Shown: positions 1-64,000 of the stretch, one piece after another
Position numbering within the stretch: the stretch's first letter is position 1
How the letters are laid out: each line of letters begins with the position of its first letter
Assembly (NCBI RefSeq): GCF_902806985.1
Contig: NZ_CADCXY010000002.1
Location: forward strand, 1-64,000
Length of the DNA stretch: 64,000 nt
Direction: 5' to 3'
Origin: Pseudidiomarina piscicola
GTDB taxonomy: Bacteria > Pseudomonadota > Gammaproteobacteria > Enterobacterales > Alteromonadaceae
Program-made: the position numbers and the translations under genes
Notes under the pieces: model-generated
What the model was told of the DNA's origin: nothing
The model's database searches: none
The model's input: the letters and a program-made list of their open reading frames with translations, nothing else

Positions 1-99
<99 letters not shown>

Positions 100-112
100 G
101 CAAGTATTATTG

Positions 113-187
113 TTTTTCAAACATCTAACATCAAATAGCAAACATCGCTTTTTTTCAAACATCGAACATCAAATAGCAAACATCGCT
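113..187. repeat. Two 38-base copies of degenerate heptamers in inverted orientation
   Basis: Two related segments repeat with a 38-base period (the TTTTTC boxes end at 118 and 156). Read on the minus strand they resolve into consecutive heptamers GATGTTT, GCTATTT, GATGTTC or GATGTTA, and GATGTTT, then an A-rich stretch. Orientation is opposite to the pure GATGTTC array at 1-98, so the two blocks together form an inverted repeat. The block ends about ten bases beyond the zapE stop codon and would lie in its 3' untranslated region. Confidence 0.9.
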
Positions 188-196
188 TTAAGGTTT

Positions 197-1339
197 TTAG
201 GCCCTATGCCCTTGCGCTAGATATTCTTTACTCTGCATCTCTTGTAGCCGCGATATGCACCGCCGATATTCAAACTCCAGCTTGCCGCCGGCGTAGATAT
301 TTTCCAGCTCTACAGCGGCCGATAGAATTAACTTCACTCGGCGCTCGTAAAATTCGTCGACTAAGGCAAGAAAACGCCGTGCGGCGTCGTCTTTATTGGC
401 ACCCAATTGGGGCACGTTGCTAATTAGCACCGCCGTGTAGATTTGTGCCAGTTCAATATAGTCGTTTTGTGAACGTGGACCGCCACAAATGGCTTCGAAG
501 TCGAACAGCACGACGTCGTCGCATTCTCGCCGTACAGCAATATCTCGCCCGTTAATGCGGATTGCGCCGTCGGTGTTGCGGCTACAATGGTCCGGCGCTA
601 GTTCGGTGAAGTATCTCTGTAAGTTTTCGTCGGCGGCGGCATCTAATGGCGCGTGATAGATTTCTGCCTTGGTTAAGGTTCGTAGCCGATAATCGATGCC
701 ACTGTCGACGTTGATCACCTCGCAGTTTTGTTTGATAAGGGCTATTGCTGGCAAGAAACGTTGGCGTTGTAGCCCATTACGGTATAACTCATCCGGGACG
801 ATATTGGAGGTTGCGACTAATACCACGCCACGTTGAAACAGTTCTTGCATTAAGGTGCCGAGAATCATAGCGTCTGTGATGTCTTGCACGAAAAACTCGT
901 CGAAACAAATCACCCGCGCTTCAGCGGCCAGTTTATCGGCAATAATAGGCAAAGGATCGCTCTGCCCTTTCAATTGCTTCAGTTCTTTATGTATACGGTG
1001 CATAAAACGGTGAAAATGCACGCGTAGTTTTTCGTCAAAGGGTAAGGTATCGAAAAAGGTATCTACCAAATAGGTTTTACCGCGGCCTACCCCACCCCAA
1101 AAATAGAGGCCTTGCGGTACTGATGGTGAAGCACCAAAGAGGCTTTTCAACTTTGACAGCCAACCATCGCCTTGGCTTTGATGATAACAGATAAGATCAT
1201 CGTACAGGCGCTGCAGCGCTTCAACCGCTCGCTTTTGTGCGGCATCAGGGCTGAATCCGCCGCTGGCTAAATCTTGCTCGTATTTCATTAATGGGGTGAT
1301 GTTTTGTTTTGTCACTACCACTTCGACCCTGTTCTGCAT
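197..1339 (-). CDS. zapE: Cell division protein ZapE (AFG1-like P-loop ATPase)
   Basis: The 380-residue product belongs to the AFG1/ZapE ATPase family, cytoplasmic proteins that associate with the division ring late in constriction. A Walker A motif GGVGRGKT lies at residues 82-89 and a Walker B-like stretch VICFDEFF at about 143-150. Length matches the E. coli protein (about 375 residues). The first ATG gives a slightly long N-terminus; Met18 is an alternative start, and no strong ribosome binding site separates the two. It is divergent from zapG with 51 bases between them, which leaves room for back-to-back promoters. Its stop codon is followed at once by the heptamer repeats at 113-187. 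Confidence 0.93.
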   Translation of the reverse strand: MQNRVEVVVTKQNITPLMKYEQDLASGGFSPDAAQKRAVEALQRLYDDLICYHQSQGDGWLSKLKSLFGASPSVPQGLYFWGGVGRGKTYLVDTFFDTLPFDEKLRVHFHRFMHRIHKELKQLKGQSDPLPIIADKLAAEARVICFDEFFVQDITDAMILGTLMQELFQRGVVLVATSNIVPDELYRNGLQRQRFLPAIALIKQNCEVINVDSGIDYRLRTLTKAEIYHAPLDAAADENLQRYFTELAPDHCSRNTDGAIRINGRDIAVRRECDDVVLFDFEAICGGPRSQNDYIELAQIYTAVLISNVPQLGANKDDAARRFLALVDEFYERRVKLILSAAVELENIYAGGKLEFEYRRCISRLQEMQSKEYLAQGHRA

Positions 1340-1390
1340 TATGCTATGGGGTGTAGTTTATCATGTGAATCGTGTTTTTAAGGAGTTTTT

Positions 1391-1828
1391 ATGGATGCAA
1401 TCATTGGCATTCTGTTGGTGCTAGCAGGAGCTGTATTCGGATTTTTTGTGGCTCGTTATTGGCTGAAAGAGCATTCAGACGAAGCACGATTAAACGAGGA
1501 AGTGAAACAAAGTCGGGAACAGTTAGCTGCTTATCAGCAAGAAGTAGGTGAGCACTTCTCTACGGCCAGTGCCCTGGTGGAGCAACTGGAAGAAACCCAA
1601 GAGAAGTTAAAGGCGTATTTACAGCACAGTTCAGAACTTCTACAGCAAGAGCAAACGCAACCGAGCCTGCCCTTCTTTGCCGAAGACACCATGCGTCAGT
1701 TGCGGATGGCCAGCCAACTGCAAAAAGATAGTAAACAGTCACAAAAAGAATCGGCCGAGCAACCGCCGCGTGACTACTCTGATAAGCAAAGCGGACTTTT
1801 TTCGTCCTCTGAAGAAAAAACATCTTGA
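1391..1828 (+). CDS. zapG: Inner-membrane coiled-coil protein ZapG/YhcB (DUF1043)
   Basis: This 145-residue protein has one N-terminal membrane helix (residues 4-22, rich in Ile, Leu, Ala and Gly) followed by a charged, Gln-rich coiled coil (about 30-80) and a polar tail. That is the layout of YhcB/ZapG, which in enterobacteria links envelope growth to division. A good Shine-Dalgarno sequence (AAGGAG) precedes the ATG. The neighbours agree: zapG commonly sits between zapE and the degQ/degS genes in gammaproteobacteria. Family assignment rests on size, topology and position; the tail is poorly conserved. Confidence 0.88.
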   Translation: MDAIIGILLVLAGAVFGFFVARYWLKEHSDEARLNEEVKQSREQLAAYQQEVGEHFSTASALVEQLEETQEKLKAYLQHSSELLQQEQTQPSLPFFAEDTMRQLRMASQLQKDSKQSQKESAEQPPRDYSDKQSGLFSSSEEKTS

Positions 1829-1842
1829 AACATCTATAGGGT

Positions 1843-1869
1843 GAACTTATTTCCATAGGGTCGGTCTTT
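1843..1869 (+). promoter_or_regulatory. Candidate sigma-E promoter for the degQ-type protease gene
   Basis: A GAACTT box at 1843-1848 is followed after 15 bases by GTCTTT at 1864-1869. This resembles the extracytoplasmic stress consensus (GGAACTT, 15-16 bases, GTC-type -10). The position, about 43 bases before the start codon, is suitable, and DegP-type protease genes are classical sigma-E targets. The -10 match is partial. Confidence 0.4.
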
Positions 1870-1911
1870 AATTGCACGCAAAGTCGTGTTGTTTAATGGA
1901 GTCTGTACCCT

Positions 1912-3258
1912 ATGAGAATTAAACTTTTTTCTGTCATTGCTCTAACCAGCCTGTTGGCCTTTAGCCCCGCTCAGGCCAACATTCCGTTTTTCAGCGATAA
2001 AGACGAAACGCCAACCCTGGCGCCGATGCTGGAAGAAGTTACTCCTGCGGTTGTCAATATCTCGGTCAAAGGTAGCCGTGAAGTAAGGCAGCGTGTGCCT
2101 GACATGTTCCGTTTCTTCTTTGGCCCTAATAGTCCACGCGAGCAAGTTCAAGAACGCCCATTTCGCGGCCTCGGCTCCGGGGTGATTATTGATGCGGATA
2201 AAGGCTATGTCGTTACCAATAACCACGTGATTGATGGCGCCTCTGAAATTTTAGTAACCCTGAAAGATGGCACTCAGTTCGACGCTGAAGTCATTGGTAC
2301 AGACGCCAACTCTGACATTGCCCTGTTGAAGATTAAAGACGGCGAAAATCTTACTGAAATAGAGATTGGTAAGTCGTCTGATCTGCGCGTAGGTGATTTC
2401 GTGGTAGCTATCGGCAACCCTTTTGGTCTAGGCCAAACTGTCACCTCGGGTATTGTTAGCGCACTTGGTCGCAGCGGGCTTGGTATTGAGGAAATTGAAA
2501 ACTTTATTCAAACCGATGCCGCCATCAATAGTGGTAACTCAGGCGGTGCCTTGGTTACTTTGAAAGGTAAGTTAATCGGTATTAACACGGCGATTCTAGG
2601 GCCAAATGGCGGCAATATCGGCATTGGCTTCGCGATTCCTTCCGATATGATGCAAGCGCTCGTGCAGCAGCTTATTGAATTCGGTGAAGTACGACGTGGG
2701 GTGCTTGGTGTGCGCGGCAATGACTTAACCGCTGATATTGCCGAAGCGCTCAACTTGGACGCTAAACAAGGTGCCTTTATTGCTGAAGTTCTGCCCGACA
2801 GCGCCGCTGCCGAAGCAGGTTTGCAGTCAGGCGATGTAATTATTGCCGTCAACGGTGAGAAAGTACGTAGCTTTGCCGACCTCAGCGCCCGCGTGAAGAC
2901 CATGGGCGTCGGTAAACCGGTTCGCCTAACCGTCCTTCGCGATGGCGATAAAACAGACTTCGAAGTCACCTTGAGTGCCGAAGAAGCGGCCGTTGAAGCT
3001 GCCACCTTACATCCGGCCCTTGAGGGTGCAACCCTTGCCGCAAATGAGGACGGCGGTGTGCTTATCACTGAACTGTTAGAGGGCTCTATGGCTGCGCGCT
3101 ACGGCCTACGTGAAGACGATATTATTATGGCCGTGAATCGCCAAGCAGTGAACTCTGTCAGTGAGCTAAGGAATGTCCTAGACAGTGCTCGGGGTGTCGT
3201 GGCCTTGAATATTCGTCGCGGCGACTCATCTTTGTACCTCGTACTTAGAGGCGGCTAA
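1912..3258 (+). CDS. degQ: Periplasmic serine endoprotease, DegP/DegQ (HtrA) family
   Basis: The 448-residue protein starts with a signal peptide (cleavage likely after the Ala-Gln-Ala at 20-22), then a trypsin-like domain with His105 (in NNHVIDGA), Asp135 (in NSDIALL) and Ser210 (in GNSGGA), then two PDZ domains (about 260-345 and 365-445). It degrades and chaperones misfolded envelope proteins in the periplasm. The short Q-linker region and adjacency to degS favour the name degQ, but in genomes with a single two-PDZ HtrA it covers the DegP role too. An intrinsic terminator at 3291-3321 separates it from degS. Confidence 0.93.
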   Translation: MRIKLFSVIALTSLLAFSPAQANIPFFSDKDETPTLAPMLEEVTPAVVNISVKGSREVRQRVPDMFRFFFGPNSPREQVQERPFRGLGSGVIIDADKGYVVTNNHVIDGASEILVTLKDGTQFDAEVIGTDANSDIALLKIKDGENLTEIEIGKSSDLRVGDFVVAIGNPFGLGQTVTSGIVSALGRSGLGIEEIENFIQTDAAINSGNSGGALVTLKGKLIGINTAILGPNGGNIGIGFAIPSDMMQALVQQLIEFGEVRRGVLGVRGNDLTADIAEALNLDAKQGAFIAEVLPDSAAAEAGLQSGDVIIAVNGEKVRSFADLSARVKTMGVGKPVRLTVLRDGDKTDFEVTLSAEEAAVEAATLHPALEGATLAANEDGGVLITELLEGSMAARYGLREDDIIMAVNRQAVNSVSELRNVLDSARGVVALNIRRGDSSLYLVLRGG

Positions 3259-3290
3259 GCCACCTCGTGGTCCACACAGCGCACTTAGAT

Positions 3291-3321
3291 AGGCAGCTTA
3301 ACAAAGCTGCCTTCTTTTTTT
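3291..3321 (+). terminator. Rho-independent terminator after degQ
   Basis: Arms AGGCAGCT (3291-3298) and AGCTGCCT (3305-3312) form a perfect 8-base-pair stem with a 6-base loop, followed by a T-rich run (TTCTTTTTTT). It lies 32 bases beyond the degQ stop, so degS needs its own promoter between here and 3399. Confidence 0.88.
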
Positions 3322-3398
3322 CAGAAGTGGTATGCTTATTTCATACATCTGATTAGCTTCAACTGGTCAATGCCGCTCACAAGGTTAATGGAAAACAA

Positions 3399-5728
<2,330 letters not shown>

Positions 5729-5995
5729 TTAGCTTAACATTGCGAGTTTTTTCTCGCGCTGCCATTCGGTTGGGGTATAGGCTTTGATCGAAACGGCATG
5801 AAGCTCGCCACTAGCGATAAGCTCTTTCAGCGGCGCATACACGAGCTGTTGTTTCTTCACCCGGCTTAAACCGTCGAACTGCTCGCTGGCGACCGTAATT
5901 GACGCTTGGCTGCCATCTACTTTAACCAGAACCTCATCAACGTCGAGTGCTGCTTCTATTAATTCTTTAATTGTATCAATTGTCATCTGACTCAA
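5729..5995 (-). CDS. ibaG: BolA-family protein IbaG (YrbA)
   Basis: The 88-residue product has the BolA-like KH fold signature: FDGLSRVKKQQ at about 40-50 and HAVSIKAYTP at about 66-75, with the conserved His66 that BolA proteins use to share an Fe-S cluster with monothiol glutaredoxins. Its position between mlaB and murA matches E. coli ibaG. A role in Fe-S trafficking or acid response is known for the family; nothing in the sequence adds to that. Confidence 0.92.
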   Translation of the reverse strand: MSQMTIDTIKELIEAALDVDEVLVKVDGSQASITVASEQFDGLSRVKKQQLVYAPLKELIASGELHAVSIKAYTPTEWQREKKLAMLS

Positions 5996-6029
5996 TTCTT
6001 ATTGGTTTAATTACTAATTTAGTTCGCAT

Positions 6030-6332
6030 TTAAACATGCTTGAGTAACGAAGTGCCACCGCCAACTGCGACAATGGCATCAAACTGCTCGCTCGCGTGGT
6101 GGATGACAAGATCGCTCTGCTGCTGCAACAAATGTTTTTTCAACTGCAACAGCATGGCCACGCCCGCCGAGTCAACATGTTCAACGGCGGCAAGGTCAAC
6201 ATTCAGTCGTTCTTGCGCTTGTGCTAACCATTGCTGCCGTTGCTGCCATACTTGGGCAACAGTTGCTCGGGTAAGTTCACCATTAAAGGTCAATTGGTCG
6301 CCTTCAAGCTGCCAGTTAATAGTCGCTGCCAT
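6030..6332 (-). CDS. mlaB: MlaB, STAS-domain subunit of the Mla phospholipid transporter
   Basis: A single STAS domain of 100 residues, with the DSAG motif at 54-57 that binds near the MlaF ATPase. In the MlaFEDB complex MlaB stabilises and regulates the ATPase on the cytoplasmic face. I place the start at the ATG at 6332, four bases after the mlaC stop; upstream in-frame codons would overlap mlaC and add residues with no family resemblance. The ribosome binding site is weak, which fits translational coupling to mlaC. Confidence 0.88.
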   Translation of the reverse strand: MAATINWQLEGDQLTFNGELTRATVAQVWQQRQQWLAQAQERLNVDLAAVEHVDSAGVAMLLQLKKHLLQQQSDLVIHHASEQFDAIVAVGGGTSLLKHV

Positions 6333-6336
6333 GGTC

Positions 6337-6996
6337 TTAGCTTTTATCATCATCGTAAGGCTGAATCGGCTGTTGGCCTTTTTCACGCAGCAGTTCGATG
6401 GTGCCGTCGATACCACGATCGCGGATCACCGATGAAATTTCCGCAGCTTTACTATTTAACAAGCTTACGCCCTCAACCACCAAATCATAAGCTTTCCACA
6501 GCCGTTCATCGCTGTCATAACGCAATTTGAAGTCCATCCGCACGGGAGGGCGACCTTGGCCCTCTTCAATCAAGCGGGTGTTGACTTCGACCATACGATC
6601 ATCGGGGCTCAGCTCACGCGCGCGCTCGAACTTGAAGGTATGCTTAGTTTCGTCATATTGGGTGAACGCACGACCATAGGTGGCGATCAAATATTCACGA
6701 AACACTGCGTAAAATTCTTGGCGTTGCTCAGCGGTCGTTTCTTTTAGGTTGCGCCCTAAAACACGCTTGGCTGCATACGTAGAGTCGATATAAGGCATTA
6801 GTTCTTCGCGAATAATTACCCGTAAATAATCGAGATCTTGATCGATTTTCGCGCGGTCGTCAGCGATGCGACTCGCAGTTTTATTGGCGACTCGCTCGAG
6901 CAAGCTATACGGATTTTCATCACGAATAACCTCAGCGCTCGCGGTACCGACGACCGTCAGCATTGCGGCAACTAACAGTGCATACAACGTTTTCAT
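6337..6996 (-). CDS. mlaC: MlaC, periplasmic phospholipid-binding shuttle
   Basis: This 219-residue protein has a signal peptide ending in Ala-Ser-Ala at about 19-21 and the MlaC fold, which carries one phospholipid between the outer-membrane MlaA complex and MlaFEDB in the inner membrane. The ATG at 6996 is chosen because an AAGGAG ribosome binding site lies five bases before it and overlaps the mlaD stop codon; the in-frame GTG two codons upstream lacks such a site. The C-terminus ends in an acidic DDDKS tail. Confidence 0.93.
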   Translation of the reverse strand: MKTLYALLVAAMLTVVGTASAEVIRDENPYSLLERVANKTASRIADDRAKIDQDLDYLRVIIREELMPYIDSTYAAKRVLGRNLKETTAEQRQEFYAVFREYLIATYGRAFTQYDETKHTFKFERARELSPDDRMVEVNTRLIEEGQGRPPVRMDFKLRYDSDERLWKAYDLVVEGVSLLNSKAAEISSVIRDRGIDGTIELLREKGQQPIQPYDDDKS

Positions 6997-7005
6997 TCTC
7001 ACTCC

Positions 7006-7473
7006 TTAATCATTGCCTTGGCTGAACAGGAACTGCCCAATCAAGTCTTCTAGTACCAATGCCGACTTCGTATCGTGGATATAGTCACCGTCGTCAAGCA
7101 TTTCAACGGTGTCATCGATAAAGCCTGGACTTAAGCCGATGTATTGCTCACCTAACAAGCCCGACGTTAATATTGAGACCGACGATGAGTTAGAAAATTC
7201 ATCGTAGTCTTTGCTAATCGTCATTTCGACTAATGGCTCGTAGTAGTCGCCGTCTAAGGTAATTCGGGTTACTCGGCCGACAACAACGCCGCCAACTTTT
7301 ACTGGTGAACGTTCTTTGAGCCCACCGATGTTGTCGAACTTGGCATACAGTTGATAGGTTTGGCCGTTACTCGCAACGTTGGTATTGGCCGCTCGCAGCC
7401 CCAAAAACAACAACGCCAGCACGCCAATAATGACAAAAAAACCAACTGCTAACTGTGTATTTCTTGATTCCAT
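7006..7473 (-). CDS. mlaD: MlaD, MCE-domain subunit of the Mla transporter
   Basis: The 155-residue protein has one N-terminal membrane helix (about 8-26) and a single MCE domain (about 38-120, with VKVGGVVVGRV). MlaD forms a periplasmic hexameric ring on MlaE through which lipids pass. Length is close to the short gammaproteobacterial form (E. coli, 183). It sits six bases downstream of mlaE in the same transcription unit. Confidence 0.94.
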   Translation of the reverse strand: MESRNTQLAVGFFVIIGVLALLFLGLRAANTNVASNGQTYQLYAKFDNIGGLKERSPVKVGGVVVGRVTRITLDGDYYEPLVEMTISKDYDEFSNSSSVSILTSGLLGEQYIGLSPGFIDDTVEMLDDGDYIHDTKSALVLEDLIGQFLFSQGND

Positions 7474-7479
7474 AATCTG

Positions 7480-8256
7480 TTACCCAAACATCAGTGCGGT
7501 GAGAACAAAATCTAACCCCAATACAGCCAACGATGCTGTCACTACGGTCGACGTCGTAGCCCGACTAATACCGACCGAAGTTGGAGTACAATGAAAGCCT
7601 TTATGCAGTGCTATCCAAGTCACTGTGAAGGCAAAAACCAAACTCTTAATAATACCATTGAGGATGTCTTGTCCCCACTCAACGTTCGATTGCATGACCG
7701 ACCAAAACGCGCCTTCATCGACTCCGAGCCAGCGCACGCCGACCAAATAGCCACCGTAAATACCCACGGCTGAGAAAATGATCGCCAGTAACGGCATGCT
7801 ATAGAAGCCAGCCCAAAAGCGTGGCGAGATCACCCGACGTAAGGGGTCAACAGCCATCATCTCAAGGCTGGACAGCTGTTCGGTGGCTTTCATCAGACCA
7901 ATTTCGGCGGTCAACGCCGAGCCGGCTCGACCGGCAAAAAGCAGCGCCGTAACAACCGGCCCTAACTCACGCAATAACGACAGTGCCACCATTGGCCCCA
8001 AGCTTTGCTCGGCACCAAAGTCGACCAATATAGTGTAACCTTGTAAGCCCAGCACCATGCCAATAAACAGTCCGCTAACGATAATAATCACCAGCGATAA
8101 GACGCCGACAGAGTACATCTGTTGCATCAGCAAGGGCCATGATTTACGCAGTTGCGGCTTGCCTATTAATGCCCGCAACAGCATCACCATTGCCTGCCCA
8201 GCCCCAGCAATACTATCTAAAATAGTTTTCCCTAAGCTTGCAACCCTATCCAGCAT
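7480..8256 (-). CDS. mlaE: MlaE, permease subunit of the Mla transporter
   Basis: The 258-residue membrane protein shows the MlaE/YrbE signature [17 protein letters not shown], followed by [17 protein letters not shown], and about five to six membrane helices. It forms the membrane core of MlaFEDB. I choose the ATG at 8256 ([10 protein letters not shown]) because it aligns with the usual N-terminus and has a GGGGACAGG ribosome binding site; the longer frame from 8283 adds nine residues over the mlaF tail. It overlaps the mlaF end by 11 bases. Confidence 0.93.
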
Positions 8257-9094
8257 TGCCTGTCCCCTTTTGCTCGGCGGCACTTCCTAGAATATCGTCC
8301 GCAAAACTTGCCGCGCGATAATGAAACGGCACTGGCCCATCGGCTGCACCTGATAAGAACTGTTGCACCAATTCATCGTCGGAGGCCTGTAATTCCGCCG
8401 GGGTGCCCTGTGCAACCACTTTCTTATCGGCAATAATCACAACGTTGTCGGCAATCGTCAGTACTTCGGCGATGTCGTGGGTGACCACAATGCTGGTCAG
8501 GTCTAAAGAGTTATTCAACGACTTAATCAACTTGACAATCACCCCCATGGAAATCGGGTCTTGCCCCGCAAACGGCTCGTCATACATGATTAATTCTGGG
8601 TCCAAGGCGATGGCCCGTGCTAACGCAGCACGTCGTGCCATACCGCCCGACAGCTCTGCCGGCATTAGGTCGCGTGCGCCACGCAGCCCAACCGCTTCAA
8701 GCTTCATCAACACGATGGTACGAATAATTTCTTCGGGTAAGTCACTGTGTTCGCGAATCGGAAAGGCAATATTTTCGTACACCGACATGTCGGTAAACAG
8801 CGCACCACTTTGAAACAGCATGCTCATACGTTTACGTTGTTCGTACAAAGCGCTCCGCGAAAGCTTGGGGATATCATGCCCCGCAAACTTGATGGAGCCA
8901 CTTTGCGGACGCAACTGGCCGCCGATAAGCCTTAATAACGTGGTTTTGCCTATACCACTGGGGCCCATGACCGCGGTGATTTTACCGCGTGGGATGCGCA
9001 TTTGCAGTCCTTGGTAAACTGGATGAGCACCATAAGCATGGGCAAAATCAAGATTTTCAATAACGACAAGATCGTCGGAGTTAACGCTACTCAT
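8246..9094 (-). CDS. mlaF: MlaF, ATP-binding subunit of the Mla transporter
   Basis: The 282-residue ABC ATPase has Walker A GPSGIGKT (44-51), the signature LSGGMARR (about 148-155) and Walker [13 protein letters not shown]. The Gly-Met-Ala form of the signature is usual for MlaF/MKL-type ATPases. It drives lipid transfer by MlaFEDB. As first gene of the unit, its promoter must lie in 9095-9277, shared with divergent kdsD. The C-terminal tail (about 255-282) that wraps the neighbouring subunit in known MlaF is present. Confidence 0.95.
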
Positions 9095-9129
9095 GTGACT
9101 GACTCTTCCCTTTCATCAAGACCGCTTAG

Positions 9130-9171
9130 TTTACCTGAAATTAGGGCTTTACCCTAGCTTGGGCCGGTAAA
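9130..9171. promoter_or_regulatory. Nested inverted repeats between mlaF and kdsD
   Basis: An outer pair TTTACC (9130-9135) and GGTAAA (9166-9171) encloses an inner pair TAGGG (9142-9146) and CCCTA (9152-9156) with a 5-base loop. The site lies within the 183-base divergent intergenic region holding the promoters of the mla and kds-lpt operons. It could be an operator or transcript structure; no known factor site was recognised. Confidence 0.3.
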
Positions 9172-9277
9172 TTTTATGATAAATCGTTTGCCATGGCGCT
9201 TTTTACGTCTGCATTTCGATAATCGATCGGTTATGATTAGCCTAATTCGTTTTTTATTCGGCAACGAAAGGTTTGCT

Positions 9278-10258
9278 ATGACTGCTGCCAAAACCGACTC
9301 CTTTATTTCTTTAGCCGCAAGCGTGTTAGATATCGAAGCGCAATCGGTCAGTGACTTAAAACGTTTTTTAGACGCCAATTTTAACCAGGCATGTGAGTAC
9401 TTACTTGGCTGTAAAGGCCGAGTAATAGTGATTGGTATGGGAAAATCGGGGCACATTGGTGGAAAAATCGCGGCCACTTTTGCCTCGACCGGTACGCCTG
9501 CTTTTTTCGTACACCCAGGTGAAGCCAGTCACGGTGACTTAGGCATGATTACCGCTGCTGACGTGGTGCTTGCGCTATCGAATTCGGGCGAAACGGGCGA
9601 AGTACTCAGTATTGCGCCACTGATCAAACGCCGTGGCGCGCATCTCATAAGCATGACCGGAAACCCGCAGTCGACCTTGGCGGAGCTCGCTGATGTGCAT
9701 GTTTGTATTGCCGTTGAGCAAGAAGCCTGTCCACTTGGTTTAGCACCGACCTCATCCACCACCGCGACGCTCGCGATGGGTGATGCACTGGCGGTAGCGC
9801 TACTGCACGCGCGTGGTTTTACCGCCGATGACTTCGCAATGTCGCACCCGGGTGGCAGCCTCGGCCGCCGCTTGCTGTTACATATTCATGATGTGATGCA
9901 CAGCGACGAGCGTATGCCATTGGTCGCTGAAGAGGCCAGCTTGAGTGAGGCGCTCTTAGAAATGTCGCGCAAAGGGCTCGGCATGACCGGCGTGACCAAC
10001 GCTGATGGCAACTTAGTCGGTGTGTTTACCGACGGTGATTTACGCCGGGTACTGGACCAGCGACTCGATGTACACCAAGCACGGATCACCCAAGTAATGA
10101 CCGCGAACCCGATTACCATTTCGGCCGACGTACTCGCGGCCGAAGGTCTTAAACTTATGGAAGATCGCAAAATTAATGGCTTGTTTGCTCTCAACAAAGA
10201 CAATCAACCCGTGGGTGCGCTGAACATGCACGACTTATTAAAAGCGGGGGTTATGTAA
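9278..10258 (+). CDS. kdsD: D-arabinose 5-phosphate isomerase KdsD
   Basis: KdsD interconverts ribulose 5-phosphate and arabinose 5-phosphate, the entry step to Kdo for LPS. The 326-residue protein has an N-terminal SIS domain (about 40-185, with GMGKSGHIGGK at 53-63) and two CBS domains (about 210-325). The ATG at 9278 is chosen over the upstream in-frame codon at 9176 because it has a GAAAGG ribosome binding site and matches the usual N-terminus. Its TAATG junction with kdsC implies coupled translation. The calcium/sodium exchanger gene yrbG that precedes kdsD in E. coli is absent here. Confidence 0.94.
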   Translation: MTAAKTDSFISLAASVLDIEAQSVSDLKRFLDANFNQACEYLLGCKGRVIVIGMGKSGHIGGKIAATFASTGTPAFFVHPGEASHGDLGMITAADVVLALSNSGETGEVLSIAPLIKRRGAHLISMTGNPQSTLAELADVHVCIAVEQEACPLGLAPTSSTTATLAMGDALAVALLHARGFTADDFAMSHPGGSLGRRLLLHIHDVMHSDERMPLVAEEASLSEALLEMSRKGLGMTGVTNADGNLVGVFTDGDLRRVLDQRLDVHQARITQVMTANPITISADVLAAEGLKLMEDRKINGLFALNKDNQPVGALNMHDLLKAGVM

Positions 10259-10818
10259 TGTCCACAGCCACCACAAGCACATGGTACGGTGAGGTCAGCA
10301 CGTCGCTGCTGACCCGTATGAAGTCTATTAAGCTACTTATTTGTGACGTCGACGGAGTGTTTTCAGACGGCCGTATTTATTTAGGTAACCACGGTGAAGA
10401 ACTGAAAGCGTTTAATACCCGCGATGGGTTTGGCGTCAAAGCGCTTTTGAACAACGGCATTCAGGTGGCCGTGATCACTGGCCGCACCTCGCATATTGTT
10501 GAACAGCGCATGCAGGCATTAGGCGTGCAAGACATACATCAAGGCACGCTCGAGAAGGGTGCGGTGTATCAGCAACTGGCGGCAAAATACCAACTCAACG
10601 ACGCACAAATCGCCAGTATTGGCGATGACGTGCCCGACGTGGCCTTACTCAACCAGGCTAGTGTTGGCGTCGCCCCACATGATGCACACCCATGGGTACA
10701 ACAACAAGCCGATTATGTCACCAGCCTTGGTGGCGGTTGCGGTGCGGTGCGAGAGTTAAGTGATTTGATTTTGCTCAGCCAAGGCAAGTTGCAGTTGCAA
10801 GGTGGTGTTAGCCTATGA
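10258..10818 (+). CDS. kdsC: 3-deoxy-D-manno-octulosonate 8-phosphate phosphatase KdsC
   Basis: A 186-residue HAD-superfamily phosphatase of the small C0 type that releases phosphate from Kdo-8-phosphate. The nucleophile motif DVDGVFSDG begins at Asp30, and the Mg-binding motif GDDVPD lies at about 121-126. The start codon shares bases with the kdsD stop. There is no cap domain, as expected for this tetrameric family. Confidence 0.95.
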   Translation: MSTATTSTWYGEVSTSLLTRMKSIKLLICDVDGVFSDGRIYLGNHGEELKAFNTRDGFGVKALLNNGIQVAVITGRTSHIVEQRMQALGVQDIHQGTLEKGAVYQQLAAKYQLNDAQIASIGDDVPDVALLNQASVGVAPHDAHPWVQQQADYVTSLGGGCGAVRELSDLILLSQGKLQLQGGVSL

Positions 10819-11378
10819 ACCGGCAACTCAGTTGGATTCTAGCGACACTGTTCATTTTGGGCGCCCTGCTGATTTGGCGACCTTTCTCTGATGATGAAAT
10901 AGTGGCGACGGATCCGCAGTTTCGTGAAATTCCGCCCGACTTTATTGCTGAAGGCTTAGCCACTCGTGTGTACAATAGTGACGGACAACTAGAGCATCGG
11001 ATCAATGCAACCAAAATGACCCACTACAGTCCAATTGGATTAACCGAACTCGATCGACCGGTTTATCAAGTTCGCCCCGATGGCAAACAGGAAACGTGGC
11101 AGGTCATTGCTGAGCAAGGTTCGTTTTATGACGATAAAACCTTAGTGTTGGAACGCAACATTGTGGTCACCCACCTTGCTGCGGACGACTTCTTAGAGCG
11201 CGTCGAAACCAGCTACTTGACCATAGATACCTTAGCGGAAACGATGATTACCGATCAGCCCGTGGCGATCTTTGGAAAAAACTTTTTAGTGCGCGGTAAT
11301 GGCATGATTGCCGACCTCCGCGCCGAAACATTGGAATTGAATGAGCATGTGCAAACGACCTACAGCCGCCATCGTTAA
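10815..11378 (+). CDS. lptC: LptC, LPS export protein
   Basis: The 187-residue protein has one N-terminal membrane helix (about 5-22) and a periplasmic beta-jellyroll domain. LptC receives LPS from LptB2FG and hands it to LptA across the periplasm. It overlaps kdsC by four bases and its own 3' end overlaps lptA by 38 bases, so the three are translated as one coupled unit. The length is typical. Confidence 0.93.
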   Translation: MNRQLSWILATLFILGALLIWRPFSDDEIVATDPQFREIPPDFIAEGLATRVYNSDGQLEHRINATKMTHYSPIGLTELDRPVYQVRPDGKQETWQVIAEQGSFYDDKTLVLERNIVVTHLAADDFLERVETSYLTIDTLAETMITDQPVAIFGKNFLVRGNGMIADLRAETLELNEHVQTTYSRHR

Positions 11379-11898
11379 ACATTTTTTTGCTCTGCTAGTG
11401 TTCACGACCACAGTTTTGTGGAGTCCGTTAACAGCTGCGCAAGGCAAAGCCGACTTTAGCCAAGACATTCAAGTCGACTCGGAACGTGAGTGGTTTGATA
11501 TTCAAAATAAGATTGCCGTGTTCGAAGACAACGCAGTGATCACCCAGGGCACCTTAAAAATCACCGCTGATCACTTAGAAGTCGCACAGCAAGAAGACAG
11601 CGATGTGCGTACGTTTGCCGCCGAAGGAAGCCCTGCCACCTATCAGCAACAGTTGGAAGATGGTAACTGGATTAAGGCCGAAGCACTGCTTATTCGTTAC
11701 GACGAAAATGCCCAAACACTAACCCTGGTTGGTGAGGTTAAAGTCACTCAAGACAGCAGTGAAATTCAAGGCAATGAAATTGTCTATGACTTTGCCAACC
11801 AACAGTTGCGCGCACGTAGAGGCGACGACGAAAGTGATCGTGTCACTACCATTTTCAAGCCCAAAAATAAGAACGATAATGAGCCAATTAACCGTTGA
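11341..11898 (+). CDS. lptA: LptA, periplasmic LPS-bridge protein
   Basis: This 185-residue protein carries a signal peptide (cleavage likely near Ala-Ala-Gln at 32-34) and an OstA-like jellyroll domain that stacks into the periplasmic bridge for LPS. Two ATG codons (11341 and 11347) are possible starts. The start lies inside the end of lptC and the last 20 bases overlap lptB. Confidence 0.92.
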
Positions 11899-12604
11899 AC
11901 ACCTGGCTAAAGCCTATAAAAAACGCCAAGTTGTAAAGGACGTAAGCCTTAAGGTTGCGTCCGGTAAAGTCATTGGTTTGCTAGGCCCGAATGGCGCGGG
12001 TAAAACCACCACGTTTTATATGATTGTCGGCCTTGTCGGGCACGACAAAGGGCGCATCATGTTAGATGACGAGGACATCTCGTTGTTACCCATGCACGAG
12101 CGTGCGCGCAAGGGTATTGGCTATTTACCGCAAGAATCGTCGATTTTCCGCAAACTAACCGTGCGCGATAATATTTTGGCGATATTAGAAACGCGCAAAG
12201 AGCTCGACGCCAACGCTCGTGAAGAAAAGCTAGATAGCCTACTCGAAGAGTTTCATATCGGTCACATTGCTCATAGCTTAGGCATGAGTTTGTCGGGCGG
12301 TGAACGACGTCGCGTAGAAATAGCGCGAGCGTTAGCCGCAGAACCAGCGTTTATTTTACTCGATGAACCCTTTGCTGGTGTTGACCCAATCTCCGTGATC
12401 GATATTAAGAAAATTATTGAGCATCTACGTAATCGTGGCATAGGTGTGCTTATTACTGATCACAATGTCCGTGAAACCCTCTCAGTGTGTGAGCATGCGT
12501 ATATTGTTAGCCATGGGGAGTTGATTGCTGAAGGTGACGCCCATACTATTTTAAGTAATCAGCAGGTGAAAGACGTTTACCTCGGTGAACAATTCTCACT
12601 GTAA
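11879..12604 (+). CDS. lptB: LptB, ATPase of the LPS exporter
   Basis: A 241-residue ABC ATPase with Walker A GPNGAGKT (36-43), signature LSGGERRR, and Walker [14 protein letters not shown]. It powers LPS extraction with LptF and LptG, which are not in this window. The ATG at 11879 is used because it starts exactly at the conserved N-terminus; the long upstream extension in frame belongs to the lptA coding region. It is followed after 30 bases by rpoN, as in most gammaproteobacteria. Confidence 0.96.
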
Positions 12605-12634
12605 GCATCCGGCCGCAACGTTTGGTGGTTCGCT

Positions 12635-14023
12635 ATGAAGCAAGGCTTACAACTTAAATTTAGCCAGCAACTGTCGATGACACCACAGTTGCAACAGGCT
12701 ATCCGCTTGCTTCAGTTATCGAGTTTCGAGCTGCAACAAGAAATACAGCAGGCGCTGGAAGAAAATCCCCTGCTTGAGCAAGAAGAAGTAGAGAACCCGT
12801 TACAGGACGACCCGTCGGCACCCACCACCGATGACACCGAAGAGTGGGACCAAAACTACACCGCGGAACTCATGGGTAGCGTAGGCCAAAATGATGCCGA
12901 CTACGATGCCATGACGTTTGGCTGTGCCGATGAAACCTTACACGACCACCTGCGTTGGCAGTTAGAACTGTCCCACTTCTCGCCCACCGATCAGCAAATC
13001 GGTCTAAGCATTATCGACTCTATAACGCCCGCAGGCTATTTGAGTACGAGCCTGAGCGAACTCACCGAGAGCCTAAGCCGGCAACTGGACGAGCCTATCG
13101 GCGAAGACGAAGTGGCGGTGGTGTTGAAACGTATTCAACACTTTGACCCGGTCGGTGTTGGCGCTCGCGATGTCAGTGAATGCTTGCGGTTACAACTGCA
13201 ACAACTCCCCGAAGACACACCTTTTTTAGCGCAGGCGCAGCACGCCGTTAGCGAATACGTCGAGTTGCTTGGTCAGCGCGACTACCGGTCACTTGCAAGG
13301 CTATTAAAACTGAACGAAACACAGTTAACTAAGGTCTTAACTATTATCCAGCAGTTACAACCACATCCTGGAGAAAGGTTTTCGAATAGTGACGATGCCT
13401 ATGTAATTCCGGATGTTTTGGTACGCAACAAAAATAGTCGTTGGATAGTAGAGCTAAATCCACAAAGTTTGCCTAAACTAAAAGTAAACAGTAGTTACGC
13501 AGCACTGATAAAGGATGCCAAGCAAAGCGACGATATGAGCTATATTCGCCATCATGTACAGGAAGCCAAGTGGTTCATTCGCAGCATCGAAAGCCGCAAT
13601 GAAACTCTGCTTAAAGTCGCAACCTCCATCGTTCAACGGCAACAAGGCTTCTTTGAACTAGGTGAAGAGGCCATGAAGCCGATGGTGCTTGCCGATATCG
13701 CTGACGCTATTGAAATGCACGAATCGACTGTCTCTCGCGTTACCTCCCAAAAATACATGCACACGCCCCGTGGCGTATTTGAGTTGAAATACTTCTTTTC
13801 CAGTCAACTCAGTACCCACCGTGGTGAAGACTGCTCGTCAACCGCGATTAGGGCGTTGCTTAAAAAGCTAGTTGCCGCCGAGAACCCGAAAAAGCCGCTT
13901 AGTGACAGTAAACTCACTGCACTGATGTCGGAACAAGGGATTCAGGTTGCTAGACGGACGATTGCGAAGTATCGAGAAGCGCTACAGATACCGCCCTCGA
14001 GTCAACGCAAACGTCTTATTTGA
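12635..14023 (+). CDS. rpoN: RNA polymerase sigma-54 factor RpoN
   Basis: The 462-residue protein has the Gln-rich activator-interacting region I (1-50), an acidic region II, the core-binding region, a helix-turn-helix and the RpoN box (ARRTIAKYRE, about residues 440-449). It directs RNA polymerase to -24/-12 promoters that need enhancer-binding ATPases. Gene order lptB-rpoN-hpf-ptsN-rapZ-npr is the classical arrangement linking sigma-54 with the nitrogen PTS. Confidence 0.97.
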   Translation: MKQGLQLKFSQQLSMTPQLQQAIRLLQLSSFELQQEIQQALEENPLLEQEEVENPLQDDPSAPTTDDTEEWDQNYTAELMGSVGQNDADYDAMTFGCADETLHDHLRWQLELSHFSPTDQQIGLSIIDSITPAGYLSTSLSELTESLSRQLDEPIGEDEVAVVLKRIQHFDPVGVGARDVSECLRLQLQQLPEDTPFLAQAQHAVSEYVELLGQRDYRSLARLLKLNETQLTKVLTIIQQLQPHPGERFSNSDDAYVIPDVLVRNKNSRWIVELNPQSLPKLKVNSSYAALIKDAKQSDDMSYIRHHVQEAKWFIRSIESRNETLLKVATSIVQRQQGFFELGEEAMKPMVLADIADAIEMHESTVSRVTSQKYMHTPRGVFELKYFFSSQLSTHRGEDCSSTAIRALLKKLVAAENPKKPLSDSKLTALMSEQGIQVARRTIAKYREALQIPPSSQRKRLI

Positions 14024-14049
14024 TACTTGGACAATAGAAGGAAGATGCT

Positions 14050-14337
14050 ATGCAAATTAACCTGACTGGTCATCATACTGAAATTACTGACGCACTACGT
14101 GAATATGTCGACACCAAGTTCGCCAAACTGGAGCGTCATTTTGACCACATAAATAATGTCCATGTCATTTTAAATGTTGAAAAGCTCACGCAAAAAGCGG
14201 AAGCTACCCTGCATGTCAACGGTGGCGAAATTTTTGCCAATTCTGAACATGAAGACATGTACGCGGCGATCGATGGTTTAATCGATAAACTCGACCGTCA
14301 AGTGATTAAACACAAAGAAAAGATGAAACGTCACTAA
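14050..14337 (+). CDS. hpf: Short ribosome hibernation promoting factor HPF
   Basis: At 95 residues this is the short HPF/YfiA-type protein that binds the 30S subunit and promotes 100S ribosome dimers in stationary phase. The sequence shows the usual N-terminus (INLTGHHTEITDAL) and the basic C-terminal helix. A strong ribosome binding site (GAAGGAAG) precedes the ATG. It lies 26 bases downstream of rpoN. Confidence 0.95.
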   Translation: MQINLTGHHTEITDALREYVDTKFAKLERHFDHINNVHVILNVEKLTQKAEATLHVNGGEIFANSEHEDMYAAIDGLIDKLDRQVIKHKEKMKRH

Positions 14338-14340
14338 ATC

Positions 14341-14799
14341 ATGGATTTATCCACAATGTTAAGCCCAGACTGCACGCGCAGTGCAGTCTCGGGCTCAAGT
14401 AAAAAGAAAGTTCTTGAACTCATTGGTCAGCTCGCTGCTCCGCGCCTTTCAGGAACCACGAGTTTCGATGTGTTTGAAAGCTTACTCAACCGCGAACGCC
14501 TTGGCAGTACCGGTATTGGTCTTGGGGTGGCGATTCCTCATGGTCGACTAAGCACTGCCAATAAACCTGTTGCTGTGCTACTGACCTTGGATGAGCCCAT
14601 CGACTTCGATGCCATTGACAATCAAGCTGTTGATATCGTCTTCGCATTATTGGTTCCCGAAGACGAACATGAGCAACACTTGCAAACTTTGGCAAGCGTG
14701 GCCCAACGACTGAACGATAAAAGCTGCACACGGGCATTACGCGAGGCGAAAAGCGATCAAGAACTCTTCGACCTATTCAACAGCCAAGAGTCTAGTTAA
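14341..14799 (+). CDS. ptsN: Nitrogen PTS enzyme IIA PtsN
   Basis: The 152-residue protein is a fructose-type EIIA domain with the phosphorylatable histidine at His67 in IPHGRL. In the nitrogen PTS it accepts phosphate from NPr and regulates potassium and nitrogen metabolism instead of transporting sugar. Enzyme I-Ntr (PtsP) is not encoded here. It begins three bases after hpf. Confidence 0.95.
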   Translation: MDLSTMLSPDCTRSAVSGSSKKKVLELIGQLAAPRLSGTTSFDVFESLLNRERLGSTGIGLGVAIPHGRLSTANKPVAVLLTLDEPIDFDAIDNQAVDIVFALLVPEDEHEQHLQTLASVAQRLNDKSCTRALREAKSDQELFDLFNSQESS

Positions 14800-14802
14800 G
14801 CG

Positions 14803-15654
14803 ATGCAATTAATTATTGTCAGTGGCCGCTCAGGGTCCGGTAAAACCATTGCCCTAAGGGTGCTTGAAGACCTTGGCTATTATTGTGTCGATAACCTGCC
14901 GATCATGCTGTTACCAACCTTGGTTCATGCCATTCAAGATCAGTATGCCAACGTTGCAGTAAGTGTTGATGTTCGCAACTTACCCGCGAACCACGATGAC
15001 TTAGCTGACGCCCTTGATTTTCTGCCTGATAAAATTAAACCGCAGATTCTTTTTCTTGATTCAAACGACCAAATATTGCTGCAGCGTTTTGGCGAGACAC
15101 GCAGAATGCATCCGCTGTCACGACAAGAAATGCCCCTAAGTGAAGCCTTGCAGTTGGAATCAAAATTGCTTGAGCCGCTGGCAGAACGGGCGACTTGGCG
15201 TATTGAAAGTAGCGAACTGAGCGTTCATCAACTTAGCGAACAAGTTAGTGAGCGCGCGTTAGGGCAAGCGGCTTCACGGTTAATTGTGGTGTTTCAGTCG
15301 TTTGGTTTTAAGTATGGGCTACCGCCCGATCTCGACTATGCCTTTGATGCCCGCATTTTACCGAACCCCCATTGGGAACCTCATCTCAAGGCTTTAACGG
15401 GGAGCGACAGCGAAGTTCAACACTTCTTTGCGCAGCAGCCCTTGGTCACCAAGTTTATCCATCAGTTAGAAACCTTTTTGGCGACCTGGCTACCGCACTT
15501 TCAACGCAGCAACCGTAGTTATTTAACCATTGGCATTGGCTGTACCGGAGGCCAACACCGCTCGGTTTACATCGCCGAACAATTAGCCGAGCGCTTTGCT
15601 GATCATGACTTTAAAGTACAAATTCGCCATCGCGAGAGTGAGCGTCGCAAATGA
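14803..15654 (+). CDS. rapZ: RNase adapter protein RapZ
   Basis: A 283-residue protein with an N-terminal P-loop domain (GRSGSGKT, 8-15) and the C-terminal RNA-binding domain that ends in a basic, Arg-rich tail. In enterobacteria RapZ delivers the GlmZ small RNA to RNase E and so tunes glucosamine-6-phosphate synthesis; whether GlmZ exists here cannot be judged from the window. Its last four bases overlap npr. Confidence 0.95.
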   Translation: MQLIIVSGRSGSGKTIALRVLEDLGYYCVDNLPIMLLPTLVHAIQDQYANVAVSVDVRNLPANHDDLADALDFLPDKIKPQILFLDSNDQILLQRFGETRRMHPLSRQEMPLSEALQLESKLLEPLAERATWRIESSELSVHQLSEQVSERALGQAASRLIVVFQSFGFKYGLPPDLDYAFDARILPNPHWEPHLKALTGSDSEVQHFFAQQPLVTKFIHQLETFLATWLPHFQRSNRSYLTIGIGCTGGQHRSVYIAEQLAERFADHDFKVQIRHRESERRK

Positions 15655-15929
15655 GTAGCGAAGCCCGTAAAACGGTCATCATTGTTAATAAACTAGGCTT
15701 GCATGCGCGGGCCGCGACGAAACTTGCAAAACTCACCCAACAGTTCGACGCCAACGTGGCCATCGCCCAAGGCGGCAAAGAAGTCGATGCGTCAAGTGTT
15801 ATGTGTCTATTGCTACTCGCCAGCGGCCAAGGTAAAGAAGTTGAAGTGATTGCCCGCGGCAAGCAAGCACAAGCGGCGGTTGATGCGGTCGCGGCTCTTA
15901 TCGAAGCACGATTCGACGAAGAAGCTTAA
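15651..15929 (+). CDS. npr: Nitrogen PTS phosphocarrier NPr
   Basis: This 92-residue HPr-like protein has the active histidine at His18 in LGLHARAATKL and the second HPr signature VDASSVMCLLLL. It passes phosphate from EI-Ntr to PtsN. It overlaps rapZ by four bases and closes the rpoN-hpf-ptsN-rapZ-npr unit. Confidence 0.94.
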   Translation: MSSEARKTVIIVNKLGLHARAATKLAKLTQQFDANVAIAQGGKEVDASSVMCLLLLASGQGKEVEVIARGKQAQAAVDAVAALIEARFDEEA

Positions 15930-15962
15930 CGAAGACGCATGACGAAAACCCATTAATGCGAT

Positions 15963-15987
15963 AAACTCCTCATATCCAAAGGAGTTT
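15963..15987 (+). promoter_or_regulatory. Hairpin that covers the mgtE ribosome binding site
   Basis: AAACTCCT (15963-15970) pairs perfectly with AGGAGTTT (15980-15987) across a 9-base loop. The right arm contains the AGGAG Shine-Dalgarno sequence of mgtE, whose ATG is at 15993. The same stem could also act as a weak terminator for the npr unit, although the trailing T-run lies inside the stem. Confidence 0.55.
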
Positions 15988-15992
15988 TCACT

Positions 15993-17354
15993 ATGCTTCC
16001 AGAAGTCGCCGAAAAAGAATTCGCCGAAAAACGGCTACAAGACGTGACCGAAGCTCTTGCGCGTGGCATGTACGTGCAAGCACGCCGGCAGTTGCATAAC
16101 TTGCCTGCGTGGGATGTTGCCCTACTCCTTGAATCTTCCCCACCCAAAGCTCGTGCCATTATCTGGCAGCTCGTTGATGCCGACGAGCATGGCGATATTC
16201 TTGAAGAGCTTAACGAAGAAGTTCAGAAATCTGTTATTCGCCAAATGGCGCCGGAGAAACTTGCCGCTGCCACCGAAGGCATGGACACGGATGACTTGGC
16301 CTACGTTCTGCGTGGCCTACCGGAGCAGGTTTATCAAGAAGTCCTGAAGTCGATGGACGAGCAAGATCGACACCGTGCCGAAAAGGCTTTGTCCTACGAG
16401 GACGAGACCGCCGGTTCGATCATGAACACCGATGCCATTACCTTGCGCCCTGATGTCACTATTGATGTGGTATTACGCTACCTGCGGCTACGCGGCGAAC
16501 TGCCAGAGGCGACGGATAAGCTCTATGTGGTAAGTGGCGACGACCAGTTTATTGGCGAGATCTCCATTTCGCAGTTGGTGACCGTTGACCCCGCGCGCTT
16601 GGTGAGCGATGTGATGGAGTCGGAGGTGCAGGGTATCCCCGTTGATATGGAAGAAACCGAAGTGGCGAAGCTGTTCGAACGCCAAGACTGGATCTCAGCA
16701 CCGGTGGTGGACAGTGAAAACCACCTGCTCGGTCGTATCACCATCGATGACGTGGTCGACATTATTCGCGAAGAAGCACAGCACTCGATGTTGAGCATGG
16801 CCGGTCTTGACGACGATGAAGATACCTTCGCACCGGTATTAAAAAGTACCCGTCGGCGCTCGGTGTGGCTGGCAGTTAATCTAGTTACGGCGCTACTCGC
16901 TGCCGCGGTTAGCTCGATGTTCGAAGACATCTTAGCGCAAATGGCCATTTTGGCGATCTTAAATACCATCGTGCCAAGCATGGGCGGCATCGCTGGCTCG
17001 CAAACCTTGACCTTGGTGATACGCGGCATGGCACTTGGCCATATTGGGCCCAGTAACCAACGCTGGCTAATAGGTAAGGAACTCGCCATTGGTGCGCTTA
17101 ATGGGGTTATCTGGGCATTCCTGATTGCCGCCGTGGTGGCGCTGTGGAAACAAGACTTTATGATAGGCGCTATTATCGCCTTTGCGATGATGGCGAACCT
17201 GCTCGCGGCCGGCTTAGCGGGGGTCACCGTGCCGCTGATATTGAAGAAGTTTGATATTGACCCAGCGTTAGCCGGTGGCGTTATTCTAACTACGGTCACC
17301 GATGTGGTCGGTATTTTTGCCTTCCTTGGCACTGCGACGTTAATGCTAGGCTAA
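15993..17354 (+). CDS. mgtE: Magnesium transporter MgtE
   Basis: The 453-residue protein shows the MgtE plan: an N-terminal superhelical domain (about 10-130), two CBS domains (about 140-260) and five C-terminal membrane helices (about 290-450). It is a Mg2+-gated channel: cytosolic Mg2+ binds the N and CBS domains and closes the pore. The gene has a strong AGGAG site inside a hairpin, and only 63 bases separate it from npr, too few for an M-box riboswitch. It converges on pmbA with a 13-base gap. Confidence 0.94.
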   Translation: MLPEVAEKEFAEKRLQDVTEALARGMYVQARRQLHNLPAWDVALLLESSPPKARAIIWQLVDADEHGDILEELNEEVQKSVIRQMAPEKLAAATEGMDTDDLAYVLRGLPEQVYQEVLKSMDEQDRHRAEKALSYEDETAGSIMNTDAITLRPDVTIDVVLRYLRLRGELPEATDKLYVVSGDDQFIGEISISQLVTVDPARLVSDVMESEVQGIPVDMEETEVAKLFERQDWISAPVVDSENHLLGRITIDDVVDIIREEAQHSMLSMAGLDDDEDTFAPVLKSTRRRSVWLAVNLVTALLAAAVSSMFEDILAQMAILAILNTIVPSMGGIAGSQTLTLVIRGMALGHIGPSNQRWLIGKELAIGALNGVIWAFLIAAVVALWKQDFMIGAIIAFAMMANLLAAGLAGVTVPLILKKFDIDPALAGGVILTTVTDVVGIFAFLGTATLMLG

Positions 17355-17367
17355 CCACCACTAACGC

Positions 17368-18741
17368 TTAGTTACCGGCCACTCGCATGCTTTCTAATAG
17401 TACCGAACCGGTGCGCACACCGTGGCGCATATCGGTGTCGTTGCCAATGGCAACAATATTGGCCAACATATCACGCAAATTACCTGCGATCGTTATCTCT
17501 TCGACGGGGTACTGGATTTCGCCAGCTTCCACCCAGAAACCTGCGGCGCCACGAGAATAATCGCCATTGACCAGGTTCACTCCTTGCCCCATCAATTCCG
17601 TCACCAATAACCCCGTGCCCATGGTGCGACACAACTCCTGCAAACTTTGCTGTTGCTGGGTAACCTGCCAGGTATGAATGCCACCGGCATGGCCGGTCGG
17701 CTTCATGTGCATTTTACGCGCCGCATAACTGGTCAGCAGGTAGCTTTGTAGCTCGCCGTTCTCGACAATGGTACGGTTTTCGGTGGCCACCCCTTCATGG
17801 TCAAAGGGCGAGCTCGCCAATGCGCCTTTTAAATGCGGTGTTTCTTTGATGCTCAGCCACTCGGGTAACACTGCTTTACCTAGGTGATCAAGTAAGAAGC
17901 TCGACTTGCGGTAAAGATTGCCACCGCTAATTGCGCCGACAAAGTGACCGAACAAACTGTTTGCGACATCTGCGCGGAAAATCACAGGTACCTTGGCGGT
18001 ATCAATTTTTCGTGCTTCTAAGCGCGAAACCGTTTCATGCACAGCTTCCTCTGCGACGGCTTCTGGCGAGTTTAAGTCGCCGGTAGCGCGCGCGACGGTG
18101 TAAGCATAATCGCGTTGCATTGCGTCGCCATGCTTAGCGATCAATGAACAGCTCATGGCATGACGCGACTGCAAATAGCCGTCCAGAAAACCATGGCTGT
18201 TACCATATACGCGGTAGCCTACATGACTGCTATAGCTGGCTCCATCGGAATTGACAATGCGTTGATCTAAGCCGAGGGCATGGCGTTCGCACTGTAACGC
18301 TTGAGCCAGTGCATAGTCGGCTGATTGATCGCCGGGCTGACATAAATCGAGATCGGGACGTTGGTATGCCATCAGCTCAGCAGGCGCTAGGCCCGCATCG
18401 GGATCAGGTGACGTGAAGCGAGCGATGTCAAAGGCCTTTTCAACACTTGCGCGTATCGCTTGTGGCGATAAGTCGGTGGTCGACGCTGAGCCTTTTTGTT
18501 GACCTTGATACAAAGTGATACCCAGGGCTCCGTCTTGATTGAACTCGACGGTTTCCACTTCCCCTAAACGCGTTTCAACGCTAATACCACGGCTGCGTGT
18601 CAGCGCACATTCCATCGCCGTTGAACCCAATGACTTACCGTAGTCTAACGCTTCGGCGACCGCTTGTTTGACATCAACGAGCTCGGTCTGTAATTCATTT
18701 AGATCTGGTTTCAAAGTAAACTCCATTGGTTGCTTGCTCAT
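17368..18741 (-). CDS. pmbA: Metalloprotease-like PmbA (TldE)
   Basis: The 457-residue protein is the PmbA/TldE partner of TldD. The TldD/TldE heterodimer is a zinc protease that degrades unfolded peptides, matures microcin B17 and cleaves CcdA in E. coli. PmbA itself lacks the HExxH metal motif, as seen here. Conserved stretches such as VFGNSHGFL and STGHAGG-like TGHAGGIHTW are present. It is divergent from darP, with 39 bases between the start codons. Confidence 0.95.
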   Translation of the reverse strand: MSKQPMEFTLKPDLNELQTELVDVKQAVAEALDYGKSLGSTAMECALTRSRGISVETRLGEVETVEFNQDGALGITLYQGQQKGSASTTDLSPQAIRASVEKAFDIARFTSPDPDAGLAPAELMAYQRPDLDLCQPGDQSADYALAQALQCERHALGLDQRIVNSDGASYSSHVGYRVYGNSHGFLDGYLQSRHAMSCSLIAKHGDAMQRDYAYTVARATGDLNSPEAVAEEAVHETVSRLEARKIDTAKVPVIFRADVANSLFGHFVGAISGGNLYRKSSFLLDHLGKAVLPEWLSIKETPHLKGALASSPFDHEGVATENRTIVENGELQSYLLTSYAARKMHMKPTGHAGGIHTWQVTQQQQSLQELCRTMGTGLLVTELMGQGVNLVNGDYSRGAAGFWVEAGEIQYPVEEITIAGNLRDMLANIVAIGNDTDMRHGVRTGSVLLESMRVAGN

Positions 18742-18780
18742 TAGCCTGTTAAAATGCCGCTATTGCACAGAGGAAACACC

Positions 18781-19296
18781 ATGCACCACAGCAAAGACCA
18801 TGACCAAGACGACGAGAATCTCGTCAGTAAATCACAACTCAAACGTGAAGCAGAAGCGCAGCAAGAGCTGGGCCGTACGCTTGTCGACCTTTCGGTCGGT
18901 AAGCTCGAGAAAATGCCCATCGATGATGAACTTCTCGATGCAATTCAGTTGGCACAGCGTATTCGCAATAAACGCGAAGGCTTTCGTCGACAACTGCAAC
19001 ACATTGGTAAAATGATGCGCCACCGCGATACTGCGCCTATTGCGCAAGCGCTGAGCGAACTTGAAAACACCCACGACGAGCAAAATGCTTTATTCCATCA
19101 GCTCGAAAAGTATCGCGATACGATACTGGCTGAGGGCGACGGTGCGATTCAAGAGTTTTTGCACGACTACCCGCAGGCCGATCGGCAAAAACTACGTCAG
19201 TTGTATCGTCAGGCGCAAAAACAACAACAGCAAGGCAAGCCGCCTGCAGCGGCGCGCGAACTGTTCAAATATTTACGCGAGGTGGCCACGGTCTAA
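18781..19296 (+). CDS. darP: DarP/YjgA, dual-action ribosomal maturation protein
   Basis: A 171-residue, all-helical, highly charged protein of the YjgA/DarP family, which binds late 50S precursors. The ATG at 18781 follows an AGAGGAA ribosome binding site and removes nine unlikely residues from the longer frame. yjgA and pmbA are also neighbours in E. coli. The last four bases (CTAA) overlap the end of tldD on the other strand, so both stop codons share bases. Confidence 0.92.
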
Positions 19297-20747
19297 GCCG
19301 TACCACCCACTGTTAGGGCATCCAATTTCAAGGTTGGTTGCCCTACCCCTACAGGCACACTCTGGCCATCTTTTCCGCAAACACCTACACCGCTATCAAG
19401 TGACAGGTCATTACCGACCATCGACACTTGTCGCATCGCTTCAGGGCCATTGCCAATCAAGGTTGCGCCTTTCAACGGAGCGGTAATTTTGCCATCTTCG
19501 ATCAGGTAAGCTTCAGAGGCCGAAAACACAAACTTGCCCGAGGTAATATCAACCTGGCCGCCGGCAAATTGTGGTGCGTAGATACCTTGTTTGACGCTGC
19601 TAATAATATCTTCTGGGGCCGATTCCCCGCCTAACATATAGGTGTTGGTCATACGTGGCATCGGTAAGTGTGCATACGACTCACGACGACCATTCCCAGT
19701 AGGTGCAACGCCCATTAGGCGGGCATTCATTTTGTCTTGCATATAGCCAACTAAGCGGCCTTTTTCAATAAGCACGTTATAACCTGCGGGGGTGCCTTCG
19801 TCGTCGACGCTAAGTGAACCGCGACGATCGTCCAAGGTGCCATCATCGACAATAGTGCACAGCTCGGACGCGACCTGCTCACCCATTTTCCCAGAGTAAG
19901 CCGAGGCGCCTTTGCGGTTGAAGTCACCTTCTAAACCATGGCCAACGGCTTCGTGCAGCAGTACTCCGGGCCAGCCAGAGCCAAGTACCACTGGCATAGT
20001 TCCAGCCGGCGCTGAACGCGCCTCCAGGTTGACTAATGCTTGCCGCACCGCTTCTTTCGCGTAGCTCTGCCAACGTGGCACGTCAGCTTGCGCGTCGTTG
20101 GCTAAGAAATATTGGTAGTCGATACGCGCACCGCCACCTGCACTGCCGCGCTCACGACGGCCATTTTCTTCTGCTAACACGGTGCAGTTAACGCGTACCA
20201 AAGGTCGCACGTCGGTGGCCAAGGTGCCATCGGTGGCCATCACCAACACTTCATCATAGCTACCGCTAACGCTTGCAATAACTTCAACGATGCGGCTGTC
20301 GAGCGACCTGGCATAGGCGTCCATTTCGCGCAGCAAGTCAATTTTGGCGGCTTCATTTAAGCTTGATAACGGGTTCAGCGCTTGATAACGCGAGGTCGCC
20401 GACACTTGAGTCGGCACTTGAATGCGTTTTGCAGCACCAGCTTCGGCAATGCCACGCGCCGCGCCAGAGGCTTGGCTTAAGGCCGAAGCAGTAATTTCGT
20501 CGGCGTAAGCAAAGCCGGTTTTCTCTTGGTGCAACGCGCGCACCCCAAGGCCGCTCTCAATATGAAAGCTGCCCGACTTCACGATGCCGTCTTCCAACAC
20601 CCAAGACTCGTTGGTACTGTGCTGTAAATAAATATCGGCGTAATCGATAGCACCGGTATACAACGTTGATAAACGCTGCTGCAATGCATCGATGTCGAGA
20701 TCGTTGGCGGTCAAAAGATGTTCAATGACCTGATTATGATGACTCAT
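19293..20747 (-). CDS. tldD: Metalloprotease TldD
   Basis: The 484-residue zinc protease has the HEAVGH metal motif at 265-270 and the distal conserved segment [11 protein letters not shown] near the C-terminus. It works with PmbA. The ATG at 20747 ([10 protein letters not shown]) gives the family N-terminus and overlaps the end of the nitrilase gene by 14 bases, implying coupled translation. Length matches E. coli TldD (481). Confidence 0.96.
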
Positions 20748-21594
20748 GTATAACCTTCTTACTACTGGCAAAATGTTTTGCCACAGGAATATTTTTTCGA
20801 ATAGTGTCGAGCTTACTTAGGTCCACACTGGCGGTGCTTAAACATGGGCTTTGCTCGCCGTCACAAGTGCTCAGCAGCTTGCCCCAAGCATCAATCACCA
20901 CTGCATGGCCGTATGTTTCACGGCCGTTGGCATGCACCCCAACTTGCGCACCAGCGACCAGCGCACACTGTTGCTCGATAGCCCGCGCGCGCGTCAGAAC
21001 ATGCCAGTGCGCGGCGCCTGTCACCTTGGTAAAGGCCGATGGTAAGGCAATCACGTCAGCGCCAGCATCACGCAAGGCACGGAATAGCTCGGCAAAGCGC
21101 ACATCATAACATACCGCCAAACCGAGCACGCCAAATTCCGTGTTCACAGTGACCACTTCTTGACCGGCTTCGGTCCAGCTTGATTCGCGGTAAGTCTTAG
21201 TCGAATCGGCTACATCCACATCGAATAGGTGAATCTTGTTGTAGCGTGCCAGACACTGACCGTCGGGCCCGTAGAGTAGTGACGCGGCAGAGAACTTTTG
21301 CTGATTGGCTTGATCGATAATGGGTACAGTACCCGCCAGCAAATAGATATTGTGCTGGGCCGCCAGTTCCGACAACCGCTGCTGCATGCTGCCTTGCTGA
21401 AATAGCTCGGCTAGCTCGCGCTGACGCTTATCACCAGCGCCGAAACATAAGCACGCCTCGGGCAACACCACCAGTTGGGGCCGCGCCGCCGGTAGCTGTT
21501 CGAGTAAGGCTTCAATGACTTGAAGATTGTCCTTTGGGTCCGGTTGGCTGGTCATTTGTACCGCTGTCAGTTGCACTGTCTGGGTTGTTGTCAT
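20734..21594 (-). CDS. Nitrilase/carbon-nitrogen hydrolase family protein
   Basis: This 286-residue protein has the nitrilase catalytic triad Glu46 (LPEACL), Lys120 (YNKIHLF) and Cys162 (AVCYDVRF). It resembles the Nit1/Nit2-type omega-amidase branch, which hydrolyses side products such as deaminated glutathione, but substrate cannot be read from sequence. A gene of this type between yhdP and tldD is common in gammaproteobacteria. The start overlaps the yhdP end by 83 bases; Met14 would reduce this to 44 but would remove the first beta strand. Confidence 0.88.
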
Positions 21595-24500
21595 TGCCTT
21601 CCTCCTGCGGTAGTTGGTCTACGGGAATGGTTACTTCACGACTGTCGCGAGAAACCTCTTCAACGACTGGCGCATCAATGGTGCCAGAAATTTTGTACTC
21701 AAGGCGACTGATCACTTGGGCATCTTGCAGCATCCGATCAATCAGCAGTGCCGCCAACCCCGACGGTGGATTCACCATCCATGCCAATATCACTGGCAAG
21801 CTGGAGGTCACTTTAGGTACGTAAAATAACTGATAGTCGATCGCGTCGGTGACAAGGTTGCTGGTACCGCTAATTTCCATGTCGCCCGCCGAGCCATCCA
21901 TCGTTGCTCGCTCGGTCGTCACAACGCCATTGTCGATAGCGAACGTGCCGTCAAATTCTGTGAAGAACAGGCCATTGGCAAAAATATCACGAAAATCGAA
22001 CCGTAACTTGCGTAGAATTCCTTCAAGGCTTAATAGCGAGAACAACCGAGCACCACCATCGCTGACATCATTTAAGTAGCCTTGCCCCAGTTGCCAGTCC
22101 ATTGCACCATTTAGGCTGGCGACATTGAAGGCCTCGGGGCTGCCCTGCCAGCCCAGTTCAAAGTCAAAATTGGCTGGACTGTCTTGAATAATCGAGGTGA
22201 TACCGTAGTCATTCAAAAACGCACCTAAATCGTCGCTCGCGAAGTTACCCGCCACCTTGGTTTGGGCTTGTTCGGTGGCCGTGGCAAGCTGCCAATCAAG
22301 ACTTGCATCAAGTTGATGCTGGCCTTGTTTAACGCTAATTTTATTAAACACCAAACGCTCAGCTTGAGGCTGTAGTTCAAGTTCCACTTCACCCAAGGGG
22401 TAACTTCCGTACTGGCACCGTTTACAACTGAAGGCAATGGTTGGCCATGCGCCATAGTCGCGGCCCTGCTGTACTTCTTGCACCACACTTTCATCTGGCG
22501 TCGGGGGTATTGCGAGCTCTAGGTAGTCCGCGGTAATTTCCAGTCGTGCGGGCTTTTCTGCAGCCATCGCGGGCCAATAGACACCGGCAACGGCGGCTTG
22601 TTCGGCCCGCCAACGATAGCGCCAAGTATTCACTACGTTGGTATCTTGGGGTTCCTGCTGGGGCCAAATCACAATGGCATTGTCGGTGAGTAGATGGTCG
22701 GCAAGGCTTAAACGCTGTGCTCTTATCTCAATCAGATCGGGCACTGGTGCCACAATGGTGGCATCGCCTTGTTGTGGGCCAAACGCTGCGGTGAGCCACT
22801 GTGCCGTATTGCCTAATTGCCGCATCCATTCGCCCGCATCCATCGCACTAAGCCCAACTTCTATGGGAAAGCGGGGATTCAAGCCGAGCAGATCAGGGTT
22901 CGGCGCTTCGCTGACTCGATCACCGATGCGGGCATAGCCTTGCAGAAGCTCGCTACCGTCACCGTTGTACTGTAATTCAATCAACCCCTGTTCGCCCAAA
23001 CTACTGTTGAATAAAAGGCTTTCAGGCCCACCTGACACTTGGAGTTGCCAGGGTAGTTCAGTGCCTTGCTGAGTACTCAGCGGCGCTGGCAAATGCAACG
23101 CCAAGGCGGCTAAATCCGATTGTTGCTGCCAATGAAATGAATAGCCGCCACTCGTTGGTAACGACAGCGCCAGCTCTCCTTGCCAGTTAAAGTTGCCCGC
23201 GGCCAATTCCGCCGTTTGTGGCAATCGCTCAGCGAGCTTCGCCATCGACCAATCGGCCTCGGCCTGCACAGCCACATGATAGTCGTCGTCGCGCGACTTA
23301 CCATCGAACGTCACCTGTAATGGTAACTGCTGCCATGCTAAATCAATAGCATCGCTGCGAATCACATCATTACGGTAATGAACATCGCCACGCAGGTTGG
23401 TAAATTGCTGTTGCAAGCTTGCGACAAAGAGGTCGTTTCCGGCAAGCTTAGCAGTACCTTCAGCGACCACCTGCCCGCTTCCACCTAATGGAATGGTGAG
23501 TTCTAGACCTCCGCTAATGGGGCCTTGTAATTGCAGTTCACTGAAGGTTTCGCCAAGGCTTGAGGCCATTGGGCTGGCAGCAAATACCGGCTGCAGGGCC
23601 TGGCCATCACCGCGAATTGCGCCGCTAATACGCAGCGTCTTAGGCGTTGCTAGAATAGAGTCCATACGGGTATCGACCCGCGCTAATGTCATGTCACCAA
23701 GCTTGCCGTTGGTGGTCAGAATATGCATCCGCGTATTGCGAAAATTGACATGTGTGGTGGCATCGGTCACCGCTGGCCAGTTTGGTTGAAAACGGTACAC
23801 GAGTTCGCGCAAGTTAACCTGGGCTTGAAAGCTACCAGTTGCTTCGGCGTACGGGAACTTGTCCAATGGGCCTCGCCACACCATGGCAACATCATCCGCT
23901 ACGCCGTCAAGCAATGAGGTTTGCAAATAATCATGCAGATTGGCACCCATGACATTTGGTAAGTAACGCCGCAACACCGCCGCAGGAATTGGCTCGGCAC
24001 TAGCATCGACCAACCGTAGTGCCAGCTCCAGTTGTTCGCGTTGTTGTAGCGTTGCCCGCACGGCTAACGGCAGGCCCTGTAAATCAACCCGACTGCCTTC
24101 ATCCACACGCAACTGCCATTGCCCCTGCAGCCAGCTAAAGCTGCCATCTAAGGCTAAGCGGTCAAGTGGCCAAGGGTCGGTATCATTCAGCAGTTCACTG
24201 CGCAAGGCAAGGTCGCCCCCTGCCAGTGACCAACGCGCTTGTGCTCCGTTACCAATGGCAGCCACGGAGACTTGGGAAACACCGGGCAACCCGTTGACGG
24301 ACTGCCAACCTATGTCGCCGGCCTGAAGCTGCCACTGAAGCGGTTGTTGTAACCTGTGTTGGAGGCGTAGATCGACGTTACCGCTGACTTCAGCCTGCCG
24401 CACCGTATCAGCAAATGCTTGGCCTTGACTCCCCACCAAACTCGACAACTGCAATAAAGGTGCGAAAGGTACGTCTTCAGCGCTTAATGCGACCAATTCA

Positions 24501-25474
24501 GGCGTCTGTAACCAACTGACCGTCGGCAAGGTCCAAGTGGTGCTGTCTTGCACAAAGGTGATGGGATTATTATTCACCAGCCAACCGTTTTCATGGGGCC
24601 TGAGTCGCAGTAAGCCTTTTGGGATCACCAGTTGATGTTTACGCGTGCCCACCTGCCAGTGCAGTTCATTGCGAGCTAGTTGTAAGGTACCGTTACTAAA
24701 GTCACTGGCGTTAAAGTTAAGCCACATCGTAAAGTTAAATTCGGCTTGCAGAACCTGAGAATCAACTACTTTTTGTTGCAACCATGCGGCAATATCTAGG
24801 TTTGAGGCTTGCACATAAATTTGGCCGTCGAGGTTGGCTGGATCATTACCTTCCACTTCGATCATCACATCTAAGGCGTTTTGCGCTAACTCGGCGATGC
24901 GGAAACTACCAATGCCTTGGTGCGAGCGGCCTTGGTTCGCCCAACTGAGGCGGTCAATAACGATAGCGCGCCTTACCCCAACAAGATTGATCAGTTCGAG
25001 GGTACTATTTTCGATGGTCACATGGTCGAGTTGGTTGAGGAAGAAACGCGGTAGTTGGTCACCTAACCCGGTATTGCTGCGCAACGACGAGTTACGTAAG
25101 TCGTACGTCACGTGTAGATCAGACAAGGCCACGGTTTCGAACTGCACCGACCACGACCGCAGGCTGCGCCAAAAGTTAAATATCACCCGCGCTTCGTTAA
25201 GCTGTAATTGTGTGGCTTCACCACCGATTTGGCTGACATCGATGTCGCGTAAAATCAGTTGCGGGCCCGCGGCATTCCAATCAGCGCCTAGCTCATCGAT
25301 GCTGACTTCCACGGCATAGTTGGTACTGAGAAATTCTTCCACATTGGTGGTGACGTCAGGTAACTGAGGCAGCAAATAGCGCAGCATACTCAACAGCACC
25401 GCGAACAGCACTAGCGCCGTTGCTGCGGTGTAGAGAATCGTGCGATAAGCTACTTTAACTGACATCCGCCACAT
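21512..25474 (-). CDS. yhdP: YhdP, AsmA-like intermembrane lipid transport protein
   Basis: The 1320-residue protein has one N-terminal membrane helix (about 12-34) and a long periplasmic beta-rich region of the DUF3971/AsmA-like type. In E. coli, YhdP, TamB and YdbH form redundant bridges for phospholipid movement to the outer membrane. A C-terminal segment with YQLFYVPKVTSSLPV is typical. The Asn/Asp-rich tail after the last helix (about 1285-1320) is low complexity. It follows rng by five bases. Confidence 0.92.
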   Translation of the reverse strand: MWRMSVKVAYRTILYTAATALVLFAVLLSMLRYLLPQLPDVTTNVEEFLSTNYAVEVSIDELGADWNAAGPQLILRDIDVSQIGGEATQLQLNEARVIFNFWRSLRSWSVQFETVALSDLHVTYDLRNSSLRSNTGLGDQLPRFFLNQLDHVTIENSTLELINLVGVRRAIVIDRLSWANQGRSHQGIGSFRIAELAQNALDVMIEVEGNDPANLDGQIYVQASNLDIAAWLQQKVVDSQVLQAEFNFTMWLNFNASDFSNGTLQLARNELHWQVGTRKHQLVIPKGLLRLRPHENGWLVNNNPITFVQDSTTWTLPTVSWLQTPELVALSAEDVPFAPLLQLSSLVGSQGQAFADTVRQAEVSGNVDLRLQHRLQQPLQWQLQAGDIGWQSVNGLPGVSQVSVAAIGNGAQARWSLAGGDLALRSELLNDTDPWPLDRLALDGSFSWLQGQWQLRVDEGSRVDLQGLPLAVRATLQQREQLELALRLVDASAEPIPAAVLRRYLPNVMGANLHDYLQTSLLDGVADDVAMVWRGPLDKFPYAEATGSFQAQVNLRELVYRFQPNWPAVTDATTHVNFRNTRMHILTTNGKLGDMTLARVDTRMDSILATPKTLRISGAIRGDGQALQPVFAASPMASSLGETFSELQLQGPISGGLELTIPLGGSGQVVAEGTAKLAGNDLFVASLQQQFTNLRGDVHYRNDVIRSDAIDLAWQQLPLQVTFDGKSRDDDYHVAVQAEADWSMAKLAERLPQTAELAAGNFNWQGELALSLPTSGGYSFHWQQQSDLAALALHLPAPLSTQQGTELPWQLQVSGGPESLLFNSSLGEQGLIELQYNGDGSELLQGYARIGDRVSEAPNPDLLGLNPRFPIEVGLSAMDAGEWMRQLGNTAQWLTAAFGPQQGDATIVAPVPDLIEIRAQRLSLADHLLTDNAIVIWPQQEPQDTNVVNTWRYRWRAEQAAVAGVYWPAMAAEKPARLEITADYLELAIPPTPDESVVQEVQQGRDYGAWPTIAFSCKRCQYGSYPLGEVELELQPQAERLVFNKISVKQGQHQLDASLDWQLATATEQAQTKVAGNFASDDLGAFLNDYGITSIIQDSPANFDFELGWQGSPEAFNVASLNGAMDWQLGQGYLNDVSDGGARLFSLLSLEGILRKLRFDFRDIFANGLFFTEFDGTFAIDNGVVTTERATMDGSAGDMEISGTSNLVTDAIDYQLFYVPKVTSSLPVILAWMVNPPSGLAALLIDRMLQDAQVISRLEYKISGTIDAPVVEEVSRDSREVTIPVDQLPQEEGNDNNPDSATDSGTNDQPTGPKGQSSSH

Positions 25475-25479
25475 AGTGA

Positions 25480-26949
25480 TTACATCATTACGACGTCAAA
25501 CTGCTCTTGGTGATAGAGCGGTTCAACCATAACTTTAACCTGCTTGCCAATAAACACCTCAAGTTCGGCAAGCGCATGCGACTCTTCATTCATCAGTGCT
25601 TCAGTGACGGCCGCCGAGGCGTATATGACGAAGTGGTCTGCAGCGTAAGCGCGATTGACGCGCACAATTTCTCGCATCACTTCGTAGCACACGGTTTCGA
25701 CGGTCTTCATACTGCCGCGACCGCTACAAACCGGACACTCTGAGCAGAGCACATGCTCGAGGCTTTCACGCGTACGTTTGCGGGTCATTTCTACTAAACC
25801 CAAAGAGGTAAAACCATTGATTGAGGTTTTAGCACGGTCTTTGGCCAGCGCTTGTTCCAAGCTATGCAACACCCGGCGCTTGTGATCAGCGTTTTGCATG
25901 TCGATAAAGTCAATAATAATAATGCCGCCAAGATTACGCAGGCGCAGCTGTCGCGCAATCGCTTGGGTTGCTTCGGTATTAGTATTGAAGATGGTTTCTT
26001 CGAGGTTACGATGACCGACAAAACCACCGGTATTAATGTCGATGGTGGTCATGGCTTCGGTTTGGTCAATAATAATGGACCCACCTGATTTAAGTTCGAC
26101 TTTACGATCGAGCGCCCGTTGCACTTCATTTTCAACGTCGAACATATCAAAAATAGGTCGCTCACCCGCGTAGTACTCAAGTGCTTCTGTGAGTTCTGGA
26201 ATGAACTGAGTGACAAACTCATGAAGCAGCTCATAGGTTACTTTTGAATCGACACGTATACGCTCAATTTCATCGCCAACGAAGTCTCTTAGAATGCGAC
26301 TTGAGAGGTTTAGGTCTTCGTACACCAAGCCAATTTTACGCATTTGTTTACGGCGTTTTTGCAGGGTGTCCCACAGCCGACGCAGAAACGCCGCGTCGCG
26401 CTTGAGTTCATCATCGCTTGCGCCTTCTGCCGCAGTACGAACAATAAAGCCGGACGACTCATCAACGTAGGGTTGTGCCGCTTTTTTTAGCCGCTCACGC
26501 TCTTTGTCGTCTTCAATTCGTTGAGATATACCGACATGGGGCGACTGTGGCATTAACACCATGTAGCGCGACGGAATGGTAATGTCGGTGGTGAGTCGGG
26601 CACCTTTAGTACCTAACGGGTCTTTCACCACTTGCACTAAAATATGCTGGCCGGGACGAACCAAAGTGGCAATGTCTGGCGCGAGTTCCGGGCGTGGCGT
26701 TACGCCTTCCGCCGCCGATAAGGGTGAGACAATGTCCGACGCATGTAAAAAAGCGGCTTTGTCTAAACCAATATCGACAAAGGCAGCCTGCATTCCAGGC
26801 AACACGCGTGCCACCTTGCCAACGTAGATATTCCCCACTAGGCCACGTTTGGCCTGTCGTTCAATGTGGATCTCTTGCAAGATACCGTTTTCAATCAACG
26901 CTATGCGAGTTTCTGTAGGGGTCACATTCATGAGGACTTCAGCACTCAT
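25480..26949 (-). CDS. rng: Ribonuclease G
   Basis: The 489-residue endoribonuclease has an S1 domain inserted near the N-terminus (about 37-125), the RNase E/G catalytic core with DQTEAMTTIDINTGGFVGHRN, where the two Asp residues bind Mg, and a Cys pair CSECPVC of the zinc link. RNase G matures the 5' end of 16S rRNA. There is no long unstructured tail, which separates it from RNase E. The start overlaps the maf end by 11 bases. Confidence 0.97.
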   Translation of the reverse strand: MSAEVLMNVTPTETRIALIENGILQEIHIERQAKRGLVGNIYVGKVARVLPGMQAAFVDIGLDKAAFLHASDIVSPLSAAEGVTPRPELAPDIATLVRPGQHILVQVVKDPLGTKGARLTTDITIPSRYMVLMPQSPHVGISQRIEDDKERERLKKAAQPYVDESSGFIVRTAAEGASDDELKRDAAFLRRLWDTLQKRRKQMRKIGLVYEDLNLSSRILRDFVGDEIERIRVDSKVTYELLHEFVTQFIPELTEALEYYAGERPIFDMFDVENEVQRALDRKVELKSGGSIIIDQTEAMTTIDINTGGFVGHRNLEETIFNTNTEATQAIARQLRLRNLGGIIIIDFIDMQNADHKRRVLHSLEQALAKDRAKTSINGFTSLGLVEMTRKRTRESLEHVLCSECPVCSGRGSMKTVETVCYEVMREIVRVNRAYAADHFVIYASAAVTEALMNEESHALAELEVFIGKQVKVMVEPLYHQEQFDVVMM

Positions 26950-27514
26950 TTTGACTTTGCTCCGCTGCTTGAATTAGTTGCTCGGTTTCGTACAAGGGCA
27001 GCCCGACGACGGCCAGGTAACTGCCTTCGATATGACGCACAAACTTCGCTGCCCGCCCTTGTATGCCATAACCGCCGGCTTTGTCTTTGGGTTCACCCGT
27101 TTGCCAGTAAGCGTCGATTTCTGCCGCGCTTAGCTCCTTAAAATGCACCATTGTGGACACTAACGCCACATTTGTTGCACCGTTATAGTGCAAAGCAACG
27201 GCCGTCAATGCGTGGTGGCTGCGCCCCGACAGTTTGTGCATCATCGAAGTATAGTCGGCCTGATTGACCGGCTTCTCAAGCACTTGTTGCTCGCAAACCA
27301 CGACGGTGTCTGAACCAATGACCGCAGCTTCCACTGAGCTCAACTTGGCCCCAGCCTGTGCTTTTTCCACCGCAAGTCGCGAAACATAAGCTTCAGCAGT
27401 TTCCCCGGCCTGTTGTTGCTCTTCGATGTTAGGTTTGACCACACTGAAGGGCCGATCTAACAGTTGGAGCAGTTCGAACCGCCGTGGCGAACCTGAAGCG
27501 AGAACCAGTTGCAT
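26939..27514 (-). CDS. maf: Maf-family nucleoside triphosphate pyrophosphatase (YhdE type)
   Basis: A 191-residue Maf protein with the N-terminal signature ASGSPRR and the catalytic GSDTVV segment. The YhdE subgroup hydrolyses dTTP, UTP and modified pyrimidine triphosphates, cleaning the nucleotide pool. Position between mreD and rng identifies it as the yhdE orthologue and not the yceF paralogue. Confidence 0.93.
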   Translation of the reverse strand: MQLVLASGSPRRFELLQLLDRPFSVVKPNIEEQQQAGETAEAYVSRLAVEKAQAGAKLSSVEAAVIGSDTVVVCEQQVLEKPVNQADYTSMMHKLSGRSHHALTAVALHYNGATNVALVSTMVHFKELSAAEIDAYWQTGEPKDKAGGYGIQGRAAKFVRHIEGSYLAVVGLPLYETEQLIQAAEQSQNEC

Positions 27515-27547
27515 AGCTACGTTAACCTTGTCGATAAAAGCAATTGC

Positions 27548-28033
27548 TTAACGGATTAAATGGCGACGCCGATACCTGCGTAGAATCAGAAACACCCATG
27601 GCCAAATGACCGCTGAAGACAGTACCGGATACAAGTAAGGCCAATTAAATACGGCATCGTTCAATAGATGTTCCAGTTGGTAGACCAACACCCGTTTAAT
27701 TAAGATGAGTACACCCACCACCAGCAACTGCTGTGTGAGCGAGTAGTTGCGTATACGCTGAAAGTGGCGAATCGCCGGGTAAGCCATCACCACCAGAGCG
27801 GTGGCATAAATACCAAAAGTGGTGCCCATCAAAATATCGGTCAATAGGCCAATAATAAGTACCGTACCAAAACCGACCCGATGGGGAATCGCAATCAGCC
27901 AGTAAAGCACCACCAAGGCCACCCAGTCGGGGCGCCAAGGCTCAAACAGCGCTGGAATCGGCATCACCATCAGTACTAAAGCAATGACATAGCTGACGAG
28001 CAAAGGCACGAGCCCTGATTTAATCCACATCAC
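27548..28033 (-). CDS. mreD: Rod shape-determining protein MreD
   Basis: The 161-residue hydrophobic protein has about five membrane helices and belongs to the rod complex with MreC, MreB, RodA and PBP2. The primary sequence of MreD is poorly conserved, so the call relies on size, hydrophobicity and its place after mreC, which it overlaps by 14 bases. Confidence 0.9.
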   Translation of the reverse strand: MMWIKSGLVPLLVSYVIALVLMVMPIPALFEPWRPDWVALVVLYWLIAIPHRVGFGTVLIIGLLTDILMGTTFGIYATALVVMAYPAIRHFQRIRNYSLTQQLLVVGVLILIKRVLVYQLEHLLNDAVFNWPYLYPVLSSAVIWPWVFLILRRYRRRHLIR

Positions 28034-28886
28034 TCACCTCGTCATCGAAAACTGGTGTCTCTGTTGCATCCGCCGGCCACAGCAGCAACAAGGTACGTAT
28101 GCGATCAAGTTGAGCGAAAGGAACAGCAACAACGCGCGCATATTGCAGGCGCTCGTCACGATCAATAGACGCAATTTGTGCCACTGGGTAGCCTTCTGGG
28201 AACACTTCGCCGAGCCCAGAGGAGACTAAAACGTCGCCCTCTTGCAACTTAGTACTGTGCGGAATAAAACTCAGCTCTAGGCGGTTCAAATCACCCACGC
28301 CCTGGGCAATCACTCGAATATCGTTACGCTCTGCCCGCAGCGAAATACCATGGCTTTGATCAGAAATGAGCAGCACCCGTGCGGTGGAGCGCCCGACACT
28401 CATGATTTGCCCAACAATACCGCGGTTATCAAGTACCGGCTGGCCCTCATAAACACCGTTGGCATAGCCTTTATTGATCACGACTTGATGGGAAAACGGA
28501 TCGGTTGCCACGGCAACCACTTCGGCGACCATACGGCGGCTGGCGGCGCGTACTTCGGAATCTAAAAGTTGCCGCAAACGAGCATTTTCGTTTTCAAGGA
28601 AGTTCAGGCGTTGCACCGCCATTTGCAGTTCCAACAACTCGTCACGCAGTTGCTGATTGTCTTCCCGTAGCGCAGAGCGTGTGGTAGCCAAATAGACTAG
28701 ACGGTCCATCACTTCTTCCGGCAACACTGCTAAGTACTGCACTGGCGCAATCGCAGTACTTAAAAACGAACGCACCGGCTGCATGGTCTGTAGCCGGTGG
28801 TCAAGGAACATTAGGCTGCCAGCAACAGTAAGGGCTAGCAGCAACCGTGTTCGTAATGAAGGGCCGTGTTCGAACAGCGACTTCAT
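28020..28886 (-). CDS. mreC: Rod shape-determining protein MreC
   Basis: The 288-residue protein has an N-terminal membrane helix (about 12-30), a coiled coil (about 65-110, with heptads of Leu) and the double beta-barrel periplasmic domain (about 115-270). MreC organises elongation-specific peptidoglycan synthases. It begins six bases after the mreB stop. Confidence 0.95.
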   Translation of the reverse strand: MKSLFEHGPSLRTRLLLALTVAGSLMFLDHRLQTMQPVRSFLSTAIAPVQYLAVLPEEVMDRLVYLATTRSALREDNQQLRDELLELQMAVQRLNFLENENARLRQLLDSEVRAASRRMVAEVVAVATDPFSHQVVINKGYANGVYEGQPVLDNRGIVGQIMSVGRSTARVLLISDQSHGISLRAERNDIRVIAQGVGDLNRLELSFIPHSTKLQEGDVLVSSGLGEVFPEGYPVAQIASIDRDERLQYARVVAVPFAQLDRIRTLLLLWPADATETPVFDDEVSDVD

Positions 28887-28892
28887 GTGGCG

Positions 28893-29960
<1,068 letters not shown>

Positions 29961-30046
29961 TTAAGTTTGTCAGATTGGTGGGGAGTTGCGCTAACTTTAG
30001 CAACTGCAGATCTCTCGAGCAAGCCTGCTCCCGTTTGTATGTCAGT

Positions 30047-30055
30047 ATTATTGCA
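30047..30055 (-). promoter_or_regulatory. Candidate extended -10 element for mreB
   Basis: On the minus strand the sequence TGC-AATAAT (30055 to 30047) forms an extended -10 box about 110 bases before the mreB ATG. No good -35 hexamer is visible, as is common with extended -10 promoters. The rest of the 29937-30108 gap contains no gene that I can see. Confidence 0.3.
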
Positions 30056-30108
30056 TATTTTTTGCCTGCTTTTACTACAGATTCTTTGGCTTTTTTCAGG
30101 CCGCTTTA

Positions 30109-30612
30109 TTAGCTGCAACTGCCCGAGCGAATATAACCTTGGCTTTGCACACACAAATAACGCGTATCGGCTCCGGCAATGACAAATTCGACGCTACTTT
30201 GCCCGCAAGGTTCCGCTGTTGAGCTATGTTGCTGCGAAACGGGGCAGCCCCAGCTATTAAACAACACCCCTGACGAGGCATTTGCAAGCGCCGAATTGAC
30301 GCTCAACGTAACCCCGGCGGGTATCGTAATGATTCGCGTCGCCTTGACTGTCGCGCCACACTCTTGCGGTGCTATTTCAGTACTGCTCAAACTGACGCCA
30401 TAACAACGGCGGTTGACGTCTTGCATCGCTCGCTCTTGACTCAGTCGCAGTAGGCTTAACAACTCAGCTTCAATCAGCGGTTCGTCGACGCCGTCGCTGT
30501 CGATAAAAGCCGGTGCAGCGGTCACTGCTAGAATACCAATAATGATAATAACGACGATAAGCTCAATTACCGAGAACCCTTGCCATTTCTTTACACTTAC
30601 AGATTTGTTCAT
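30109..30612 (-). CDS. mshC: MSHA minor pilin MshC
   Basis: The 167-residue prepilin has a short basic leader, the cleavage site Gly-Phe in GFSVIELIVV, a hydrophobic helix, and ends in the MshC-like CVQSQGYI segment followed by a Cys near the C-terminus. It is a minor pseudopilin of the mannose-sensitive haemagglutinin pilus. Starts at 30612, 30618 (ATG) or 30636 (GTG) are possible; 30612 gives the best spacing to a TGGG site. Unusually, it is transcribed away from mshD and next to mreB. Confidence 0.82.
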   Translation of the reverse strand: MNKSVSVKKWQGFSVIELIVVIIIIGILAVTAAPAFIDSDGVDEPLIEAELLSLLRLSQERAMQDVNRRCYGVSLSSTEIAPQECGATVKATRIITIPAGVTLSVNSALANASSGVLFNSWGCPVSQQHSSTAEPCGQSSVEFVIAGADTRYLCVQSQGYIRSGSCS

Positions 30613-30733
30613 GACCATGCCCAGGTTGCGATGCACAATGTAGAAAAAGAGTATAGTATTGACTTAACAAGTTAAAGATTGTTGCTAGACTGACGATTCA
30701 TTCATCGCAGCGCAACCACTACCGGATCAACTT

Positions 30734-31294
30734 ATGCACCAACCAAGCCTTTGTAAAATCGGTCGAAAGCCCAAGCTTACGACAGGATTTACGCTGATCG
30801 AACTGATCATTGGCGTGGTGGTTCTAGCATTTGCGTTTTCGCTGATTGCCACCCTCATTTACCCCCAGGCCATTCGCAGCGCTGAACCGGTTTTGCAGAT
30901 CCGAGCTTCTAACTTAGCACAGGCCTTCATTGCAGAGATACAAAGCAAAGCATTTGATGAAAATAGCTCTCAAAGTGGTGGTAGCCAACGCTGCGGTGAG
31001 TCCGGCGCTCCGCCTTGCAGCACCAGCTTCGGCCCGGAAGGTGAAACACGTGATCAGTTCGACGATGTGGATGACTTTCACCAGCTTGAAGTTAGCCAGC
31101 CCAATCTTGCCGATGTACTGGGGGCTAATTTAGCAGACGACTACCGCGGTTTCGAATACGCCATCGATGTCTGTTACAGCGATCTTCAAGGTACTTGCGA
31201 TGCGGCAGTGACGCCGTTTAAGCGCGTGCAAGTTAGAATTGCAACGTCGCAATCCCAAGACTTCGTGTTTTCGATAGTGAAGGGGAATTACTGA
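30734..31294 (+). CDS. mshD: MSHA minor pilin MshD
   Basis: The 186-residue prepilin has a leader of 16-18 residues with Lys and Arg, the cleavage motif GFTLIELIIG, a hydrophobic helix and a Cys-containing globular region. It resembles MshD, a tip or priming minor pilin. The stop codon overlaps the mshO start (TGATG). It is divergent from mshC with a 121-base shared upstream region holding a TTGACT box at 30659-30664 and a TATACT-like -10 for mshC on the other strand. Confidence 0.85.
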   Translation: MHQPSLCKIGRKPKLTTGFTLIELIIGVVVLAFAFSLIATLIYPQAIRSAEPVLQIRASNLAQAFIAEIQSKAFDENSSQSGGSQRCGESGAPPCSTSFGPEGETRDQFDDVDDFHQLEVSQPNLADVLGANLADDYRGFEYAIDVCYSDLQGTCDAAVTPFKRVQVRIATSQSQDFVFSIVKGNY

Positions 31295-32115
31295 TGCGCC
31301 AGTTGGGCTTCACCTTAGTTGAAATAATCGTCGTTATTTTACTACTGGCCACCTTAGCTATCTACTCCTTTGGTTTTCTCGGCCTCGGCAGTGACATGAT
31401 CACACAGGTTAATGCGCGCAATAAATTGGTTGCCGAGCAGCGCTTTGCCATCGAGCGCTTGACTCGAGAGATTCGCTCTTCTGTACCGCGCAGTACCAGA
31501 ACAAATAATGCTTGTCTTGAACTAATGCCCCTTCAGGGGACGAACCTCTACCTATCGCTACCTCGCCCAGGCCCTGGCGGCAATAAGCCGATGGTCGTCG
31601 TTACTCCCTACATGCCGACGGCGAACTTGGTCAACAATTACGTATTGGTGTATGCCACCAATGCCAATTACATTTACGGAAATAATGAGCAACGACGCAA
31701 AGTAATTAGCGCGGTTAGCCTCGATGACCCACAAACAGGATTAAGCACCTTAACATTGTCGGCGAGTCCACCTAAATTCTTTACCGATAGCCCATCGCGT
31801 TCATTCTTTGTGGGCAGCCAACCGGTGAGCTGGTGCATCGATACCACGAATCAAACACTGATGCGGTTTGCCAACTACGGACTATTGAAAAACCAACCCG
31901 ACTTTTCAACCTTAACCAGCAATGCGACGAGTCAGCAGGTGATGGCGGTTGATGTGGTCAATGACCTGAGTCTCGGTCAACAACCTTTTCGGGTGCAAGA
32001 GCCAGGCCTGCAGCGCAGTAATTTAGTGCGCATGTTGCTTGTCTTCGCATCCTCCGAAAAGGCCGGTTCAGCACTTGAAATAACGCACGAGGTGGCTATT
32101 CCAAATGTACCTTAA
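31294..32115 (+). CDS. mshO: MSHA minor pilin MshO
   Basis: A 273-residue prepilin of the PilW/MshO type: very short leader (MRQL), GFTLVEIIVVI cleavage motif, Ile at the position before the typical Glu-Ile pair, and a larger globular domain than the other pilins. It is predicted to join MshD, MshP and MshC in the pilus-priming complex. It overlaps mshP by 11 bases. Confidence 0.86.
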   Translation: MRQLGFTLVEIIVVILLLATLAIYSFGFLGLGSDMITQVNARNKLVAEQRFAIERLTREIRSSVPRSTRTNNACLELMPLQGTNLYLSLPRPGPGGNKPMVVVTPYMPTANLVNNYVLVYATNANYIYGNNEQRRKVISAVSLDDPQTGLSTLTLSASPPKFFTDSPSRSFFVGSQPVSWCIDTTNQTLMRFANYGLLKNQPDFSTLTSNATSQQVMAVDVVNDLSLGQQPFRVQEPGLQRSNLVRMLLVFASSEKAGSALEITHEVAIPNVP

Positions 32116-32581
32116 TTCGAACCTATTGAGTGCCACTCAAGCTGCTCGGCGACAACGTGGAGCAGCGCTTGCCATTGCCTTGTTTGTGTTGTTGGTAATG
32201 AGCTTAGTTGGGCTGACCTTAGTGCGCTCTTTGAACGATACCGCCAATGCAGTGGCAAGTGATGTGCTTGGTGCGCGCGCGCAATTCGCGGCCCAAAGTG
32301 GAATCGATGCGGTGATGGTAGAACTCTACCCACTGAACGGCACTTTTGATAGCTCGGTGTGCCCGGCCCGTAACACTATCGAACCACCAGTGGTACGCAG
32401 TTACAGCTATACTGCACTAGGCTTAACTCAGTGCACAACCGACATCCGCTGTAACCAGCTTCAGTTAAACAGCCCATACAGTGGCACTCACGTGCGACTG
32501 ATTGCGGAAGGTAGTTGTCAAGGCGGTGAAATGGTGTATTCCAAACGAATTTTAGTTGAGGTTGCTGATGCAATTAAGTAA
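32105..32581 (+). CDS. mshP: MSHA biogenesis protein MshP (PilX-like)
   Basis: The 158-residue protein has a PilX N-terminal signature: basic residues, then RGAALAIALFVLLVMSLVGL, and the downstream ARAQFAAQSG motif. It lacks the classical Gly-Phe-Thr-Leu-Ile-Glu site, as MshP and PilX usually do. Four cysteines in the globular part suggest disulfides. The end overlaps mshQ by 14 bases. Confidence 0.84.
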   Translation: MYLNSNLLSATQAARRQRGAALAIALFVLLVMSLVGLTLVRSLNDTANAVASDVLGARAQFAAQSGIDAVMVELYPLNGTFDSSVCPARNTIEPPVVRSYSYTALGLTQCTTDIRCNQLQLNSPYSGTHVRLIAEGSCQGGEMVYSKRILVEVADAIK

Positions 32582-35552
32582 ATCCATAGGTTTTTTCAGT
32601 ACCACCTTGCTAAGTGTTGCCCTAGGGGTAGCACTAACCACTCTACCAACGCCGGTGTATGCACAGAGTACGCCCAGTGCGTCTGAGTGCGCGCAGTACA
32701 GCGACTTGCTCGATTACGGCATTATCGGCGAAAGTGGCTTTAACTATGGCAATAACTCCGAAATTAATGGCAACGATATCGATGGCAACGGCAATACGCC
32801 GACGCCTGACGGCCAGGTTGACACTGTAGATCTCGACTTTCCTGCACTGAGCCCGGCAACTTTTCCCTTTAGTCAAACCGGTGGGCCTGATCTTACCAAT
32901 GCTACCGACATTCAACCGGGTAGTTACGGCACCATTACTGCCGATAAAAAAGCTAAGAAGGGCCAACGTAAGTCGTTTGTTTCATTTGCCGGCGGCGGTA
33001 CCTATTACATTGAGGAGCTGATTTTTGATGGCAAAGACTCGATTGCCGAGCTTGGCCCCGGCGACTATTTTATTGAACGACTAAACCTCGATAACAAGTC
33101 CTATATTGATCTCGTGCCACAAGATCAAGTTCGTCTGTATGTGGGCGAATACTTGATTGGCGATAATAATATTTTCGTAAATAGTGGCGGCCCGGCGAGT
33201 GATATGTTGGTTTACCTTTACGACAATGCCTACATTAATTTAGGTAATTTCAATGAGGGTGGTTCGAGCAATACGGTTATTAACTTCAATGGTTTAATCT
33301 ATAGCCCTTACCCTTCGACGTCGGTCACACTCGGTAACAACAATAATTATCAGGGGGCCATACTGACGCCTGGTGAAGTGAATGTGGGTAATAACACCAC
33401 CTTTAACTACAGCCCCGAATTACAGGATGAGCTCGCTAGCGCTGTTGGCTGTGAACCCAGCAGCGGTGGCATTCACCATTTACGGATCCGCCACCCGCAG
33501 TCGATCGTCAGTTGCTATAGCGCCGTGGTTGAAGTTTTAGCCTGTGCTGATGCCAACTGCTCACAGCTCTACCCCGATGCTGTGTCCGTTGACTTAAGTG
33601 CCGGCGCCACTGGCCCCACGTGGCAAGGCGGTGATGTGGCCAGCAGCAATGGCCCAAATGCCACCCTTAGTTTTACCAGTGGTAGTGGCGTTGCGGGGCT
33701 CCAATGGGTCGACGGTGGCACTGCCACCCTTGCGGCGAACGCTAGCTCGCCAACACCCTCGGCAGCAACCCAGTGTTTCACCAGCAGTGGTAGCCAAGCA
33801 ACCAACTGCGAGCTCGATTTTAACACCGCCGGGCTGGTGGTTACCGCTGCAGACGGACAAAGTATCATTGCCGCGCAACACGCCGGCCTTGACTTCACTA
33901 CCACCCTTCGGGCGATACAAACCAATACCACGACGGGCGCCTGCGAAGCGCGTGTCAGTGGCAACCAAAACGTTGAGTTTGCTATTGAGTGCGCCAATCC
34001 TCAAAACTGTCAAGCCGGCCAAACTTATACCGTAAACGGTACCAACGTGAATTTGAATAACAGCGGTAGCGCACTTGCCTACAGTTCGGTGGCCGTTAAC
34101 TTCGACAGTAACGGTAACGCAGTACTAAACAATAATTACAGTGACGTAGGCCTACTGCAGATGCATGCGCGTTTAAACCTCGCCCCTTCATCGGCTTCTG
34201 GCAGCATCAACGACCCGGCTACCAACCTGCAAGGGACCAGTTTGAACGACTATGTAGTTAAGCCGCACACCCTCTCGGTCGTCGCACTTGATGACAACGA
34301 TCAATTGTGGAGCGCAACCGGCGCAACAGGTCCAGGCTATGTCGCCGCTGGAGAAGATTTTAGCATGGTGATTCAAAGTCGAAACGCGGCCGGTAACCCC
34401 ACCCCTAATTTCGGTCGCGAAATTAGCCCAGTGACCGTGACCGCAGACTTTGCATCTATGGCGTATCCGAGCCCGGCAGACGCCGGCTCAAACGCCAGTA
34501 AATTAACCCTCAGCCAAGCCTTTGTGCCGAGCTCAACCATTACCGGTGCGTATCAAACCGATGGTGCTCGCTGGTTCGAAGCTGGTACTGTGAATTTACG
34601 CGCAGCTCTCAATAACAACGACTACTTAGGTGGTGGCGACGCCTTGCAACGGCCAGAAAGTGCTATAGGACGGTTTTATCCTGACCATTTTGCGCTGGTC
34701 ACCAGCTCGGTCACCAATAGCGACGGCAGCTTTTCGTACATGGATCATGCCGGCATTGGCATTGATGCCATCGTCGAAGCGCGCGCAGTCAATGGCCAAC
34801 GCTTACGCAATTACGGCAGTAACTACGCCAGTACCGCAGTACTACAGTCGGTGATCCGCAATACCCCCGCAGATCAAGCCAGTGATGACTTCTCGAGCCG
34901 CTGGCAGGCTTCTTTACCTAGCTTATGGGACACTGGCCAATTAGTTATCTCACTAAGCGATGCGAGCCTCTTAAAACGCAGCGACGAAGCCCCAGATGGG
35001 CCATTTGACGACATTGAGGTGGGTCTTCAGGTACTTAGCGAACTCGACAATCGCGATTTTAAAAGCAGCGCGAAAACGCTCAGCACACTGGCCGGTGATG
35101 GGGTACCTCTGGATGGCTCATTGCAGCTGCGTTATGGTCGCTTAACTTTAGATAATAGTTACGGCCCGGAAACAGAAACGTTGCCCGTCGCTTTGCGTGC
35201 CGAATACTGGAATGGCGAGCTGTTCACTACCCATGGTCTTGATAGCTCGACACCATATGCGCCGGGCGCTCTTTCGGTGGTCGATTACCTCGACCCTATC
35301 ACCACTTCTGCCGGTGGTAGCAGCGGTACACTGGTCGACGGCAATATCGGCACTAGCCCACTCTATTGGACGGCGCCAACAGGCAGCCCGAGCCGCGGTG
35401 AATTCATTTTCGAGTTCGATGCACCAAGTTACCTTGAGTATCCATGGCAAGACGCCGATGGCAACACTTACACCAACCCGCGCGCTTATGGCGGCTTTGG
35501 TTTATACCGAGGCAACGCTCGGAAAACTACTGAAAAAGATTTAACCCAATAA
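32568..35552 (+). CDS. mshQ: MSHA biogenesis protein MshQ, large secreted adhesin-like protein
   Basis: The 994-residue protein has a signal peptide (about 1-32, ending VYA), an Asn/Asp/Gly-rich beta-structured N-terminal block (about 40-300), a middle Ser/Thr/Asn-rich region with several Cys, and a C-terminal MshQ-like region (DUF6701 type). MshQ is predicted to be an exported tip protein of the pilus; its exact role is unknown. I use the ATG at 32568, preceded by GAGG, over an upstream TTG. The gene ends in a bidirectional terminator shared with the convergent pilin genes. Confidence 0.82.
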   Translation: MQLSKSIGFFSTTLLSVALGVALTTLPTPVYAQSTPSASECAQYSDLLDYGIIGESGFNYGNNSEINGNDIDGNGNTPTPDGQVDTVDLDFPALSPATFPFSQTGGPDLTNATDIQPGSYGTITADKKAKKGQRKSFVSFAGGGTYYIEELIFDGKDSIAELGPGDYFIERLNLDNKSYIDLVPQDQVRLYVGEYLIGDNNIFVNSGGPASDMLVYLYDNAYINLGNFNEGGSSNTVINFNGLIYSPYPSTSVTLGNNNNYQGAILTPGEVNVGNNTTFNYSPELQDELASAVGCEPSSGGIHHLRIRHPQSIVSCYSAVVEVLACADANCSQLYPDAVSVDLSAGATGPTWQGGDVASSNGPNATLSFTSGSGVAGLQWVDGGTATLAANASSPTPSAATQCFTSSGSQATNCELDFNTAGLVVTAADGQSIIAAQHAGLDFTTTLRAIQTNTTTGACEARVSGNQNVEFAIECANPQNCQAGQTYTVNGTNVNLNNSGSALAYSSVAVNFDSNGNAVLNNNYSDVGLLQMHARLNLAPSSASGSINDPATNLQGTSLNDYVVKPHTLSVVALDDNDQLWSATGATGPGYVAAGEDFSMVIQSRNAAGNPTPNFGREISPVTVTADFASMAYPSPADAGSNASKLTLSQAFVPSSTITGAYQTDGARWFEAGTVNLRAALNNNDYLGGGDALQRPESAIGRFYPDHFALVTSSVTNSDGSFSYMDHAGIGIDAIVEARAVNGQRLRNYGSNYASTAVLQSVIRNTPADQASDDFSSRWQASLPSLWDTGQLVISLSDASLLKRSDEAPDGPFDDIEVGLQVLSELDNRDFKSSAKTLSTLAGDGVPLDGSLQLRYGRLTLDNSYGPETETLPVALRAEYWNGELFTTHGLDSSTPYAPGALSVVDYLDPITTSAGGSSGTLVDGNIGTSPLYWTAPTGSPSRGEFIFEFDAPSYLEYPWQDADGNTYTNPRAYGGFGLYRGNARKTTEKDLTQ

Positions 35553-35578
35553 AAAAGCGCTCCGAAGAGCGCCTTTTT
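35551..35578. terminator. Bidirectional terminator between mshQ and the mshA-like genes
   Basis: GCGCTC (35557-35562) and GAGCGC (35567-35572) form a stem with loop CGAA, flanked by six A on the left and five T on the right, so it can work in both directions. Read on the minus strand the loop is the stable C(UUCG)G tetraloop. It serves mshQ (+) and the pilin operon (-). Confidence 0.9.
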
Positions 35579-35602
35579 GGTTTGTACCTGTTAATCACAC
35601 TA

Positions 35603-36091
35603 TTAACAGTTATCTTCTAAGTTTGGAGCCACGCTTACTTTAGCCGGCGTTATTGTTGATGAGCCACTTGATGTGACTTCTTCTGCTTGTGTATAGGTAA
35701 CAGAGCAGCCTGTCGCTGCGCCCTTTGGTGAAAAGGTAATCTCGCCTGACGTGGTATCATCGATATCCCACTCGCTACCTGAGATGCCTGCAGCGAGTTG
35801 AATACCACCCGCTGGGTCTACACCTTTAGCTGCAGGATACCCATAAACGGTAGACACATCGCCGCCTTCTGTGGTTACAGTTCCCGTAGGTTCACCATCG
35901 TCACCGTCGATCAACGATTTTGCGTAAACCAGTTGCATCGCACCTTGGATAGATGCTTGAGCACCTTTTACCGTAGACTCACGGGCATCTGATGAAAAGT
36001 TAATAAACTGCGGTGCTGCGGTGACAGCTAAGATACCTAGCACCACGATCACGATGATTAACTCGATTAATGTAAAACCTTTTTGTTTCAT
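35603..36091 (-). CDS. mshA: MSHA major-type pilin, second copy
   Basis: The 162-residue prepilin starts with MKQK and the cleavage motif GFTLIELIIV. Mature residues carry the MshA helix, then two C-terminal cysteines (in ATGCSV and the terminal EDNC) that should form the pilin disulfide loop. A very strong ribosome binding site (AAAGGAGA) seven bases before the ATG at 36091 suggests high expression, so this may be the main subunit. It is the last gene of the minus-strand msh run. Confidence 0.87.
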   Translation of the reverse strand: MKQKGFTLIELIIVIVVLGILAVTAAPQFINFSSDARESTVKGAQASIQGAMQLVYAKSLIDGDDGEPTGTVTTEGGDVSTVYGYPAAKGVDPAGGIQLAAGISGSEWDIDDTTSGEITFSPKGAATGCSVTYTQAEEVTSSGSSTITPAKVSVAPNLEDNC

Positions 36092-36117
36092 ATGTACTTC
36101 TCCTTTATTTTCAAAAA

Positions 36118-36621
36118 TTAACAACCTGAAATCGTTGCAGCTGGACTGGGCTTACCTAAGTCATCTGCGTTGTCGGTATAGGTGATAAAGCAATTTGTCG
36201 CTTCAATCTCGGTAGATGTAGGGCTTGCGTCGGTCAAACTAGACAAAGTCCCAACGTATACACCGTTGGCCTCCGAGCCAGAGGTATAAACCCCTGTGGT
36301 CTTTTCCTCAAAAGTCCAGTCACCGCCGGCACCTGCTGCAGCGGCAATAGCGGCAGCCTTTGGATAACCATTCATCAATGCAACGGTACTACCGTCGGCA
36401 GTGGTGATGCTCGCTTCGCCAGAAAGCTTGTTTTCTACTGCTGCTTTTGCGTAGCTAAGCTCGACGGCGGACTTCATACTTGCTTCAAGACCTTTGATGG
36501 TGCTTTCACGCGCATCGCTTGAGAAATTAATAAATTGTGGCGCCGCAGTTACCGCTAAAATACCTAGCACTACGATCACAATAATGAGTTCGATCAGTGT
36601 AAAACCTTTTTGATGACGCAT
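36118..36621 (-). CDS. mshA: MSHA major-type pilin, first copy
   Basis: This 167-residue prepilin (leader MRHQK, cleavage GFTLIELIIV) is nearly identical to the next pilin over its first forty or so residues and then diverges. It too has two C-terminal cysteines (ATNCFI and the terminal SGC). An AAGGGG site precedes the ATG. Its stop lies 26 bases before the second copy. The paralogues could be alternative major subunits or a major and an ancillary pilin. Confidence 0.86.
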   Translation of the reverse strand: MRHQKGFTLIELIIVIVVLGILAVTAAPQFINFSSDARESTIKGLEASMKSAVELSYAKAAVENKLSGEASITTADGSTVALMNGYPKAAAIAAAAGAGGDWTFEEKTTGVYTSGSEANGVYVGTLSSLTDASPTSTEIEATNCFITYTDNADDLGKPSPAATISGC

Positions 36622-36650
36622 GTAATGCCCCTTAAATGTGTAGTTGCGTG

Positions 36651-37247
36651 TTAGTTGTTACTAAAAATACTCACGCCACCAGTGCGCGGGTTATAAACAA
36701 AAGCGTTGCCAACACTTAAGTAATCGTTGCCAGCGGGTGCTGAGCTCAAGTTTTTAATGGTGTTGGCCAGATAATAAACACAGATGTCATTGGTACCATT
36801 GTTTTCACGATTCACATAATAACGATTTTCGCCTAACAAGCCAAAATTTGCGGTGGCTGTGGGGGCGCCCTGCAAAATCGCTTGCATGATGGTACGGCAG
36901 TCTTCGCTACTCATGTTTTGGTCATGTGCTTCGGTGTTGGTGTCACCGCTAACGGGGTAGCCGGTGCTACCGTCCACGTTCACCGGAACACCGTCCATCA
37001 CCACTACGGCGCCAGCCCCAAGGGCGTTCCCTTTAGGTCGGCCACGCAGCTCCCACTCGGCGCGTACCAGACTCACAGCACTGGCAAAGCCGCCCGCCAC
37101 ACCTTCGACTGCGGCGTCTTCAGCGTCAGCACTTACACTGGTAAACCTCGGTAAGGCAGAGGCTGCTAACAAGCCAAGAATGACAATAACAATTATTAGC
37201 TCGATCAAAGTAAAGCCGTGCTGTTGGTTGTGTTGCTCGGCGTTCAT
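36651..37247 (-). CDS. mshB: MSHA pilin-like protein MshB
   Basis: The 198-residue prepilin has leader MNAEQHNQQH and cleavage motif GFTLIELIIVIVILG. It keeps the Asp/Glu-rich alpha helix and has cysteines in SEDCRT and NDICVY. Position between mshG and the mshA genes fits MshB. The mshF gene that often lies between mshG and mshB is missing, since only 41 bases separate them. An AGAGGA site precedes the start. Confidence 0.84.
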   Translation of the reverse strand: MNAEQHNQQHGFTLIELIIVIVILGLLAASALPRFTSVSADAEDAAVEGVAGGFASAVSLVRAEWELRGRPKGNALGAGAVVVMDGVPVNVDGSTGYPVSGDTNTEAHDQNMSSEDCRTIMQAILQGAPTATANFGLLGENRYYVNRENNGTNDICVYYLANTIKNLSSAPAGNDYLSVGNAFVYNPRTGGVSIFSNN

Positions 37248-37288
37248 AGTGACATCCTCTTTAACATTTTATTGATCATCGTCAGTTT

Positions 37289-38509
37289 TTATCGCCCTTT
37301 GTAGGCGTCCATCATGTCCCACATTGGGGTAAAGATACCCAGTGCCATTACCGCAACCATAATTGCCACTAGCACCAATAAAATGGGCTCAATACGCGCG
37401 GTTAGGTTTTTTAAATCATAATCGACTTCACGTTCATAGTAGTCGGCCACTTCGTTAAGTAATTCGTCGACGCGCCCAGTTTCTTCACCGACGCTGATCA
37501 TTTGCATCACCAACGGTGTGAATAAATGAGTACTTTGCGCCGCTCGGGAGAGGCCTTCACCTTTCTCAATGGTACGTCGCATCTCTTCAATACGATCGTG
37601 CATCCAGTAGTTGTCCACGGCATCGGCGACCAAGTGTAACGACTGCGTTAAGGGTACACCCGCACGCAACATCACCGCAAAGCTACGAGAAAAGCGCGAC
37701 AATAGGCTGCGAAATACAATATCGCCAAAAATCGGTAAGCGCGTTTTCCAACGATCCCAGTGTAACCTACCTTGCTCACTGGTACGAAAGCGATTAACGC
37801 CGAAAATAAGCGCAGCGATCGCCACTAGCATTAGCGGCCACCAGCTGACAAAAAAGTCCGAAACACCCAATAAAATCCGCGTTGGTAACGGTAGTTCGGC
37901 ATTAAATTGTTCAAACATTCGCGCAAACGTCGGTATCACCCAGATATTTAGAATAAACATCGCCACCACTAGGGCGGTCACAATAAACATGGGATAGCGC
38001 AGCGCAGCTTTCACTTGTTTGCGCGTTTCTTCTTCTTTACTTAGGTAGTCAGACAGTTGCTCGAAGGCTTCTTCTAATTGTCCGGTGTTTTCACCCACAT
38101 GGACGATCGCAACCAGCAAACGCGGGAAGACCTTCGGGTGCGCACCCATGGCCACCGATAGCTCACGGCCACGTTCGAGTTGTTCAACCACATCACTTAG
38201 CACTGACCGCATACGTTTCTTCGGGCTATTTTCTGCCAACCCTTGAATCGCACGCAGCAAAGGTATTCCAGCTTTTGTCAGTGAGTACATTTGGCGCGTA
38301 AACACGATCAAATCATCACGGTTTACCTTTTCGGCGAATAAGTTAAAGTTCGATTCGCTCTTCGCTTCTGCCTGACGTTGTTGAATCGTCAACGGCGTAA
38401 CACCGCGGCGAATTAAGGTGTCGGCAGCGGCACGTTCAGAGTTTGCCTCTAAGGCCCCGGTGACCAGCTCACCAGCGGCGTCGCGCCCGCGATAGCTAAA
38501 CTCAGCCAT
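37289..38509 (-). CDS. mshG: MSHA inner-membrane platform protein MshG
   Basis: The 406-residue protein is a PilC/GspF-family platform with two repeated T2SF domains (about 70-190 and 275-395) and three membrane segments. It couples the ATPase MshE to pilus assembly. The ATG at 38509 (MAEFSYRGRD) matches the family start and overlaps the mshE end by eight bases. Confidence 0.94.
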   Translation of the reverse strand: MAEFSYRGRDAAGELVTGALEANSERAAADTLIRRGVTPLTIQQRQAEAKSESNFNLFAEKVNRDDLIVFTRQMYSLTKAGIPLLRAIQGLAENSPKKRMRSVLSDVVEQLERGRELSVAMGAHPKVFPRLLVAIVHVGENTGQLEEAFEQLSDYLSKEEETRKQVKAALRYPMFIVTALVVAMFILNIWVIPTFARMFEQFNAELPLPTRILLGVSDFFVSWWPLMLVAIAALIFGVNRFRTSEQGRLHWDRWKTRLPIFGDIVFRSLLSRFSRSFAVMLRAGVPLTQSLHLVADAVDNYWMHDRIEEMRRTIEKGEGLSRAAQSTHLFTPLVMQMISVGEETGRVDELLNEVADYYEREVDYDLKNLTARIEPILLVLVAIMVAVMALGIFTPMWDMMDAYKGR

Positions 38510-40268
38510 GGCTCGAGTCCTCTGACTCACCTTCAATCAAGGTCGTGCGAATTTCTTCTTCTTCGACGGTTTCGGCTAGGAACAACACCTCGTCAACGCT
38601 GGTTACACCTTGTCGCGCATAATCTAACGCGGCCAAGGCTAATGGCCGAAAGCTCTCTGACGCACGAGCGGTGCTGGCGAATTCGCGCATGTTGCCGTCA
38701 CGCAAAGCGTTGATCATCCCTTCATTGAATTCTAATAATTCAAATACCCCGATACGGCCCTTATAGCCGGTGTTATTACAATTTCGGCAGCCTTTGCCTT
38801 GATAAAAGCCTGAGCCGTCGGCCGGGATTTCCGGTGCCATACGCCGAATCAGCGTTAAATCGGCCGGCTCTGGGGTGACTTCCGTTTTACAGCTCTCACA
38901 GACTTTACGAATCAGCCGCTGTGCCAGCACACCGCGTACCGCAGCACCAACTAAGTAAGGCGCGGCGCCCATATCAATAAGCCGCAAGGCACTGGTAATG
39001 GAATCATTGGTGTGCAGGGTCGTTAATACCATGTGGCCGGTAATAGAGCCGCGCAAACCTATCTCTACGGTCTCGCTATCTCGCATTTCGCCGACCATAA
39101 TAATGTCGGGGTCTTGGCGCAAGGTTGTACGCAGCACACGTGAGAAATTTAAGCCGATTTTGGCGTTTACCTGAACTTGAGAAATACGCGGTAGCCGATA
39201 CTCAACCGGGTCCTCCACGGTAATAATTTTCTTCTCGGCTTTATTCAGCTCGTTCAATGCGCCATAAAGTGTCGTCGTTTTACCTGAGCCCGTTGGCCCG
39301 GTGACTATTAACATGCCATAGGGCTTGTGAATCAGGGTGCGCACGCGCTCTAACAAATGCGCCGGTAAACCGGTCTGCTCTAGCCGCAATAACCCAGCGG
39401 ACTGGTCTAGTAGACGGAGAACACAGGATTCACCATATTGCACCGGCATGGTCGACATACGAACGTCGATGGAATGGTCTCGAACTTTTACCTGAAAGCG
39501 GCCGTCTTGGGGCATGCGTTTCTCAGAGATATCCAGGCCTGCCATCAATTTCAAACGTAACACAAGGGCGTTGGCAATGGTGGTCTCGTTCAGCACGTTT
39601 TCTTGCAACATGCCATCGACCCGCATGCGAATGCGCAATGCTCGATCATCAGGCTCAATGTGAATATCCGACGCCCGCACTTGCACCGCGTCAGCAAAAA
39701 TCGACTGTAGCAACTTGGCGACGGTGGCGTCGTCGCCTTCATCTTCCAATGTGAGGGCCGCTAAATCGAGGGTTTCATCTTGTTCATACTCCGTTTGCAA
39801 CTGACTGGCAAACTGGGCGATATCTTTGGTGCGCCGGTAAAGATTATCAAAAGCCTCAAGCAATTCGTGGTCAGGTGCAACGGCAAGCTTGATGGTGCGT
39901 GGTTGTAGGTATTGGCTAATGGCGTCCACGGCACTCAGATCAGCGGGGTCGCTCATGGCCACCAGCGCTTCGTTGTCGTCGGCCTCAACCACCAGCGCGC
40001 GATGACGGCGCGCTTGAATCTCGGGCAGTAAGTTAACCACATCAGCGGCAATCTTACGGTCACCTAATTCAACGAACGGGATATTTAATTGGCGTGCTAA
40101 AAACTCGAGTAGTTCTTGTTCTTCAATGAAGCCCAAATCAACCAAGGTGACACCTAGCTTACGGCCATTCGTACGCTGGTCTTCAAGAGCCTGCATTAAC
40201 TGCGACTCGGAGATAATCTTTTCTTGCACCAACAGGTCACCGAGGCGCATTTTCAAACGCGGTCGCAT
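38502..40268 (-). CDS. mshE: MSHA extension ATPase MshE with c-di-GMP-binding MshEN domain
   Basis: This 588-residue PilB/GspE-type ATPase powers pilus extension. The N-terminal MshEN domain has two tandem motifs starting RLGDLLV (8-14) and KLGVTLVDLG (37-46), which bind cyclic di-GMP in V. cholerae MshE; in the first motif Lys17 occupies a position that is often Gly. Walker A GPTGSGKT is at 324-331, and a zinc site of two Cys pairs (CESC, CRNC) lies near 450-490. The start at 40268 has an AGGAGG site that lies within the end of mshN. Confidence 0.95.
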   Translation of the reverse strand: MRPRLKMRLGDLLVQEKIISESQLMQALEDQRTNGRKLGVTLVDLGFIEEQELLEFLARQLNIPFVELGDRKIAADVVNLLPEIQARRHRALVVEADDNEALVAMSDPADLSAVDAISQYLQPRTIKLAVAPDHELLEAFDNLYRRTKDIAQFASQLQTEYEQDETLDLAALTLEDEGDDATVAKLLQSIFADAVQVRASDIHIEPDDRALRIRMRVDGMLQENVLNETTIANALVLRLKLMAGLDISEKRMPQDGRFQVKVRDHSIDVRMSTMPVQYGESCVLRLLDQSAGLLRLEQTGLPAHLLERVRTLIHKPYGMLIVTGPTGSGKTTTLYGALNELNKAEKKIITVEDPVEYRLPRISQVQVNAKIGLNFSRVLRTTLRQDPDIIMVGEMRDSETVEIGLRGSITGHMVLTTLHTNDSITSALRLIDMGAAPYLVGAAVRGVLAQRLIRKVCESCKTEVTPEPADLTLIRRMAPEIPADGSGFYQGKGCRNCNNTGYKGRIGVFELLEFNEGMINALRDGNMREFASTARASESFRPLALAALDYARQGVTSVDEVLFLAETVEEEEIRTTLIEGESEDSSHG

Positions 40269-40270
40269 AC

Positions 40271-41329
40271 TTATTGGCCTCCTAAAGCATCGTGCCGTTG
40301 GGTCGCGTAATTTCTCGCTTCTGCGGATAAATTTGGGTCTTGTAACGCGCGCTGATAACTCATACGCGCTGCGTCAGGTTGTTGTGCATCTTCGTAGGCA
40401 ACCGCGGCGGCTAACCACCAACGCCCTTGTTGCGTGAGCTTGGCAAGTTGCTGATAGTCTGCGCCCGCTTGCGCATAGCGTCCAAGTTCATTTGCTGCGG
40501 TGGCACGCACTTGCAGCAAGTCAACTGTTTCTGGCGTTTGCACAGGTATCGTTGCCAATGCCGTTAGTATTTCGGTGTAGGCCGCGTTTTCCAGCAAAAT
40601 GCGACTATAAAGCGCCAACCAACGCGGTTGCTGAGGTATCTGCTGTAGGCCTTCTTGCAACACCGCAACAGCCGCATTGACGCGACCACGGCCATACCAA
40701 TAGGCGGCGAGTTCACTGCGCGCATCAATATGTTTTGGAGCCAGTGCAATGACCTGCTCGAATAGGCTTCCGGCTCGCTCACGTTCGCCTTTTTGCATGG
40801 CCTCGCGGGCCTGTTTGAGTTTCACTTCGGCTAACTCTTCGGCGCTTAGCTGCACCGCGGTGACTTCCATCGAGCCAGAGTTGTTTGCGGGCTCAGTTGA
40901 CCCAGCCGCAGGTGTTGCTTCTGGCGTTGGTTCTGGCTTTGGCTCTGGCGTTGGCTCTGGCTTTGGTTTTGGCTCTGTCGACGGGGCGACGGGTTGTGGC
41001 GCGAGCTTTTGCTGAGGCTGAACCGCGACGGGGCTTGGCACTTGTTCAGTCGCTACTTGCGTTGCTGGGGCTGCTGTAGGTTGCGGCAATGGCTCGCTCA
41101 CCTTAACAGTTTGCTGGCTTGTCACTGCTTCTTGGTCCGGCGCAGCCATAAAGTCGCTTTGATACACCAACACAATGGCAATCACCACCAGTGCACTGAC
41201 ACCTACGCCACCAAGTATGCGTCCCCAAGGGAATCCTGAAGGACTCGCTGCGGCTGGGGCAGCGCCTTGCTTGCGCGGTTGCTGTTGGCGTTGGTCAAGG
41301 TCTTTAAGCATACGATTAATGACACTCAT
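40271..41329 (-). CDS. mshN: MSHA biogenesis TPR protein MshN
   Basis: The 352-residue protein has the conserved N-terminus MSVINRMLKDLDQR, a membrane helix (about 37-56), a Pro/Glu/Lys-rich linker of tandem PEP-type repeats (about 115-145) and TPR repeats (about 170-345). It is an inner-membrane scaffold of the MSHA machine. The ATG at 41329 overlaps the mshM stop as ATGA, which settles the start against a longer frame. Confidence 0.88.
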   Translation of the reverse strand: MSVINRMLKDLDQRQQQPRKQGAAPAAASPSGFPWGRILGGVGVSALVVIAIVLVYQSDFMAAPDQEAVTSQQTVKVSEPLPQPTAAPATQVATEQVPSPVAVQPQQKLAPQPVAPSTEPKPKPEPTPEPKPEPTPEATPAAGSTEPANNSGSMEVTAVQLSAEELAEVKLKQAREAMQKGERERAGSLFEQVIALAPKHIDARSELAAYWYGRGRVNAAVAVLQEGLQQIPQQPRWLALYSRILLENAAYTEILTALATIPVQTPETVDLLQVRATAANELGRYAQAGADYQQLAKLTQQGRWWLAAAVAYEDAQQPDAARMSYQRALQDPNLSAEARNYATQRHDALGGQ

Positions 41330-42243
41330 AGCAGGTACTCCGCGAGCCAGCCTTGCTGCCAAGTCCACACTCCTAACGCCGCCAAACTCACCGCGCCAGC
41401 TAGCCCCCACCAGAGCCCTGTTCTACGTGGCAAAGTCACATCTTCAGTGTCCGCAACCGCAAAACGTACATGTCGCGGCTTAATTTCGTAGCAGCCTTCG
41501 CCGTAACACAGCATCAATAACTTATGACACAACACATTGACTAGTCGCGGTACGCCGCGGCTGGCTTGATGAATCATTTTAACCACTCGACTCGAAAACA
41601 TTGGCGCGCCGTGGTAACCGGCGATATACAGGCGGTGAGACACGTAGCGAGCAACCTCTGCAACGGTCATGGTTTGCAAGTTATAGCTGAAGGTAATGCG
41701 TTGCCGTAGTTGCCGGTGCTCTCGCGTCGCCAAGCGTTCGTCTAACTCTGGCTGACCAAACAAGACAATATGCAAGAGCTTGCGCGTTTCAGTTTCCAAA
41801 TTAGAAATTAAACGCAGCGCTTCAAGGCTTTCGGCCGGCAGCGCTTGGGCTTCATCCACCACTATCACCGCCATTTGATTGGCCCGACTGATGGCCACGA
41901 GGCGTTCTTGAATGGCTTGCGTAAGTAACTGCTCACTTTGCTCTTCCGGAGCTTCAACTTGAAGCTCACGAGCAATATGCGCCCGCATTTCGCTGGGCGT
42001 CAGATAAGGGTTGGGGATATAAGCAGTAACGTACTGCTCGGGCAGTTCGTTCAACAATTTGCGGCATAGCAAGGTTTTGCCAGTGCCAACCTCACCCACC
42101 ACTTTGATAAAGCCTTCGCCAGCTTCTAGCGCAGTCACTAACACCTCAAATGCCGAACGATGGCCCTCGAGTTCACAGTAAAAACTGGTATTCGGGGTCA
42201 AAGTAAAAGGCAGTTCTGTTAGTCCGTAATGCGCTTGATACAT
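41326..42243 (-). CDS. mshM: MSHA biogenesis AAA ATPase MshM (ExeA-like)
   Basis: The 305-residue protein begins MYQAHYGLTELPF, typical of ExeA/MshM ATPases, with Walker A GEVGTGKT (50-57), Walker B VIVVDEAQALP and a C-terminal membrane helix (about 277-298). ExeA-type ATPases help secretin subunits pass or anchor at the peptidoglycan; this one lacks the periplasmic binding domain of ExeA. Confidence 0.91.
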   Translation of the reverse strand: MYQAHYGLTELPFTLTPNTSFYCELEGHRSAFEVLVTALEAGEGFIKVVGEVGTGKTLLCRKLLNELPEQYVTAYIPNPYLTPSEMRAHIARELQVEAPEEQSEQLLTQAIQERLVAISRANQMAVIVVDEAQALPAESLEALRLISNLETETRKLLHIVLFGQPELDERLATREHRQLRQRITFSYNLQTMTVAEVARYVSHRLYIAGYHGAPMFSSRVVKMIHQASRGVPRLVNVLCHKLLMLCYGEGCYEIKPRHVRFAVADTEDVTLPRRTGLWWGLAGAVSLAALGVWTWQQGWLAEYLL

Positions 42244-42267
42244 AATGATGTTACTACTCGCAGTTGC

Positions 42268-43917
42268 TTAATCGTTATACCAGCGTTTCAACAGGTCGCT
42301 CGAGCGCTCGAGCTCTTGCTGCCAAGTGTCCACACCGACCACGACAGGGCGAATTAAAATCACCAGTTCTTTCTTTTGTTCCGAACGACGGGTGTTTTTG
42401 AACAAATTACCGAGTAGCGGAATATCGCCAAGTAGCGGAGCTTTTGATTCTTGATCGGTATAACTTGTTTGCATTAAGCCACCGAGTACCACTATTTCAC
42501 CATTACGCGCTCGTACGATGGTGTCGCTTTCACGAATGTTGCTTTGCGCCAGCGGTAGCACAAAAGACTCTTCGTTTAAGGTAACGGTTTTATTTTGTTC
42601 TGTGGTTTCAACAACGGAAGGATGGACATGCAAAATGACTTCGCCGTTGTCGCTAATTTGCGGTGTTATATCGAGTGAAATACCTGAAAAGAATGGCGTT
42701 AACTCAATATTAGGTGTCGATGTGGTTGCCGTGCCAGTCACGGTGGTGGTGGATACATCGGTGACGAAGTATTCGTCTTCGCCAATTTTAATCACTGCTT
42801 TTTGATTATTACTGGCACTGACACGTGGGTTCGATAGAACTTGCACGTTGCCCTGGTCTTGCAATAAGTTCAGTACGCCAGAGAAATCGCCGACATCTAA
42901 CGACATACCAAACACGCCATTACTGCCGCTTACACTGCCACCTGAGAAGCCGATACTGCCATTAGCATTGCCTAGGCTAAAGAGATCGCTCCAGTTAATG
43001 CCTTGCTGATAGTTATCGTTTAATGCGACCTCGACAATTCGTGCTTCAAGGATCACCTGGCGCTGCAAGCGCTGTTGTGCCGACGCCAAAAATTCTCGCG
43101 CAGCGCGCAGTTCACTAGGGAATGCGGTAACCGTGATCAAACCGGCTTGCGGTGATACCACGACCCTTCGCCCCTCGCCTTCACCTACCACGCCCTGCAC
43201 TATTTCTTTAAGATCGCCCCATAAATCGGTTTCCGATTGCGTGGAAATCGAAGAACCGTTGGTTTGCATGCCGCTATTAAGCCCGCTTGCACCACGATTC
43301 GATTGGTTCCCCTGGCCACCTAAGCCACCTTGATTGCCAAGCCCTGCATTATTTAGGTTACCCGCTCCACCGTACATACCATTTTGCTGGTCGTTGTCTT
43401 TGACACCGCCGGAGCTGACACTGGTTTGCGACAAGCCCATGCGTTGTAGCGCTAGGTAATCGAGGGCAATGGTTTCCGTACGAAGTCCGGCAGGGAAAAC
43501 TCGGATCATGCGGTTTTGGCGTTTAATGTCATAACCGTAGATATCGCTAATCACTTCGAGTGTTTCGCTTAACGTCACTTCTTTTAGACTGAGGGTAATA
43601 GTGCCACTCACCTGCGGGTGAACAACGATGTTATAGGGTGAATCTGCCGCCAAGCCAGCAAAAAAATCGGCGGCGTCAATACCATTGGCATTTACTGAGA
43701 AGCGCGGCTCGCTAAGTAATTGTTCGCTCGCTTGGTTCGCTTCCATTGCCGAAGGGCGCAAGTTTGCGCGCACCGAGTCTGGTAGCGGTGGTCGCTTTGA
43801 GTCTTGAGTCGTCGCACCTTGCTTTAACGCTTGGTGCGCCTCTACTGGTTTACGCTCGGGTTGATGCGCACACGCAGTGACGAGTAATGTCGCTGCAATT
43901 AGAATGGCTGTCCTCAT
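42268..43917 (-). CDS. mshL: MSHA outer-membrane secretin MshL
   Basis: The 549-residue lipoprotein secretin has a lipobox LVTAC with Cys16; Ala at the next position fits outer-membrane sorting. An N0/N1 region (about 70-145) and the C-terminal secretin domain (about 330-540, with VLGGLMQTSY) are clear. Residues 168-226 form a Gly/Asn/Gln-rich low-complexity insert. It provides the outer-membrane channel for the pilus and overlaps mshK by four bases. Confidence 0.94.
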   Translation of the reverse strand: MRTAILIAATLLVTACAHQPERKPVEAHQALKQGATTQDSKRPPLPDSVRANLRPSAMEANQASEQLLSEPRFSVNANGIDAADFFAGLAADSPYNIVVHPQVSGTITLSLKEVTLSETLEVISDIYGYDIKRQNRMIRVFPAGLRTETIALDYLALQRMGLSQTSVSSGGVKDNDQQNGMYGGAGNLNNAGLGNQGGLGGQGNQSNRGASGLNSGMQTNGSSISTQSETDLWGDLKEIVQGVVGEGEGRRVVVSPQAGLITVTAFPSELRAAREFLASAQQRLQRQVILEARIVEVALNDNYQQGINWSDLFSLGNANGSIGFSGGSVSGSNGVFGMSLDVGDFSGVLNLLQDQGNVQVLSNPRVSASNNQKAVIKIGEDEYFVTDVSTTTVTGTATTSTPNIELTPFFSGISLDITPQISDNGEVILHVHPSVVETTEQNKTVTLNEESFVLPLAQSNIRESDTIVRARNGEIVVLGGLMQTSYTDQESKAPLLGDIPLLGNLFKNTRRSEQKKELVILIRPVVVGVDTWQQELERSSDLLKRWYND

Positions 43918-44273
43918 TCGTTCTGTCCCCCTGCACCCGCCGTAGAATCGCTTAAAAAAGAACTCTGCGTATAAAGTGATAATTTAAATTCGTTGCCGGT
44001 ATTTGCATGACGAACCACGACATGGTCCATCTTAATGGTCGTTATGGTGTAAGGCGGAAGCCGTTCGCCTTCTATAACACGCTTACCGTTAATGTAAGCA
44101 ACCATTGTTGACGCCTGTTGCTGTATGGCGGTTAGCTTTAAGTCTGTACGCTGCACTTGGATGGATGATGGCTGCTGGCTTTGTGGCGGCGCCGTCGGGT
44201 CGTTAAGCTGCTGCGCCGACGCGGTGCCTACGGCCATACCAACTATGAGCAGCCAAATGTTAACTTGCCACAT
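43914..44273 (-). CDS. mshK: MSHA biogenesis protein MshK
   Basis: A 119-residue exported protein with a signal peptide (to about Ala-Ser-Ala-Gln at 18-21) and a short PilP/GspC-like beta domain, as expected for MshK. The ATG at 44273 has a GGAG site; an in-frame GTG two codons upstream is less likely. Low sequence conservation makes this mainly a positional call. Confidence 0.83.
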   Translation of the reverse strand: MWQVNIWLLIVGMAVGTASAQQLNDPTAPPQSQQPSSIQVQRTDLKLTAIQQQASTMVAYINGKRVIEGERLPPYTITTIKMDHVVVRHANTGNEFKLSLYTQSSFLSDSTAGAGGQNE

Positions 44274-44901
44274 AATCACGCTCCAGGCTCAGTGTATAAA
44301 TCTCCAACAGCACCTCGGCTTCTGGGTGAGCACTCACTTCATAGTCCATCCGCTGCCAATAAAACGACCAAGGCAAATGTTCTAAGCGTTCAAAATAATT
44401 ATGTATCTCGTTATAACTACCACGAACGACTAACTGCAGGCGATGCTTATAAATCGCTCCTGCGGTGGCCTCACCGTCGCCGTACACGCGCTCGGCGGGT
44501 AAGGCTTGTGCCGACTGCACCTCGAGCGCACTGGCATGACCAAGGAGTGCTTTTAGTAATTCGCGGTTATCTGCTGCGCTGACATAGTTGGTTTCAGACT
44601 GTAACCGTTGATTTAGCTCACCTAAGCGCTCGCGCAAGTCAGCCAACTTATTGCGCAGCGGCGCTTTAGGATCACCAGCTAGTCGTAAGTCTACGGCTTC
44701 AATTTGTTGCTGCAAAAGCGCCACGCGCGACTGCTGTTGAGTGAGTTGTGTTTGTTCTGTTTTATACGTCTGCCAACTCGGTAGCAACACGACCCACACG
44801 CCGAGGTAAAGTATAAATATTAAGGTTAAGACCACCCAAAATTTACGCCGACCCATAGGCATTTCGTTGAAGCGAAGTTGTAGTTGCTGCCACTGTTTCA
44901 T
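44260..44901 (-). CDS. mshJ: MSHA biogenesis protein MshJ (PilO-like)
   Basis: The 213-residue protein has a short cytoplasmic start, one membrane helix (about 23-42), a coiled coil (about 50-105) and a ferredoxin-like periplasmic domain, the plan of PilO/GspM proteins. It forms part of the inner-membrane alignment complex with MshI and the PilN-like protein. Confidence 0.86.
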   Translation of the reverse strand: MKQWQQLQLRFNEMPMGRRKFWVVLTLIFILYLGVWVVLLPSWQTYKTEQTQLTQQQSRVALLQQQIEAVDLRLAGDPKAPLRNKLADLRERLGELNQRLQSETNYVSAADNRELLKALLGHASALEVQSAQALPAERVYGDGEATAGAIYKHRLQLVVRGSYNEIHNYFERLEHLPWSFYWQRMDYEVSAHPEAEVLLEIYTLSLERDYVAS

Positions 44902-45521
44902 TGGTACCCGCCCCCAGCACTTACGTTCGAGGTGCTGCTGTGGTGTAGATGGCCAACCGTAAAGTACAGCCCTCGTGCGCCTTCATCACGCAACTCGAAA
45001 ACCCCAAAGGGTCTATCTTTGAGTGTTTGATAACGGCTGAAGTCGGCTAGCCATGCAGGCAGCAACTGTGGCTTTAAGGTTTGCCCTTTTAGGGTAAGGG
45101 CATCATTTTCAATAACTATACGGTGTAACCAAATGTCCGCCTTGTCGGCCGCGGAAAGATCAACCAACAACTGAGAAAAGTCCACGCTATTGCGCCCAGT
45201 TAAGGTTTTCATTTGTCCCCATAAGCGTTGGCGTAGCATAAGTTGCTGCTGTAAGGTGTCGAGCTCTTCGTTGAGCGTGCTATCGTTTAAAGCTTGCTGC
45301 AAGAGCGTTTGTCGTTGGCGTAATTGATTTTCTAATTGATTCGCCTGTTCAACGCTCGCGACAAAATCATCTTTTTGCTGCCCGGAAATCAGTGTCAAAG
45401 CCAAGGATGCAAGCAGCACGATCAGTAATAGTGAGCCGGCAATACTGGCAAAAAATCTTAAGGTAAGTTTGTCGGTACTTGGCTTTAGCTCGTCGAGATA
45501 GAGGTTGGCAAATTTTTTCAT
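44898..45521 (-). CDS. PilN-like MSHA alignment protein (MshI2 type)
   Basis: The 207-residue protein has a membrane helix (about 24-47), a Gln/Leu-rich coiled coil (about 60-105) and a periplasmic domain, matching PilN. In some relatives the equivalent gene is called mshI2. It overlaps mshI and mshJ by four bases each, so subunit synthesis is probably coupled. Confidence 0.83.
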   Translation of the reverse strand: MKKFANLYLDELKPSTDKLTLRFFASIAGSLLLIVLLASLALTLISGQQKDDFVASVEQANQLENQLRQRQTLLQQALNDSTLNEELDTLQQQLMLRQRLWGQMKTLTGRNSVDFSQLLVDLSAADKADIWLHRIVIENDALTLKGQTLKPQLLPAWLADFSRYQTLKDRPFGVFELRDEGARGLYFTVGHLHHSSTSNVSAGGGYQ

Positions 45522-46501
45522 TCACTGTCCTCCGTAACTTTGAGCGTTAGTAAGGCACCGCCTAAGGCGGCGAAGTCGCTGTAATCGCCCGCGCCAAGCT
45601 CTTGTGCCCACGCCGGATAGGTTGCCCAGGAGGCATCAAGGCCTAAATCTTCATGCAGCTTTGCCAACACGTCATCATGTTTAACCAACGCCATTGCCAA
45701 CACCACACCGGTCACGGGGCGCTGCCGTAGTTGCCGCTCGAAGTAGTCCGCTGAGCGTTGTATTTCAACACTCAAAGGCTGAAGCCCACCCATGCGCACC
45801 TCTTCTAGACTAAGTTCACTCATTTTTTCGAGGGAGCGCACCGAACGGTTTACCTGCAGACTTCCTTCGCGGTAGACCTGCAACATGGCAGCCTGAAGCT
45901 GTTGCTGATACACCACCACGGTTGGGTCTGGCAGCTCTTTAAACATTTCGGCAATGGCTTGTTCCTCAGCGAAAACTGCGCTGACGGTATCAGAAATATC
46001 GTGGATGGCTTTTAGTGTCTGCTCGAGAAAGCTTTTACGGGCGGCGATGGCCGTTATTTTATCTTGCCCTGGCAATTGCACCGGGGGTTCGTAGTAATCG
46101 GCAATACAATCTTCAGGCTCATACTCAATTAAATCACGAAGGTTGTAGCGCAGGCTTGAGCCGATTTCTTCCTCAGGAAGGTTTGGCCGGTCAAGGGCGA
46201 CACTTTGATAAAGGCCTTCGCCTAGCACTAAGGCGACCCTTGGGTGATTTCGACAATAGCGTGAATACTGTTGTGCCAACTGCAAAATGGCTGCAGCAAA
46301 ATCATTGTTTTCAACGGCGCACTCGTCAGAGATAACGAGACTCGGTTCGGCGTCATCATGAGGCTCAACCACAACCAAGTGCACCGCACTTTTGCGTAAT
46401 GCAAAAGTCACGAGAAACGGGTTTGATTTGCGCGCACGTAAAAATTTAAGCAATTCTCTGTCCCTGATTATTTTATAATTTTTATTAAAGTCTAAGGGCA
46501 T
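45518..46501 (-). CDS. mshI: MSHA biogenesis protein MshI (PilM-like)
   Basis: The 327-residue cytoplasmic protein resembles the actin-like PilM/MshI family that docks to PilN at the inner membrane. It has no signal peptide. It is the first gene of the msh minus-strand operon; its AT-rich upstream region (46502-46580) holds the pyrC terminator and must contain the operon promoter, which I could not place with confidence. Confidence 0.85.
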   Translation of the reverse strand: MPLDFNKNYKIIRDRELLKFLRARKSNPFLVTFALRKSAVHLVVVEPHDDAEPSLVISDECAVENNDFAAAILQLAQQYSRYCRNHPRVALVLGEGLYQSVALDRPNLPEEEIGSSLRYNLRDLIEYEPEDCIADYYEPPVQLPGQDKITAIAARKSFLEQTLKAIHDISDTVSAVFAEEQAIAEMFKELPDPTVVVYQQQLQAAMLQVYREGSLQVNRSVRSLEKMSELSLEEVRMGGLQPLSVEIQRSADYFERQLRQRPVTGVVLAMALVKHDDVLAKLHEDLGLDASWATYPAWAQELGAGDYSDFAALGGALLTLKVTEDSE

Positions 46502-46532
46502 TTAGTTAACGTAAGTTTGACACTTTTACGCT

Positions 46533-46564
46533 GAAAAACAAGCACTGCTATATGTAGTGTTGTA
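46533..46564 (-). terminator. Rho-independent terminator after pyrC
   Basis: On the minus strand ACAACACTAC (from 46563) pairs with GCAGTGCTTGT (to 46538), with a one-base bulge and one non-Watson-Crick pair, around the loop ATATA, then a run of five T. It lies 17 bases after the pyrC stop and isolates pyrC from the msh operon. Confidence 0.7.
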
Positions 46565-46580
46565 ATGTTTTATTTTTGTA

Positions 46581-47615
46581 TTAGTCGACAATTTGCCATT
46601 TCAGCTTTTCATTTGCCCAATACGGCACCATTGGCCCCACGGCCGTTTCAACGGTACTGGGTACCTGCCACTCAGTCGCTTTTAGGGTTACTCGTTCTTG
46701 CGCCCGTGGATACCCGTAAAAATCCGCACCAAAGTGACTCGCGAAATCCGTTAGTTTATCTAAGGCTTGCATGCGATCGAAAAACTCGGCGTACAACGGC
46801 AATGCCGCGGGGGCAGAATAACAACCCGCACAGCCGCAAGCTGCTTCTTTCTTCGATTGCGCGTGGGGCGCAGAGTCGGTTCCTAAGAAGAACTTTGGGC
46901 TGCCTGATACGGCTGCTTGTTGCAAGCGCAACTGGTGCTCGCGACGCTTTAAAATCGGTAAACAGTAATTGTGCGGTCGTACGCCGCCCACCAAAAGGTC
47001 GTTACGGTTCATCAACAAATGCTGCGGCGTAATAGTGGCTGCCACGCTAGGCCCCATACTCTCGACAAAGTCGACGGCATCACCGGTGGTAATATGCTCA
47101 AGAACTAATTTTAGTTTGGGGTGACGCGCCAGCAACGGACGTAACTTGGTGTCAATAAACACCTTTTCACGATCAAAAATGTCAATATCTGCAGCCGTTA
47201 CTTCGCCGTGAACGAGCAGCGGAACTTGATGCTTCGCCATCGCTGCGAATACGTCATCCAGTGCTTCAATGTCGGTCACCCCTGCATCTGAGTTCGTCGT
47301 TGCCCCCGATGGATACAGTTTAAACCCAATAATGGTATCGTCCGCCGCCGCTTGCTCAATCATCTCTACAGTGGTTTGTTGAGTCAGATAGAGTGCCATC
47401 AACGGTTCGAACTCAGTGTTTTTAGGAATCTCGGCTAAAATACGTTGGCGATAGTCGTGCGCTTGCGCAGTTGTGGTTACCGGCGGTACCAAATTCGGCA
47501 TAATCACAGCGCGACCAAATACTTTTGCGGTGGCCGGAACGGTGGTGGCCAGAAGCTCACCATCTCGAAGGTGTAAGTGCCAATCGTCTGGGCGCGGAAG
47601 AGAAAACTGCTGCAT
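46581..47615 (-). CDS. pyrC: Dihydroorotase PyrC
   Basis: PyrC closes carbamoyl aspartate to dihydroorotate, the third step of pyrimidine synthesis. The 344-residue class II enzyme has His13 and His15 in DWHLHLRDG, the carboxylated Lys99 in GFKLYPSGAT, and a Cys-rich loop ACGCAGC near 270. All metal ligands appear intact. It is a single gene between the diguanylate cyclase and the msh operon. Confidence 0.97.
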   Translation of the reverse strand: MQQFSLPRPDDWHLHLRDGELLATTVPATAKVFGRAVIMPNLVPPVTTTAQAHDYRQRILAEIPKNTEFEPLMALYLTQQTTVEMIEQAAADDTIIGFKLYPSGATTNSDAGVTDIEALDDVFAAMAKHQVPLLVHGEVTAADIDIFDREKVFIDTKLRPLLARHPKLKLVLEHITTGDAVDFVESMGPSVAATITPQHLLMNRNDLLVGGVRPHNYCLPILKRREHQLRLQQAAVSGSPKFFLGTDSAPHAQSKKEAACGCAGCYSAPAALPLYAEFFDRMQALDKLTDFASHFGADFYGYPRAQERVTLKATEWQVPSTVETAVGPMVPYWANEKLKWQIVD

Positions 47616-47640
47616 GACTACCTCTTATTCAACATTCATG

Positions 47641-50001
47641 TTAGTTCAACTTAGTATAACCGCTCTCGTTTTCAGATACAGCTACACATTGGTTACGCCC
47701 TTGCTCTTTGGCTTGATAAAGCGCTTCGTCGGCTCGAGCCATCCACTGATCCAGTTTATTATCCGATTGCCGTAACTGTGCCATACCGGCACTTATGGTC
47801 ACAGCTATCTCTTCACCCTCGACACTCACCGGTTCTGCCGCGATAGCCTTACGCACCCGCTCTAACGCTTGGATCGCATCGTCCACCGCGGTGTGGGCAA
47901 ATAATATGGCAAACTCCTCACCACCTAAGCGGCCAAATAAGTCCATGTCACGTAACTGAGCTTGGGTGCGTCGACAAAACTCTCGCAAAACATCGTCGCC
48001 TGCGCCATGACCAAAAGTGTCATTCACCTGTTTGAAGTGATCAAGATCAATAATTGCGATGGTCATCGGTACTTGGTACCGCATAAATTCATCGAAACGT
48101 TGCTGGGCGGCCTCCCAGAACACTCGGCGGTTGGCCAACCCAGTCAGTTCGTCGGTGGTTGCGAGTTTGCGCAGTGTTTCAACGGCTTGTTGGCGCTCTT
48201 CGTCCATGCGACGCATATGCATAAGCGTACCAAACGTATCTAACATAGGCCGAAGCAACCCCAAGTAGCGCTGACTGAAGCCGCCATCGGCATTCGCTAA
48301 AATCATTAACCCAACCACCTCGCGGCGAAAGTAAAGGGGCATAATTAACGCGTTATTCAGCGGTGGCAGCGTAAGCGGAGCCAGCGATAAGTCCTCTGGC
48401 TTTAGGCGCTGGTGATGAAACTTTGGCTCTCCGGCGGTCAACACCGATTGCAAAAGCTGGCCTTTGGCTTCAACTTCCAGCCGCTGTTGACCAAGGCGTT
48501 TGACCGATTCACTTTCGTGTTGTGCGGTACCTAAGCGAATGCCATGCACCCGCAATAGATTACGGTGCTGCGATTGAGCAGGAAGTTCGCCCACGAAGCC
48601 GACATGGCTCGCGGTCATCGCCATGAGCTTCGGCAAGGCATGGTCGCACACCTCAGTGAAGCTCTTACTCAACATGAAACTGTGTTGCACATGAGACACT
48701 AATTCAAGCAGCTCGGTTTGCTGCGCCAATAGTTTTTCATCGGCCACTTGCCGTGAAATATCATGGTGCACACCTGCTATTTTGGTGGCCTGACCCATTT
48801 CATCGCGCGCGATGATACGGCCAACACTGTGCAACCATACGTAATGTCCGTGTTTGTGCTTCACCCGAAAGCGCACATCAAAGCGCTTGGTATGCCCTGT
48901 GGCGTGCTCTCGCATACGCTGCTGCACGTAGGAAAGGTCTTCGGCAGGTATCACTTCACGCCAGTTTAACTGCTGCTCTTCATCGGCACTGTAACCTGCG
49001 ATTAACGACCATGGATGGCTTACGTGCAACTCATCAGCAAGCATGTCCCACGACCATGTGAAGAACTCTCCAGCCGCGAGCGCTAACTCAAAATTTTGAT
49101 TAGCTTCGCGTAGCGCCATCTCCATGCGCTTGCCTTTACTGTCATTTAATAAATAACCACGTACTCGGACTATGTTTCCTGCGCTGTCGCGATCAGCGCG
49201 AGCGTAGTGCTGAATCCACTGCGCATCTGCATCACTTTGCCCTGGCTGGATGACGCGATAGTCCATCTCTAACACCTCTTGCTTACCGTCCAATACGTTT
49301 TGCATGCGCTGCAACAACTCATCACGCTCTTCGGGATGCACAATTGACTCGAAGTGGGTGTCTTCACGCAATAAGTAATCGCTTGAATAACCTAGCACCC
49401 GTGCGGCATTTTCCGCCACATAACTCAGGTGCACATGAGGTTCAACACGCCAAACCACGGCGCAAACAGGGCCATGGGCTAAGACGTCCCGCTCGGCTTG
49501 ATAGTTGTCGATAGCATAACGGTCGGCAATAGTTTCCGATAACCAGTGGGCAAGGGTTTCAAGATAACGTAGTTGGGTATTAGAGAATTTGTTCGGGTGC
49601 TGAGAGATCACACACAGCGTTCCTAGGTGGTGATCGTCAAATAACGTAATCGGCGCGCCTGCATAAGAGCGAATACCACCTTCGGATACAACATGGGGGT
49701 TGCTAGAGAATCGCACATCTTCGAGCGCATTATCGATATGCATGGTGTCGCCACTCGCCACAACATGCGTACAAAACGATTCTTCACGCGGCGTCTCTGC
49801 AACATCGAACCCGACTTTTGCCTTAAACCACTGACGTTCTTTATCAATCAGCGAGATCACGGCAACGTCTGCATCCAAAAGCTCTTTCACCAACCCGGTA
49901 ATTCGATCAAACAATGGGTCAGCTTGAGTGTCTAGAAGGTCGAGTTCATACAAAAGTTGTAGGCGAGCGCTTTCATTTTCTGGCACTGGCACGGAACTCA
50001 T
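47641..50001 (-). CDS. Soluble diguanylate cyclase with GAF-PAS-PAS-GAF-GGDEF layout
   Basis: The 786-residue cytoplasmic protein has a GAF domain (about 14-160), two PAS domains (about 175-290 and 300-418), a second GAF-like domain (about 430-595) and a GGDEF domain (610-780) with intact GGEEF at 693-697 and the inhibitory RxxD site RDMD at 684-687, five residues upstream. There are no membrane helices and no EAL domain, so it should make c-di-GMP in response to small-molecule or redox signals. The ATG at 50001 has a near-perfect AGGAGGT site. It lies a single gene away from the MSHA operon. Confidence 0.9.
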   Translation of the reverse strand: MSSVPVPENESARLQLLYELDLLDTQADPLFDRITGLVKELLDADVAVISLIDKERQWFKAKVGFDVAETPREESFCTHVVASGDTMHIDNALEDVRFSSNPHVVSEGGIRSYAGAPITLFDDHHLGTLCVISQHPNKFSNTQLRYLETLAHWLSETIADRYAIDNYQAERDVLAHGPVCAVVWRVEPHVHLSYVAENAARVLGYSSDYLLREDTHFESIVHPEERDELLQRMQNVLDGKQEVLEMDYRVIQPGQSDADAQWIQHYARADRDSAGNIVRVRGYLLNDSKGKRMEMALREANQNFELALAAGEFFTWSWDMLADELHVSHPWSLIAGYSADEEQQLNWREVIPAEDLSYVQQRMREHATGHTKRFDVRFRVKHKHGHYVWLHSVGRIIARDEMGQATKIAGVHHDISRQVADEKLLAQQTELLELVSHVQHSFMLSKSFTEVCDHALPKLMAMTASHVGFVGELPAQSQHRNLLRVHGIRLGTAQHESESVKRLGQQRLEVEAKGQLLQSVLTAGEPKFHHQRLKPEDLSLAPLTLPPLNNALIMPLYFRREVVGLMILANADGGFSQRYLGLLRPMLDTFGTLMHMRRMDEERQQAVETLRKLATTDELTGLANRRVFWEAAQQRFDEFMRYQVPMTIAIIDLDHFKQVNDTFGHGAGDDVLREFCRRTQAQLRDMDLFGRLGGEEFAILFAHTAVDDAIQALERVRKAIAAEPVSVEGEEIAVTISAGMAQLRQSDNKLDQWMARADEALYQAKEQGRNQCVAVSENESGYTKLN

Positions 50002-50056
50002 AATACCTCCTGAGTTTGACTTACCTCTTAAGCATAGCAGACGACAGCACAAACAA

Positions 50057-50650
50057 TTAATTTTGTACTTTTAACAGCCCTAGTTTTTCCTTCCAGTGTC
50101 TACGGCAGCATGAGATATAACGATCATTTCCACCTATGGCGATCTGCTCGCCGACTTTCACCGCATCACCTTTTTCATCAATACGTAGGTTCATGGTTGC
50201 TTTGCGGCCACAAAAACAAATGGTTTTCATTTCGTTGACTTTATCCGCCACCGCTAACAACACGGCACTGCCGGGAAACGCCTGACCAAAGGCATCGGTA
50301 CGAATGCCGTAACACATCACCGGTATACCTACGCGGTCAACCACGTCGGTCAACTGCCACACTTGCGACTCGGTAAGAAACTGAGCTTCATCAATCAGCA
50401 CGCAGTCAATTTGTTGTTGTGCATGACGGGCTTCAATTAACGCCGCAAGATCAGTGCTGCTGGTAAAAGCAAGGGCGCCACGGTCGATACCCAAACGCGA
50501 TGCGATACGCCCCTTACCCGCGCGGTCGTCAATAGCTGGTGTCAACAATAGCACGCGCTGATCACGCTCTTCATAGTTATGCGCGACTTGCAGTAACGAG
50601 GTGCTTTTACCTGCATTCATTGCCGAATAGCTGTAATAAAGTGATGCCAT
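50057..50650 (-). CDS. tdk: Thymidine kinase
   Basis: The 197-residue type II thymidine kinase has the P-loop SAMNAGKST (8-16), the DEAQF motif and two Cys-containing zinc pairs (CFCG and the CC near the C-terminus). It phosphorylates thymidine in the salvage pathway. The ATG at 50650 (MASLYYSYSAM) is the family start; the longer upstream frame runs into the add promoter region. Confidence 0.96.
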   Translation of the reverse strand: MASLYYSYSAMNAGKSTSLLQVAHNYEERDQRVLLLTPAIDDRAGKGRIASRLGIDRGALAFTSSTDLAALIEARHAQQQIDCVLIDEAQFLTESQVWQLTDVVDRVGIPVMCYGIRTDAFGQAFPGSAVLLAVADKVNEMKTICFCGRKATMNLRIDEKGDAVKVGEQIAIGGNDRYISCCRRHWKEKLGLLKVQN

Positions 50651-50761
50651 AAATAAGTTTTCGCTCGGTCTATCTACATGCTTCCGATTTATACTGAGTT
50701 TAAGCGCTGAATGCAAAGCCGAAATTTGCTATTCTATGACAAATTAATAGGAGGAATTACG

Positions 50762-51991
50762 ATGACCCAACGCTATAGCCATGAGTTTTTGAAAGCCATC
50801 CCAAAAGCTGATTTACATCTACATTTAGACGGCAGCCTGCGCCCAGATGGTTTAATTGAAATGGCAAAGCGTAGTGGTATCGAGCTTCCTTCTTATACGG
50901 TCGATGGTCTTTACGATCTGGTATTTAAAGAAAGTTACAATGACCTTGGCGAATACCTAAATGGCTTTCAGTATACCTGCGCGGTGCTGCGCGATATGGA
51001 AAACCTAGAGCAAGCAGCGTACGAGCTGGCAATGGATAACCTAGCTGAAGGGGTTATTTATATTGAGGTTCGCTTTGCCCCACAATTGATGATGGACCCG
51101 AGCCGTGGCATCGACTTTGACCGTGTCATGCACACCACCAATGCTGGCCTGCAACGCGCCAAAGCTGAATACAATAGCCAAGCAGACGTACAAAGCGGAG
51201 CTAAACCACCTTTTGATTACGGCATTATTAACTGCGCCATGCGGATGTTCGGCAATAAGGGCTTTTCGCCTTACTACACTCAGTTGTTCCAAACCTTGCG
51301 CGACCATAAGCCTAAACAGGTTATCAAAATTGCGGCAATGGAAATGATTCGAGCAAGTATCCGTTTACGTGACGAAGAAGGTTTGCCAATTGTTGGGCTC
51401 GATATCGCAGGTCAAGAGATGGGGTATCCAGCCCATGAGTTCAAAGAAGTTTATGAGTATGCCCACCAAAACTTCCTCTTAAAAACCGTTCATGCCGGTG
51501 AAGCCTATGGTGCTGAAAGTATTTTTGAAGCCTTGACCCAATGCTATGCCGACCGTTTAGGGCACGGCTACTCGCTGTTCTCACCTGAAATGATTCAAGA
51601 CCCGAGTATCGAAAATAAACAAAGCTATGCCAGCCAACTGGCGTCGTTTATCGCCGACCGTCGCATCGCCGTTGAAGTCTGTATTACCAGTAACCTGCAG
51701 ACAAACCCGACGATTGGTGATGTCAGCAACCATAACTTTAAGCACATGTTTGACCATCGCCTGGCCACCATCATTTGTACCGATAACCGACTGGTTTCCC
51801 GTACCACGGTGACACGCGAATACGAACTTGCACAACAAGTCGCCGATATACCGCTCAAACGCTTAAAAGATATGGTCGCTTACGGCTTCAAAAAGAACTT
51901 CTTCCCACAAGACTACTTAGCTAAACGCGCTTATGCGAAGCAGGCACTACAGTACTTCGACAAAGTGGCGGCAGAGCATAACGTTAGCTAA
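50762..51991 (+). CDS. add: Adenosine deaminase family protein, long form
   Basis: The 409-residue amidohydrolase shows the zinc ligands His19 and His21 in HLHLDGSL, VHAGEAYG and RLGHGYS, and the final metal Asp in CTDNRLVS. The last motif has Asp-Asn where E. coli adenosine deaminase has Asp-Asp. It is about 75 residues longer than the E. coli enzyme, with an insertion near residues 135-170. Adenosine or deoxyadenosine is the most likely substrate. A strong AGGAGG site fixes the start at 50762. It is divergent from tdk and converges on the phosphodiesterase gene with overlapping stop codons. Confidence 0.85.
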   Translation: MTQRYSHEFLKAIPKADLHLHLDGSLRPDGLIEMAKRSGIELPSYTVDGLYDLVFKESYNDLGEYLNGFQYTCAVLRDMENLEQAAYELAMDNLAEGVIYIEVRFAPQLMMDPSRGIDFDRVMHTTNAGLQRAKAEYNSQADVQSGAKPPFDYGIINCAMRMFGNKGFSPYYTQLFQTLRDHKPKQVIKIAAMEMIRASIRLRDEEGLPIVGLDIAGQEMGYPAHEFKEVYEYAHQNFLLKTVHAGEAYGAESIFEALTQCYADRLGHGYSLFSPEMIQDPSIENKQSYASQLASFIADRRIAVEVCITSNLQTNPTIGDVSNHNFKHMFDHRLATIICTDNRLVSRTTVTREYELAQQVADIPLKRLKDMVAYGFKKNFFPQDYLAKRAYAKQALQYFDKVAAEHNVS

Positions 51992-54432
51992 TTCAAATTG
52001 TTCACGAAGCGTTGGTGGAACTCGGCTGTTGGCTGCGGCTTTGCAAATAAATAGCCTTGTAACACCATCGCTTTATCTTTGCCGGCTAGGTAATCGGCCT
52101 GGGCTTTGGTCTCGACGCCTTCGGCAACAGTTCTAAAACCTAAGTTCGTGGCGATCGCAATAATCGAATCAATAATTGCACGTTGGCTTGGGTCATCAAT
52201 GCTTTGCACAAAAGCTTTGTCTATTTTTAGCTCTTGCAAAGGCAGTTTTCGTAAATAGGCCAACGACGAATAACCGGTACCGAAATCATCGATTGAAAAT
52301 GCCACTCCGCGCTTTTGCAACGCTTGCATTTTGTCCTTGATGTCAGCGGTATTATCAACAAATAAGTTTTCGGTAACTTCAAGTATCAAGCGTGATGCAT
52401 CCGCACCCGAGTGTGCTAAGTGACGCTCCACCTGTTCGACAAAACCATATTTTCGGAAATGCCGCGGGCTAATGTTAATAGCAAGGGTCAACGGTTCGGG
52501 TAGCTTGCTCAATTCAATCAACGCCTGGCTAATAACCCAGTCGCCAATATCGGCAATAAGGTCTGTCTGCTCTGCAATGCCAATAAACTCCGCCGGTGAA
52601 ATAAGACCACGTTCCGGGTGTTGCCAACGAATTAAGGCTTCCGCGCCAAGCAAGCTACCAGTGGTCGACATTTGCGCTTGCAGGTAGAGCCTTAGGTCGC
52701 CACTATCGATAGCGGCGCGCAGTTCACGCTCTATTTCAAAGCGATGCTCAAGCTCTGTGCTGTAGCTGACGTCGTACACTGCAGTCTGGTTACCACCATT
52801 GGCTTTCGCCGTATGCACAGCTGTCTCTGCATGGCGAATAATAGTATCCGCTGACTCGGCCGATTCTGGGTAGACGATAATACCCGCACTGGCGGTAATC
52901 GATACCTTTTCACCCTGTATTAACATCGAGTCGTTAAGTATCGCTAAGGTTTCAGCGACCACCTGTTTTGCCTGTCGCAAAAGATCTTTCCGAGAACCTC
53001 TGCGCGGTGGTAAAACGAGCGCGAACTTATCGCTATCAAGGTTGGCAATATAGCTATTATTAATTTGCACGCCCTGGTGGCGTAGGCGGTCCGCCGTTTC
53101 CTTCAACACAAGATCACCAAAGGCAAAACCGCGAACATCATTTAACCGCTGCAAACCGTCAAGGTCAAACAGCGCAACGATACCAAACTGCTTGGCTTCG
53201 GCTTTTTCTAAAAGTCGTGCTAAGTGCTGGTTGCAACTCACTCGATTCGGTAACTCGGTAAGTGGATTGTAGTAGGCTAAGTATTCAAGCTTGGCCTCTG
53301 CCTCAACCCGTTGGGTGATATTGAGTTTACTTGCTAGATATTTTGTCACTCGGCCCTTTTGATCGCGCAGGGGAGAGATGGTTGCCCACTCACGGAACTC
53401 CTTGCCGTCTTTGGTACGATTATAAAGCTCGCCGCGCCAAGTTTTACCTTGTTGCAAGCACTGCCATAACTGTTGATAGTCTTTCGCTGGGGTTCGCCCA
53501 GACGCCAGTAGACGCGGGTTCTTGCCCTTCACTTCAGCACTGGAATAGCCGGTAACCTCAGTAAAGGCCGGGTTTACATAGGTTATGTTACCGGCCAAAT
53601 CGGTCATCATAATGCTTTCACTGGCCTGCTCTACCGCGGCCGATAATTGCCGAAGCTTGTTCTCGCGTTGCTGCCGTTCTCGCACTGATAACCGCAGCTT
53701 ATAACCTAGCATGGCAAACTCATTGGGCACTCTCATCGGTAGCTGTTTACTATCAACGACACCTGTGCGACCAAACTGATTCATTGCTGCCAGCAACTGT
53801 TTTGCCGGTATGACCGCCCAACGTTGAAGCCCAAACCAGAGCAGAATGCCAGCACCGACCACAGCCACGAACATAAACACTAACGGTAACCAAGGCACCG
53901 TATTCAATTGGTACCATGCCGGCGCGTGCAGATACTCGGCGATCAATAAATTCGGTGTTGGTTGCTGGGAAAAAGTGAATTGCTCAAGAATTGGCACAAT
54001 AGCTACGAAGTGCTGATGTTGTGGATGGAACACAATCATCGAAGCCCCCGTTTCGGCGGCCTTTTGTAGTTGCCCGGGCTCTACTTCGTTAAGCAGTGTC
54101 GTCAATGTGCCCGCAAGAAGGTTCGGCTGATACACCGCAATCAATTCCTTACTGGGAGTGATAATTGCCGCGTTACTGATGCGTGGATGCACATGCAATT
54201 CACTTATTAACTCATCGATAGCGACCTGACGCTGGTAAAAGTACATACGATTAAACGAACCTTGCGCAACGGTCAGCCCACTACGCAATTCTATTTCAGC
54301 ATTAACACGAGCTTCTTGCTGTTGCGCTTCAATTAGGAAATAAGCAAGCCCGGCGACCATCACCGTAAGGACACCGACGACTAATGCTGTTACCTGCACA
54401 CTTAGGTGCTGCCACCAGGAGAGTGTTCTCAT
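51988..54432 (-). CDS. Membrane-bound PAS-GGDEF-EAL protein, probable c-di-GMP phosphodiesterase
   Basis: The 814-residue protein has two membrane helices (about 11-35 and 180-202) bracketing a 145-residue periplasmic sensor region, a HAMP-like linker, a PAS domain (about 262-375), a GGDEF domain (385-550) whose signature is degenerate (DSDKF at 466-470) and an EAL domain (565-805) with intact EAL (598-600), NISPRHF and DDFGTGYSSL. It should hydrolyse c-di-GMP, with the GGDEF part at most binding GTP. It overlaps the upstream lipoprotein gene by four bases, pointing to a joint sensor. It takes a place near ssb where mshH/csrD lies in Vibrio, but the domain order differs. Confidence 0.88.
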   Translation of the reverse strand: MRTLSWWQHLSVQVTALVVGVLTVMVAGLAYFLIEAQQQEARVNAEIELRSGLTVAQGSFNRMYFYQRQVAIDELISELHVHPRISNAAIITPSKELIAVYQPNLLAGTLTTLLNEVEPGQLQKAAETGASMIVFHPQHQHFVAIVPILEQFTFSQQPTPNLLIAEYLHAPAWYQLNTVPWLPLVFMFVAVVGAGILLWFGLQRWAVIPAKQLLAAMNQFGRTGVVDSKQLPMRVPNEFAMLGYKLRLSVRERQQRENKLRQLSAAVEQASESIMMTDLAGNITYVNPAFTEVTGYSSAEVKGKNPRLLASGRTPAKDYQQLWQCLQQGKTWRGELYNRTKDGKEFREWATISPLRDQKGRVTKYLASKLNITQRVEAEAKLEYLAYYNPLTELPNRVSCNQHLARLLEKAEAKQFGIVALFDLDGLQRLNDVRGFAFGDLVLKETADRLRHQGVQINNSYIANLDSDKFALVLPPRRGSRKDLLRQAKQVVAETLAILNDSMLIQGEKVSITASAGIIVYPESAESADTIIRHAETAVHTAKANGGNQTAVYDVSYSTELEHRFEIERELRAAIDSGDLRLYLQAQMSTTGSLLGAEALIRWQHPERGLISPAEFIGIAEQTDLIADIGDWVISQALIELSKLPEPLTLAINISPRHFRKYGFVEQVERHLAHSGADASRLILEVTENLFVDNTADIKDKMQALQKRGVAFSIDDFGTGYSSLAYLRKLPLQELKIDKAFVQSIDDPSQRAIIDSIIAIATNLGFRTVAEGVETKAQADYLAGKDKAMVLQGYLFAKPQPTAEFHQRFVNNLN

Positions 54433-55367
54433 AATGCTTGTTCGACTATGTTTGGACAGGCGCCGAGCACCGCAGCTTGCTGAGCCGCACCGGTTGCTTC
54501 ATAAGCGGCAATTGCCTTGGGCATGTCTTCCTGCAATAGCTGACGAAACGCTTGTTGCTGTTCAGCGGAGGTCACAAACTCGATAGTATCGAGAGCCTTC
54601 GCAAGTTGCTCTGAGTTATAATTGCTGAGCTTTTGAAGCCCTTGCATAAAGTCTGCATCGTCGCCGGCTAAACGCTTTAATGTTTGCGGCCACGTGCGCT
54701 CTCTGAAATCACTCACTAAAGGTTCAAAAAGCTGCCACCGTGTTCGGTCCACTAAGAGTACATTTGTGACATGCATGGTCGGATGGCTCGAGTCAAAAAT
54801 GACCTTCGCGCCGCGATGTCGCAACGGTTCAATAAAAGGCTCATAGGTAACAATTAAATCAACCTTATGCCCTGTCCAAGCAGCTGCTTGTTGTTGCGGC
54901 TGAAGCGCCTGTATCTCGATGCGTTCTTGGCTCACGCCGTGATGCTGCAACCACTGATTTAAAACGTACCGAGCTAAGTGGCTATCTTCCATACCGACAC
55001 GAATCGTGTCCTGTGAGTCCACCTGCCAATCGTGTCTCGCCAAAATTGCATCGGCCCCAATTGAGCGGGCGGTGATCATGGCAATGCAGTAGCTGTTTTC
55101 CGAAAGGGTGTTGAGGCTAAGCGCATTACTTAACGACAAAAACGCCCCTGCCGCCGCCTTGTTGCTAAGCATTCGCGATAAGCTTGAGTCCGACACTAAG
55201 CGTATGATTTTTAAGTTATCTGGCAGGCTTGCCGGTGCAACGACACTAGTGTTGATAATTGGCGCTGTACCCAGCCATGGATTACTAATTAAAACCATGG
55301 GTCGGGGAGCTGGATCGCAGCCAGCGAGGAGTATAGCTACGGCTGCAAGGAGGTACCGAACAAGCAT
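54429..55367 (-). CDS. Periplasmic-binding-protein-like lipoprotein (SsuA/THI5-like), sensor partner
   Basis: This 312-residue protein has a lipobox LLAGC with Cys17, followed by Asp18, which is the classical inner-membrane retention signal. The mature part resembles substrate-binding proteins of the nitrate/sulfonate/thiamine-precursor type (NMT1/SsuA). No ABC permease or ATPase gene is nearby; the only partner is the overlapping PAS-GGDEF-EAL gene. I infer that it reports ligand binding to the periplasmic loop of that protein. The ligand is unknown. Confidence 0.78.
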   Translation of the reverse strand: MLVRYLLAAVAILLAGCDPAPRPMVLISNPWLGTAPIINTSVVAPASLPDNLKIIRLVSDSSLSRMLSNKAAAGAFLSLSNALSLNTLSENSYCIAMITARSIGADAILARHDWQVDSQDTIRVGMEDSHLARYVLNQWLQHHGVSQERIEIQALQPQQQAAAWTGHKVDLIVTYEPFIEPLRHRGAKVIFDSSHPTMHVTNVLLVDRTRWQLFEPLVSDFRERTWPQTLKRLAGDDADFMQGLQKLSNYNSEQLAKALDTIEFVTSAEQQQAFRQLLQEDMPKAIAAYEATGAAQQAAVLGACPNIVEQAL

Positions 55368-55435
55368 TGAGTATCGCTCTTTGAATTAGAGGAGTTTATC
55401 TATGCTTTAGTTTAGCAGTTTTAAAGAGATACTAA

Positions 55436-55462
55436 AGAAAAACCCTATAAATTATAGGGTTT
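55436..55462 (-). terminator. Rho-independent terminator after ssb
   Basis: AAACCCTAT (55440-55448) and ATAGGGTTT (55454-55462) form a perfect stem around a short A/T loop, and on the minus strand it is followed by TTTTCTTT. It lies 46 bases beyond the ssb stop. The rest of 55368-55507 carries only the upstream region of the lipoprotein gene. Confidence 0.75.
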
Positions 55463-55507
55463 ATTCTAAGACTAGTAACTTGTGTGACGCTTTTATCTTT
55501 GTATTCC

Positions 55508-56065
55508 TTAGAAAGGAATGTCGTCATCGAACTCTTGGTCTGGCGTAAAAGGTTGCGGCTCAGGCTGTTGCGCTGGTTGCTGACGTTGTTGCTGCTGGCC
55601 CGACTGTTGCATCGGCTGCTGGCCTTGTGGCTGGGCTTGTTGCGGCTGCGCCTGACGCTGCGGCTGTTGCTGTTGCCCACCCTGCTGGTATTGACCACCA
55701 CCGTAGTTGCCTTGCCCGCTACCGGGACGACCGTCGAGCATTTGCATTTCGTTGATAACGATCTCAGTGGTGTAACGTTCAACACCATCCTGACCTTGCC
55801 ACTTACGCGTCTGCAAGCGCCCTTCAACGTAAACTTTCGAACCCTTCTTAAGATACTCACCCGCAATTTCAGCTAAGCGACGGTAAGCCACACAACGGTG
55901 CCACTCGGTTTGCTCGCGCGGCTCGCCGGTTTGCTTGTCTTTCCACGTTTCACTGGTGGCAATCGACAGGTTAGCAATCGCGGTATTGTTTTGCGTATAA
56001 CGAACTTCTGGATCGGCACCTAAGTTGCCGATAAGTATAACTTTATTAATGCCACGACTGGCCAT
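55508..56065 (-). CDS. ssb: Single-stranded DNA-binding protein
   Basis: The 185-residue protein has the OB-fold DNA-binding domain (1-108, starting [16 protein letters not shown]), a Gln/Pro/Gly-rich intrinsically disordered linker (about 115-175) and the acidic tip DDDIPF that recruits RecQ, PriA, exonuclease I and other partners. Its place close to uvrA is widely conserved. The linker DNA is low complexity with CAG/CAA-type codons. Confidence 0.97.
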
Positions 56066-56083
56066 GCCCTGCTCCTATCTTAT

Positions 56084-57466
56084 CTATTGGTACGACGCTA
56101 CCAGCGCCGTAATCACTTGTTCATTGTAATCGGTTTTGTGAACTTTTAAATAGGCAGTTTTCTCACTTCCTACAATTCGTACTTCTTCGACACCCTCAGC
56201 CGTTGCCAACGCATCTGCCAGCTGTTGCTGTTCTTCGGAATTTAGTTCGCGCAATTTAAAGCTAACATTTTGCCATTGAGGGGGTGGATTCATGCCAATA
56301 CTTATCGCTAGCCAACAGACGAGCAGCACAACGCTAAACCAAACAACGCCGGCCAAACCAAAGGATTGCAGTAAACTACCGCCGGCGAGCCCGCCCACAA
56401 ACGCCCCAGCAAATTGTGCTGTCGCATAGACGCCACTGGCACTGCCTTTGCGCCCAGCAGGCGCGAAGCGGGTTAAACTTGAAGGTAAGGTGGCTTCAAG
56501 AAAGTTAAATCCGGTAAAAAAGAGGATAATCGCCAAACTATAAATCAGCCAGCTACCTTGTGCCCATCCGATAATGCCTACGGCAACAATAATGCAGACA
56601 ATTGCCACACGGAAAAATTGCGGTTGTTTTCGCTTTTTCTCGGCAACAATCAACATCGGAATCATAAATGCAAATGAAGCGATGAGTGTCGGTAGGTAAA
56701 GCCAAGCATGACTTTCACTGGCGAGACCGCCCTGCACTAACTGCGTCGGGACTACCACAAAGAAGGCAGTCAATAAGCAATGCAAGATAAACACGCCACC
56801 GTTGAGCCGTGCCAGTTGCGGGTGCTTAGCGATTTGCCCTAGCTCGGCCAAGTTCGGCAGTAAGTCACCACGCGCAGCCCGTACTTCAACTTTGGGAATT
56901 GCCAAAGCAAATACCAGTAGCCCAAATGCGGCACTTACCGCGGTAAAAATAAACAGCCCTGATAAACCTATATGTTGACCTAGCAAGGGACCCAGCACTA
57001 ATGCTAAGGCAAACGATAGACCAATACACATACCGATCATGGCCATTACTTTTGGCCGCTGAGAGTCGCGCGTAATGTCTGCCGCAAGCGCTAGTATCGC
57101 TGCGGCGATGGCGCCCATACCTTGCAACGCACGGCCAATCACAACGCCGGTTAGACTGTCAGCATAAGCAGCGACTAAGCTACCGATAATAAACACCACT
57201 AGTCCGCCGATGATCACCGGCCGTCGGCCTATTTTGTCCGACAACATCCCCATCGGAATTTGCAGTAGCGCTTGCGTAAGGCCGTAGGCTCCTATCGCCA
57301 GCCCCACTAAAAGTGGCGTATAGTCAGGATAATTTTTTCCATAGATCGCCATCACCGGCATGATCAAAAACAGCCCTAGCATCCGTAAACCAAATACGGC
57401 AGCTAAAGCACCCGATGCACGGCGTTCTACGGTAGTAAGACGTTGATCGTTCGAAGACTTAGGCAT
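56084..57466 (-). CDS. MFS transporter, YajR type, with C-terminal regulatory domain
   Basis: The 460-residue protein has 12 membrane helices, the MFS motif A variant GMLSDKIGRRPVI in loop 2-3, and a C-terminal ferredoxin-like domain (about 395-460) characteristic of YajR, the YAM domain. The substrate is unknown; YajR relatives are assumed to be drug or metabolite exporters. It lies 19 bases upstream of ssb and may be co-transcribed with it, and is divergent from uvrA. Confidence 0.86.
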   Translation of the reverse strand: MPKSSNDQRLTTVERRASGALAAVFGLRMLGLFLIMPVMAIYGKNYPDYTPLLVGLAIGAYGLTQALLQIPMGMLSDKIGRRPVIIGGLVVFIIGSLVAAYADSLTGVVIGRALQGMGAIAAAILALAADITRDSQRPKVMAMIGMCIGLSFALALVLGPLLGQHIGLSGLFIFTAVSAAFGLLVFALAIPKVEVRAARGDLLPNLAELGQIAKHPQLARLNGGVFILHCLLTAFFVVVPTQLVQGGLASESHAWLYLPTLIASFAFMIPMLIVAEKKRKQPQFFRVAIVCIIVAVGIIGWAQGSWLIYSLAIILFFTGFNFLEATLPSSLTRFAPAGRKGSASGVYATAQFAGAFVGGLAGGSLLQSFGLAGVVWFSVVLLVCWLAISIGMNPPPQWQNVSFKLRELNSEEQQQLADALATAEGVEEVRIVGSEKTAYLKVHKTDYNEQVITALVASYQ

Positions 57467-57502
57467 CTATCTCTCAGCGTTGCTAGAAAAATTCGATGGT
57501 GA

Positions 57503-57533
57503 TTGTACCAGAAGGTGGTCACTGTGCGATAAT
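57503..57533 (+). promoter_or_regulatory. Candidate uvrA promoter with extended -10
   Basis: TTGTAC at 57503-57508 and GATAAT at 57528-57533, the latter preceded by TGC (extended -10), lie about 41 bases before the uvrA ATG. The 19-base spacing is long, so the extended -10 probably matters most. No convincing LexA box was found. Confidence 0.35.
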
Positions 57534-57573
57534 ACTCGATTCATTTTCGCCAACGGAGTTACAGGTTACAACT

Positions 57574-60399
57574 ATGGACTTTATTGAAGTACGCGGCGCT
57601 CGCACCCATAACTTAAAGAATCTGCAGCTGACAATGCCTCGCGATAAGCTCATCGTGATCACCGGCCTCTCAGGCTCGGGAAAATCGTCGTTGGCGTTTG
57701 ATACGCTTTACGCTGAAGGCCAACGTCGGTATGTCGAATCGCTTTCGGCCTATGCTAGACAGTTTTTATCGTTAATGGAAAAACCCGACGTGGATAGCAT
57801 CGAGGGCTTATCTCCAGCGATTTCGATTGAACAAAAATCGACCTCGCATAACCCGCGCTCAACCGTTGGTACCATTACCGAAATCTACGATTACCTGCGT
57901 TTAATGTTTGCCCGCGTGGGCGAACCACGCTGCCCAGTCCACCATGAACCACTGGCTGCACAAACTGTGTCACAGATGGTTGACCAAGTACTCGAGCTAC
58001 CTGAGGGTGAAAAGCTGATGCTGTTGGCACCGATCATTCAAGATCGTAAAGGTGAGCATACAAAAGTACTTGATAACCTGGCGGCGCAGGGCTTTATTCG
58101 CGCACGCATTGACGGGGAGCTATGTGACTTAAGCGATCCACCCGCACTGGAGCTACAAAAAAAGCATACCATTGAGGTTGTGGTTGACCGTATTAAAGTA
58201 CGTGAAGGCATCGAGTTGCGTTTAGCTGAGTCGTTTGAAACTGCTCTTGAGTTAAGCGGTGGCACTGCCATAGCTGCGCCCCTCGATGCAGACTCCACGC
58301 TCGAAGCCATGGTGTTCTCGGCCAACTTTGCATGCCCACAGTGTGGCTACAGCATGCAGGAACTTGAACCTCGGTTGTTCTCGTTTAACAACCCGGCCGG
58401 TGCCTGTAGTTCCTGTGACGGTTTAGGTATTGAACAGTTTTTTGACCCGCAACGCGTCATCAATAATGGTGAATTAAGTTTAACCGGTGGCGCCATTCGA
58501 GGCTGGGACAAACGTAACTTTTATTATTATCAGATGCTACAGTCGCTGGCGAAGCACTATGGTTTTGATCTTAACCAGCCCTTCAACGCCTTGAGTGAAG
58601 AGCACCGTAAATTCATTCTATACGGTAGTGGTCGTGAAGAAATCGAATTTAGCTATATGAACGATCGTGGTGATCGCGTAGTTCGTAAGCATACGTTCGA
58701 GGGCATCATTCCCAATATGCAACGTCGCTACCGGGAAACCGACTCGACCGCGGTTCGCGAAGAGCTTTCAAAATACCTCGCCGCGCAACCTTGTAAAAGC
58801 TGTGGCGGCGCACGGTTGCGCGAAGAAGCTCGTAACGTCTTCGTCAACAACACCACGCTGCCCGAAGTGGTCGAGCAGTCGATCGGTGCGGCACTTGAGT
58901 TTTTCGAAGGCTTGGAGCTCGATGGCCAACGTGCGCAAATCGCTGAAAAGATCCTGAAAGAAATTAACGACCGACTAGGTTTCTTGGTCAACGTAGGGCT
59001 TAATTATTTAAGCCTCTCGCGTAGTGCCGAAACCCTCTCTGGCGGCGAAGCCCAACGCATTCGTCTGGCGAGTCAAATTGGTGCCGGCTTAGTGGGTGTG
59101 ATGTATGTGCTTGATGAACCCTCCATTGGTTTACATCAACGCGACAATGAGCGCTTATTGAATACACTGACGCGGCTGCGCGACCTTGGCAATACCGTGA
59201 TTGTGGTCGAGCACGATGAAGACGCTATACGTGCAGCAGACCATGTGATTGATATCGGCCCTGGCGCGGGCGTGCATGGAGGTGAGATTGTCGCCCAAGG
59301 CAGCATCGACGATATCCTCGCAAGTGAGCGCTCGCTTACCGCGGACTACCTGTCGGGCCGTAAGGAAATTGCGATTCCCCAACAACGCCATCAAGCCACC
59401 GACAAATGGCTGACATTGAGTGGCGCCTCCGCGAATAACCTCAAAGACGTTACTTTGAAGCTACCTATCGGTTTGATGTCCTGTGTGACGGGTGTGTCGG
59501 GCTCAGGTAAGTCGACCCTCATTAACGACACGTTATTCCGGATCGCCCATCGTGACCTGAACAAAGCAACAGCGATCGAACCGGCGCCGTATAGCGACAT
59601 TGATGGCATGCAGTACCTCGATAAAGTGGTGGATATTGATCAAAGCCCTATCGGCCGTACGCCGCGCTCGAACCCAGCCACTTACACCGGTATTTTCACG
59701 CCTATTCGCGAATTGTTTTCAGGTACGGAAGAAGCACGCTCGCGTGGTTACAAGCCGGGCCGCTTTAGTTTTAACGTGCGCGGTGGCCGCTGTGAAGCGT
59801 GCCAAGGCGATGGGATGATCAAGGTAGAAATGCACTTTTTACCCGATGTTTATGTGCCTTGTGATATTTGTAAAGGTAAGCGCTACAACCGCGAAACCTT
59901 GGAAATTAAATACAAAGGCAAAAGCATTCATGAAGTACTCGATATGACCATCGAAGATGCTCATGAATTCTTTGCCCCTGTGCCTGCAATTGCACGTAAA
60001 TTACAAACCCTAATGGATGTTGGCCTCAGCTACGTGCGTTTAGGGCAGTCCGCAACCACCTTGTCGGGCGGTGAAGCCCAGCGGGTTAAGTTATCCCGTG
60101 AACTGTCAAAACGTGACACCGGTAAAACGCTCTATATTTTAGACGAGCCGACCACGGGTCTTCACTTTCATGATATTCAACAGTTGTTGGCGGTACTCCA
60201 TCGCCTGCGTGACCATGGCAATACCGTGGTGATTATCGAACACAACCTCGATGTCATTAAAACCGCTGACTGGATTGTCGATTTAGGCCCTGAGGGTGGC
60301 GCCGGTGGCGGTGAAATTCTCACCGAAGGCACGCCAGAGACCATTGCAAAAAGCGATCGTTCACATACTGCAAGGTTCCTCGCGCCTATGCTAAAGTGA
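57574..60399 (+). CDS. uvrA: Excinuclease ABC subunit A
   Basis: The 941-residue protein is the damage-recognition subunit of nucleotide excision repair. Two ABC modules are evident: Walker A GLSGSGKS (31-38) and GVSGSGKST (about 640), two LSGGEAQR signatures, and zinc fingers with CPQC...CSSC and CEAC...CDIC. Length and sequence are close to E. coli UvrA (940). The ATG at 57574 ([13 protein letters not shown]) is the family start; the 26-residue upstream extension is not. glsA follows after four bases. Confidence 0.98.
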
Positions 60400-60403
60400 A
60401 GCT

Positions 60404-61360
60404 ATGACACATGATGTGATTAGCGGTGGGCAGCCGATTCATGCCCCAGACAACCTTAAGCCCCTGTTGCAGGACATCCTGCAACAGGCGCAGTCTGTTC
60501 ACGATGGTAAGGTGGCCGACTATATTCCGGCGCTTGCCCAAGTAAAACCAGATTATTGCGCCCTTACGGTCGCGACGTTAGATGGTCGCGTTACCTCAGT
60601 GGGTGATACCGATACCCCATTTTCAATTCAGTCCATTTCAAAAATATTTGGCTTAATGCTAGCGATGGAGCGCGTCGGTGAGTCTTTGTGGGAACGGGTG
60701 CAAATGGAGCCCTCGGGGCAGCCGTTTAACTCTATTGTTCAGCTTGAGTGGGAACGCGGAATACCACGGAACCCAATGATCAATGCCGGTGCTATTTTGG
60801 TGAGCGATGTCTTGGTTAGCCATTACTCGGCCAGTAAGTCGGCGGTTCTAAGCATGGTGCGTGGGCTCTGTAATAGCGGCAATGTATGCGTTGATAGCCA
60901 AGTACACGACTCCGAACGCGAACACGGTGCGCGCAATGCCGCCCTAGCCTATCTGATGAAAAGCTTTGGTAATATCGAAGCCGATGTGGAAGAAGTGTTA
61001 GACCACTACTTCTGGCAATGCGCCCTAACCATGACCACCGAAGAGCTTGCACGTAGCCTAGCTTTCCTTGCAAATCGGGGAAAATGCCCTCACAGCGGCC
61101 AGCAAATCACCTCTCATCGCGATGCCCAGCGCATCAATGCCTTGTTAAGTACCAGTGGCATGTACGACCAATCAGGGCAGTTTGCATTTACCGTAGGACT
61201 TCCTGCCAAAAGTGGCGTCGGCGGAGGTATTGTTGCCATCGTACCTGATTACGGTGTAATTGCGGCGTGGTCGCCACCGCTGAATAGCTTTGGGAACTCG
61301 GCGAAGGGAATGGCGATGATTCGTAACTTAGCAAATCAACTCGGCTTGAGTGTATATTAA
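60404..61360 (+). CDS. glsA: Glutaminase A
   Basis: A 318-residue serine-dependent glutaminase of the beta-lactamase fold, which hydrolyses glutamine to glutamate and ammonia. The catalytic Ser77-x-x-Lys80 lies in QSISK, and NPMINAGAI, SxxN-type and GGG(I/V) motifs (VGGGIVAIVP) are present. It follows uvrA by four bases and is probably co-transcribed. Its TAA stop at 61358-61360 is the first three bases of the repeat array. Confidence 0.96.
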   Translation: MTHDVISGGQPIHAPDNLKPLLQDILQQAQSVHDGKVADYIPALAQVKPDYCALTVATLDGRVTSVGDTDTPFSIQSISKIFGLMLAMERVGESLWERVQMEPSGQPFNSIVQLEWERGIPRNPMINAGAILVSDVLVSHYSASKSAVLSMVRGLCNSGNVCVDSQVHDSEREHGARNAALAYLMKSFGNIEADVEEVLDHYFWQCALTMTTEELARSLAFLANRGKCPHSGQQITSHRDAQRINALLSTSGMYDQSGQFAFTVGLPAKSGVGGGIVAIVPDYGVIAAWSPPLNSFGNSAKGMAMIRNLANQLGLSVY

Positions 61361-61457
61361 GAGCAAGAGCGATGTTGGATGTTTGATGTTCGCTGTTTGT
61401 TGAAAGCTAAGAGCAAGAGCGATGTTGGATGTTTGATGTTCGCTGTTTGTTGAAAGC
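61358..61457. repeat. Two perfect 50-base direct repeats of forward heptamers behind glsA
   Basis: A 50-base unit occurs at 61358-61407 and again at 61408-61457, with a degraded third copy to about 61490. Inside each unit the heptamers GATGTTG, GATGTTT, GATGTTC, GCTGTTT follow without gaps, flanked by GAGCAAGAGC and TTGAAAGC. The first copy begins with the glsA stop codon. Confidence 0.93.
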
Positions 61458-61486
61458 TAAGAGCAAAGGCGCTGTTGGTTTTTGAT

Positions 61487-61780
61487 TTTTCAAACAGCGA
61501 ACATCTAATAGCAAACATCGCTTTCGTTTTTGGTCTTTTCAAACAGCAAACATCGAACATCAAACATCGCTTTCGTTTTTGGTCTTTTCAAACAGCGAAC
61601 ATCTAATAGCAAACATCGCTTTCGGTTTTGGTCTTTTCAAACAGCGAACAGCGAATAGCAAACATCGCTTTCGGTTTTGGTCTTTTCAAACAGCGAACAT
61701 CTAATAGCAAACATCGCTTTCATTTTTGGTCTTTTCAAACAGCGAACATCTAATAGCAAACATCGCTTTCGTTTTAGGAT
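61487..61780. repeat. Six 49-base direct repeats of inverted heptamers before tuf
   Basis: TTTTC boxes at 61487, 61536, 61585, 61634, 61683 and 61732 mark six copies with an exact 49-base period. On the minus strand each copy reads as heptamers GATGTTT, GCTATTA, GATGTTC, GCTGTTT followed by GAAAAGACC. Orientation is opposite to 61358-61457, and 61435-61449 pairs perfectly with 61491-61505 (15 bases). The stretch 61361-61780 holds no gene. Confidence 0.95.
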
Positions 61781-61781
61781 C

Positions 61782-61810
61782 AAAAAAGGGAGCCGAAGCT
61801 CCCTTTTTAA
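61782..61810. terminator. Terminator of the str operon (after tuf)
   Basis: Read on the minus strand, GGGAGC and GCTCCC enclose a TTCG loop, giving the stable C(UUCG)G tetraloop, and a run of six T follows. Flanking A and T runs make it bidirectional, so it can also stop glsA transcripts. It sits 17 bases beyond the tuf stop. Confidence 0.92.
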
Positions 61811-61826
61811 ATAAACGCCAGCTAGA

Positions 61827-63011
61827 TTAGTCAATAATCTTAGAAACTACGCCTGCGCCTACTGTACGGCCACCTTCACGGATTGCGAAGCGTAAACCTT
61901 CGTCCATCGCGATTGGGTGAATCAGTTCAACAACAAATTTCAAGTTGTCGCCTGGCATGACCATTTCTACGCCTTCTGGTAACTGTACTGCGCCAGTTAC
62001 GTCAGTTGTACGGAAATAGAACTGTGGACGATAGCCTTTAAAGAATGGCGTGTGACGGCCACCTTCTTCTTTGTTCAATACATATACTTCCGCTTCGAAT
62101 TTCGTGTGCGGAGTGATTGAACCTGGCTTCGCCAATACTTGGCCACGTTGGATCTCGTCACGCTTAGTACCACGCAACAACGCACCGATGTTCTCGCCTG
62201 CACGACCTTCGTCAAGCAATTTACGGAACATTTCAACACCAGTTACGATGGTCTTGGTGGTGTCTTTGATACCAACGATTTCTACTTCGTCACCTGTGCG
62301 AACGATACCACGCTCTACACGACCAGTTACAACGGTACCACGACCTGAGATCGAGAATACGTCTTCGATTGGCATGATGAACGGCTTATCGATATCACGC
62401 TCTGGCTCTGGAATGTAGCTATCTAAAGCTTCTGCCAGTTCGATGATTTTCGCTTCCCACTGCTCTTCGCCTTCCAACGCTTTCAACGCTGAACCTTGAA
62501 CAACTGGTAAGTCGTCACCTGGGAAGTCGTATTCTGAAAGCAATTCACGTACTTCCATTTCTACCAATTCCAACAACTCTTCGTCGTCAACCATGTCACA
62601 TTTGTTCATGAAGACAACGATGTACGGAACGCCTACCTGACGTGAAAGCAAGATGTGCTCACGCGTTTGTGGCATTGGGCCGTCAGTTGAAGCGACTACC
62701 AAAATCGCGCCGTCCATTTGCGCAGCACCGGTGATCATGTTTTTCACATAGTCAGCGTGTCCTGGGCAGTCAACGTGTGCGTAGTGACGCGTAGGAGTGT
62801 CATACTCTACGTGTGAAGTAGAGATGGTGATACCACGCGCTTTTTCTTCTGGAGCGTTATCGATTGCTGCGAAGTCTTTCGCTGCGCCACCATAGGTTTT
62901 AGCCAATACAGTGGTGATAGCTGCAGTCAGAGTAGTTTTACCGTGGTCAACGTGGCCGATAGTACCGACGTTCACATGCGGTTTCGAACGTTCAAATTTT
63001 TCTTTTGACAT
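61827..63011 (-). CDS. tuf: Elongation factor Tu
   Basis: The 394-residue GTPase delivers aminoacyl-tRNA to the ribosome. GHVDHGKT (19-26), the DCPGHADY switch II motif and NKCD are intact. The position directly after fusA marks it as the str-operon copy; a second tuf elsewhere is likely but not visible. Strong coding bias is expected. It precedes the UUCG terminator. Confidence 0.98.
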
Positions 63012-63020
63012 GACTTTTCC

Positions 63021-63060
63021 TTAACTTAAGTTAAAAGTCCGGTCCCATAGAGAACCGGAC
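63021..63060 (-). promoter_or_regulatory. Hairpin and 14-base palindrome between fusA and tuf
   Basis: GTCCGGT (63037-63043) and ACCGGAC (63054-63060) form a 7-base-pair stem with a 10-base loop; on the minus strand TTTTAA follows at once. Next comes the perfect palindrome TTAACTTAAGTTAA (63021-63034), then the tuf ribosome binding site. The stem may be a weak attenuator or a processing site within the str transcript. Confidence 0.55.
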
Positions 63061-63070
63061 CAGACTCTAC

Positions 63071-64000
63071 TTAATCTTTAGTTTGACGAGCAGCAATAAC
63101 CTGCTCAGCAATGTTGTTTGGTGCTTCAGCGTACTTCAAGAATTCCATTGCATAAGATGCACGGCCCTGAGTCTGCGAACGCAGGTCAGTAGCGTAACCG
63201 AACATTTCTGATAATGGAACTTGCGCGCGAACTTCTTTCAAATCACCTGGAGCATCTTCCATGCCTTCGATGATACCGCGACGACGGTTCAAGTCACCAA
63301 CTACGTCACCCATGAATTCTTCAGGGGTCACAACTTCAACTTTCATCATTGGCTCTAGAACTGCTGGGTTCGCTTGCAACGCGCCTTTTTTGAACGCCAT
63401 GCTACCGGCAATTTTAAATGCCATTTCAGAAGAGTCAACATCGTGGTATGAACCATCATACAACGTTGCTTTAACGCCAAGTACTGGGTAGCCCGCAAGT
63501 ACACCATTCTGCATTTGCTCTTGGATACCCTTATCAACCGCTGGAATGTATTCCTTCGGTACCACACCACCTACGATTTCGTTGACGAACTCGTAGTTTG
63601 GCGTTTCGTCGTCGGTAGGATCAAAGTCCATTGGCTCAAGTTTCAACCAAACGTGACCAAACTGACCACGACCACCTGATTGACGTACGAATTTACCTTC
63701 GATTTCCACCGCTTGGCGGATGCTTTCACGGTACGCAACCTGAGGCTTACCTACGTTACATTCTACGTTGAATTCACGCTTCATACGGTCAACGATGATA
63801 TCAAGGTGAAGTTCACCCATACCAGAGATGATCGTTTGGCCTGATTCTTCGTCAGTTTTAACGCGGAAAGACGGATCTTCTGCAGCCAATTTACCCAAAG
63901 CAATACCCATTTTTTCTTGGTCTGCTTTAGTTTTTGGTTCTACAGCAACAGAGATTACCGGCTCAGGGAATTCCATCCGCTCGAGGGTAATGATGTTGTT
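63071..64000 (-). CDS. fusA: Elongation factor G, 3' part
   Basis: The C-terminal 309 codons of EF-G run off the window edge in frame, so the start is outside. Domains III (end), IV and V are present, including the [12 protein letters not shown] segment, the PQVAYRESI stretch of domain IV and [15 protein letters not shown] near the end. EF-G drives translocation. With tuf it forms the end of the str operon. Confidence 0.97.

Follow-up and report, generated by a model that had tools for sequence, protein, structure and literature searches.

Some bacterial repeat families are linked to a gene. In REPIN-RAYT systems one resident gene is accompanied by many short, gene-less inverted repeats in the spacers, of species-specific sequence, the REP itself being a short palindrome with a GTAG/CGTC tag. 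The 23S rRNA intervening sequences carry a gene of the IVP family (PF05635) inside an inverted repeat; to our knowledge, PF05635 proteins have no established role outside 23S rRNA. Repeats with a unit of seven nucleotides form tandem arrays in cyanobacteria, where they are known as STRR heptanucleotide repeats.

Several phyla are known to contain heptamer repeats, for which the available parts of the sources give no mechanism (PMC4679880, PMC6749651). The TAACTGA repeats of Beggiatoaceae, Cyanobacteria and Bacteroidetes are tandem heptamers, mostly intergenic, with many sets per genome and a patchy distribution; in the Beggiatoa genome they are direct and situated mostly just upstream of start codons, and a repeat-binding protein was suggested as a possible mobile element (MacGregor 2015, PMC4679880, available part). 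The GATAGRA satellites of Chloroflexus are also tandem heptamer arrays (PMC6749651, available part). As to the protein, Avd of diversity-generating retroelements (DGRs) is described as a homologous four-helix-bundle protein (PMC10053308, available part), and 23S rRNA IVP figures among the abbreviations in a figure legend on CRISPR-associated clusters (available part of PMC10910872); one may speculate that heptamer arrays might be taken for CRISPR arrays.

The heptamer array and its surroundings

The window, that is, the whole 64-kb stretch of DNA analysed (G000:C2:1-64000), belongs to a genome of 2.51 Mb in 16 contigs, placed in Pseudidiomarina (the genus referred to below) by its glsA relatives. 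It contains a heptamer array between two ORFs that we take to be glsA, to judge from its sequence, and tuf (Table 1). The sequence-only reading had proposed two direct 50-mers followed by six inverted 49-mers, and its coordinates, direction and unit lengths were borne out; the two 50-mers are identical. Each unit combines a single block of four G[AC]T[AG]TTN heptamers with a linker of ca. 21-22 nt; the claim that all copies decompose into gap-free heptamers does not hold, since heptamer runs cover 224 of 423 bases and the remainder is linker. The first block is separated by 10 nt from the glsA stop codon (61358-61360). Matches to two consecutive heptamers numbered 43 in the 64-kb window, versus a mean of 0.12 and a maximum of 2 in shuffled sequences.

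Table 1. Heptamer elements of the window and neighbouring features.
Feature	Position	Strand	Basis and remarks
(GATGTTC)n, 14.1 copies to contig end	1..99	+	TRF, pattern search
Inverted four-heptamer block, contig-start element	120..146	-	Pattern search
Inverted four-heptamer block, contig-start element	158..184	-	Pattern search
Left neighbour, glutaminase-like gene	60404..61360	+	ORF; closest relative 92% identical, P. halophila
Forward 50-bp unit 1	61358..61407	+	Same as next 50 bases, TRF period 50; includes glsA stop codon
Four-heptamer block, forward 1	61371..61398	+	Heptamer pattern match
Forward 50-bp unit 2	61408..61457	+	Identical to unit 1; TRF period 50
Four-heptamer block, forward 2	61421..61448	+	Heptamer pattern match
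Putative third forward unit, degenerate, with the change of direction	61458..61485	+	By eye
Six inverted 49-bp units	61484..61777	-	Adjacent units 43-47/49 identical; TRF period 49
Four-heptamer block, inverted 1	61493..61519	-	Heptamer pattern match
Four-heptamer block, inverted 2	61542..61568	-	Heptamer pattern match
Four-heptamer block, inverted 3	61591..61617	-	Heptamer pattern match
Four-heptamer block, inverted 4	61640..61666	-	Heptamer pattern match
Four-heptamer block, inverted 5	61689..61715	-	Heptamer pattern match
Four-heptamer block, inverted 6	61738..61764	-	Heptamer pattern match
Hairpin GGGAGCCGAAGCTCCC before T run	61788..61803		By eye; outside array
Right neighbour, EF-Tu gene	61827..63011	-	ORF

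The array shares its heptamer alphabet with the element at positions 1-187, and at both loci a forward block precedes an inverted one, as had been noticed from the letters. Both loci had also been placed behind stop codons: this is correct on the glsA side, whereas at 1-187 the only visible gene end is the right-hand one, with its stop 12 nt from the element according to a mechanical ORF call. Among the matches listed, (GATGTTC)14 recurs at six contig ends (window 1-99, L111 1-99, L118 end, L120 1-99, L124 end and L128 end), and the 14 copies thus probably reflect an assembly cut-off and not the true array length.

The hairpin downstream of the array is likely the tuf terminator; a consensus terminator scan listed none at 61788..61803. 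Screening of 61300-61850 for Rfam RNAs gave 8 matches up to E 1, every one under the gathering score, and an RNA of this kind was discarded.

Heptamer elements across the genome

The repeats had been read as a dispersed family with a defined structure, not as random microsatellites, to be sought in the whole genome, in relation to stop codons and in relatives. The reading is supported by many copies, four-heptamer runs and a fixed order. A three-heptamer pattern gave 205 overlapping matches (94 + 111) genome-wide, compared with 0 for the reversed pattern. The words are GATGTT, GCTGTT and GCTATT, with rare GATATT and GTTGTT. We examined the window and 19 genome stretches around array places; among the matches listed there, 61 of the 75 runs of at least three heptamers were exactly four long, and all 6 runs of at least eight heptamers were (GATGTTC)14 at a contig end. 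Adjacent runs in this set, again among the matches listed, were ordered forward-forward (18), forward-inverted (17) or inverted-inverted (12), and never inverted-forward, and some elements are single-armed. Elsewhere in the genus, one inverted-forward case each was found in the G033 and G016 stretches, and the length of exactly four was weak or absent in several genomes (0/4 runs in G014, 0/6 in G012, 1/6 in G036 and 1/5 in G003).

By mechanical ORF calls, and among the matches listed, 17 of 28 elements have a stop-facing gene on their left side. Eleven of them begin 5-16 nt past the stop, which in one case is that of the IVP gene; one further element overlaps the gene end, and five lie 36-432 nt from the stop.

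Two further observations concern the surroundings of the elements. Near the C5 and C9 contig ends, GATGTT-type elements appear, by reading, inside older GTTCGTACGC-type sequence (L126, L129). In two species, adjacent tRNA genes, presumably for tRNA-Glu, are each trailed by a heptamer element (L117 1880-2240; L142 ca. 950-1490).

An IVP gene between heptamer blocks

Outside the 64-kb window, at G000:C3:314999-315463, forward and inverted four-heptamer blocks enclose a gene of 116 aa. Its product belongs to PF05635 (116.8 bits, cut-off 33.8) and TIGR02436 (111.1 bits, cut-off 24), has a solved relative in PDB 2gsc (five chains, E 1.9e-22) and matches PHROG 3206, "Avd protein of DGR" (E 3.3e-5). 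No further Pfam or NCBIfam domain was found in this protein, which leaves the copying step considered below without an assigned enzyme. PADLOC gave no match for it.

In several IVP genes, the inverted words themselves apparently encode the C-terminal residues (NSE, NND, NNE, NNQ) and the stop codon; this is seen in the DNA for L154 and L165 and is a deduction for L161, L169 and L170.

Within the genus, one IVP gene goes with many words per genome. Exactly one PF05635 match per genome was found in 17 of 26 genus genomes, that of G011 being partial, and a generalised pattern of four heptamers, GNTRYTN x4, in 19 of 26, own genome included. Words were present in 17/17 IVP-bearing versus 2/9 IVP-less genomes (one-sided p 5e-5). 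The two exceptions, G007 and G018, have words without IVP; the remaining seven IVP-less genomes have no words, two of them being incomplete (77 and 86%). The reversed GNTRYTN x4 pattern matched in 12/26 genus genomes, with the highest counts in G004 (18+10) and G036 (20+0), and in G009 it gave 1+8 matches versus 2+12 for the pattern itself; these reversed matches are probably due to other tandem heptamers.

IVP loci beyond the genus

The pairing of IVP genes with inverted heptamer blocks holds in the genus and extends far outside it. PF05635 matches occurred in 77 of 369 class genomes, 71 of them above the cut-off, and several genomes outside the genus have more than one IVP. The class loci come from the best-scoring 30 of the 77 matching genomes, own included, the other 29 all being used, and they therefore are a top-scoring and not a random subset. 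A named-genome set was taken from 36 genomes picked for breadth among 80 glsA-relative loci; 17 had a PF05635 match, 16 above the cut-off, and 29 loci from 16 genomes were used, P. halophila being excluded. A viral set of 36 IMG/VR loci was reduced to 27 with a crude protein-similarity filter. As control we used 63 of the 80 glsA loci, leaving out L031-L042, and L064, L073, L075, L100 and L110, which were dropped without a strict rule.

The best tandem period between 4 and 12 was determined within 200 bp on each side of the IVP gene, with gene orientation handled. Period 7 was best at 28/29 class, 19/29 named-genome, 16/17 genus and 23/27 viral-contig loci, and at 5/63 glsA control loci; at a distance of 700-900 bp, the corresponding values were 3/29, 6/29, 0/17 and 4/27. 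At least 20 of 28 period matches were reached at 24/29 class, 13/29 named, 12/17 genus and 18/27 viral loci, and at 1/63 of the control. Upstream 9-mers were found again downstream mostly in inverted orientation, with inverted:direct ratios of 20:2 (class, 7 ties), 16:5 (named, 8 ties), 13:1 (genus, 3 ties) and 19:4 (viral, 4 ties), versus 9:18 in the 63 control loci. The words vary by genome (orientation as printed), among them GGGAGTA, TCAGTTA/G, CGGTGGC, AGTGTTC, GTGAATA and RATTCTG. None of 40 IVP loci (29 class, 11 genus) had an LSU/23S rRNA match at the Rfam gathering score.

Dispersed words are in excess in IVP-bearing genomes. We compared 40 of the 71 class genomes with an IVP above the cut-off with 40 of 292 IVP-less ones, the latter status being mostly read from absence among the 77 listed PF05635 positives. 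The pattern GBGADTR x3 matched in 14/40 IVP-bearing versus 0/40 IVP-less genomes (p 1.5e-5, without kinship correction), in some of the 14 with a single match. Removal of the six genomes that had suggested the pattern left 8/34 versus 0/40 (p 0.0012), and the reversed pattern, which was not author-chosen, gave 11/40 versus 0/40 (p 2e-4), both also without kinship correction.

Two loci deserve separate mention. The Halomicronema IVP gene (L245) is flanked by an 8-nt repeat, GTTAGAAC, and not by heptamers. The 1.5-Mb genome G495 has eleven weak PF05635 matches, ten of them scoring 34.4 or 31.3 bits; a distant relative may have expanded there.

Shared sites and exchanged words

Two sister species, G010 and G033 (82.9% identity over aligned blocks exceeding 800 bp), have common sites with differing words. 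In a compared stretch of 200 kb, 17 spacers were examined, four of them with no element in either species; 14 sites, the IVP site included, had an element in both, of the same type at 5 and with different words and loops at 9, a count that omits further runs near 20k, 58k and 94k of G010 and 21k and 99k of G033. By reading, 8 of the 9 switched sites have flanks that can be aligned right up to the element on either side; at site "57k" this is true of the left flank only. An end-of-block pattern, poorly designed, gave 10 matches in G010 and G033.

The site before tuf holds words in 6 of the 7 alleles inspected, mostly in differing alphabets; P. taiwanensis and a P. indica strain have GTTATTC in common, and a P. 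indica MAG has no words. Between AAAGCC and AAGGCTTT, the glsA-tuf spacer of this MAG is without a 61-bp stretch present in the P. indica strain, a difference that could be gain or loss, and we rejected it as proof of a clean insertion. Also rejected was a clean empty allele at rpsT-murJ: among seven IVP-less genomes inspected at this locus, G005 alone keeps murJ beside rpsT, with unrelated sequence between them. None of the sites compared showed a clean insertion with target duplication. One element of the own genome, L112 1794, is missing from the corresponding place in G010 and G033, and in the position of another, L112 6701, both of these species have a different repeat.

In G010 and G033, the place of a heptamer element that follows a stop in G000 is taken by a different repeat, with CCCGGCGT...ACGCCGGG palindromes (L259 ca. 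6420-6560, L270 ca. 14640-14850), which, at a guess, is perhaps a REP family of the Y1_Tnp gene.

Close relatives have IVP genes of differing sequence at one site. IVP distances show only a weak relation to murJ distances (r 0.145, p 0.087), indicating that different IVP genes occupy the rpsT-murJ site of close relatives. Word content in the 200 bp beside the IVP gene correlates with IVP protein distance (Mantel r 0.61, p 2e-4, n 13; 0.62 when partial on murJ) and not with murJ distance (r -0.01); this comparison left out G031, with no countable flank words, and G008, G009 and G011, with no usable murJ or a partial IVP. The correlation could be simple linkage in one cassette.

Dispersed words were collected from 12 species in stretches of 100 kb, from G010 and G033 in 200 kb, and from the own loci, with G035 and G011 out. 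Flank words were closer to dispersed words from their own genome than to those from other genomes (0.65 vs 0.38; p 0.0034, n 12, after dropping G031, G008 and G009, with no countable words), and the own genome ranked first for 4 of the 12 species. Dispersed-word distance did not track IVP protein distance (Mantel r 0.067, p 0.26, n 14) nor species distance (r 0.143, p 0.15). The dispersed words of G014, G037 and G004 are unlike their own IVP flanks and might be remnants of an earlier IVP.

Folding of the array and pairing of the arms

The array folds more stably than shuffled sequences (z -9.1), which the shared alphabet alone can explain, and this value thus does not speak for a selected stem. 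Taking each forward four-heptamer block with its inverted partner, we scored the fraction of paired positions within versus across elements: 0.852 vs 0.882 in G000 (11 pairs, permutation p 0.99), 0.969 vs 0.959 in G010 (6 pairs, p 0.16), 0.944 vs 0.867 in G033 (4 pairs, p 0.25) and 0.917 vs 0.923 in G016 (4 pairs, p 0.83). There was no sign of arm covariation or compensatory pairing in these four genomes, and a compensatory hairpin or covarying stem was accordingly rejected.

Origin of the heptamer elements

We consider it probable that the heptamers belong to an IVP-partnered repeat system, working like REPIN-RAYT with an unrelated protein. The array would have arisen by local amplification of one copy of a dispersed element without a gene, composed of an AAAGC-like outer end, four heptamers, a short loop and four inverted heptamers, and the copy at G000:C3:314999-315463, whose loop carries the relative of the DGR protein Avd, would be its gene-bearing relative. 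IVP would recognise the word, in DNA or RNA, and would assist in the copying of elements to sites, already occupied or favoured, that lie between a stop codon and the following gene; the tandem 50/49-mers would have arisen by later local duplication. The logic would be that of REPIN-RAYT, with a single resident gene and numerous short gene-less repeats. In favour are the IVP gene enclosed by inverted blocks in the own genome, the co-occurrence of IVP and words in the genus and the class, period 7 and inverted sharing beside IVP genes, the changed words at common sites of G010/G033, and flank words that follow IVP distance and resemble the dispersed words of their genome. Several results count against this: dispersed words do not follow IVP distance, the own genome ranks first for only 4 of 12 species, the words of G014, G037 and G004 differ from their IVP flanks, G007 and G018 have words without IVP, the best period was other than 7 at 10 of the 29 named-genome loci, several genomes outside the genus have more than one IVP, exactly four heptamers is a weak rule in several genomes, no insertion with target duplication was found, and cassette linkage is possible.

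The words might instead be regulatory sites, with IVP as an RNA- or DNA-binding regulator, the blocks behind stops as its binding sites, and words that follow the specificity of the protein. The tight placing behind stops (12 of 17 stop-facing cases at 16 nt or less or overlapping, among the matches listed), the common sites with changing words in G010/G033 and the arms without covariation, as expected if each block is recognised singly, would fit; nevertheless, loops switch along with the words at changed sites (by reading), local amplification reaches six units, (GATGTTC)n arrays exist, and words persist in the IVP-less G007 and G018, and we regard this explanation as unlikely. Words without IVP in these two genomes, and the word/IVP mismatch in G014, G037 and G004, are also what would be seen if IVP cassettes were passengers landing in heptamer arrays of other origin, which is a distinctly improbable account given that the tested arrays occur in 0/40 IVP-less versus 14/40 IVP-bearing class genomes and that 7 of 9 IVP-less genus genomes are without words.

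A function of forward and inverted blocks as a hairpin, that is, a transcription terminator or an mRNA-stabilising stem, agrees with the placing of elements at gene ends and with the z of -9.1, although any inverted array would give such a value; the arms of four genomes show no compensatory pairing, some elements have a single arm, and a separate hairpin with a T run adjoins the array (by eye), which makes this function very improbable. Ordinary microsatellites generated by replication slippage could be invoked for the pure heptamer arrays and for the generic pattern, present in 40 of 148 genomes of the order, own included, yet scarcely for a four-heptamer length with variable letters, a fixed forward-inverted order in the own genome, the many places and the tie to one gene family; slippage is contradicted as the whole story, and it may be behind the long pure arrays. 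We likewise give next to no credence to a REP/REPIN family driven by a RAYT: the own genome has one Y1_Tnp gene, but no compact palindrome was seen by reading, and in a small sample of 13 genus genomes no association appeared, Y1_Tnp being present with words in 7 and without words in 2, and absent with words in 3 and without words in 1.

Beyond the IVP-partnered repeat system, a bolder extension can be put forward tentatively, and we doubt it more than we trust it: IVP and words might form a widespread copy-and-replace system, in which the Avd-like protein would read the four-heptamer word and direct templated rewriting, including that of its own cassette, at fixed sites behind stops, perhaps via an RNA/cDNA intermediate as in DGR retrohoming. 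If true, the heptamer repeats of many phyla would be accounted for.

Comparison with known systems

A literature search, mainly of open-access papers and with no bioRxiv preprints, found no link between PF05635 and heptamers, and there is none in the available parts of PMC5524665, PMC11637426 and PMC5787105. Within reach of the open literature, what is new is therefore the two-part system of IVP and heptamers, the array alone being a further heptamer repeat. With the STRR/TAACTGA-type class the family shares tandem 7-nt units at many intergenic places, but its words (GATGTT, GCTGTT, GCTATT) are not those of that class. A likeness is seen at L173, where TCAGTTA/TCAGTTG (as printed) lie beside an IVP gene, TCAGTTA being the reverse complement of TAACTGA; the available part of PMC4679880 names no partner gene; here the proposed partner is IVP. 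Similarly, forward-inverted blocks and a partner gene are absent from the available descriptions of STRR and GATAGRA, and the present family has both.

The protein belongs to the same family as that of the 23S intervening sequences (PF05635), but 0 of 40 IVP loci here lie within 23S rRNA. With the DGRs the system shares an Avd homologue (PHROG 3206). REPIN-RAYT differs in its unrelated protein family, in the REP palindrome, which by reading is replaced here by heptamer blocks, and in that the words showed no association with Y1_Tnp in the small sample of 13 genus genomes. The tie between IVP and heptamers offers a candidate function for each of them and a first testable explanation for heptamer repeats so far unexplained, and it may represent a second, RAYT-independent way for bacteria to keep populations of tiny repeats.
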